NCBI GenBank assembly: GCA_005808665.1 | Contig: SYLG01000150.1 | Span: 1-36,165 of the forward strand | Reading direction: 5' to 3' | Origin: Planctomycetia bacterium | GTDB lineage: Bacteria > Planctomycetota > Planctomycetia > Gemmatales > Gemmataceae | Length of the DNA: 36,165 nt | Shown: positions 1-36,165 of the stretch, in pieces | Layout of the letters: every line of letters begins with the position of its first letter | Numbering within the stretch: position 1 is the stretch's first letter | Program-made: the position numbers and the translations under genes | Notes under the pieces: generated by a model | Database searches by the model: none | What the model was told of the DNA's origin: nothing | The model's input: the letters and a program-made list of their open reading frames with translations, nothing else

Positions 1-135
1 CCTCCCTGGCACATCTGAGTAAAGTCTCGAGATCGTGTTCCGTTTCCGAAAGTATGTCGGGTGACTGCATGCCAGCTGGTATCGCTGGAAAGACCCATTC
101 GTGTCAACTAAAATCTCAAAATCCCGTGAACGCAT
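1..135 (-). CDS. Partial open frame running off the left edge, unknown
   Basis: From an ATG at 135 an uninterrupted minus-strand frame of 45 codons reaches the window edge. It begins MRSRDFEILVDTNG and I do not recognise it. No good ribosome binding site lies before the ATG. It is downstream of the RNase E/G gene on the same strand, so it could be the next gene of that unit. A frame this short at a window edge can be chance, so this is a weak call. Confidence 0.2.
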   Translation of the reverse strand, partial: MRSRDFEILVDTNGSFQRYQLACSHPTYFRKRNTISRLYSDVPGR

Positions 136-223
136 ACCATTTCACAAAGAGGGCAGGACCTTGCATTTGAATCATTTGAAACAAACACTCCCTCTCCCTG
201 CGCAATTTGGTTTCCCAAAGGCA

Positions 224-2920
224 TTACCGTCTCGGTCGGGGGGCGGGTATTTCCGCATACGGATTGATACGAACTTCGTTTCCATGAGGATCAAAGCATT
301 GGACTTCGAGCATTTCCGAAGCCACCCCGTGAGCACCAAAAATCTCAACTTGCATGTTTCCATTCACCTCAAGCTCTGAAATAATTCGTCGCTTTTTGTT
401 GAGGAGGAAATTGGCCACCCCATCGGCAACCCGAATGCGGACATTTGAGATGTAATTTCGGCAACTCGCCAATTGAATGAGGCGGATGACATCCAGCGAC
501 ATGCTTTCGGAGGTTTTTACATAACTGATGCCAGCACAAAAGGGGCAATCCTGAAAAACGGCTCTCCTTAGCGAAGGCCTAATGCGTTGCCTGGTCATCT
601 CAATGATGCCAAAACCCGAAATGCGGAGTACCTTGGTTCGGGCCCTGTCCCGACCCATTGCATCACGCAAGGCACGCTCTACCGTGCGCCTGTGTTTTTC
701 CTCTGACATGTCAATAAAGTCGTTAACAATGACCCCACCCAGATCGCGAAGCCGGAGTTGGCGGGCGATTTCCCTGGCGGCAGCCATGTTTATCTGGAAG
801 GCAGTTTCCTCGGCGTTGTTGCTGTCGGTTCGGAAATTACCACTATTTACATCAATCGCAACGAGTGCTTCGGTCTGTTCAATGACGATACTACCCCCGT
901 GAGGCAGGGGAACCTTTTTCAGATTGATTTTTGCAATCTCCTCTTCCAATCCATAACGGTGAAAAAGGGGTTCATTATCCTCGAAATGCTTGATTTTGTC
1001 GGCCTGTTGGGGCATGACAAACTGAAGGAACTCCTGGGCGTGTTCACAAGCCCGTTTTTCGTCTACCCAAATGGTGTCAATGTCGGTTGTAAAAGTATCC
1101 CGGATAGTCCGGGTAATCATATCGCTTTCCTGATAGACCTCTGCCGGGGATTTTGTTTTCTTGATTCGCCTGGCAACCACCTGCCAAAGGCGGGAAAGAT
1201 AAACCAAATCCCGTTGTAATTCAGTCTTGGTTTTGTCAACGCCAGCCGTTCGGATGATGAAGCCCAAACCCTTGGGGGGCCGAAGTTGGTTAAAGACCAA
1301 GCGCAACCGGCGGCGGGCACTTTCATCCAGGATTTTGCGAGAAATCCCTACCCGGTCAAGCCCGGGCATCAACACAAGGTAGCGCCCTGCGATGGAAACA
1401 TAGGTACTCAAGGTTGGTCCTTTGGAACCAATTCCTTCCTTGATTACTTGAACCAGGACTTCCTGGCCGCGCTTGAAAATATCCTGGATGGAAGGCTTGG
1501 GGCGGTCGGTAACGGTCCGTCCCGCATCGCGTCCCCTACGAGCAGGGCCTCGATCCCCGCCCTCACGGTCGCCACCCCGCGGCGGGCGCCGATCGCCTCT
1601 TTCCTCACGATTACCCCGTTCCGGTCTGGGAAAGGGGGGTTCGACCGAGCTTGAAACTTCGCCACCTAAAGTTGCTTCCGTGGGTGGTACCTCAACCCGT
1701 TGGACTTGGGCTAATTCCTGGGAATCTGACCTTCGGGTGAAACCAAGGTGGTTGGCAATGTCTTCTTCAAGGCTTTCCACATAAACAGGTTGACTGATTA
1801 CCACCTTGGAATGGGTTTGGACACTTTCGGACGCCCCGGATTGCTCAATAATGGTGTGGCTTGGCACGGTGGTTCGGGTCCGGAAAATGAGGGCATCTTC
1901 TTCAAGCTCTTCAACAACCTTGGGTGAAACCGGCGCTGAACTGCTTGAAACCAGAGGCTGATGGCCTTCCACTGGTACCACGGTCTGATGAGAAACGGGT
2001 GATTGCCTTCTTGGGGTGAAAAGGAGTTCATCCTCTTCACTGCCGGCTCCCAAGGAAGGTGGGGTGATTTCCGGTTCATTTCCGGGGCGGCTAATGCGGG
2101 ATTGGGATTCCATTGCGGGCGGTGGATTGGCTCCCGGTCGGTCTTGGTCTTGACTTTGTTGATCATTATGTTGGGGAATTCCCTCCGGAAAATTGTCTTC
2201 CGGTTGGGCGTCAGAATTCCTTGGTGTACCTTCTTGTGAGGGGTTGGTTTGGTTTTCCCCCAATTGGCGGCCCATGCGACCTTCATTCCTGGTTTCTCCC
2301 TGGCCCCGGCGGCGACGACGCCCCCGTTGGTCCTTGGGAGCTTGGGATCCTTCAACGGATTCTTCGGCAGGGATGGAGGCTCCGGGTTCATTTTCAATCC
2401 CGACCCCTGATTCCAATAAGTCTTTTCTCAATTCATCGACAATTTGGCGGCGGCGATCATTTCCCTGGGACGGACCACGGTTACTCCCCCGGCGTTCACC
2501 CCGACCTCCACCATCGCGCCTTCCCCCGGCGCGTCGCCCGGGGTCCTGACCGGCTCCTGGCCGTTCCATTCGGCTTCGAAATGGCCTTTTTTCTCCCCCT
2601 TCCGGGCGATTTTCGGACCTGGAGGACCCCCGTCCCCAATCTTCTTCGGAAGCTTCGGTTTCGCTAAAACCCTCTATGTGCCTGTAATAAGTTGGCTCAA
2701 CATCGGAGACATGAAGGAAACCGTTACGGCCTACCCCAAAATCAACAAAAGCGGCTTGAATACCCGGTTCAATATTAACGATTCGACCTTTGTAAATGTT
2801 CCCGACATACGATTCCTGGCCGGTGCGTTCTACATAGAGTTCCTCCAGGATTCCATCCTCAACAATGGCTATCCGGCATTCTTCCGGTTGAAGAACATTG
2901 ATCAACATTTCCTTTTTCAT
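224..2920 (-). CDS. rne: Ribonuclease E/G family protein with a very long S1-domain insert
   Basis: Endoribonuclease of the RNase E/G family, acting in rRNA and mRNA processing. Residues 1-84 hold the start of the S1 RNA-binding domain (YVGNIYKGRIVNIEPG, FVDFGVGRNGFLHVSD). Residues about 85-475 are a low-complexity Arg/Gly/Glu/Pro/Ser-rich insert. The S1 fold resumes at about 476 (PSIQDIFKRGQEVLVQV) and leads into the catalytic domain. The two metal-binding aspartates appear as D690 (AIDVNSG) and D734 (VNDFIDM), and the zinc-link cysteines as C792 and C795 (CPFC). At 898 residues it is long for a G-type enzyme because of the insert; it lacks the long E. coli-type C-terminal scaffold and ends soon after the catalytic part in a Pro/Arg tail. 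The ATG overlaps the stop of the upstream DUF2344 gene (ATGA), so the two are probably translationally coupled. The family is certain; E versus G subtype is not. Confidence 0.95.
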   Translation of the reverse strand: MKKEMLINVLQPEECRIAIVEDGILEELYVERTGQESYVGNIYKGRIVNIEPGIQAAFVDFGVGRNGFLHVSDVEPTYYRHIEGFSETEASEEDWGRGSSRSENRPEGGEKRPFRSRMERPGAGQDPGRRAGGRRDGGGRGERRGSNRGPSQGNDRRRQIVDELRKDLLESGVGIENEPGASIPAEESVEGSQAPKDQRGRRRRRGQGETRNEGRMGRQLGENQTNPSQEGTPRNSDAQPEDNFPEGIPQHNDQQSQDQDRPGANPPPAMESQSRISRPGNEPEITPPSLGAGSEEDELLFTPRRQSPVSHQTVVPVEGHQPLVSSSSAPVSPKVVEELEEDALIFRTRTTVPSHTIIEQSGASESVQTHSKVVISQPVYVESLEEDIANHLGFTRRSDSQELAQVQRVEVPPTEATLGGEVSSSVEPPFPRPERGNREERGDRRPPRGGDREGGDRGPARRGRDAGRTVTDRPKPSIQDIFKRGQEVLVQVIKEGIGSKGPTLSTYVSIAGRYLVLMPGLDRVGISRKILDESARRRLRLVFNQLRPPKGLGFIIRTAGVDKTKTELQRDLVYLSRLWQVVARRIKKTKSPAEVYQESDMITRTIRDTFTTDIDTIWVDEKRACEHAQEFLQFVMPQQADKIKHFEDNEPLFHRYGLEEEIAKINLKKVPLPHGGSIVIEQTEALVAIDVNSGNFRTDSNNAEETAFQINMAAAREIARQLRLRDLGGVIVNDFIDMSEEKHRRTVERALRDAMGRDRARTKVLRISGFGIIEMTRQRIRPSLRRAVFQDCPFCAGISYVKTSESMSLDVIRLIQLASCRNYISNVRIRVADGVANFLLNKKRRIISELEVNGNMQVEIFGAHGVASEMLEVQCFDPHGNEVRINPYAEIPAPRPRR

Positions 2921-3684
2921 GATGAACGAAACCTTTCTTGGGAGTTTTCACCGGCGATTATTAACCGCGAGCGTTCCCATTGTGGGGTAGAAAAATCTTT
3001 GGAACTCAAAGGCCAATCCAACATGGCCAAAATTTCGATTGGTTTAAGGGTTCCCTCGGGTTGGGGAACCAGGGTGATTTCTAGCTGAAAATCAGCGAGG
3101 GTCAGGTTTTTGAGCGATCTTTTGAGGTCTTTGGAATAACGGGAATTGGGATCCGAAAAAACCATGGGGGATGCGGTTGGGTCCTGGCGATGAACCCAAA
3201 GTGCCTCTTTGGCAAGGATTTCCGGAAGGAGTTTTTTTGTTTTTTCCAAAAGCGATGGGGGAACCAAGGTCCGATAATCCATGGATTCAACCCGGGCCCT
3301 ATCCTTGGTCCCTACCCTTTGGATCCCAAGGAAAGTTAATCCTGGGGGTGCGTGTAGATTCAATTGAACCAAAAGGTCTGAAACATTCCAGTCCAGGCCC
3401 TGAAGGTCGATTTCTACGACCTCCTCATGCCCCAAAGCCCCTAAAGGAAGCGAAAGGGCAAAAACCATGGCAGGGTTGGGATGAAAGCCTTGGGAATGGA
3501 CGACCGGGAGGGCCAATCTCCTCAGGAGTCGGTCCATTGCCCGAATCAAATCATGATGACTAAGCCAACGAATGGGTTTGGATTTTTGAAAACGAACCCT
3601 CAACCTGACGAAAGGCCCTGTTCCAAGGGTTGAGATGGCTACCGAATCCGGAGCATCAGCCAAGATTGTGGGACTCGGCAGCAT
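2917..3684 (-). CDS. TIGR03936/DUF2344 family (radical SAM-associated) protein
   Basis: This 255-residue protein matches the DUF2344 family, known as a partner or fusion of radical SAM proteins and often found next to RNase E/G genes. The hallmark block is at about residues 28-75: RVRFQKSKPIRWLSHHDL, then AMDRLLRRLALPVVHSQGFHP and a PLPLGALGHEE-like stretch that reads SLPLGALGHEE here. The biochemical role is not established; a link to tRNA or rRNA modification is usually inferred from fusions. No radical SAM gene lies upstream, where the next frame is only a 56-codon ORF. The stop overlaps the RNase E/G start by 4 bp, so the two form an operon. The ATG at 3684 is the start used here; its ribosome binding site is weak. 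Confidence 0.88.
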   Translation of the reverse strand: MLPSPTILADAPDSVAISTLGTGPFVRLRVRFQKSKPIRWLSHHDLIRAMDRLLRRLALPVVHSQGFHPNPAMVFALSLPLGALGHEEVVEIDLQGLDWNVSDLLVQLNLHAPPGLTFLGIQRVGTKDRARVESMDYRTLVPPSLLEKTKKLLPEILAKEALWVHRQDPTASPMVFSDPNSRYSKDLKRSLKNLTLADFQLEITLVPQPEGTLKPIEILAMLDWPLSSKDFSTPQWERSRLIIAGENSQERFRSS

Positions 3685-3725
3685 GTTTTTGCCAAGAGAT
3701 CCATTGCCAAGGCTTTCCTGGGTTA

Positions 3726-3896
3726 TTAATCCTGGAAAGGGTGCAGTTTGGGCTCTTCTGAAAGCGTTTCGACCATAAGGTGTACTTCGTCAGTCAGGTC
3801 AAAGGTGAACCAGGACAGAATCCTGGTGGACCTTTTGAGCCGGGCCTGCAATGACCCCGGCGGGCCTATGTTGATCAGGGAAGCTATCGGGCCCAT
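3726..3896 (-). CDS. Possible small protein upstream of the DUF2344 gene
   Basis: From an ATG at 3896 a minus-strand frame of 56 codons ends in TAA, followed by a second in-frame TAA. The product starts MGPIASLINIGPPG and ends EEPKLHPFQD. Its second half (TFDLTDEVHLMVETLSEE) has an ordinary protein composition rather than a shadow-frame look. AGAGGAAG lies about 15 nt before the ATG, which is rather far for a ribosome binding site. It is 41 bp upstream of the DUF2344 gene on the same strand and could be the first gene of that operon. I do not recognise the family. It may also be non-coding. Confidence 0.4.
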   Translation of the reverse strand: MGPIASLINIGPPGSLQARLKRSTRILSWFTFDLTDEVHLMVETLSEEPKLHPFQD

Positions 3897-3923
3897 TTCA
3901 GGCAGGGCAGCTTCCTCTGGTTA

Positions 3924-3958
3924 CGGAACCCAAAGTTCCGAGGACTGACCATCAGTCC
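3924..3958. repeat. Two adjacent short hairpins after the HPr operon
   Basis: On the plus strand GGAAC (3924-3928) pairs with GTTCC (3934-3938), and GGACTGA (3942-3948) pairs perfectly with TCAGTCC (3952-3958) across a 3-nt loop. They sit between the end of the HPr gene and the small ORF at 3896, on the side where the hpf-ptsN-HPr transcript should end. Neither stem is followed by a clear U tract, so they are inverted repeats with a possible role in termination or mRNA stability, not a confirmed terminator. Confidence 0.4.
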
Positions 3959-4010
3959 ATGTGTTTCAATAATTGTGTTCTGAACGAACCAAGGGACACT
4001 TAATCCCAAG

Positions 4011-4361
4011 TTAATGTTCAGTTTTGTCGCCTAGGTCCGTCTCAATGAATAAAGCCAGGGCTACCACGGCTTTTTCGGCATCCGGACCTTGTGCATTGAT
4101 TTTGAGCTTGTTGCCGGGCATTGCCGTAACCAGCATCAAATCCCACATCGACTTACCATTCACTATACGGTTATCCCAATGGATTGTCACCTCAGAAAGG
4201 AAACGGCCTGCCGATTCTGCAAAAGCTGCTTTGGGCCGCATATGAAACCCCTGTGGGTTCACAACGGTGACCTCACGGGTCGCCTCCTGGACAGAGCTGC
4301 CCGAGGCGACCTCGTAAGTTGTTTCGGGAAATGGTTCCTGAGTGCGTGCCATAATAATCAA
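4011..4361 (-). CDS. ptsH: HPr-family phosphocarrier protein
   Basis: Phosphocarrier of the PTS type, passing phosphate from enzyme I to an EIIA domain in the cytoplasm. The HPr domain begins near residue 30 after a non-conserved N-terminal extension. The active-site motif reads NPQGFHMRP with His40 as the predicted phosphorylation site. The regulatory serine region reads NGKSMWDLM with Ser71 in the place of HPr Ser46. At 116 residues it is longer than the usual 85-90 because of the extension. It follows the IIA gene by 26 bp on the same strand. The ATG at 4361 gives MIIMAR; an internal ATG at 4352 is equally possible, and neither has a strong ribosome binding site. With no enzyme I or sugar permease nearby, a regulatory phosphorelay is more likely than sugar uptake, but that is inference. 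Confidence 0.88.
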   Translation of the reverse strand: MIIMARTQEPFPETTYEVASGSSVQEATREVTVVNPQGFHMRPKAAFAESAGRFLSEVTIHWDNRIVNGKSMWDLMLVTAMPGNKLKINAQGPDAEKAVVALALFIETDLGDKTEH

Positions 4362-4387
4362 AAAAGGCCAAAATGTGGGTTATGTTT

Positions 4388-4855
4388 TTACCCAAAGGTC
4401 CCTGGAGAGTCGACCAACTGATTGATGGTTTCAAGATTACCAGCCGAGCGGATTTGGGTAACAAAGGCCTCATTGCGAAGGGCCCTTGAAACGCTATCCA
4501 AAGCCCGGAGGTGGTCTCCCGGGCGATCCTCCGGGGAAACAATCATGACAATTACATTGACTGGGGCACCGTCTTTGCTGTCAAACCCGACCCCGGCTTG
4601 GTGAATGCCAATCGTGCCAATGAGTCGTTTGATCGACCCATGTTTGGCATGTGGAATGGCAACGCCACGACTAATCGCCGTAGATCCTAGCATTTCCCGT
4701 TTGAGAATGGCCCGGACAATTTCGTCGGCATCCGTGGGTTGGATTCGCCCAGAGTTCTGAAGGCTTGTTACCATTTCCCGAATGACGCCTTCTTTGGTAG
4801 TGGCGTTAAGGGAGGTAATCACGGCTTCCCGAACGATAAAATCAGACAGGCGCAT
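4388..4855 (-). CDS. ptsN: PTS IIA domain protein of the fructose/nitrogen (PtsN) type
   Basis: A single-domain PTS EIIA-2 protein of 155 residues, the usual length for PtsN-like proteins. The phosphorylation site is His69 in the motif RGVAIPHAKH. Other family marks are REMLGSTAI before it and GVGFDSKDGAPVNVIVMIVSPEDRPGDHL-like positions about 88-115. It probably accepts phosphate from the neighbouring HPr-like protein and acts as a regulator rather than as part of a permease, since no EIIB or EIIC gene is present. It lies between hpf and the HPr gene with gaps of 26-27 bp, a grouping close to the rpoN-linked hpf-ptsN-ptsO order of proteobacteria. No rpoN is seen here. Confidence 0.92.
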   Translation of the reverse strand: MRLSDFIVREAVITSLNATTKEGVIREMVTSLQNSGRIQPTDADEIVRAILKREMLGSTAISRGVAIPHAKHGSIKRLIGTIGIHQAGVGFDSKDGAPVNVIVMIVSPEDRPGDHLRALDSVSRALRNEAFVTQIRSAGNLETINQLVDSPGTFG

Positions 4856-4882
4856 GCGTGCACCAGCCTCCGAAAGGGAAAT

Positions 4883-5227
4883 TTATTGGAGAGTTTCGGC
4901 GTTACCCGACGCAACCTGTGCGGTGGAAGGGTCACGACGATGGTCCTGGATTTTTTCTTTGTACCGACGCAGTTGCATTTGGGCTTTGTCAAGGGAGGCA
5001 TTGACAGCAGAATAAAGGTCATCGCACTTTTCGTGGGCAACGAAATCGTGCTTATGTTCCGCTTGAACCAAAAACTCAACCCAAAAACCATCCTTTTGAT
5101 GGTCCACTGTGACCTCAATCATGGTGAGCCTATCAAATAGGTGGGTGAGCTTCTCCGCTTTGGCTTTGATATAGGATTGGCTTTCTTCGGAGATGTGCCC
5201 ATGACGGCAAGCAACTTTTATTTGCAC
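4883..5227 (-). CDS. hpf: Ribosome hibernation promoting factor, short form
   Basis: HPF/RaiA family protein that binds the 30S decoding region of idle ribosomes. I place the start at the GTG at 5227, giving MQIKVACRHGHI and 114 residues. A longer open frame reaches an ATG at 5281 but adds an unconserved N terminus, and AAGGA lies about 7 nt before the GTG. The family shows in the early beta strand, the helix SEESQSYIKAKAEKL and the strand-rich stretch VTVDHQKDGFWVEFLVQ, then the second helix with DDLYSAVNASLDKAQMQL. The C-terminal dimerisation domain of long HPF is absent, so this is the short form. It is the first gene of the hpf-ptsN-HPr operon. Confidence 0.9.
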   Translation of the reverse strand: MQIKVACRHGHISEESQSYIKAKAEKLTHLFDRLTMIEVTVDHQKDGFWVEFLVQAEHKHDFVAHEKCDDLYSAVNASLDKAQMQLRRYKEKIQDHRRDPSTAQVASGNAETLQ

Positions 5228-5266
5228 GGGAGATCCTTGGGATCTTGAGATTCGGGACGGGCAGCC

Positions 5267-5310
5267 CCAATGGGATACCATTGAAGTTTAGGACATCAAC
5301 CCAATGGGAT
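5267..5310. repeat. Direct repeat CCAATGGGAT upstream of hpf
   Basis: The 10-mer CCAATGGGAT occurs at 5267-5276 and again at 5301-5310, 34 bp apart (about three helical turns), just before the hpf operon. Each copy is itself nearly palindromic (CCCATTGGG on the other strand). On the minus strand TTGATC and TAAACT lie around the distal copy with a 17-nt spacer and could be a weak promoter. This could be an operator pair, but chance cannot be excluded. Confidence 0.3.
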
Positions 5311-5364
5311 CAACACGAAGAGTGGTTCCCAAAAAGAACTTTTCCCATGCACGGGCGGATAATC

Positions 5365-6576
5365 CTAAAAAGGAAGGGGCTGTTTTTCGGAAAGAAAGGA
5401 GTTGCCAATTCTGGATTGGATGAGAATTTCGTTTTTACCTTGTCCGGGCTTTTGGGGCCAAACCAATTCCAGCTCACACAACCCCATACTGTCGGAAGTC
5501 CGGTCAATCTGGGTTTTTCGGGTATTTGTGGATTCCGGATTCCAAGGCTTCCCACCAAGGATGATAGTCAATCCGACCTTGGTATCAGGCAAGGGAGATC
5601 CTTCGGGATTGGAAATCCGGACCGTTAATTTGGCCTTTTCGCCCGGTTGGTAGCTGGTTTTGTCCCACCGAATCGCCTGGATATGGCCGACTTTCATTCC
5701 CTCGGTTGGGATTTGGTTACGAATCGTTGGGAAACGACCGTTCGCTTCGGAAACCTCAATTTCCCATGGCCCACTTTTGACATTATCTGGGAGATCAAAA
5801 ACAACCAAACCCATTCCGGTGATTGGGTTACCATCGTCGAACAAAGCGGGTTGGTTATCCTTCAAAAACCACCTTCCGTTGGAAACTTTTTGGTCCTCAA
5901 AACCCGGGCCTTTGAGGGTAAAACGAATACTTAATAGACCATCAGCCGGCCTCAAGTCCGCTGAGTTCAAGGAAATGCTTTGTATCGCCACCTGTCCGCC
6001 CGGAGAAAAAGAAATATGAGGGAGGAACAGTATGGTTTTCAGTTCCTTTGATTTTGGATCATCCACGGAAAGGGCAAAGTGGGATTTGGAGAATTGGGGA
6101 TGGGCCTGACCCAACCGGTTGGGATCTTTGGCAAGGGCTACAGCCTCTTTGAAAACCAGTTCCAACTGGGCCCGATGAAAGGCGGTTTTTCTTCCCGGTT
6201 GGTCAGCAAAAACAAAAACCTGTCCACCGGGACCTTGCCCATTTTCGTTGTTGAAAAAGAAAATCCAAATGGGGAAAATGAGAAGGAACACCGCAGCTGC
6301 AACCAAATAAGTCCAATGGGTTAAGGACCAATTCCTCGCCAGACCGGATGGGACCAAAGGGGCTGGGTTCAAAAGGGATTCGGTTTTGAATTGGAGTTCG
6401 GGAAACACTTCCAATGAGGCTTGCCTAAGTTTTTTTTGGTAATTTTTCGCCCAAATCAAAGCCTTTTGGCAGGGTAAACATTCCGTCAGGTGCTGTTCGA
6501 GGGATTGGCTTTCCACGCCCTCAAGGGCACCATAAACAAAATCCAGGAGGAGAGGATTGGCGGATTGGCAATTCAT
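5365..6576 (-). CDS. Zinc-finger anti-sigma factor with membrane segment and a large extracytoplasmic domain
   Basis: Predicted membrane anti-sigma factor for the ECF sigma factor encoded just upstream, whose gene overlaps it by 4 bp (ATGA). The N-terminal zinc-finger anti-sigma motif Hx3Cx2C is seen as H29, C33 and C36 (EQHLTECLPCQ). A hydrophobic segment at about 88-108 (TYLVAAAVFLLIFPIWIFF) is a single membrane helix. The remaining 290 residues should be outside the cytoplasmic membrane. The last 100 residues read like an immunoglobulin/MG2-type beta domain (YQPGEKAKLTVRISN, then PLPDTKVGLTIILGG). A sigma-anti-sigma switch sensing an envelope condition is the expected role. The signal is unknown, and the MG2 assignment is by eye. 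Confidence 0.75.
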   Translation of the reverse strand: MNCQSANPLLLDFVYGALEGVESQSLEQHLTECLPCQKALIWAKNYQKKLRQASLEVFPELQFKTESLLNPAPLVPSGLARNWSLTHWTYLVAAAVFLLIFPIWIFFFNNENGQGPGGQVFVFADQPGRKTAFHRAQLELVFKEAVALAKDPNRLGQAHPQFSKSHFALSVDDPKSKELKTILFLPHISFSPGGQVAIQSISLNSADLRPADGLLSIRFTLKGPGFEDQKVSNGRWFLKDNQPALFDDGNPITGMGLVVFDLPDNVKSGPWEIEVSEANGRFPTIRNQIPTEGMKVGHIQAIRWDKTSYQPGEKAKLTVRISNPEGSPLPDTKVGLTIILGGKPWNPESTNTRKTQIDRTSDSMGLCELELVWPQKPGQGKNEILIQSRIGNSFLSEKQPLPF

Positions 6577-7187
6577 GATTCCTCGTTTCCTCCTTTCGAT
6601 TTAAGGTCCGACTCACCAAGGGAAATCCGAAGTTTCCCCAAGGCAGACCGAAGTTGGGTTTTCACGGTTCCCACGGGGCGATCCAATTCAACAGCAATTT
6701 CTTCCAAAGTTAGGTCGCCGTTTTGGCGCATCAGAAAAACCTCTTTTTCAAAAGGCTTCAACTGTTTCACCGCCATGCGAAGCCTGGCACGGTCTTCTCC
6801 CGCCTCGACGGATTCAGGGATTCCTACCGTTTTGGTCGGGGGCATTGCCTCATCGTCAAGCATTGGGCGAGATTTTCGCCTCCACGCACTGCGTCGCAAA
6901 TCTTTGGCGGCATTGATCCCTACCCGGAAAATCCAAGCCTTGGGATTTCCCACTTCCAGGAGTTTGTCCCGGTTTTTCCAACAGCGCAAGAATGCCTCTT
7001 GGGCTACATCCATGGCATCATCCCGGTTTCCAAGAATCAGGCAAAGGCTGCTAACCAACTCGTCCCGCATGGATTGAAAAAGCCCTGTCAACCGCATGGC
7101 AAGGGCTTTCACCGCATCAGGTGTTGCCCCCTGGGGCAGGTTTTCAATGGCCGAAACCCTAATCTGGGACTGCTCATCAAAGCTCAA
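6573..7187 (-). CDS. ECF-type RNA polymerase sigma factor
   Basis: Sigma-70 family protein of 204 residues with region 2 (NRDDAMDVAQEAFLRCWKN and WIFRVGINAAKDLRR) and region 4 (LKPFEKEVFLMRQNGDLT, LEEIAVELDRPVGTVKTQ). Regions 1 and 3 are absent, as in ECF sigma factors. The most upstream in-frame start is a TTG at 7187, with a stop codon five codons before it; an internal GTG or ATG around codons 26-31 would shorten the N terminus. Its stop overlaps the anti-sigma start, so the pair is co-translated. It faces away from a small plus-strand gene for an isolated sigma region 1.1, and the roughly 200 bp between them should hold both promoters. I could not pick out a convincing autoregulated promoter. 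Confidence 0.9.
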   Translation of the reverse strand: MSFDEQSQIRVSAIENLPQGATPDAVKALAMRLTGLFQSMRDELVSSLCLILGNRDDAMDVAQEAFLRCWKNRDKLLEVGNPKAWIFRVGINAAKDLRRSAWRRKSRPMLDDEAMPPTKTVGIPESVEAGEDRARLRMAVKQLKPFEKEVFLMRQNGDLTLEEIAVELDRPVGTVKTQLRSALGKLRISLGESDLKSKGGNEES

Positions 7188-7389
7188 GGCATGGCTCGTT
7201 CAGTTTTGGCTACAACACTATGACGGAACACCCGTTGGTGTGGATTGCCGCCCAAGGATTCTTCTGAATTTTTTAGTCCGTGGATCAATGGATGGTTTCT
7301 ATTCTTGGGAGTTTTCTAAAATTTGGTAAGGAGAAAGGTAATTCCTCCTTATCTGCCCGCCACAAAAGCACTCAAATGGAGGCCTCAGT

Positions 7390-7569
7390 ATGCGGACCGT
7401 AACATCAGCTATAAGGTCTTTGGTGGCATTGGGCAAATCCCAGGGCCATTTAAGCTTTAGCCAGGTTTCCGAAACAATCCAACAATCCCCTAACCAACCC
7501 GAACTTTTGGATCAAATATTACAGGCACTTGAAGAGGCAGGAATTGAAGTCATTGAGGCCGAAGAATGA
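7390..7569 (+). CDS. Free-standing sigma-70 region 1.1-like small protein
   Basis: An ATG with GGAGG 8 nt upstream opens a 59-codon gene. The product resembles sigma-70 region 1.1 along nearly its whole length: LVALGKSQGHLSFSQVSETI matches the usual 'liklGkkqGyltydein' start, and LLDQILQALEEAGIEVIEAEE matches the closing helix. In RpoD this domain is acidic, blocks DNA binding by free sigma and occupies the RNA polymerase cleft before promoter entry. Here nothing follows it: the frame stops at TGA and no region 1.2 or region 2 is found downstream, so it is not simply an rpoD fragment with a frameshift nearby. It is divergent from the ECF sigma/anti-sigma pair. A small protein modulating sigma or polymerase is plausible, but its function is inference. 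Confidence 0.75.
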   Translation: MRTVTSAIRSLVALGKSQGHLSFSQVSETIQQSPNQPELLDQILQALEEAGIEVIEAEE

Positions 7570-8228
7570 CTTTTTAATTCCTGGGTTGAAGATTGATTTT
7601 CCCCACCACTAGATTGACTTGGCGCCATCTATTGGGACTTTTGCGGAGTGACCCCAAATCAGGCCCTCTTGATCCGTTCAAAGAAAACCCCCTCCCATTT
7701 GGAATAGATCCTCGCTGTTTGTCGACATGGGTGGGAATCCTCCCCGCAAAAATGCCTTTCCATGGTCCCAAAGCCCTTGGGGTTTAACAACACCCAAAAG
7801 TGGGTCCTCCCAAGACCCAAGTCCTTATGGATTTTCCTTATGGAAGGATACCCGGATTATGTTTTGTAGGCGGGAACGGGCAATGGCCCCCCCTTTAATG
7901 GTTGCAACCATTGCTTCCATCCTTGGTTTTGGGCATCATTTGTCGGCAAACATGGCTTTCACCTGACCTGGCGGATCAAGAAAAACGATGCAATGATAAT
8001 GTCGTAACACAATTAATTATAAAGGTTTGGGATGATAATGCCGTTAAGGGGTTTTATCCTTTGGGGATTCTGGACGCACCTGTGACCTGGATTCCTCCTG
8101 GTTCATTTTCAGGGCTCTTTTGTACCGTCTTCCAAGTGGTCTTGGTTTTGTACCGCCAAAGTGGTTATAGGCCATGTTTGGGAGATAGTCTTAACAAGAC
8201 CCTGCGCCCTTTAGGGCAAGGTTTTATC
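7570..8228. other. Gap between the region 1.1 gene and the HEAT-repeat gene
   Basis: About 660 bp. The frame of the HEAT-repeat gene is open from 7902, but that extension looks unlike protein and lacks a ribosome binding site, so I treat it as untranslated. The only clear structure is a perfect 16-bp palindrome at 7897-7912. I see no RNA gene and no convincing promoter. Confidence 0.4.
7897..7912. repeat. Perfect 16-bp palindrome, possible operator
   Basis: AATGGTTGCAACCATT is a perfect palindrome with no spacer, about 320 bp before the HEAT-repeat start. Its form fits a site for a dimeric helix-turn-helix regulator. Nothing shows which protein would bind it. Confidence 0.35.
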
Positions 8229-9650
8229 ATGAAATCCAGCAAGGCAACCCGTAATTTTTCCGCCCTTTGGTGCCAAAAGGGAAATAGTGCAATCCTGGAC
8301 CCCAAGGCATTATTTGTCAGTTTGGGACTTTGGATTGGGGCCGGATTCACCCTTTCTGCACAATTTGGGCCATTGCCTGATTCTGTGGAAACGGTTCGGA
8401 CCGCCCTTAGGCATGTTGGCGAAACGCCTGAGGCCCGCACCCAACGGTTAACCAAGGCAATGGAAGGCCTTCAAAACATCCGTGAACGAAGGGAGGCCTT
8501 TTTGCTTCCCGAGTGGAGGGACCAACAACCTGACCTCCCTTCCTCAAGCTCGGACAAAAAAGCCAGGGCCCGTTTGGGAAAACAACTTGGAACCGAGTAC
8601 AAGGCAGTTCTTCAATCCAAAAACCAGGATAACATTTTGTTCCTTTTGGATAAATTACCAGACCTTGCCAGGCAAGCCGAGGAATCGCCATTGGTAAGCG
8701 AATTGATCCAGGAGGTTGCGCCGGATGTGACTCGATTGGTCAAAACCGGGCCAGTGGAAACCCGGCGAATGGCCCTCCTAACCCTTGCCAGAATCCATGC
8801 CGATGCGGATTTGATGTTGCCCATCCTAACCGAATTAGTGGTCGATCCCATTGCGGAAATCCGATTGGCCGCGGCGGAGAGTATCGACACCCTACTTCGC
8901 CTACAGCTTCCGGGAAATTTGGCTCGGGGAACAAATCACCCGATACATCTTCGAAGAGAAGCTTTATCCAAACATGCCGCCAAACTGATTCCCGTGGCAC
9001 TCCTTTGCCTTAAAGATTCGCAATCCCAAGTTCGCATTTTGAGTTCGGATTCGTTGAGGTTAACGGCTTCACTATTCAGCTCCATGATCACGGATCCGAG
9101 CCAGGCTTTGGCTGGGGTGGACCAAGCGGAAATTCGTCGATTGATGCAGACCGAGTGGATGGAGTTGGATCCCTTGCTTCAGGCATGGACAGCCTTTTTG
9201 CCTTCCCTTGGGACGGGACTGGTTGATCGAAATTCACAGGTTCGCCTCAATTGTCAGCGGACCTTAGATGAATTGGCAGGGATACGAATCAAGAGAAATC
9301 GCCAAGGGGAAGCCCTTAGCCTTGATTTTCCTGATGTTTTAGCTTCGCCGATCCGGGGTACAGTCCCGACTTTGGTAGAGGCTTTACGGGATCCGGATAT
9401 TCGAGTCCGACGGGCGGCCATCGATGTCCTGGAAGGACTCGGAACCCTTGCGACCCCAGCGGCCAGGGAAATTACCAAACAGTTGGATGATTCGGATCCG
9501 TTTGTAAGGTGGGCATGCCTAAGGGCCTTGGGTTCGATGGGGCAGGATGCCCTAAAAGGGGCTGAATCCAGGATCCGGTCCATGGTAAATGACCCGGATC
9601 AGGATGTAAGAAAATCGGTTGAAAATTGCCTAAGAAAGTTAGGAAATTGA
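8229..9650 (+). CDS. Exported HEAT-repeat protein
   Basis: I choose the ATG at 8229 (473 residues) because AAGG precedes it and a signal-like segment follows: a basic N terminus and, at about residues 29-45, a hydrophobic core (ALFVSLGLWIGAGFTLSAQ). A charged helical stretch comes next. The rest is built of HEAT-like helical pairs, clearest at EIRLAAAESIDTLL, SQVRILSSDSLRLTA, DIRVRRAAIDVLEGLG, DPFVRWACLRALGSMG and DQDVRKSVENCLRKLG. HEAT arrays are protein-binding scaffolds, so no enzymatic role is suggested. The gene converges on der with only 24 bp between the two stops. A terminator hairpin for it lies just inside the end of der. Confidence 0.8.
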   Translation: MKSSKATRNFSALWCQKGNSAILDPKALFVSLGLWIGAGFTLSAQFGPLPDSVETVRTALRHVGETPEARTQRLTKAMEGLQNIRERREAFLLPEWRDQQPDLPSSSSDKKARARLGKQLGTEYKAVLQSKNQDNILFLLDKLPDLARQAEESPLVSELIQEVAPDVTRLVKTGPVETRRMALLTLARIHADADLMLPILTELVVDPIAEIRLAAAESIDTLLRLQLPGNLARGTNHPIHLRREALSKHAAKLIPVALLCLKDSQSQVRILSSDSLRLTASLFSSMITDPSQALAGVDQAEIRRLMQTEWMELDPLLQAWTAFLPSLGTGLVDRNSQVRLNCQRTLDELAGIRIKRNRQGEALSLDFPDVLASPIRGTVPTLVEALRDPDIRVRRAAIDVLEGLGTLATPAAREITKQLDDSDPFVRWACLRALGSMGQDALKGAESRIRSMVNDPDQDVRKSVENCLRKLGN

Positions 9651-9674
9651 TCCTTTCAGTTCTCTAATCTTAAA

Positions 9675-11180
9675 TCACAATCCTTTCCAAACCCCTGGCT
9701 TTCCGGGGTTTTCTTTGTTTTTACGGGCTTTTTCCGGTTTTTTGGGAGGGCCTTTTCGAAACGGTATTTTGGGTAACCTTGCCTTGGGATCCAAGGGAGG
9801 AATTCCCGTGGCGGCTTCGATTTGAGCATCGTTCGGAATGGATCCCTCCTTCGGTTCTTCCTTGTCCTCTTTGTTCAAGCCTTCCCTGCCCCGGAAAAGA
9901 AGCCGGATGGGGACATCGTTAAATGCCAGTTTGTTCCGGATTTCCCGGATAAGGTATTTTTGGTAAGGCTCCTCGATCAAATCAGGGCCGTTGGTGAAAC
10001 AGATAATAGTGGGAGGGTGGACCTCGGTTTGGGTGGCAAAATAGATTTTGGCCCGGCGGAATCTACGAACCGGGGGAGGATTGGTTGCCAAGGCTTCATG
10101 AATAACCCGATTGAGTTCCCCGGTTGTGACCCTTTGTCCGGCCTGTTTGTTGAGGTGGCGGGCCAAATGAATCACCGCTTCCAGGTTCCGACCGGTTTTG
10201 GCAGTTGTAAAGGCCACGGGAACGAAATCCAGGAAGGAAAATACCTTATGAAGGTAGTCCGCATAATCGCCGGTGGGCCGTGGAGCCATCAGGTCCCATT
10301 TGTTGGCCACAAAAATCACAGGTTTACCCAGCTCCAGAACAAAGTCCGCCAACTGCTTATCAACCCGGCTTATGGGGAGGCTTGAGTCCAATAAATGGAG
10401 TGTTACATGGGCCCGCTTCATTGCCCGCTGAGCTCGTTTTAAGCTGTAAAACTCAATATCCCCGTTGACGCTTTTGCGCTTCCGAACGCCGGCTGTGTCG
10501 ATCACGACAATGGTTTGGCCATCTCGTTCCAGGTGAATATCAACGCTATCCCGGGTGGTTCCCGCAACCTCGCTTACAATCATCCTTTCGGAACCCACCA
10601 GGGAGTTGAGGAAAGTGCTTTTGCCTGAATTTCGGCGTCCGATCAGGGCGATGGTCAAAGCGGGTTCAGCCCGTTTTTCCCCCTCCTTGGGAAGATGTTT
10701 CAAAATCCAATCCAAAATATCTTCCCGACCCCGGCTTTGTTGGGCACTGGCACAGACAAATTGACTAAAACCTGCCCGCATCCACTCGGCGGATTGAATA
10801 TCCTGTTCGGGATGATCGCACTTGTTGATGACCAACAGTATGGGTTTACCTGACGAACGAATACGGTCGGACACCAAAGAATCCAATTTGGTAATGGGAG
10901 ACTTGCCGTCCACGACAAAGAGCAAAGCAACGGCTTCATCCATCCCCGCCCGAATTTGGTTTTCCACATCCTCGGTCAGGTTGTCCACATCCTGAATTCC
11001 CATGCCTCCGGTGTCGCAAAGGTCAAAAGGAAGGCCTTTAACCTCCATGGGAAAGGTAACTCTATCACGGGTTACCCCAGCTGTGGGATCCACAATGGAG
11101 ATGCGTTTTCTCACAAGGGCATTCAACAAGGAGGATTTGCCCACATTCGGACGGCCAACAATCGCAATGGTAGGAATCAT
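9675..11180 (-). CDS. der: Ribosome biogenesis GTPase Der (EngA)
   Basis: Tandem GTPase needed for 50S ribosomal subunit assembly. The first G domain has the P-loop GRPNVGKS at residues 9-16, DTGG (switch II) and NKCD. The second has GRRNSGKS at 181-188, DTAGVRKRKSVN and NKWD. The C-terminal KH-like domain follows (RFRRAKIYFATQTEVHPP, RNKLAFNDVPIRLLFRGR). A Lys/Pro-rich tail of about 65 residues is added after it, which is longer than usual. At 501 residues it is slightly longer than most Der proteins because of that tail. The ATG at 11180 has a purine-rich GAAAGAA upstream and a TATAAT-like -10 about 35 nt before it. It stands alone between a convergent gene and an AT-rich region. Confidence 0.96.
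   Translation of the reverse strand: MIPTIAIVGRPNVGKSSLLNALVRKRISIVDPTAGVTRDRVTFPMEVKGLPFDLCDTGGMGIQDVDNLTEDVENQIRAGMDEAVALLFVVDGKSPITKLDSLVSDRIRSSGKPILLVINKCDHPEQDIQSAEWMRAGFSQFVCASAQQSRGREDILDWILKHLPKEGEKRAEPALTIALIGRRNSGKSTFLNSLVGSERMIVSEVAGTTRDSVDIHLERDGQTIVVIDTAGVRKRKSVNGDIEFYSLKRAQRAMKRAHVTLHLLDSSLPISRVDKQLADFVLELGKPVIFVANKWDLMAPRPTGDYADYLHKVFSFLDFVPVAFTTAKTGRNLEAVIHLARHLNKQAGQRVTTGELNRVIHEALATNPPPVRRFRRAKIYFATQTEVHPPTIICFTNGPDLIEEPYQKYLIREIRNKLAFNDVPIRLLFRGREGLNKEDKEEPKEGSIPNDAQIEAATGIPPLDPKARLPKIPFRKGPPKKPEKARKNKENPGKPGVWKGL
9687..9720 (+). terminator. Rho-independent terminator for the HEAT-repeat gene
   Basis: AAACCCC (9687-9693) pairs with GGGGTTT (9703-9709) across a 9-nt loop and is followed on the plus strand by a T-rich run up to 9720. 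It starts 36 bp after the HEAT-repeat stop and overlaps the last codons of the convergent der gene, so it also encodes part of the Der tail. Confidence 0.6.
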
Positions 11181-11491
11181 TTGGTTCTTTCAGGGATAGC
11201 TATTAACAATCATTATACAAAAAAGCTCTCGATTTCTGGCTTTTGACGGGGAATTGTCAAGGGTGAGGGCGGTGTATTCTATCCCGGCAACCGGGTAGGG
11301 GCAAATTGTGGAAAACGATGAAGGTTGGTTTTGCTGGGTTCATTTCATTGACGGGGAAGCCCTTAATTCGGGCCATTGGCCAAGAAAAATGTTGATTTCG
11401 AAACTATCCGGGAGTTGCTATAATTGCTTGAATGTGTATGTCAACTGTTGTAAAACAGATACTTAATTTAGATGGTTATTTTAATAGATTT
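11181..11491. other. Gap between der and the PEP-CTERM-type gene
   Basis: About 310 bp with the candidate der promoter at its left end. At 11279-11298 an inverted repeat with one bulge (CTATCCCGG, loop CAA, CCGGGTAG) forms a compact hairpin, not followed by a T tract. Composition turns AT-rich from about 11440. No gene is seen. Confidence 0.4.
11212..11217 (-). promoter_or_regulatory. Candidate -10 element of the der promoter
   Basis: Read on the minus strand this is a perfect TATAAT, 31 nt before the der ATG. The region upstream holds TTGACA, but about 37 nt away, too far for a normal -35 spacing. The hexamer at the right distance is not a good match, so only the -10 is supported. Confidence 0.45.
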
Positions 11492-12172
11492 TTATCGTAT
11501 TTTTAATTTTATGAAAAATTTAAATATAACAAAAGAGAAGATGGCAATTGATGTTAATATGAACGAAGATAGTTCAGGAACCGATGTTTGGGCAGTTAAT
11601 TCAAATCCGAGATTGGCAAGGTTAAGTTCAGTATTTACTATGGTTGGAGATGTAAAAAATGCTCCAGGAGTTCCAAAGGATGTCGGCGTCACCAATGCGT
11701 CGGCATAGGATGTGTATTGACCACCCAAGCTACCGTCAAGGCCTGTAATGTGCAAATAATAAGTTTGTGATAAAGTTAATGAAACATTACCAAAATTGGA
11801 ATTGTCAAAAATAAAACTATTTGTGGAATGGGCAAAATTGTAAGCAAGATGGGAATCTGATCCCAACTGGGTTATCCCATTGGAATCATAAAGTTTGGCT
11901 ATAATTGGGTTTGTAACATTGGAGACTGTAAAAGTAAATAATTTAAGACTGGAAAGAAATAGGGAGTCAAAACCGTTCCCGGTGGTGGGAGTAATGAAAG
12001 AAACTTTGAGATTGTCACCCCCCGATGCGGCGCTGGCGGAGCCGGTATTCCTGGCGATTGCTATTCCAGTTATATCACAATAGCCAAAGCTTGGCAAAAA
12101 AACAAAAACCAAACCTAAGGCAACCTTGAAGGCATTTATGGAAGGAGCAGTTTCGATCCAGATTTTTAGCAC
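11492..12172 (-). CDS. Exported protein with a PEP-CTERM-type sorting signal
   Basis: A 226-residue secreted protein. A hydrophobic segment at about 14-30 (FKVALGLVFVFLPSFGYC) is a signal peptide. The middle is a Ser/Thr/Asn-rich beta-type domain resembling the choice-of-anchor proteins of PEP-CTERM systems (TYYLHITGLDGSLGG). The C terminus has the three-part sorting signal: a VPE motif at 198-200, a hydrophobic helix (FILTSIAIFSFVIF) and a basic tail (KFFIKLKIR). Such proteins are processed by exosortase and often go to the matrix or outer surface; no exosortase gene is in this window. The start is uncertain: GTG at 12172 is the best available, without a good ribosome binding site. The gene is more AT-rich than der and the left half of the window. 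Confidence 0.7.
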   Translation of the reverse strand: MLKIWIETAPSINAFKVALGLVFVFLPSFGYCDITGIAIARNTGSASAASGGDNLKVSFITPTTGNGFDSLFLSSLKLFTFTVSNVTNPIIAKLYDSNGITQLGSDSHLAYNFAHSTNSFIFDNSNFGNVSLTLSQTYYLHITGLDGSLGGQYTSYADALVTPTSFGTPGAFFTSPTIVNTELNLANLGFELTAQTSVPELSSFILTSIAIFSFVIFKFFIKLKIR

Positions 12173-12868
12173 ATTAAAGGATTTTATGGCTAAAAAAAGG
12201 TGGCTGTCAATGTCATTTCCAATTCGATTTCCAAAAACAATCCCAGTGGGCCCGCTATGGATTCAAATTTGGCGTAACTCCTGAAGAGGTAATTATTTAG
12301 ATTGGATGGATTCAAAGCCACTTTAGTTAGGTTGCGAAGTTTTTAGTCTTTTAACCCAAATCATTTGCAAACTCCAATCTCGATAATCCCCTGATTTTCC
12401 CTACAAGGTAATCACGGAACCAAGGGGCAGGCGATTTGCCAGACAATGGGTTTGATTTGCAGATCGGGGATTTCTGTTGGAATGGGGGAAACTTGGTTTC
12501 ATTCCAGCCAGGTTTACCGGGAGCAATGAAATATACATATATAACAATGTATTAAAAATATATATTAAGCTTAAATCAAGGTTTTCACATTTGCAAGGCC
12601 CCTTATTCCCCGTGGTTTAGGGGTAACCAGAACCCCGTTTGGTGATAGGGAGGGGCTCGCGAGGGTTAATTAGGGAAGGATGGAAATTTTATTTAAAATC
12701 TTTCCTGCTTGTGCTTGAATCTTTCGAAGAAATTATCCACAATAGTCTTTAAGATTCCAAGTGATCCGCAAAGGCCTTAGGCAATCCCAATAAAATGGGG
12801 GTTTGCCGAAACAAGGCTAGCGGAGCGTTTGCCTCGTTTTTGTCCAAACTTATCGAACCTCTTTAAAA
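12173..12868. other. Gap before the glycan locus, with overlapping hairpins
   Basis: About 700 bp without a convincing gene. At 12608-12636 two hairpins share one arm: CCCC (12608-12611) with GGGG (12620-12623), or GGGGT (12620-12624) with ACCCC (12632-12636). They cannot form together. A very AT-rich patch lies at about 12530-12570. The region should contain the promoter of the glycan operon, but I could not identify a clear one. Confidence 0.35.
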
Positions 12869-13855
12869 ATGAAAACCATATTAGTTGCCGGGGCCGGTGG
12901 CTTCATCGGAGGCCATCTTGTTGCCGAACTCCTCAAGTTAAGCGAGGTGCGGATAAGGGCTGTAGATAAAAAACCCTTAAGCGATTGGTGGCAAGTTCAC
13001 CCAAGGGTTGAATCAATATCCCTCGACCTCCAAAAATGGGAGTCTTGTTTGGAAGTGGTTAATGGTGTTAGCCAAATCTATAACTTGGCGGCTGACATGG
13101 GGGGCATGGGCTTTATTGAACACAACAAAGCCCTTTGTATGCTTTCCGTTCTGATTAATACCCACCTCCTTTTAGCAGCAAAAGAATCAAAAGTAGAACG
13201 ATTTTTCTTTGCTTCTTCTGCGTGCGTTTATGCTGCTGGCAAGCAAACAAGGCCTGATATTCCAGGCCTTTTGGAATCCGATGCCTACCCTGCCATGCCT
13301 GAGGATGGTTATGGCTGGGAAAAACTGTTTTCGGAGCGGATGTGTCGGCACTTTCGTGAAGATTTTGGCCTGATTGCAAGAATGGCAAGGTTTCACAATG
13401 TGTATGGACCCAAGGGAACCTGGAAGGGAGGCCGTGAAAAAGCCCCCGCTGCCATTTGTCGCAAAGTCATTGAGGCCAAATTGTCCGGCAACCATTCCAT
13501 TGACATATGGGGAGATGGCAATCAGACCCGAAGCTTTATGTTTATTGATGATTGCACAAAAGGATCTCAAATGATCATGAATAGTGAAATCATTGAACCA
13601 CTTAATTTGGGTAGTGATGAAATGGTTTCCATCAATCAATTGGTTGATATTGCTGAAGAAATTGGTGGTGTAAAATTAAAACGACATTACAACCTTAATG
13701 CCCCTAAGGGAGTTAATGGGCGGAATAGTGATAATACCCTCATCAAGGAAAAGCTTTGTTGGGCCCCATCCATCCGTCTCAAGGATGGTCTTGAGCGCAC
13801 CTATGCTTGGATCCACGATCAAATGATTACCAATGCACCTTGTCCGGTGTATTGA
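12869..13855 (+). CDS. GDP-mannose 3,5-epimerase-like SDR
   Basis: Extended short-chain dehydrogenase/reductase of 328 residues acting on a nucleotide sugar. The N-terminal Rossmann motif is GAGGFIGG at residues 8-15. The family signature of GDP-mannose 3,5-epimerases is unusually well kept: NLAADMGGMGFIEHN, then SSACVYA, then ESDAYPAMPEDGYGWEK with the catalytic YxxxK, and RFHNVYGPKGTW followed by GGREKAPAAICRKV. It would convert GDP-D-mannose to GDP-L-galactose or GDP-L-gulose, though bacterial members of this group may use other substrates. It is the first gene of the plus-strand glycan locus, 32 bp before the glycosyltransferase gene. Family assignment is firm, the exact sugar product less so. 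Confidence 0.85.
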   Translation: MKTILVAGAGGFIGGHLVAELLKLSEVRIRAVDKKPLSDWWQVHPRVESISLDLQKWESCLEVVNGVSQIYNLAADMGGMGFIEHNKALCMLSVLINTHLLLAAKESKVERFFFASSACVYAAGKQTRPDIPGLLESDAYPAMPEDGYGWEKLFSERMCRHFREDFGLIARMARFHNVYGPKGTWKGGREKAPAAICRKVIEAKLSGNHSIDIWGDGNQTRSFMFIDDCTKGSQMIMNSEIIEPLNLGSDEMVSINQLVDIAEEIGGVKLKRHYNLNAPKGVNGRNSDNTLIKEKLCWAPSIRLKDGLERTYAWIHDQMITNAPCPVY

Positions 13856-13887
13856 TTTCTCACTTATCCTAGCCAATTAGTAATTGA

Positions 13888-15108
13888 GTGCCTCGAGTTG
13901 ATGTCTATTACCATTTCCTCCCCCCTGATGATGTTGTTAGTGCCCGTCATTTTGGAGATTTGGCAACGGGTTTGCATGAGCGTGGTTGGACGGTTCGGCT
14001 TTTCGGATCCAATCGATCTTGCAGGACAAGCCAGCTCTCTTTTCCCCGCTCGGAGGTTAAAAATGGGATCCCCTATCACCGAATATGGAGGCCGGATTGG
14101 CCCCAAAATCGCACCTTCGGCCGTGTTGGCAATGCCCTGTGGATGGCCGTCAGTTGGGCTTTTCGGGCCTTTTGGGAATCATCCCCTCCAGATGTTATGA
14201 TTACCGGCACAGATCCCATTTTTTCTGTTGCCTCCTCCCTGGCCTGGAAGGCCTCGTTTCCCTCGACGCAATTGGTTCACTGGTGCTTCGACCTATACCC
14301 GGATGCCTTGTTTGCAGAAGGATTATTTCAAAAACATTCCGTTACCGGTCGATCGCTTAACGCTTTGACGCATTTCATTTTGAATAAACAGGACCTTCTT
14401 GCAAACCTGGGCCCCTGTATGGCCAAACGGCTAGTCACTCACGCTCCCGAAACGGACCAAATGGAATTGACTCCTTGGGCCTTGGTGGAACCAGAATCCA
14501 TACCCAGACCGGATCCAAAAATTCGTTCGGAACTTTTTGGAAATGCCCAATTTGGCCTCCTTTATAGTGGGTCCTTTGGGAGGGCCCATTCTTTTGAAGA
14601 TATTTTGGCTCTTGCCCGAAAACTTCGCCATGAATCCATGGGCTTTTGTTTTGCAGTTCGAGGAAATAGGGTTGACCAATTAAAAGCGGCCTTGGTTCCT
14701 GAGGATACCAATATCCGGTTTGCAGGTTTTGCCTCGGAATCCGAATTGGAGACCCGGTTGGCAGCGGCCGATATCCATGTTGCCAGCCTTAACCCGGAAT
14801 GGACCGGGTGCGTCGTTCCATCCAAATTTTTCGGGTCTCTGGCCATCGGTAGGCCGGTGCTTTTTGCGGGATTGACTGAAGCTTCCCTTTCCAATTGGGT
14901 GACCAAACATGAAATTGGTTGGACATTAAGTCCAAACACTTCAGAGTCGGTTGCTCAAACCCTTATTGCTTTTGCCCGTAATCCAACCGCCCAAACGGCT
15001 ATGAAAGAACGCTGTTTCCAGACCTACAAATCGCATTTTTCCAAGTCTTCCAATCTTGATCGGCTGGATGTCCGACTTAGAAAAATGTTACCAAATTCAA
15101 CCAACTAA
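13888..15108 (+). CDS. Glycosyltransferase of the GT-B/GT4 type
   Basis: A 406-residue cytoplasmic or membrane-associated glycosyltransferase. The N-terminal half has the binding pattern of WcaI-like GT4 enzymes: an early SARHFGDLATGLHERGW segment and PDVMITGTDPIFSV with HWCFDLYPDALF. The C-terminal nucleotide-binding half has GLLYSGSFGRAHSFEDI, FAGFASESELETRLAAADIHV and then VVPSKFFGSLAIGRPVLF, the usual place of the acidic donor-binding residues. The GTG at 13888 gives MPRVDVYYHF; no better start is seen. Its TAA is directly followed by the ATG of the ABC transporter gene, so the two should be co-expressed. Donor and acceptor cannot be read from the sequence. Confidence 0.82.
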   Translation: MPRVDVYYHFLPPDDVVSARHFGDLATGLHERGWTVRLFGSNRSCRTSQLSFPRSEVKNGIPYHRIWRPDWPQNRTFGRVGNALWMAVSWAFRAFWESSPPDVMITGTDPIFSVASSLAWKASFPSTQLVHWCFDLYPDALFAEGLFQKHSVTGRSLNALTHFILNKQDLLANLGPCMAKRLVTHAPETDQMELTPWALVEPESIPRPDPKIRSELFGNAQFGLLYSGSFGRAHSFEDILALARKLRHESMGFCFAVRGNRVDQLKAALVPEDTNIRFAGFASESELETRLAAADIHVASLNPEWTGCVVPSKFFGSLAIGRPVLFAGLTEASLSNWVTKHEIGWTLSPNTSESVAQTLIAFARNPTAQTAMKERCFQTYKSHFSKSSNLDRLDVRLRKMLPNSTN

Positions 15109-17079
15109 ATGTCCTCAACCACTATTAAATGGAAGCCTTCTGAAAGATCGGAAGGAGAAAAACTTTTCGAGCCTAGGGATCGTTCCTCGAAAACTTGGGA
15201 CCAAGGCCCTACGGCCCCTCGTCCATCGACAATTGTTCGTTTCAAAAATCGCCTAAAAAAAACCAAATGGTATGAAATCCCGGCCTATCGTTTGATTGGG
15301 CGGGCGGCATGGCCCCAACTTCCCATGTTTTTGGTCGTCGCGGGTCTTGGAATGCTTTCTGCCGTTTTTGAGGGCACAACCTTTGCCCTCCTTGCCGCAG
15401 CTTTGGACCTTTTGGCAAATCGCGATAAGGCGGCTATATTTGATTCCCAAACGGCCGTTGGCCAATTATTTATCGAATGGACCCTTCCTGCCAAATTTAT
15501 TTTGGTAGTAATCGGAATCGTCTTTTGTCAAATTCTTAGGTCCATAACAACCATTACTGCCACATTATCCAACACAGTTCTTGCCTCACGCATTGCGGCC
15601 TCCGTCCAACGCATGATCTTTGAGGAAATCCTTAGATTTGATTTTGCCTCCGCCAGTAAGTTCAAGGCAGGGGAATTAACCAACCATGTTACGGGTCACG
15701 GGGAAGCGGTTGCTTTTTCCTTGCGAAGTGGCCTTGATCTCTTGATCAATACAGCAACCATAATCGCCTATGTGTCCATCTTGTGCTTTATTTCGATTCC
15801 GCTCTTTTCTGCCACAATCCTGCTCTTTGGCTTTGTCATCCTGATCCAAAAATTCCTTACCAAAAAAATCAGCAAGCTTTCCCTCTCGCTCCAATCCTTA
15901 TCAGCACGACTATCCCGTCGGATCGTGGAAACCATTACATCCCTTCGCCTGATTCATTCCTACCACGCCCAACATTCTGCCCAGCGTCAGGTTATTGACC
16001 TGCAGGATGCCTTTATGGCAAACCTGTTATCCTTGCAAAAACGGATGGCGCTCATTACCCCCATCTCCGACTCCATCATGGTGGTTGGGCTTGGGGCATT
16101 TTTACTCATTGGATTCTTTTTGTTTCGTCATGACCAAGCCCACCTTTTACCAAGTCTCCTTACTTTCATTGCTGTTTTGAATAGGCTTTCGAGCCGAGTT
16201 AGTACTGTCACAGGGACCCTAAGCCAGATCCAATCCACAGTTGCCCGACTTCGAATCGTAGATGAATTATTTATTTCAAAAGGATTGCGATACACTCGAA
16301 CAGGTGGTTCACCATTTAACGGATTCAAAAACAATATTACCTTTGAATCCGTCTCTCTTCAATACCCTGGTCGGGATACTCCGGCTGTAGACAACCTTTC
16401 TTTTAGCCTGCCAAAGGGGGGAACCATTGCCCTTGTGGGACCCTCAGGAGGTGGTAAATCGTCCGTTGCTGACCTCCTACTTGGACTCTATGAGCCTACA
16501 TCCGGTGTCATCAAAATCGATGGACAAGATCTCCTTTCCTTGGATACCGCCTCCTGGCGTAATCGCATTGGGGTCATTAGCCAGGACACTATCCTTTTTA
16601 ATGCCACGGTTCTGGAAAATATTGCCTTTGCTCGCCCCGAAGCCACATTCGAACAAATCCAAACAGCAGCCCAATCTGCCCAGGCGGCCAGCTTCATTGA
16701 CGAACTTCCCCAAGGCTACGACACCCTCATTGGCGAACGCGGATTCATGCTTTCCGGGGGTCAGCGCCAACGACTTGCCATTGCTCGGGGGCTCATCCGG
16801 AATCCGGATTTGTTGATTTTGGATGAAGCAACCTCTGCCCTCGATACCAACTCAGAGGTAGCTGTTCAACACACCATTGATAATCTCGATCGCTCGGTGA
16901 CCCGGTTGGTTATTGCCCATAGGCTATCTACCGTTTTTGCTGCAGATCTGATTTTGGTTATTGAAAAGGGTCGGTTGGCAGAATCAGGAAATCATCAGCA
17001 ATTGGTCGCCTTGGGTGGGATTTACGCCCAATCATGGGCTTCCCAAACCCGGGAAAGGCATTTCGAATCCAGGGAATGA
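15109..17079 (+). CDS. ABC exporter, fused membrane and ATPase domains (MsbA-like)
   Basis: A 656-residue half transporter of the type I exporter class, working as a homodimer in the cytoplasmic membrane. After an unusual charged N terminus of about 60 residues comes a six-helix membrane domain (about 70-400; helices such as PMFLVVAGLGMLSAVF and FILVVIGIVFCQIL). The ATPase domain has Walker A GPSGGGKS at 444-451, the signature LSGGQRQR at 548-555, Walker B with D572 and E573 (LLILDEATSALD) and the H-loop VIAHRL. Its place behind a glycosyltransferase gene suggests export of a glycolipid or lipid-linked saccharide. The locus shows no Wzx flippase, so this may be the export route, but that is inference. 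Confidence 0.9.
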   Translation: MSSTTIKWKPSERSEGEKLFEPRDRSSKTWDQGPTAPRPSTIVRFKNRLKKTKWYEIPAYRLIGRAAWPQLPMFLVVAGLGMLSAVFEGTTFALLAAALDLLANRDKAAIFDSQTAVGQLFIEWTLPAKFILVVIGIVFCQILRSITTITATLSNTVLASRIAASVQRMIFEEILRFDFASASKFKAGELTNHVTGHGEAVAFSLRSGLDLLINTATIIAYVSILCFISIPLFSATILLFGFVILIQKFLTKKISKLSLSLQSLSARLSRRIVETITSLRLIHSYHAQHSAQRQVIDLQDAFMANLLSLQKRMALITPISDSIMVVGLGAFLLIGFFLFRHDQAHLLPSLLTFIAVLNRLSSRVSTVTGTLSQIQSTVARLRIVDELFISKGLRYTRTGGSPFNGFKNNITFESVSLQYPGRDTPAVDNLSFSLPKGGTIALVGPSGGGKSSVADLLLGLYEPTSGVIKIDGQDLLSLDTASWRNRIGVISQDTILFNATVLENIAFARPEATFEQIQTAAQSAQAASFIDELPQGYDTLIGERGFMLSGGQRQRLAIARGLIRNPDLLILDEATSALDTNSEVAVQHTIDNLDRSVTRLVIAHRLSTVFAADLILVIEKGRLAESGNHQQLVALGGIYAQSWASQTRERHFESRE

Positions 17080-17100
17080 TTTGTTTGGATCTCCCGAGTT

Positions 17101-17346
17101 TTGAGTAACACCTCTTTGGACAATTCCCACCAGGCATTGGGTTATACCCAAGACCTTGAGGCGGAGAGGATTCAATCCGGAATCTATTCCCGGATGTCCA
17201 TGGCACAAAAGGCCAAACAACTTGATGATTTTTGGCACACTGCCAAATCCCTGGCTGCGGCGGGAATCGCCGCCCGCCATCCAAACCTTGACCAATCGGT
17301 CAAGGATCAGATGGTGGTCCGGATGATGCTTTTTGGGCGTGAATGA
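17101..17346 (+). CDS. Small helical partner protein of the following nucleotidyltransferase
   Basis: TTG at 17101 opens an 81-codon frame. The core YSRMSMAQKAKQLDDFWHTA followed by LAAAGIAARHPNL is the pattern of a small protein that commonly precedes AbiEii-like nucleotidyltransferase genes in planctomycetes and cyanobacteria (recalled as 'MSPEEK... LALAGIRARHP'). Its stop overlaps the start of that nucleotidyltransferase frame, as expected for the pair. The role is unknown; an antitoxin-like or accessory function is possible. Since the partner gene carries an internal stop, this copy may be an orphan. Confidence 0.6.
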   Translation: MSNTSLDNSHQALGYTQDLEAERIQSGIYSRMSMAQKAKQLDDFWHTAKSLAAAGIAARHPNLDQSVKDQMVVRMMLFGRE

Positions 17347-17941
17347 AATCCTTGATTTTCTATGCCGAATCGATTCCGTTTTGCGAAAACACCAAATATC
17401 CTATGTGGTTACTGGTTCGGTGGGTTCAAGCTTTTACAGCCAACCGAGAATGACCAACGATTTAGATATTGTGGTTGAAGTGACAGGAGCCCAAGCGGGT
17501 CAATTGGTCACGGATTTTTCTCAAAACTCCTACTACCTTCCCTCTTTGGAATCTTTAATTGTGGAAATCCGGCGCCCCAATCGGGGACATTGTAACCTGA
17601 TCGATTTCAAATCCGGGTTTAAAGCAGACTAATATTTCAAAGGTCAGGACGAACTTCACCATTGGGCCCTGACCCATCGGAAAGAAACAAATATTGGGCC
17701 CTGTTCCGTTTTCCTTGCCCCACCTGAATATATTATTTTGAGGAAAATGGAGTTTTACCGGGAAGGAGGATCGGGGAAACACTTGGGGGATATTGCGGGG
17801 ATTCTGCAAAACCCATCCGTGGTGATCGATCACCTTTGGTTGGGGGAAAAAGTGGATTCATTGGGCCTCCAGGATGTTTGGAATCAATTAACACACAAGG
17901 GTGGAAATCTGCCCTTGAAAACGGCTGGATCCAATTCTTGA
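17333..17941 (+). pseudogene. AbiEii-like nucleotidyltransferase interrupted by an in-frame TAA
   Basis: The frame opens at TTG 17333 or GTG 17339 and encodes the N-terminal half of a minimal nucleotidyltransferase: YVVTGSVGSSFYSQPR and the metal-binding NDLDIVVEV. It hits TAA at 17630-17632. The same frame then continues without another stop to TGA at 17939-17941 and carries the family's C-terminal half: WALTHRKE, FLAPPEYIILRKMEFYREGG, GKHLGDIAGILQ and IDHLWLGEKVDSLGLQDVWNQL. A single nonsense change therefore splits an otherwise continuous 200-residue protein. Alternatives are a sequencing error, or a split protein with a second start (an ATG lies at 17747). Its neighbour upstream is the usual small partner, downstream an intact MNT-HEPN pair. 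Confidence 0.75.
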
Positions 17942-18267
17942 GCAATTTGCTCCTTGCTAACCAGGAATCGATCAAGACAAAGCGACTTGCTCTTTGCCAC
18001 CAGGTAAGAAAACAACTTCGTTCCACGCTCAAGGAAATTCTTCCCGGTCAAACGGTTTGGATTTTCGGATCGTTAGCTAGGCCTTCCGACTTTAACGAAT
18101 GGTCCGATGTCGACCTGGCCTTGGCCACCGAACCGAACCACATATCGCATTCCCAGTTGGTGGGAGCACTGATTTGTGCTTTAAAACGGGATGTGGATGT
18201 TGTTTTTTTGGATGAGTCACGACTTCGTGACAAAATCTTGAAAGAAGGGGAGTTGTGGACCCTGTAG
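17938..18267 (+). CDS. Minimal nucleotidyltransferase (MntA-like), pair 1
   Basis: Antitoxin-type nucleotidyltransferase of the HEPN-MNT systems, which in characterised cases AMPylates its HEPN partner. The motif reads FGSLARPSDFNEWSDVDL with G44, S45 and the metal-binding D57 and D59; a third acidic residue lies in DVDVVFLD (D87). The open frame begins earlier (17836), but that part overlaps the preceding gene. I prefer the TTG at 17938, which overlaps the preceding TGA (TTGA) and gives a 109-residue protein of normal size. The HEPN gene overlaps its end by 13 bp. All catalytic residues are present, so it should be active. Confidence 0.78.
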   Translation: MSNLLLANQESIKTKRLALCHQVRKQLRSTLKEILPGQTVWIFGSLARPSDFNEWSDVDLALATEPNHISHSQLVGALICALKRDVDVVFLDESRLRDKILKEGELWTL

Positions 18268-18737
18268 GTTGGGCCACCCTGCAAGCAGAACTTCTTTCCG
18301 ATATCCTTTTGTTAAAACAAGCAGTTCAACTGGCAGACCAATACGGGGCATCCCAAACGAAACAGGGAAATGATGCCTCGGCCTTTCAACTTGTCCGTTG
18401 CTACAACATTTTTGAGAATATGCTTCTGCGAATTGCCCGAGCCTTTGAAAACCACCTGGACAAGAATCATGGATGGCACAAAGGACTCCTTGACCGGTTG
18501 GGGCTTACTATTCCGGGAATTCGGCCCGCATTTTATCCCCTTGAGTACAAAATGTCTCTTCAGGCCCTTATGGGTTTTCGGCACATTATGGTCCATGCCT
18601 ATGATTTGTCCGTGGATGCAAAACGCCTCGAGGAAAACCGCATGAATGCCATTTCCCTCGCTAACGAAATTGAGGATTGGTTGAAACACTTTGGCAAAGA
18701 AGTAGGTCGAATGCACTCCCTTCCAAGTGTTGTTTAG
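18255..18737 (+). CDS. HEPN-domain protein (HepT-like), pair 1
   Basis: All-helical protein of 160 residues with the Rx4HxY motif of HepT-type RNases: R109, H114 and Y116 in FRHIMVHAYDL. Tyr116 is the residue AMPylated by MntA in characterised systems. It starts at GTG 18255 inside the end of its nucleotidyltransferase partner. This is a different subfamily from the other two HEPN proteins of the window, which carry RNQLIHEY or RNKLIHEY. RNase toxicity is known for the family, not shown here. About 190 bp follow before pseB with nothing obvious in them. Confidence 0.78.
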   Translation: MDPVGWATLQAELLSDILLLKQAVQLADQYGASQTKQGNDASAFQLVRCYNIFENMLLRIARAFENHLDKNHGWHKGLLDRLGLTIPGIRPAFYPLEYKMSLQALMGFRHIMVHAYDLSVDAKRLEENRMNAISLANEIEDWLKHFGKEVGRMHSLPSVV

Positions 18738-18924
18738 GTCTCCATAATTTGTTAAGGGTGATTTTTGGGTATCTTGAAATCCTCCGACAATCCCCACCGA
18801 AAACATTACTTGTTAGCACGGGTCCAAAAATCCGTTTGAAGGAATACCCCATTTGTAAGTCCTTATTTGGCAAGGTTTCCCCTGATTTTGGCTTTCAATC
18901 ACCAATAGTTTGGCACCTCTTTCC

Positions 18925-19935
18925 ATGACAGATAATCTTCAAAACGCATCTTGGTTAATCACAGGAGCATCCGGGTCTTTTGGCAAAAAAGCCTTGGAAA
19001 TTCTGCTCACGGAATACTCCCCGAGGCGCATAGTCATCTTTAGCCGGGATGAATTAAAACAATTTGAAATGCGTGAGCAATTTCCCGAGCGCAAATATTC
19101 CTGTTTGCGCTACTTTCTGGGGGATGTTCGCGATGCGGATCGCCTCCGGAGGGCCTTTGATGGAGTGGAATATGTCATTCATGCGGCTGCTTTGAAGCAA
19201 GTACCTGCCGCCGAATACAACCCCATTGAAGCAATCAAAACCAATGTCCATGGTGCCATTAATGTCATTGACGCCGCCATCGACAGGGGTATTAAAAAAG
19301 TGATCGCCCTCTCCACAGACAAAGCAGCCAATCCGGTAAACCTTTATGGTGCAACAAAGCTTTGTTCAGACAAACTTTTCATTAATGCCAATAATTATTC
19401 AGGAACTCATCCAGCCCGTTTTTCGGTGGTCCGTTACGGCAATGTGATGGGATCCAGGGGAAGTGTGATCCCATTCTTTACCGGTCGCCGCAAAACAGGT
19501 GTCCTTCCCATCACTGATCCCCGCATGACCCGCTTTTGGATCACCCTTGATCAGGGAGTCCGTTTTGTCCTCAACTCCTTTGTTCGGATGCATGGCGGCG
19601 AACTCTATGTTCCCAAAATCCCCTCCATGAAAATTACAGATTTGGCCACCGCTATGGCACCCGAATGCAAGCAGGAAATCGTAGGAATCCGCCCGGGTGA
19701 AAAACTCCACGAAATCATGATTACAGAAGACGATTCCCGCCATACCCGCGAAATGGATGACCATTATGCCATCCTTCCGGAACCATCTGAAGGGGCCCAT
19801 GATCATCACCCCATGGCCAATACCGGAGTGGCTTGCCCGGAAGGGTTTCGCTTTTCCAGCGACACCAATAAACAATGGATTTCAGGTCCTGAACTCATGG
19901 AAATGCTCAAAAAACACAAGATGATCCCCGTTTGA
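18925..19935 (+). CDS. pseB: UDP-N-acetylglucosamine 4,6-dehydratase (inverting), PseB
   Basis: First enzyme of CMP-pseudaminic acid synthesis, turning UDP-GlcNAc into the 4-keto-6-deoxy-L-arabino sugar. The SDR Rossmann motif is TGASGSFGKK near the N terminus, followed by VIFSRDELKQFEMR, a PseB/FlaA1-type signature. The catalytic part reads HAAALKQVPAAEYNP, ALSTDKAANPVNLYGATK and VVRYGNVMGSRGSVIPFF. PGEKLHEIMITEDD near the C terminus is also typical. The frame is open from a TTG at 18910, but the ATG at 18925 gives a normal N terminus and 336 residues. The stop overlaps the TTG start of pseC (TTGA), fitting consecutive steps of one pathway. Confidence 0.94.
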   Translation: MTDNLQNASWLITGASGSFGKKALEILLTEYSPRRIVIFSRDELKQFEMREQFPERKYSCLRYFLGDVRDADRLRRAFDGVEYVIHAAALKQVPAAEYNPIEAIKTNVHGAINVIDAAIDRGIKKVIALSTDKAANPVNLYGATKLCSDKLFINANNYSGTHPARFSVVRYGNVMGSRGSVIPFFTGRRKTGVLPITDPRMTRFWITLDQGVRFVLNSFVRMHGGELYVPKIPSMKITDLATAMAPECKQEIVGIRPGEKLHEIMITEDDSRHTREMDDHYAILPEPSEGAHDHHPMANTGVACPEGFRFSSDTNKQWISGPELMEMLKKHKMIPV

Positions 19936-21149
19936 TTGCCACCCTTCCCTACGGCCGTCAGTCCATCTCCGAAGAAGATATCTCCGCCGTGGTGGATTGT
20001 TTACGATCCCCTTTTTTAACGGTTGGTCCTCGGATCGAGGCCTTTGAGGATGCGTTTGCAAAAAAGGTGGGAGCAAAACATGCCATCGCGGTTTGCAACG
20101 CCACCGCCGCTTTGCATCTTGCGATGCTCGTTGCTGAAATCCGTCCAGGGGACAGGGTCGTTACCAGCCCCATTACCTTCTTGGCATCCGCCAATTGTGC
20201 GGCATATGTTGGAGCGACACCTGATTTTGTCGATGTCGATCCCGTTTCCCTTACCATTGATCCCATGGTTTTGGAATCCTCTTGGAAACAGGATACCAAG
20301 GCAGTCGTTTCGGTGGATTACGCAGGCCAGTCTGCGGATATGCCTACCCTTGCCGAAATTGCCCGAAAACAAGGCGCCATCATTATCGAAGACGCTTGCC
20401 ACGCCGTTGGGGGCGCCTTTGAACACAACGGACAAATCTACAAAATGGGGGGCCATCCGTGGGCCGACATGACCACCTTTTCTTTCCATCCCGTTAAAAC
20501 CATGACCACAGGCGAGGGGGGTATGCTCGTTACGGACAACGATGTCTATGCCAGAAAGGCTAGACTCCTTCGTAGCCACGGCATGGAACGAAATCACTCG
20601 ACATTTGAATCGCCCGAGGCATGCTTCCCAACCGCAGAAAAAGGACCATGGTTCTATGAAATGCAAGGATTGGGCTACAATTACCGGTTAACCGAAATCC
20701 AGGCCGCTTTGGGAAATTCCCAATTAAACCGCCTGGATTCGTTTGTCGAACGCCGGCGGGAAATCGTGGCCGCCTACAACGCTGCTTTTATAAATGTTCC
20801 TTGGGTCCAGATTCCCGCCCTGAGGAACCCTGCCGACCAATCCTTGACTTCCTGGCACCTCTATTCCCCCCGATTGGATTTTGCTGCTTTGGGCAAAACC
20901 CGAACCAAAGTAATGGATGAATTACGCCAAAGGGGAGTGGGAACACAGGTCCTTTATATCCCAGTCCATCTCCAGCCTTGGTATCGAAAGTCATTTGGAT
21001 ATGGCCAAGGAAAATGCCCCAATGCGGAAGCGGCCTATGCTGGGTTGTTAAGCCTTCCCCTTTTTCCGGAGATGACCCAAGTGGATGTTGATCGAGTCAT
21101 TCAGTCCGTTAGGATCTTGGATCAAAAACCAAATCTTTCATGCGCCTAA
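19932..21149 (+). CDS. pseC: UDP-4-amino-4,6-dideoxy-N-acetyl-altrosamine transaminase, PseC
   Basis: PLP-dependent aminotransferase of the DegT/DnrJ/EryC1 family, aminating the PseB product at C4. It begins at TTG 19932 with IATLPYGRQSISEEDI, the usual PseC opening. The catalytic lysine is K189 in FSFHPVKTMTTGEGG. The PLP pocket shows in NATAALHLA, SPITFLASANCA and IIEDACHAVGG. The length of 405 residues is slightly above the usual 370-390. It overlaps pseB by 4 bp and its own end is overlapped by 10 bp by the next nucleotidyltransferase gene, so that TA-like gene is transcribed and possibly translated together with it. Confidence 0.94.
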   Translation: MIATLPYGRQSISEEDISAVVDCLRSPFLTVGPRIEAFEDAFAKKVGAKHAIAVCNATAALHLAMLVAEIRPGDRVVTSPITFLASANCAAYVGATPDFVDVDPVSLTIDPMVLESSWKQDTKAVVSVDYAGQSADMPTLAEIARKQGAIIIEDACHAVGGAFEHNGQIYKMGGHPWADMTTFSFHPVKTMTTGEGGMLVTDNDVYARKARLLRSHGMERNHSTFESPEACFPTAEKGPWFYEMQGLGYNYRLTEIQAALGNSQLNRLDSFVERRREIVAAYNAAFINVPWVQIPALRNPADQSLTSWHLYSPRLDFAALGKTRTKVMDELRQRGVGTQVLYIPVHLQPWYRKSFGYGQGKCPNAEAAYAGLLSLPLFPEMTQVDVDRVIQSVRILDQKPNLSCA

Positions 21150-21439
21150 CCGAAAAAGATCGGGCCATGATTCGGGCCGTAACCAAGGAGCTTACCAAAG
21201 GCCATGGAACCGCCTTTGTCTTTGGCTCTCGCTTGGATGATAATGCCAAAGGCGGCGACTGGGATATTTTCATATCCGTGAATGAACCAGTAGAAAATGC
21301 TCCTTGGTTAATCGCCCAAATGGCAAGCCTACTATCCAGAAATTCCTATGGCAGAAAAGTGGATGTGGTCCTGGCCGCCCCCAACCTGAAAACCTTGCCT
21401 ATCCATGTTGTGGCGGCCCGGGACGGGGTCTTGGCTTGA
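21140..21439 (+). CDS. Minimal nucleotidyltransferase (MntA-like), pair 2
   Basis: A 99-residue MNT protein with FGSRLDDNAKGGDWDIF: G29, S30, D40 and D42, and a third acidic residue D75 in VDVVLAAP. The ATG at 21140 lies inside the last codons of pseC. The HEPN partner starts within the stop codon (TTGA). The pair resembles the one at 29526-30361 (same GGDxDI spacing and similar HEPN partner), so these are two paralogous modules in one locus. Predicted role: AMPylating antitoxin for the adjacent HEPN protein. Confidence 0.8.
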   Translation: MRLTEKDRAMIRAVTKELTKGHGTAFVFGSRLDDNAKGGDWDIFISVNEPVENAPWLIAQMASLLSRNSYGRKVDVVLAAPNLKTLPIHVVAARDGVLA

Positions 21440-21924
21440 AACCGCTGGATCCAACCTTGGAACGCTTGCGGTTTTTGGTTCGAATTGTGGAAAAACAGGT
21501 AAAACTCCTTCACCGTTCGGACTTGGCTCTTTTTGAACCCAATCAAATGTCTTGGGTACTTTCCGATTTGGAAACAGATGATCTCCTTGCCAATGCCTTG
21601 GAAACCTTTGTGGTTCGGTTTGGTCGACTCCAAGATATACTGGGAGATAAACTGCTTCCCAAGTTGTTAATAGCATTGAACGAAAGGCCAAAGTCTTTTT
21701 CGGATAATCTTGATTTGGCGGAAAAATTAGGTTGGATAGAATCAGCTTCTGATTGGCTTGCCATGCGTGAATTAAGAAATCAATTGATCCACGAATATAT
21801 TGAAGATGTCCAAACTCTCAAATTAGCCTTGGATAAAGCCCATGCCTTTGTTCCTGAATTGGGGCAGGTTGCCAAAAATCTCATTTTGGAAATATCCCGT
21901 CGAGGTTGGTTGAAAATGGCATGA
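21436..21924 (+). CDS. HEPN-domain protein (HepT-like), pair 2
   Basis: Helical protein of 162 residues when begun at TTG 21436, which overlaps the stop of its MNT partner; a longer frame from 21304 lies wholly over that partner and is unlikely. The RNase/AMPylation motif is R114, H119 and Y121 in ELRNQLIHEYIED. A long helix pair precedes it (RFGRLQDILGDKLLP), shared almost word for word with the HEPN protein at 29888 (RFGRMQDTLGDKLLP). About 240 bp of AT-rich sequence follow before the methyltransferase gene. Confidence 0.78.
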   Translation: MKPLDPTLERLRFLVRIVEKQVKLLHRSDLALFEPNQMSWVLSDLETDDLLANALETFVVRFGRLQDILGDKLLPKLLIALNERPKSFSDNLDLAEKLGWIESASDWLAMRELRNQLIHEYIEDVQTLKLALDKAHAFVPELGQVAKNLILEISRRGWLKMA

Positions 21925-22166
21925 ATAATTTTAGCTATTTCAACAAAATCTCCGCCTTTCGGCGACCTATCCCGAAAAATGGATTTATTAAATCGGTACT
22001 TGTAATTTAGAAGAAAAATGAAAACCACCTGAGAATAACCATTTTCTTATTCGTAACAGAGCAGAATCTCAATAAAATTAATAGAAAAATTTTAGTTTTT
22101 GTTATTTCCGACAATTTTGTTTTTAATTTATAGCCTGTTTATTACTAATTTATTTGGGCTTGTTAA

Positions 22167-22799
22167 ATGAAACAAAAAAATCTTTTTTTAAATACCGAAG
22201 CTGATGCTTGGTATAATCGTAATAAGGATAATCTAAAATTGGTAGGAGATCCAATTTTAGAGGCTTGCGAGCCAATTTTTTCCACAGATACAATTTCTTC
22301 CATTTTGGAAATCGGTTGTGGAAATGGGCTTAGGTTTGAAAGGCTTTTCAAAAGTACAGGCGCCAAAGTTTATGGTTTGGACCCATCCCCAATGGCTATT
22401 TCAATTGCCAAGAAAAATGGGTTTGTTGCTGAAGTAGGAACCGCCGATCGGTTACCTTGGCCGGATTCTTCCATGGATCTGGTCATTTTTGGCTTTTGCC
22501 TTTACCTTTGCGATAGGGAAGATTTGTTTAAAATTTCATCGGAAGCGGATTGTGTCCTAAGAAATCCAGGTTGGCTAATTATTTTGGATTTTCACAGTCG
22601 GGACCAAGTAATTCACCCTTACAAACACCTTGAAGGTGTAAATAGTTATAAGATGGACTATTCAAAAGCATTTACATGGAACCCAGGATACACTACCTAT
22701 AATCAAACGATTACTGGCCACGCAAATCCAGGCAAATTTGTAGACGATCCCAATGAGTGGATTTCGACAACTACCATTCGCAAAAATATAATTCAATAA
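22167..22799 (+). CDS. Class I SAM-dependent methyltransferase
   Basis: A 210-residue methyltransferase. SAM-binding motif I is ILEIGCGNGLRFERL at about residues 46-60, with the acidic motif II end in VYGLDPSPMAI, a motif around ADRLPWPDSSMDLVIFGF, and a later strand GWLIILDFHSR. It lies in the nonulosonic acid locus, so methylation of a sugar or of a biosynthetic intermediate is the likely job; substrate cannot be deduced. The gene is more AT-rich than pseB and pseC and follows an AT-rich gap, hinting at a separate origin. Its TAA shares a base with the ATG of the next gene. Confidence 0.85.
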   Translation: MKQKNLFLNTEADAWYNRNKDNLKLVGDPILEACEPIFSTDTISSILEIGCGNGLRFERLFKSTGAKVYGLDPSPMAISIAKKNGFVAEVGTADRLPWPDSSMDLVIFGFCLYLCDREDLFKISSEADCVLRNPGWLIILDFHSRDQVIHPYKHLEGVNSYKMDYSKAFTWNPGYTTYNQTITGHANPGKFVDDPNEWISTTTIRKNIIQ

Positions 22800-23665
22800 T
22801 GATGTTAAGGTTGGAAACAGATTTTGCTCTGGGTACCGTTCAACTTGGTATCCCCTATGGACGCAATAAGGGTGGGTCACTTTGTTCAATTGCGGAAGCC
22901 GAGAACATTTTTGAAACCGCTTGGCAATTTGGCGTTCGAGCATTTGATACCGCCTCTGGATACGGTTGTGCCATGGAACGGCTTGCCAATTGGTTACAGG
23001 CAACCGATCGGATGAACCAGGCAAAAGTGGTTAACAAAGTGTCCCCTTTGGATTGCCTTTCCAAAGGGGCTTTGGATAAAGCGTGTAATCCCTTTCGTAA
23101 TGCTGCCCAATTGGACCTTTTGGTCCATGGCTTTGTGGGTGAAGCCGATTGGACAGAATTTCAGAATCGGGCAGGGGAAAGGGGGGCCAACCCGGGACTG
23201 AGCGTTTACACGGCGGATGAGCTTCTCCATGCCAATGCCTTGGGGGCAAGCCTTGTCCAAGCCCCTGCAAATGCCCTTGATTTTCGCCAACTAAATGCCG
23301 CTAAGGTAGCTCAACAACGAACCGATTTTCGGTCCGTTTTCCTTCAAGGACTTTTGCTTGATTCTCCTGAAATGGCCGAATCCCGATTTCCCGGGTCAGG
23401 GATTTTCCCCGAAGCAGTTGAATCCGCTTCAAAGGCTTTGGGAATTTCCCCCCAAGCAGCTCTAATCGGGGCCGTCCTTAATGCGAAAAAACCTTTGGAC
23501 CGATTGGTAATTGGTGTGGATACCCCAAATGAAATGGCTGTTTGGAAGGAAGCCCTTGCGGTTTCACCCAACCAATCCAATCGATTTATTACCGCTGTTG
23601 CCAATGAATTGAAAACTGCTCCTAGCGATAGCTTGCTAGATCCAAGAACTTGGCCTACCAAATGA
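22799..23665 (+). CDS. Aldo/keto reductase family protein
   Basis: NAD(P)H-dependent oxidoreductase of the AKR fold. The start at 22799 (MMLRLETDF) overlaps the methyltransferase stop by one base; ATG 22802 is the alternative. The early strand FALGTVQLGIPYG, then FDTASGYG with the catalytic Asp and Tyr, a lysine in VVNKVSP and a histidine in DLLVHGF give the AKR tetrad. At 288 residues it is a little short but complete, ending with the cofactor-side segment LDRLVIGVDTPNE. AKR genes of this type are frequent in nonulosonic acid clusters, though their step is not settled. Its stop overlaps the next ATG (ATGA). Confidence 0.82.
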   Translation: MMLRLETDFALGTVQLGIPYGRNKGGSLCSIAEAENIFETAWQFGVRAFDTASGYGCAMERLANWLQATDRMNQAKVVNKVSPLDCLSKGALDKACNPFRNAAQLDLLVHGFVGEADWTEFQNRAGERGANPGLSVYTADELLHANALGASLVQAPANALDFRQLNAAKVAQQRTDFRSVFLQGLLLDSPEMAESRFPGSGIFPEAVESASKALGISPQAALIGAVLNAKKPLDRLVIGVDTPNEMAVWKEALAVSPNQSNRFITAVANELKTAPSDSLLDPRTWPTK

Positions 23666-25695
23666 CAAAGTCGTGCACAATTGCAATTATCCAGGCTCGG
23701 ATGGGATCGACCCGTTTGCCCGGCAAGGTAATGCGCCAGGTTCAAGGTGTTCCGCTGATTCAAACCTTGATACAGCGACTCCAATTGGCAAAGTCCATTG
23801 ACCAGATTGTTTTAGCGACCTCCACAGAACCAGTAAATGATTCATTGGAGGTTTTTGTTTCCGGGCTTGGGATCCCCGTATTCCGGGGAAGTGAAACGGA
23901 TGTTTTGGACCGCTATTATCAGGCAGCAAAATCCTATCAACCGAAAACGGTGATTCGGATTACTGGTGACTGTCCCTTGATAGATCCCAAATTGGTTGAC
24001 CTTGTGGTTGAAGAGTTTAACCACCAAAAGGTTGACTACCTTTCGACAGCAAACGATTGTTTTCCGGATGGTTTGGATACCGAGGTGTTCAAGTTTAGTG
24101 CCTTGGAGGAGGCTCACAATAAAGCAACAACCCCCCATGAGAGAGAGCATGTCACCCCGTTTCTTAAAAATTCCACCCACATAAAAAGGGGGGAATATCG
24201 GGAAAAGGAAAACCATTCCAATCAACGCTGGACTGTGGATGAACCTGAAGATTTTGAAGTAGTTCGAAATATCCTCAACCATTTTGCCCACCGAATCGAT
24301 TTTACCTGGCAAGAAGTGCTAGGGCTTTATCACAAATCCCCTGATTTATTTGAGGCTAATCGCAAAATTTTGCGAAATGATGGGGCGACCATAGGGACCG
24401 GTCAAAAACTTTGGAAAAGGGCAAAAAGGGTTATCCCCGGGGGCAACATGCTCCTTTCCAAACGGGCCGAAATGTTCCTTCCAGACCGTTGGCCTGCTTA
24501 TTTTAGCCGTGCCAAAGGTTGTCAGGTTTGGGACTTGGATGGTAATCCATTCACTGACATGTGCATTATGGGGATAGGCACAAACACTTTGGGTTATGGC
24601 AATCCTGTGGTGGACGAGGCGGTCCAAGCCACCGTTTCGGCAGGCAACATGTCCACTTTCAATTGCCCAGAAGAAGTCTATTTGGCGGAAAAATTGGTTG
24701 AACTCCATCCTTGGGCGGACATGGTGCGTTTGGCGCGCTCCGGTGGCGAGGCCAATGCAATCGCTACCCGGATTGCCCGTGCCGCATCGGGTAAAGACGG
24801 GGTGGCCATTTGCGGCTACCACGGGTGGCATGATTGGTATTTGGCGGCAAATTTGGGGGATGAAGAAAACCTGGCAGGGCATCTCCTAGCAGGGTTGGAA
24901 CCCAACGGTGTCCCCAAGGCTTTGCGGGGTACAGTCCATCCTTTCCTTTACAACCAATTGGACCAACTCGACAAAATTGTTAATCAACATGACATTGGCG
25001 TTATTCAAATGGAGGTGTCCCGTAATCTTGGCCCTGATGGGAACTTTCTTCAAAAAGTTCGACAATTAGCCACGAAAAATGGAATTGTCCTTGTTTTTGA
25101 CGAATGCACTTCTGGATTTCGACAAACCTACGGAGGATTGCATAAGCTTTATTGTGTTGAACCGGATATGGCCATGTTTGGCAAGGCGCTTGGGAATGGA
25201 TATGCAATAACAGCTGTTATTGGTAGGCGCGAGGTCATGGAGGCCGCCCAAACAAGCTTCATTAGCAGCACTTTTTGGACCGAACGGATTGGTCCCTCGG
25301 CCGCATTGGCATCTCTTAAAGTGATGAACCAAGAGCGTTCATGGGAGCAGATTACTGAAATGGGTAATTACATCACCGCTCTTTGGAAGCAAATGGCACA
25401 AAGGCACGGATTGTCCATCACTACCAATGGCCTCCCTGCATTAACCGGATTTACCTTTGTTAGCCCCAATTCCCTTGCCTACAAGACTTTGATCACCCAG
25501 GAAATGCTCAAGAAAGGATACCTTGCTTCGACTTCTGTTTATGTGTGCACGGAACACACAAAAGAAGTGGTGGATCAGTACATTGAAAATCTTGACCCTA
25601 TATGGGCAAAAATAAAAGAGTGCGAAGAGGGCTTGGCGGTTGAATCCCTTCTCGAAGGACCCATTTGCCACGCTGGATTCAAAAGGCTTAATTAG
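23662..25695 (+). CDS. pseF: Fusion: SpsF/PseF-type cytidylyltransferase plus class III aminotransferase
   Basis: A 677-residue two-domain enzyme. Residues about 5-235 form a nucleotidyltransferase: IIQARMGSTRLPGKVM (NTP binding), FRGSETDVLDRYYQAA and IRITGDCPLIDP with the metal-binding Asp. This is the SpsF type that activates nonulosonic acids with CMP, here the best candidate for the last Pse step. Residues about 245-670 are an aminotransferase of the glutamate-1-semialdehyde class: RVIPGGNMLLSKR, GGEANAIATRIARA, GYHGWHDWYL, FDECTSGFR and the PLP lysine K508 in MFGKALGNGYAI. The ATG at 23662 overlaps the preceding stop; a TTG 12 bp upstream is less likely. This fused form is known from glycan loci. 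The substrate of the aminotransferase half is unknown. Confidence 0.88.
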   Translation: MTKSCTIAIIQARMGSTRLPGKVMRQVQGVPLIQTLIQRLQLAKSIDQIVLATSTEPVNDSLEVFVSGLGIPVFRGSETDVLDRYYQAAKSYQPKTVIRITGDCPLIDPKLVDLVVEEFNHQKVDYLSTANDCFPDGLDTEVFKFSALEEAHNKATTPHEREHVTPFLKNSTHIKRGEYREKENHSNQRWTVDEPEDFEVVRNILNHFAHRIDFTWQEVLGLYHKSPDLFEANRKILRNDGATIGTGQKLWKRAKRVIPGGNMLLSKRAEMFLPDRWPAYFSRAKGCQVWDLDGNPFTDMCIMGIGTNTLGYGNPVVDEAVQATVSAGNMSTFNCPEEVYLAEKLVELHPWADMVRLARSGGEANAIATRIARAASGKDGVAICGYHGWHDWYLAANLGDEENLAGHLLAGLEPNGVPKALRGTVHPFLYNQLDQLDKIVNQHDIGVIQMEVSRNLGPDGNFLQKVRQLATKNGIVLVFDECTSGFRQTYGGLHKLYCVEPDMAMFGKALGNGYAITAVIGRREVMEAAQTSFISSTFWTERIGPSAALASLKVMNQERSWEQITEMGNYITALWKQMAQRHGLSITTNGLPALTGFTFVSPNSLAYKTLITQEMLKKGYLASTSVYVCTEHTKEVVDQYIENLDPIWAKIKECEEGLAVESLLEGPICHAGFKRLN

Positions 25696-25697
25696 TC

Positions 25698-27362
25698 TTG
25701 ACCCAATCCATTTTTTTCCGAACTGATGCATCCCTACAAATAGGCACGGGCCATGTCATGAGGTGCCTTACCTTGGCAACCGAACTGAAAAGCCGAGGGT
25801 GTGTAATCTCCTTTGTTTGCAGAAACCATCCAGGCAATTTGAACGACCTGATTCGAAAAAACGGCTTTGAGGTTTTAGACCTTTCCCAACCCACCCAAGA
25901 AAATCGGAAAATTTTAGAAAAAGACTCATCAAGGGGCGAATATGCCCAATGGCTGGGGGTTACCCAGGTTCAGGACGCTAGAGAAACCTTATCAGTACTT
26001 GGAGAAAAAAAACCTGATTGGCTTATCGTCGACCATTATGTTTTGGACAAATCTTGGGAAACCGCCCTTCGACCAAATGTTAAAAAGGTTATGGTAATCG
26101 ATGACCTAGCCGATCGGGAACACGATTGTGATTTGTTGTTGGATCAAAATCTCGTTGCCAACCGAAACACCCGTTACCAAGATTTGTTGCCCACCCAATG
26201 TGGTCGGTTGCTGGGCCCTGAATTCGCATTGTTGCAATCCCAATATTCGGAATTTTGTCCCTGCGTGCCGCCACGGGAAGGTCGGGTGCGTCGGGTCTTA
26301 GTCTACTTTGGCGGAGCGGATACCGATAACCTGACAGGCAGGACCATTGCCGCCTTCCTTTCACTCGGACGATCGGATATTTCCCTGGATGTGGTTATAA
26401 ACCCTTCAAGTCTTCATGCGGCAACTATTCGGTGGCAAATAAGCGTCCAGAAACAAATTGCCCTGCACGAAGAATTACCCAGCTTGGCTCCATTAATGGT
26501 GAAGGCGGATTTGGCTATCGGTGCAGGCGGGGCAACTTCTTGGGAGCGTTGTTGCTTGGGATTACCCTCCTTGGTCGTCACCCTGGCTGAAAATCAGATA
26601 CCCATTGCAGAGGAACTTCACCACCAAGGTTGCATACGCTGGTTGGGTCACAAGGATAAAGTCAGTGAAGCTGACATTGCAAAAAACTTGAAAAGTGTCA
26701 TTGAGGCCGATCTCCAACCTGATTGGTCAGCTAATTGTCGGCAAAAGGTGGATGGTTTTGGTACCAAAAGAGTGGCCGACATTTTGTTGCTCAACGCACA
26801 AACGAAACTCCAAGCTCGACCGGTTCGATTGGAGGATGAAGCTTTGATATTGAAATGGGCCAATGATCCGTTTGCCCGCCAAAATGCTTTTTCATCGGAA
26901 GCCATTGCCCTATCCACTCATCGCACATGGTTTCGCAGTAAGTTACGCGATTTTGAAAATAATCGGTTTTTTATTGTGGAAACCGAGGACGAATTTCCAA
27001 TTGGACAGGTGCGTTTTGAACGGGTTAATGATGAATGGGAAATTGACTATTCCCTCGAGCAATGCGTTCGAGGCAGGAAATTGGGTAGAAAGTTGTTACA
27101 AACTGCCATGGTTGCCTTTCGGGAAAGCACAAATGGGGTTATCCTTCTTGCCCAAGTCAAAAAATCCAATACCGCCTCCTGTCACATTTTTGAAGAATTA
27201 GGTTTTGAATCAGGATTTGAATCAGGAAATGGGGGGGGGGAGGAAGTTGTCTGTCGTTATTCTCTCCGACCAGGAAAGCTGGATCAACCCTTTTCTCCCC
27301 GATTTGATATTAACCTGGCTGAGGAAAGGATTCCGGGTTGGATGGGCCCACAACCACAATGA
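25698..27362 (+). CDS. pseG: Fusion of PseG (UDP-sugar hydrolase) and PseH (N-acetyltransferase)
   Basis: A 554-residue bifunctional enzyme of CMP-Pse synthesis. Residues 1 to about 365 are PseG, the GT-B-fold hydrolase removing UDP: FRTDASLQIGTGHVMRCL with the catalytic His19, VDHYVLD, and the nucleotide-site stretch LAIGAGGATSWERCCLGLPS. From about 372 a GNAT domain follows (ARPVRLEDEALILKWAND, GQVRFERVNDEWEIDYSL, GRKLGRKLLQTAM, FEELGF), matching PseH, which acetylates the 4-amino group. In the pathway PseH acts just before PseG. TTG 25698 is the start. The last GNAT strand (EEVVCRYSL) is encoded right after a ten-G run; beyond it some 30 residues look like read-through into the overlapping next gene. 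Confidence 0.9.
   Translation: MTQSIFFRTDASLQIGTGHVMRCLTLATELKSRGCVISFVCRNHPGNLNDLIRKNGFEVLDLSQPTQENRKILEKDSSRGEYAQWLGVTQVQDARETLSVLGEKKPDWLIVDHYVLDKSWETALRPNVKKVMVIDDLADREHDCDLLLDQNLVANRNTRYQDLLPTQCGRLLGPEFALLQSQYSEFCPCVPPREGRVRRVLVYFGGADTDNLTGRTIAAFLSLGRSDISLDVVINPSSLHAATIRWQISVQKQIALHEELPSLAPLMVKADLAIGAGGATSWERCCLGLPSLVVTLAENQIPIAEELHHQGCIRWLGHKDKVSEADIAKNLKSVIEADLQPDWSANCRQKVDGFGTKRVADILLLNAQTKLQARPVRLEDEALILKWANDPFARQNAFSSEAIALSTHRTWFRSKLRDFENNRFFIVETEDEFPIGQVRFERVNDEWEIDYSLEQCVRGRKLGRKLLQTAMVAFRESTNGVILLAQVKKSNTASCHIFEELGFESGFESGNGGGEEVVCRYSLRPGKLDQPFSPRFDINLAEERIPGWMGPQPQ
27204..27240 (+). repeat. 12-bp tandem duplication followed by a G10 run
   Basis: TTTGAATCAGGA stands twice in tandem (27204-27215 and 27216-27227), encoding the repeated FESG in PseH. 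Four bases on, 27231-27240 is ten consecutive G residues. The run is inside the PseG-PseH frame and, in another frame, directly after a possible ATG of the formyltransferase gene (27229). Loss of one G would put the pseG-pseH frame into the formyltransferase frame; gain of one would lead to an early stop. Confidence 0.9.
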
Positions 27363-27876
27363 TTTAAATGGTGGCGACCTATGTTTTTATTTGGGATATG
27401 GGCGAATCGTTGGTCAACAGATTCGGAATAGGTTTCGCAATAATCTGGTTGTCCATGAAAGTGCTCTTCCCAAAGGCCGGGGCTGGTCACCAACCAGTTG
27501 GCTGATACGGGAAGGTGCGTCCTGCATACCGGTTACTTTATTGGAAGCTGTTGAGGAAGTTGATTCAGGATCAATCTATTTGCAAGAATGGATTGAGTTG
27601 AAAGGGTATGAATTGGTTTCAGAATGACGTGAACTTTTATTTGACTCTACCCGACGACTTTGCCAGAGTTTTGTAGAACAATACCCGGACATTCAGGAAC
27701 AAGGTAAACCCCAGAATGGTATTCCCTCTTTTTATCCTCGGCTTTTTGCGAAGGATAGTAGGCTTGACCCTACTAAAAGCCTTGCAGAACAATTCAATTT
27801 ACTGCGCATTGTGGACAATCATAAATATCCAGCATTTTTTGATATGGATGGCAAACGATTTTTATTGAAAAATTGA
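27229..27876 (+). pseudogene. Formyltransferase-like gene with an in-frame TGA
   Basis: In a different frame from pseG-pseH, and overlapping it by 134 bp, lies a formyltransferase-family gene. Possible starts are ATG 27229, just before the G run, or TTG 27247. It reads LSVVILSDQESWINPFLP, then NNLVVHESALPKGRGWSP and VTLLEAVEEVDSGSIYLQ, typical of sugar formyltransferases in Pse/Leg loci. The frame stops at TGA 27625-27627 but continues to TGA 27874-27876 with the family's C terminus: SRLDPTKSLAEQFNLLRIVD, then HKYPAFFDMDGKRFLLKN. A single change (for example TGG or CGA to TGA) would explain it. The truncated product lacks about a third of the protein. A sequencing error is the alternative. 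Confidence 0.8.
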
Positions 27877-27938
27877 ATTACAAATTGTGGATTAACAATA
27901 AGCCACTGCTGTGATTGAAAAAACGAAAAAAATCAAGT

Positions 27939-28625
27939 ATGGTTAAAAGATTTTTAATTATAGCGACTCCTCATTGTAGAAATGATAATACGGAATTTAG
28001 ATTGCGTGAAAAATTTCCCGATTTTAATATTTTAAGATTTAAAAGCCCTGAAGAGCTTGTCCCTGAAATATTAGAAAAGATATCCCCAGAGTGGATATTT
28101 TTTCCTCATTGGTCGTGGATCATTCCTAAATCTGTCCACGAAAAATACCCATGCGTCATTTTCCATATGACTGATGTACCGTATGGAAGGGGTGGTAGCC
28201 CTCTTCAAAACCTGATTGTTAGAGGACATAAATCTACGGTCATTTCCGCCCTAAAGTGCCAGGAGGAATTGGATGGGGGGCCAGTTTATTTGAAAAAACC
28301 ATTATCACTCGAGGGAACGGCTGAGGAGATTCTTCAAAGGGCTTCAAATATTATTACAGAAATGATTAAGGAAATAGTCCTTAATCCTAAACCACCTTCT
28401 CCACAAATCGGTCCGATTACGAAATTTATCCGTCGCAAACCAAGTGATGGAAACTTTGCTGCTTTGAATACACCGGAAGGTGTATTTGATTATATTCGAA
28501 TGTTGGATGGTGATGGATATCCTCCTGCATTTTTAGAATCTGGCAATATGTTTGTTGAATTTAAAAAAGCACTAAGGGTTGGTGATACTGTGGAAGCAAT
28601 TGCAGTAATTAAAGTAAAGAAGTGA
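27939..28625 (+). CDS. Second formyltransferase-like protein
   Basis: Intact formyltransferase-family protein of 228 residues from ATG 27939 (a TTG at 27915 would add eight residues). Key blocks are WIFFPHWSWIIP, FHMTDVPYGRGGSPLQNLI with the catalytic-type histidine, and a CQEELDGGPVYLKKPL segment with the conserved Asp; the C terminus has DGDGYPPAFLE, the usual end motif. Such enzymes use N10-formyltetrahydrofolate to formylate an amino sugar. Being next to a broken relative, it may be the working copy or act on another amino group. The gene is AT-rich compared with pseG-pseH. Its stop overlaps the GTG of the deacetylase gene (GTGA). Confidence 0.82.
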   Translation: MVKRFLIIATPHCRNDNTEFRLREKFPDFNILRFKSPEELVPEILEKISPEWIFFPHWSWIIPKSVHEKYPCVIFHMTDVPYGRGGSPLQNLIVRGHKSTVISALKCQEELDGGPVYLKKPLSLEGTAEEILQRASNIITEMIKEIVLNPKPPSPQIGPITKFIRRKPSDGNFAALNTPEGVFDYIRMLDGDGYPPAFLESGNMFVEFKKALRVGDTVEAIAVIKVKK

Positions 28626-29305
28626 AAAAATCTCCTGTTTTAGTGGTAGCTGCCCACCCCGATGATGAGGTATTGGGGTGTGGTGGAACAATTGCAAAAT
28701 TTGCCCTTGAGGGCCGACCGGTTCATGTTTTGTTGCTTGCGGATGGTGAATCCTCTAGAGAATCTAACATAGGATTCGATGATTTGATTCAGAACCGAAA
28801 TGCTTCAGCCGAGAAAGCGGCTGACATTTTGGGGATCTCAAGCCTGAAAATTTGCGAATTTCCTGATAACCGACTCGATTCCATAAATGTCTTTGATGTG
28901 GTAAAAATAATTGAAGCATCCATTCGTGATACATTGCCGACTACGGTTTTTACTCACCACTATGGCGATGTCAATGTGGATCACCGGGTTGTCCACGAGG
29001 CTGTTCTTGCGGCGTGCAGGCCACAACCTGGTTTTTGTGTGAAAGAACTGTTTTTCTTTGAGATACCTTCCTCAACCGAATGGAGGCCTCCTAATTCAGC
29101 TACACCATTTGTCCCAAACCTATTTGTTAATATAGACATTTTCTTGGATACCAAAAAAAAAGCTTTGTTAGCTTATGCTTCTGAAATGAGAGATTTCCCC
29201 CATGCCCGGTCAATCAAGGCGGTTGAGGCACTTGCCCGGTGGCGAGGAGCATGCGTTGGTAAAAATGCAGCTGAGGCTTTCATGGTTGGCAGGATAATAA
29301 ACTGA
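28622..29305 (+). CDS. PIG-L/LmbE family N-deacetylase
   Basis: Zinc-dependent deacetylase of 227 residues, starting at GTG 28622. The metal-binding motif AHPDDEVLGCGG lies at residues 11-22, with H12, D14 and D15, and the second part HHYGDVNVDHRVVHEAV supplies the third metal ligand. This family removes acetyl groups from N-acetylated sugars. Coupled to the formyltransferase gene by a 4-bp overlap, it suggests that an N-acetyl is removed and replaced by N-formyl on the nonulosonic acid or its precursor. That exchange is inference from order and families. Confidence 0.88.
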   Translation: MKKSPVLVVAAHPDDEVLGCGGTIAKFALEGRPVHVLLLADGESSRESNIGFDDLIQNRNASAEKAADILGISSLKICEFPDNRLDSINVFDVVKIIEASIRDTLPTTVFTHHYGDVNVDHRVVHEAVLAACRPQPGFCVKELFFFEIPSSTEWRPPNSATPFVPNLFVNIDIFLDTKKKALLAYASEMRDFPHARSIKAVEALARWRGACVGKNAAEAFMVGRIIN

Positions 29306-29404
29306 TCAAGGTGTTCATTTGAATTTTTTACTAATAAATATAATGCCATTTATTATTGCGGCAATTTCAAAAAATCCCAACTAATCCTTGTAAAAAGCGT
29401 TGGC

Positions 29405-29453
29405 GATTGTAGGAGTCGCCGCTTGAGCTCACTCCTCGCTGCTACAAACGATC
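29405..29453. repeat. Imperfect palindrome resembling a REP-type repeat
   Basis: GATTGTAG at the left (29405-29412) pairs with CTACAA and ATC at the right (29442-29447, 29451-29453). Between them AGGAGT and ACTCCT match again and GAGCTC lies near the centre. The shape recalls 'gtaggagcgagcttgctcgc' repetitive extragenic palindromes. It occurs once in the window, between the deacetylase gene and the third MNT-HEPN pair, so whether it is a genomic repeat cannot be told here. Confidence 0.45.
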
Positions 29454-29525
29454 ATTATTTTCCCACAAAAAATTGGGCAAATTCAAAATTCAAAATTCAA
29501 TTTGATAAACCCATGATTAAGGCCG

Positions 29526-29843
29526 ATGATCCAGACCCCAAAAATAAGGCTCTCCCCAAGAGAAATCGAGGTCATCCGAAAAACGGTGGTTCGGTTACTA
29601 GGGAATCGCACCTCCATTCGGATTTTTGGTTCCCGGGCAAGGCTGGATGAAAAAGGCGGCGATATCGACATCCTGGTTGAAACCGATCATCACCTAATAA
29701 ATAGGATGGCTACTACTTGCCGGTTGACAAGTGAATTGCAAATGCAACTGGGTGATCAAAAAATGGATATTATCCTTACCGAACCCGGTATGCGGGAACA
29801 ACTGATACACAAAATAGCTCGTCAAACTGGAGTGATAGTATAG
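29526..29843 (+). CDS. Minimal nucleotidyltransferase (MntA-like), pair 3
   Basis: A 105-residue MNT protein starting at ATG 29526. The catalytic motif is IFGSRARLDEKGGDIDIL with G35, S36, D46 and D48; D81 in MDIILTEP is the third acidic residue. Its layout is like the protein at 21140, and so is its partner, so the two modules are paralogous. It stands after a 220-bp gap that includes a palindrome, outside the tight overlaps seen at the other pairs. Confidence 0.8.
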   Translation: MIQTPKIRLSPREIEVIRKTVVRLLGNRTSIRIFGSRARLDEKGGDIDILVETDHHLINRMATTCRLTSELQMQLGDQKMDIILTEPGMREQLIHKIARQTGVIV

Positions 29844-29887
29844 CATCTGATCCTGGTATTGCCGACCGCGAAAGGTTTCTTTCCCTA

Positions 29888-30361
29888 TTGGAAATCGTCC
29901 GAAGGCAAGGCGATTTGTTGCTAAAGACCGATGCCCTAATATTCAATGAGAAACTGGATGCCGCTTGGGTTGAACGGTTAGAATTGGATGAAACTTTAGC
30001 AGAACGCCTGGATGCTTTTGTTTCGCGTTTTGGACGGATGCAGGATACCCTGGGCGACAAATTGTTGCCCTCCCTCCTTCGGGCATTGGCGGAAAAGCTA
30101 GGAAGTATGCTGGATAATCTGAACAAAGCGGAGAAATTTGGCTTGCTAACTTCTGTGGTGGATTGGTTGGATACCCGCAATTTGCGCAACAAATTGATAC
30201 ACGAATATAGTACCGATGCGGAAGAGTTTGCAATTGTCCTCAATCAAGCCCATGAAGGGGTGTCCTTATTGGTTGCCACCTACAATGCAATGAACCTATA
30301 CGCATTCGCCCGCTTCCCAGTAAATGAATGGCCAAATGCGTTGCCAGGAACCCGTGGATAA
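29888..30361 (+). CDS. HEPN-domain protein (HepT-like), pair 3
   Basis: Helical HEPN protein with the Rx4HxY motif R100, H105 and Y107 in NLRNKLIHEY (numbering from TTG 29888, 157 residues). Compared with its paralogue at 21436 some N-terminal residues are missing from this start. The frame is open further upstream (SDPGIADRERFLSLL), and the homologous start would fall at an ATA at 29840 overlapping the MNT stop, so the true start may be a rare codon or a mutated ATG. The C terminus carries an extra 25 residues. The pair sits directly before pseI, 57 bp away. Confidence 0.75.
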   Translation: MEIVRRQGDLLLKTDALIFNEKLDAAWVERLELDETLAERLDAFVSRFGRMQDTLGDKLLPSLLRALAEKLGSMLDNLNKAEKFGLLTSVVDWLDTRNLRNKLIHEYSTDAEEFAIVLNQAHEGVSLLVATYNAMNLYAFARFPVNEWPNALPGTRG

Positions 30362-30418
30362 TAGTAGGTAATATGGTTTGTTTTTATAATGATGCAATTA
30401 TTGAAAAGAATTTGAAAA

Positions 30419-31477
30419 ATGTTTAAATTGGGAAATCTTGAGATAGGGTTGCACCACCCACCCTTCATCATTGCCGAAATGTCAGGCAATCACAACCAAT
30501 CCCTGGAACGGGCTTTGGCCATTGTTGAAGCTGCCGCTATGTCCGGGGCACACGCCCTGAAGTTGCAAACTTATACGGCGGATACCATGACATTGGATGT
30601 GCGTGGAGGGGAATTTGAAATCCAGGATCCGAATAGCCTTTGGGCCGGCAAAAATCTCCACGATCTTTACAAACAAGCGTATACTCCTTGGGAATGGCAC
30701 AAACCTCTTTTTGACCGTGCCAAAGAATTGGGGATGTTAGCATTCAGTAGTCCCTTTGATGAAACGGCGGTGGATTTCTTGGAAACCCTCCATGTCCCTG
30801 CCTATAAAATCGCTTCTTTTGAAAATAACCACATTCCTCTCATAAAAAAAGTTGCTTCGACAGGCAAACCAATCATTATGTCCACGGGCATGGCAACCAT
30901 TGCCGAACTGGATGAAGCGGTAACTGCGGCTAGGCAATCAGGCTGCCACGACCTTACTCTCCTTAAATGTACTAGCACCTATCCAGCAACTCCTGCCAAT
31001 TCGAATATCCTCACCATTCCGCACATGAAACAGTTGTTTGGATGTGAGGTGGGACTTTCCGACCACACCATGGGGGTAGGGGTTGCGGTGGCGGCGGTGG
31101 CCCATGGTGCTTCTATAATTGAAAAACACTTTACCCTCTCACGTGCCGAAGGGGGTGTGGACAGTGCTTTTTCCATGGAACACCATGAATTGAAATTGTT
31201 GGTGGAAGAAACCAGGAGGGCTTGGGAATCCCTGGGCCAAATCACCTATGGACCCACCGAAGCAGAAAAAAAATCCTTAATATTCCGCCGCTCCATTTAT
31301 GTGGCTAAAGACATCCAAGCAGGGGAAATACTAACAAAGGACAATATAAAAATTGTAAGACCTGGTTTGGGCCTACCCCCCAAATATTATTATGAAATTT
31401 TAAAGATATATGCTCGAAACTTTCTTAAAAAAGGTACACCTATAACTTGGAAATTAATTGGGAGACAAAAAATTTAA
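30419..31477 (+). CDS. pseI: Pseudaminic acid synthase, PseI
   Basis: Condenses phosphoenolpyruvate with the 6-deoxy-altrose derivative made by PseG, giving pseudaminic acid. It has 352 residues and the NeuB/PseI TIM-barrel motifs: FIIAEMSGNHN, KLQTYTADTMT, FSSPFDETAVDFL, YKIASFE, IMSTGMAT, CTSTYPA, SDHTMG and EKHFTLSR. The C-terminal antifreeze-like (SAF) domain is at about 290-352 (FRRSIYVAKDIQAGEIL). The CTSTYPA and TYTADT forms favour PseI over sialic or legionaminic acid synthases. The ATG at 30419 has no strong ribosome binding site. The last 100 bp or so turn clearly AT-rich, in line with everything that follows. Confidence 0.93.
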   Translation: MFKLGNLEIGLHHPPFIIAEMSGNHNQSLERALAIVEAAAMSGAHALKLQTYTADTMTLDVRGGEFEIQDPNSLWAGKNLHDLYKQAYTPWEWHKPLFDRAKELGMLAFSSPFDETAVDFLETLHVPAYKIASFENNHIPLIKKVASTGKPIIMSTGMATIAELDEAVTAARQSGCHDLTLLKCTSTYPATPANSNILTIPHMKQLFGCEVGLSDHTMGVGVAVAAVAHGASIIEKHFTLSRAEGGVDSAFSMEHHELKLLVEETRRAWESLGQITYGPTEAEKKSLIFRRSIYVAKDIQAGEILTKDNIKIVRPGLGLPPKYYYEILKIYARNFLKKGTPITWKLIGRQKI

Positions 31478-32017
31478 ATGCAAAGAATCAAGATTGAATG
31501 TTCAAGTGAAAAAAAGATGGATCAAAAAACAAATTTTTATATGGGAATGATAGTAAATGGTCCTTAAAGAATGATGAAAATAGATTAAAAAACAAAAGCC
31601 TACTAAAAACATGAAAGATTACCGGATAACAATAAGAAAAAATTTATCTATACTAGGAAAACTAAAACATACGCGGTTGCCCAGATATACCGACTCTGGG
31701 CGGACTAGGCATCGTACCAAAATAGCAAATCTATCTATTTTACGGTGAATTTGGCCTTATATTGATCCAACAGCGGAGGTTCTAGAAACCTAAAAAATAT
31801 TCTAAGAATTTAGTTAAGATAAGGCCATGTTTAATCCTTAAGTATCACAAAAATAGGTAAATGATTAAAAAAACAGATTGTCGGAAAATAAAAATTATGA
31901 AAAATAAAACAAAGAAGGTAAAAATTATATAAATAACTAGTGGTATTATTGATATTTGTAAAATTAAAGATTGTGTCATACAGAAAAATATAGAAAGAAA
32001 CTAGATGGAGTCAAATA
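31478..32017. other. AT-rich gap after pseI with one hairpin
   Basis: About 540 bp, very AT-rich. One stable hairpin stands out: GCCCAGA (31679-31685) with TCTGGGC (31695-31701), loop of 9 nt, no T tract after it. It lies in a 45-codon open frame (31611-31748) ending SGRTRHRTKIANLSILR whose product I do not recognise. No transposase or RNA gene is seen. A promoter for the downstream genes is likely, but too AT-rich to pinpoint. Confidence 0.35.
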
Positions 32018-33496
32018 GTGATTAAAACAACAATAAAATACTTAATAGGAAAAATAAAGCCTTATCATGGGTATGCGAAAATATTGAACTCAAAAAAAAA
32101 CAACTTTAGAAGTGGTGATAACAGGGAAAACATTTTTTTTTCAAATAGTGTGGGAAGTGGATTTTGGTTTAAATATTTTGCCTACCATGTGGCTCTTTCG
32201 AGAATGTTAGGAGCAAATGCGGTTTATTTATGGACAGATAAAAGTCTAACTCCAGAATTGAAAAAAAACTGCTTTAGTAAGTGGTCGTATTGGTTTATAA
32301 AAGACAAAAAAAACAATATTTTAATTGATAATATTAAAATAAATGATTGCGATGTGCTCGAAAAAGATGACATTGAGGTTATTGCTGAAACATCGTTAAT
32401 TGATTATTGCTATTTAAACCTTATAGAATACCCGGACCGCAGTTATGAAAGCAGTAAATTATACCAATATCGTATAATTACAAATACCGAGTCACTAATA
32501 AGATTAAAAAAACTACTAAAATATAGACGGCCAAAAAGATTACATATTCCAGGTGGCGCAAACTTGGAAAACAAAATCTGTTTATATGTAGCTATGAAAT
32601 TAGGTATTGAAGCGGTTACTTATGAGATTGGTGAAAAAGCGGGAAAAATTGTTACCACCAAAAACAATCATTTTTGGAAGTTTGATTCAAAAGAGCTGTA
32701 TCTAAAATATTTCAATCAATATGAAAAGTCACTGCCAGATGCTTATCGGGTACTTGAAAAAAGGATGGAGCCAAGGAAATTTGATGACAATATAGTTGCA
32801 TTTCAAAATACCGATGTTGTGGATAGGGAAAAAATACTTGAAGAATTGAAAATTGGAAAAGAGAAAAAAATAGCCCTGGCGTGTACTAATGTGGCGTGGG
32901 ATGCTGCGGCATTATTTATGGGCAGGGCATTCAAATCACAAATAGAGTGGCTCATTTTTCTGGTTGAATATTTTAGAGAAAAACAAAATTGGCAACTTAT
33001 AATTAGGATTCATCCCGGAGAAACATTACATAAAACAAATACAAGATTGGGGGCGGATTTGGTTAAGGTGTATAATAATAAATTACCAGAAAATGTGAAG
33101 ATAATATTTCCAGAAGACAAGATAAATACATATTCAATAGTTAAATATGCGCAAATTGGATTTGTTTTTACGAGTAGTATTGGTATGGAAATGGTAATGC
33201 TGGGCCTCCCTGTTATAACGGTTGGAATTGTCCATTACGCAGAATTAGGATTTACATATGATCCAATTAATAAAAAGGATTGTGAAAAAACTATTGATGG
33301 TTTAATAAATAATTCCTTAAGTGTTGGTGAAGATTGGGCGAAAACAGCTGGGGTGTATTTTAATATCTATCATGCTGAAGTATATAAAGATGCTGTCTGG
33401 AATTGGAGGGATTTTGAACGGTACGGGAAAATTGCAAATTGGGAAAAGTGTTTCAACAAATCATCATCTATTTTGGATTTTTTAAAAAATGATTAA
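32018..33496 (+). CDS. Capsule-polysaccharide-type glycosyltransferase candidate
   Basis: A 492-residue soluble protein, start GTG 32018. The C-terminal half looks like the GT-B nucleotide-sugar binding domain of capsule synthesis or Kdo-transferase-like proteins (KpsC/KpsS relatives): WQLIIRIHPGE, VKIIFPEDKINTYSIVKYA and FVFTSSIGMEMVMLGLPVI then HYAELGF. The N-terminal half, with NSVGSGFWFKYFAYHVALS, is not recognised. It could transfer the finished nonulosonic acid or another residue, but nothing shows which. The gene is much more AT-rich than those before 31 kb and overlaps the next gene by 8 bp. Confidence 0.6.
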   Translation: MIKTTIKYLIGKIKPYHGYAKILNSKKNNFRSGDNRENIFFSNSVGSGFWFKYFAYHVALSRMLGANAVYLWTDKSLTPELKKNCFSKWSYWFIKDKKNNILIDNIKINDCDVLEKDDIEVIAETSLIDYCYLNLIEYPDRSYESSKLYQYRIITNTESLIRLKKLLKYRRPKRLHIPGGANLENKICLYVAMKLGIEAVTYEIGEKAGKIVTTKNNHFWKFDSKELYLKYFNQYEKSLPDAYRVLEKRMEPRKFDDNIVAFQNTDVVDREKILEELKIGKEKKIALACTNVAWDAAALFMGRAFKSQIEWLIFLVEYFREKQNWQLIIRIHPGETLHKTNTRLGADLVKVYNNKLPENVKIIFPEDKINTYSIVKYAQIGFVFTSSIGMEMVMLGLPVITVGIVHYAELGFTYDPINKKDCEKTIDGLINNSLSVGEDWAKTAGVYFNIYHAEVYKDAVWNWRDFERYGKIANWEKCFNKSSSILDFLKND

Positions 33497-35651
33497 ATAT
33501 ATTATTTTCGGTGGTGGAGCCGTTGTCAAAGATCTGCATTTGCCTGCATTTAAAGCTCTTGGCAAGGATAATTCCTGTCTTGTATATGAGCCGAATCCTA
33601 TAGACGCTAAAAAAATAAAATTATTATTTCCTAGCGTAAATGTAAATTGTGATACATATAATTCCTTTTATAATTCCGGTCTAAATTTTAATGATTTAAA
33701 GTTTGTTTTAATTGCTTTGCCTAATACGCTGCATAAGGAAGCTTGTTTAGAATTATTGGAAAATAATCTGAGCGTTTTGTGCGAAAAGCCACTTGGACTA
33801 TCTTCTGATGATTGCAATCTTATTAAAAAAGTAGCAAAAAAACAGTCTAGGGTGTGTGCTGTAGCCATGGTAAGGAGGTTTTTACCCGCAGTTAATATTT
33901 TGAAAGAGATGCTTAATGCAGGTCAGCTTGGTGATATACGGAAAGTTAGTGTTTCACATGGTTGTAATGTTAAAGATTGGTCCTGGAATTCTGAAACAGT
34001 TCTAAGAGATGACCAGGGTGGAGTTTTAGTCAATTTTGGCGTTCATTATATCGACCTAATTCTATGGTTGTTTGGGGATATTGTACCATACGACTACTTT
34101 GATGATTACAATGGTGGAATTGAAACTAATTGTAAATTAAAAGGTAAAATAGGTGTTGACATAGAATTTCTGTTGAATTTGTCTTGGACTCATCGGTTAG
34201 ATAACAAAATTATTGTCGAAGGTTCTAAAGGACGTCTTCATCTTGATCTTGATAGGGTTGATTCATGTATTTGGTTCCCTAGTGAAAATAATAATAGTTC
34301 ATTTGAGATTAAGCCTACATTATTTTTTAAATCCGGAAATTGGAAGCCAACATTTGAGTCATGTTTTGTTGAACAAATCTGGAATTTTGAAACTGCTCTT
34401 TCAAATCAAATAACAAAAGATTTGGTTAGTGCCGACGAGGCGATCAGAACGCAAAAAGTTATTGACTGGGCTTATAGTATTCGAAAAAAAACACGATATT
34501 TGGGTAAGTCTATTCGGCCTGATTTTCCATCATCTAATGTAGTTGTAACTGGTGGAACAGGTTTTGTAGGTTCTCATTTGATAAAACGGCTATCCGAAAT
34601 TGGAATGCTAAACATTGTGGTCCCTGTTCGTAATTTCGGTTCAGGTTCGGCTATCGCTAAATACCCTGTTAAAATGATTAAGACTGATTTATTAAACCTT
34701 GAAAGTTGTCGACTTGCCGTAAAAGGATCTCGTTTTATTTTTCACTTAGCATATGATTCGTCAGGTAAATCTTCTGAGAATGTAACAATATTAGGGACGC
34801 GAAATATTTTAAAAGCGGCTCTTTTAGAGAATGTTGAATCGGTGGTCGTATTTAGTACAGCTACTGTTTGGACAGCTTTTAAAACTCCTAATATTAATGA
34901 GAATACGCCTTTGGCACCTTCCCTAGGTAAATACGGATGGGATAAAGCCTTTATGCAAAAAGAATGTTTAGATTTTGCAAAAAAGAATTCAACGTTAAAG
35001 GTTTCCGTAATTGCACCTGGGTCTGTATATGGCCCAGGTAGTTACCTTTTTTGTGAGCTGCCTTATCAACTTGCAAAAAAAGGTTTATTTAGCTGGTATG
35101 AAAATGGAAATGGTATTGTAAATTATATTTATGTTGATAATTTGGTAGATATGGCATTGTTATCGGCCTTAAGTATTTCCGCCTCTGGAAATACTTTTAT
35201 TGGTGTTGATGGTGAAACGGACTGGAAAAGTTTTCTTTTGCCTCTTATCAGAAAGTTTGAAAATAAGATTAGTAATATTACTAGGGCTGATTTGGTTTAT
35301 CTCAAGAAATACGGTGTTACTAAAACTACATTTTTTGATGTTTTTAAAACATTGGTTTTATCAAAGGATGTTGTAGAGAAGGTTAATAACAATTTTCTTC
35401 TTTCGTTAATCGGGAAAAAAATCAAAAAATTGCTTTTTAAAAACAATGATGTGGATAAGGCTAGTGAATTTATTTTACTGGATCCGCCTCGTAAGTTGCA
35501 AACTCCAATATGGATATTTGATATTTATAACGACAGTCAATACCGTTTCAATAATCTAAAAACACGGAGTCAACTAGGTTGGATACCTATTGTCTCTTTA
35601 TCAGAAGGAATAAAAAAATCAGTTGACTGGCTTGATTCCAAAGATTATTAA
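33489..35651 (+). CDS. Fusion of Gfo/Idh/MocA oxidoreductase and NAD-dependent epimerase/dehydratase
   Basis: A 720-residue protein with two dinucleotide-binding domains. Residues 1 to about 340 are of the Gfo/Idh/MocA type: IIFGGGAVVKDLHLPAF, ALPNTLHKEACLELL, the CEKPLG motif, and GGVLVNFGVHYIDLILW, typical of the C-terminal substrate domain. From about 350 an extended SDR begins: VVVTGGTGFVGSHL, FHLAYDSSG in the place of the usual HLAA, VVFSTATVWT, the YGWDK catalytic Tyr-Lys, and VIAPGSVYGPGS. Together it could oxidise/reduce and then epimerise or dehydrate a nucleotide sugar. The combination in one chain is uncommon. The sequence is AT-rich. The start ATG lies inside the previous gene's last codons. 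Confidence 0.85.
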   Translation: MIKYIIFGGGAVVKDLHLPAFKALGKDNSCLVYEPNPIDAKKIKLLFPSVNVNCDTYNSFYNSGLNFNDLKFVLIALPNTLHKEACLELLENNLSVLCEKPLGLSSDDCNLIKKVAKKQSRVCAVAMVRRFLPAVNILKEMLNAGQLGDIRKVSVSHGCNVKDWSWNSETVLRDDQGGVLVNFGVHYIDLILWLFGDIVPYDYFDDYNGGIETNCKLKGKIGVDIEFLLNLSWTHRLDNKIIVEGSKGRLHLDLDRVDSCIWFPSENNNSSFEIKPTLFFKSGNWKPTFESCFVEQIWNFETALSNQITKDLVSADEAIRTQKVIDWAYSIRKKTRYLGKSIRPDFPSSNVVVTGGTGFVGSHLIKRLSEIGMLNIVVPVRNFGSGSAIAKYPVKMIKTDLLNLESCRLAVKGSRFIFHLAYDSSGKSSENVTILGTRNILKAALLENVESVVVFSTATVWTAFKTPNINENTPLAPSLGKYGWDKAFMQKECLDFAKKNSTLKVSVIAPGSVYGPGSYLFCELPYQLAKKGLFSWYENGNGIVNYIYVDNLVDMALLSALSISASGNTFIGVDGETDWKSFLLPLIRKFENKISNITRADLVYLKKYGVTKTTFFDVFKTLVLSKDVVEKVNNNFLLSLIGKKIKKLLFKNNDVDKASEFILLDPPRKLQTPIWIFDIYNDSQYRFNNLKTRSQLGWIPIVSLSEGIKKSVDWLDSKDY

Positions 35652-35834
35652 AGTTTTTCTTTTAAGTTTACAATTTCTGGTTATGATAATTTTTATTTTC
35701 TTGGATAATAATCTAAAGATCATAGTCATATATAATATGGTCAGTAGATTTTTAATAATAGGTTAGTCGGCGTTTTTTTTTATTAAAGTATTTATTTCTT
35801 TGTTATTTAGTATGATTATTCGGTGGATTTGTCT

Positions 35835-35909
35835 GTGAAAGGCATTATTTTAGCATGTGGGTCTGGTTCAAAGTTGTATCTAGGACTATTGCATCATGTT
35901 AAGGATTAG
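35835..35909 (+). pseudogene. Remnant of a sugar-1-phosphate nucleotidylyltransferase (RmlA-like) start
   Basis: GTG 35835, with GGTGGA about 8 nt upstream, opens MKGIILACGSGSKLYL, very close to the RmlA/GlmU-type start MKGIILAGGSGTRLYP. After 24 codons the frame stops at TAG, followed at once by TGA. The rest of the protein is not found in any frame nearby. It looks like the N-terminal stump of a nucleotidylyltransferase gene cut by deletion or rearrangement. Confidence 0.6.
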
Positions 35910-36140
35910 TGAGAAAGATGCAATGTGGGTGGTTGACCGAGGGTCAATCCTGTATTGCACGGAAGCCGTATTGGTGGACCTAGGTTAGGTCGTCGAACCA
36001 AGGTGTCGATTAGGATAATGGATTATCAGTAATTCCCGGCTTCAAAAAAAAGATGCGCCCTGATTTACCCATTGTGAAAGGTCTCCTGTTGAGACACTGT
36101 TTTTGGTTGAGCGACAGGCGGTAATATGCGATCAAAGAGT

Positions 36141-36162
36141 GGTTCAGAGGGGGTCCTGAACC
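36141..36162. repeat. Inverted repeat at the right edge
   Basis: GGTTCAG (36141-36147) pairs perfectly with CTGAACC (36156-36162) across an 8-nt loop. It lies in a stretch without genes and may be an extragenic palindrome or the edge of an element that continues outside the window. Confidence 0.4.
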
Positions 36163-36165
36163 GAC

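Follow-up and report, generated by a model that had tools for sequence, protein, structure and literature searches.

A G10 tract at an acetyltransferase-formyltransferase boundary as a candidate fusion switch in a planctomycete pseudaminic-acid locus

The pseudaminic-acid locus and its G10 tract

The window, by which we mean the whole 36,165-nucleotide stretch of DNA that was analysed, is an entire contig of a 4.48-Mb draft genome. A pseudaminic-acid locus spans 18.9-31.5 kb and comprises PseB, PseC, a cytidylyltransferase-aminotransferase, PseG-PseH, the formyltransferase-like FmtA and FmtB, a PIG-L deacetylase and PseI. A search for 16S in the window's own draft genome found none, and elsewhere in the genome surface proteins start with an LE-LE-R-P motif, which we take to be the one familiar from Gemmata-type planctomycetes. 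The features of the locus, all on the forward strand, are as follows.

18910..19935, +: PseB (UDP-GlcNAc 4,6-dehydratase, inverting); TIGR03589 above cut-off
19932..21149, +: PseC aminotransferase; TIGR03588 above cut-off
23650..25695, +: cytidylyltransferase fused to a class-III aminotransferase (Pfam); adjoins PseG in many pse loci
25698..27362, +: PseG-PseH fusion ORF (PseG plus PseH-like GNAT), 554 aa, ending in the overlap with the FmtA frame; TIGR03590, Pfam GNAT
27204-27227, +: two tandem TTTGAATCAGGA units (27204-27215 and 27216-27227) encoding FESG-FESG, frame-neutral
27231-27240, +: G10 tract, proposed slippage site at the PseH/FmtA boundary, encoding Gly-Gly-Gly; from the sequence and recomputed frames
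27229..27627, +: FmtA (sugar N-formyltransferase-like) as now read, from ATG 27229 or TTG 27247; PF00551 on the read-through protein
27625..27627, +: in-frame stop (TGA) that cuts FmtA short
27628..27876, +: remainder of the FmtA reading frame, still open and conserved to the same degree as before the TGA
27915..28625, +: FmtB, second formyltransferase-like gene; Pfam Formyl_trans_C_2 and Formyl_trans_N
28622..29305, +: PIG-L family deacetylase accompanying FmtB; Pfam PF02585 and co-occurrence
30419..31477, +: PseI/NeuB-type synthase; Pfam NeuB and SAF

The two halves of the PseG-PseH ORF differ in how well they match their family models, as the PseG domain scores 302 bits against a TIGR03590 cut-off of 153.55 and the PseH domain falls below its TIGR03585 cut-off (44 versus 93.1 bits), which the PseH of a gammaproteobacterial locus (L228) passes. 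The window acetyltransferase nevertheless appears PseH-like by position and fold, the predicted GNAT fold having Helicobacter pylori PseH (4ri1) among its matches. In the AlphaFold model of this domain a strand occupies residues 152-157, directly after the tract-encoded Gly-Gly-Gly, and the tail beyond residue 166 is disordered, in agreement with an earlier note on this DNA, which held that the G10 frame retains the last PseH strand. This last strand and the first strand of FmtA are encoded by the same DNA in different frames.

The reading frames at the tract were recomputed for each run length. With G10 the ORF is the 554-aa PseG-PseH, which ends at 27362 as the earlier note had described; the FmtA frame opens at ATG 27229 in another frame and overlaps it by the 134 bp given there, and the two tandem units and ten G residues also lie where they had been placed. 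G9 or G12 gives a fusion with the FmtA frame (642-643 aa), and G8 or G11 leads to a stop at 535-536 aa, the 536-aa product of G11 bearing out the expectation that an eleventh G would end translation soon after. The three frames at the tract yield three products, and in a run long enough to slip the gain or loss of a single base here changes what is made. An alternative FmtA start, TTG 27247, has GGGGGAGG directly upstream and fits the conserved FmtA N-terminus better. The adjacent repeat, for which TRF reports 2.8 copies (27195-27227), was considered as a switch in its own right and rejected, as a 12-bp unit preserves the reading frame whatever the copy number.

Within the window the G10 tract is the sole G or C run longer than 7, and G8 matches show no excess over dinucleotide shuffles. 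The genome as a whole carries 11 G or C runs of at least 10, about 7 of them in coding sequence, and these include housekeeping-type genes, two of which look like a glutamate synthase and a TypA-type GTPase (names read from translations). As the runs extend to such ordinary genes, poly-G enrichment across the genome was rejected as an explanation in itself. Since the window does not exceed its shuffles and the genome has 11 such runs, the length of the G10 tract is by itself unremarkable; its position is remarkable.

FmtA and its premature stop

The read-through FmtA of the window scores 36.4 bits against PF00551 (cut-off 26.1) and is 48% identical to the FmtA of another bacterium (L063), the model of which has a sugar-formyltransferase fold and matches ArnA, WbkC and VioF. 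The family profile likewise matches sugar formyltransferases and PseJ. Like PseJ (PDB 6ci2, 6ci4), a formyltransferase of the Pse pathway that the profile matches at E 2e-9, FmtA lies in a pseudaminic-acid locus; it matches 1zgh and ArnA better than PseJ, and the likeness of the two is at the level of the profile match. We know of no tract or fusion in PseJ. In more than 10 loci FmtA stands in the PseH slot (PseG-FmtA-PseI), and from this occupancy we infer that FmtA probably adds formyl to the same amino group to which PseH adds acetyl. Of the expected catalytic residues Asn-x-His...Asp, His67 and Asp103 (L063 numbering) are invariant in the FmtA alignment and an Asn two residues before the His is not seen; as the Asn of the N-x-H motif is not conserved, the formylation chemistry is putative. 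A natural FmtA-PseH fusion in the reverse order, with no homopolymer run, occurs at L135:5085-6302.

In the window, a TGA at 27625-27627 interrupts FmtA in frame; beyond it the frame is open to 27876, and these 82-83 or so codons resemble the relatives. At the TGA column Leu is found in the three nearest relatives and Trp in another three (L120, L133 and L134), so that a single base change could have created the stop. A general decay of the gene was considered and dropped, as the window FmtA differs at a single one of 27 conserved columns, is no outlier and is alike in its identity to relatives before and after the TGA. Because the family residues are otherwise kept, the stop is probably recent, and a recent nonsense mutation is one of three readings, the others being readthrough and a sequence error. 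Recoding of UGA was judged unlikely, as UGA also ends PseG-PseH and other genes and the column is Leu or Trp, never Cys.

Taken as a nonsense codon, which it probably is, the TGA would leave a truncated formyltransferase in either phase. Judged by the L063 model, the Rossmann core, conserved His and Asp included, is predicted to survive the truncation, and the long helix and everything C-terminal to the core would be missing. As a sugar N-formyltransferase gene FmtA is incomplete in the window, closed by the TGA at 27625, and the formyl arm is likely non-functional in this genome. With this stop, a switch in the window would have no complete formyltransferase to turn on and is probably not productive now. 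The earlier note had proposed that G9 would produce a PseG-PseH-formyltransferase fusion; the joining of the frames stands (642 aa), but the TGA had been overlooked and the fusion would lack the last ~83 residues.

PseH-to-FmtA junctions and a candidate N-acyl switch

Junctions were drawn from the loci around PseG in named genomes and from FmtA searches in three groups of genomes, and were delimited by the ends of tblastn matches with 60-nt margins. A G or C run of 9-10 is present at all four PseH-to-FmtA junctions found (two of them in MAGs and each known from one assembly, such that each tract length may be off by one), versus a run of at least 8 at 1 of 365 other neighbouring gene pairs of pse loci (Fisher p 6.6e-9). 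Because the window had suggested this test, p was also computed without it (4.9e-7).

The comparison with related genomes that the earlier note had proposed gave, at the same junction, G9 in genome G722, C10 in L063 and C9 in genome G193. Apart from the window these are unrelated bacteria, and the junction is fused in two of them. In G722 (locus L236), a planctomycete, a single 733-aa PseG-PseH-FmtA ORF spans the run and is the very product predicted for G9 in the window; this genome also encodes part of a hydrazine-dehydrogenase-like protein, consistent with Planctomycetota. In G193 (locus L228), a gammaproteobacterium, the fused product is a 406-aa PseH-FmtA. The window and L063 are split. 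Both states are thus found, in different species, and at every locus a one- or two-base change converts fused to split or the reverse. The two planctomycetes carry poly-G and the other two genomes poly-C, which makes a single inherited run not the simple explanation. None of the three frames disrupts PseH in L063, where the stop overlaps the FmtA start, so that FmtA may be made there in every phase; as PseH is complete before the run in both L063 and L228, only FmtA would be switched in those loci.

Other searches for the arrangement returned nothing comparable. Among the searched genomes of the window's order no other had a PseH-FmtA pair; an exact-sequence search of IMG/VR for the tract flank gave no match, as did a search for the PseH-FmtA fusion protein; and on plasmids PseH and formyltransferase matches were found apart, never paired.

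From position, frames and recurrence, we think it fairly likely that slippage at the G10 tract operates a phase-variable fusion switch between a PseH-type N-acetyltransferase and the FmtA N-formyltransferase of the pseudaminic-acid locus. Strand slippage would add bases to the tract or remove them, and its length would decide whether the ribosome terminates at the end of PseH or also translates FmtA, yielding a single PseG-PseH-FmtA protein, with a consequent change in the N-acyl group on a surface sugar. The window tract would now be in its split phase, in which the G10 frame is predicted to complete the last PseH strand. The G9 fusion would replace that strand, and acetylation and formylation may therefore be alternatives in the window lineage. 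What we infer is that slippage takes place in living populations, that the enzymes have these activities and that the sugar changes; the proposal predicts 7-N-acetyl versus 7-N-formyl pseudaminic acid, which can be checked by mass spectrometry. Of the phase-variable switch that the earlier note had suspected, the placement of a G or C run gains support from its recurrence at four of four related junctions, both fused and split, but in the window itself FmtA is truncated in either phase.

Fused and split proteins could also arise from one genotype with no change in the DNA, by slippage of RNA polymerase or the ribosome on the run, which we regard as unlikely here. Runs of 9-10 are within the slippage-capable range, and at Mycobacterium bovis/BCG frdB-frdC a variable poly-G ends one gene and allows in-frame fusion to the next, as proposed for the window, with three isoforms that the authors attribute to transcriptional slippage while doubting selection (PMC7835394); unlike the window pair, these are respiratory enzyme subunits. 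A dedicated recoding site would however be expected to hold one direction, whereas the fusion frame is reached in the window and in L063 by shifts that differ in sign, and in two other genomes the fusion is already present in the DNA.

Somewhat less probable again is a neutral origin, in which an interdomain linker tolerates any length, a homopolymer has drifted in and the nonsense codon marks a locus losing function. The 11 runs of at least 10 in the genome, several in ordinary genes, the TGA in FmtA and the 12-bp duplication, indicative of a linker tolerant of insertions, all fit such drift, yet tolerance alone does not position runs at four of four junctions versus 1 of 365, and the C10 of L063 is the only G or C run of at least 9 in a 2.8-Mb genome.

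It is very improbable that the G run serves instead as an extended Shine-Dalgarno sequence for a start at TTG 27247 and takes no part in changing frames: GGGGGAGG lies immediately upstream of this start, in frame with the conserved FmtA N-terminus, but the GGAGG core is just 3 nt from the TTG, the runs of L063 and L228 are C and cannot serve in this way, and L228 and L236 have no FmtA start beside the tract. We give as little credence to the tract lengths being assembly errors, with every locus constitutively in one state, since, error-prone as homopolymers of 9-10 are in some sequencing methods and single as the assemblies are, finding a tract at every junction is independent of its exact length and the fused ORFs otherwise run unbroken for more than 400 codons.

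Switching of surface sugars by poly-G tracts is known mainly in host-associated bacteria. If the fusion switch proposed here, which recurs in several lineages outside that group, is real, environmental bacteria would do so too, planctomycetes among them, and the variation may serve against phages or grazers. In the literature searched we found no paper on phase variation in Gemmataceae and no relevant one in anammox bacteria.

Poly-G fusion of neighbouring genes has precedent elsewhere (PMC2823697, PMC7835394). In Helicobacter canadensis the C-termini of HCAN_0660/0661 (and of the formyltransferase HCAN_0643) are subject to poly-G switching, for which read data gave ranges of length (PMC2823697), and as proposed for the window a poly-G near the 3' end of a gene sets neighbouring proteins separate or fused. 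In contrast to PseH and a formyltransferase, that pair consists of hypothetical proteins, in an epsilonproteobacterium, and length variation was observed there, whereas the window is known from one assembly. The Campylobacter jejuni Cj1295 and other flagellar glycan genes share with the proposed switch a homopolymer tract that changes pseudaminic-acid modification (PMC3068675), but Cj1295 is a classic single-gene on/off arrangement with the tract inside the coding sequence and no fusion. What seems to be new here, as read from the sequences, is a candidate fusion switch at an acetyltransferase-formyltransferase boundary that recurs with different bases in different lineages.

FmtB and other runs near pseudaminic-acid loci

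FmtB and the PIG-L deacetylase co-occur in the window (27915-29305) and at L063, L065, L073, L075, L096, L240, L256 and L257, and the pair may exchange an N-acetyl group for N-formyl. At the boundary of FmtB with a GNAT acetyltransferase, a G8 is present in both G722 and G193 (L256:10716-10723 and L257:7055-7062) in opposite phases: in G193 FmtB is joined in frame to GNAT, and in G722 FmtB is closed and one extra G would join them. With one fused and one split in two unrelated genomes, this boundary is a putative second fusion switch.

A wider proposal, which we hold only tentatively, is that of a recurrent N-acyl selector, in which slippage would pick a complete acetyltransferase or a fused formyltransferase and so make acetylated and formylated pseudaminic acid alternatives. 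Such a selector would have arisen more than once, by poly-G and by poly-C, with FmtB-GNAT as a second switch, in free-living planctomycetes and proteobacteria.

Elsewhere, G193 has four G or C runs of at least 9 in 2.7 Mb, of which the pse locus accounts for two within a 5-kb stretch, and 358 kb of G722 sampled outside the locus held no run of at least 9. Near the pse locus of G722, a G9 lies in an FkbM-type methyltransferase gene that one-base changes truncate (L256:16250-16258), and near another a G9 lies in a 638-aa ORF with no Pfam match that is likewise truncated by such changes (L257:10273-10281). In genome G000, three G runs of 9-11 fall within 2.3 kb (contig C17:6323-8570, L189), two of them in or beside apparent coding sequences. 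In a Methylococcaceae MAG, a methyltransferase-like ORF downstream of a pse cluster has a G10 some 40 codons from its start (L080:7772-7781), and in a small genome a G9-T-G7 lies inside FmtA itself (L231:1617-1633), encoding extra glycines in a classic on/off arrangement.
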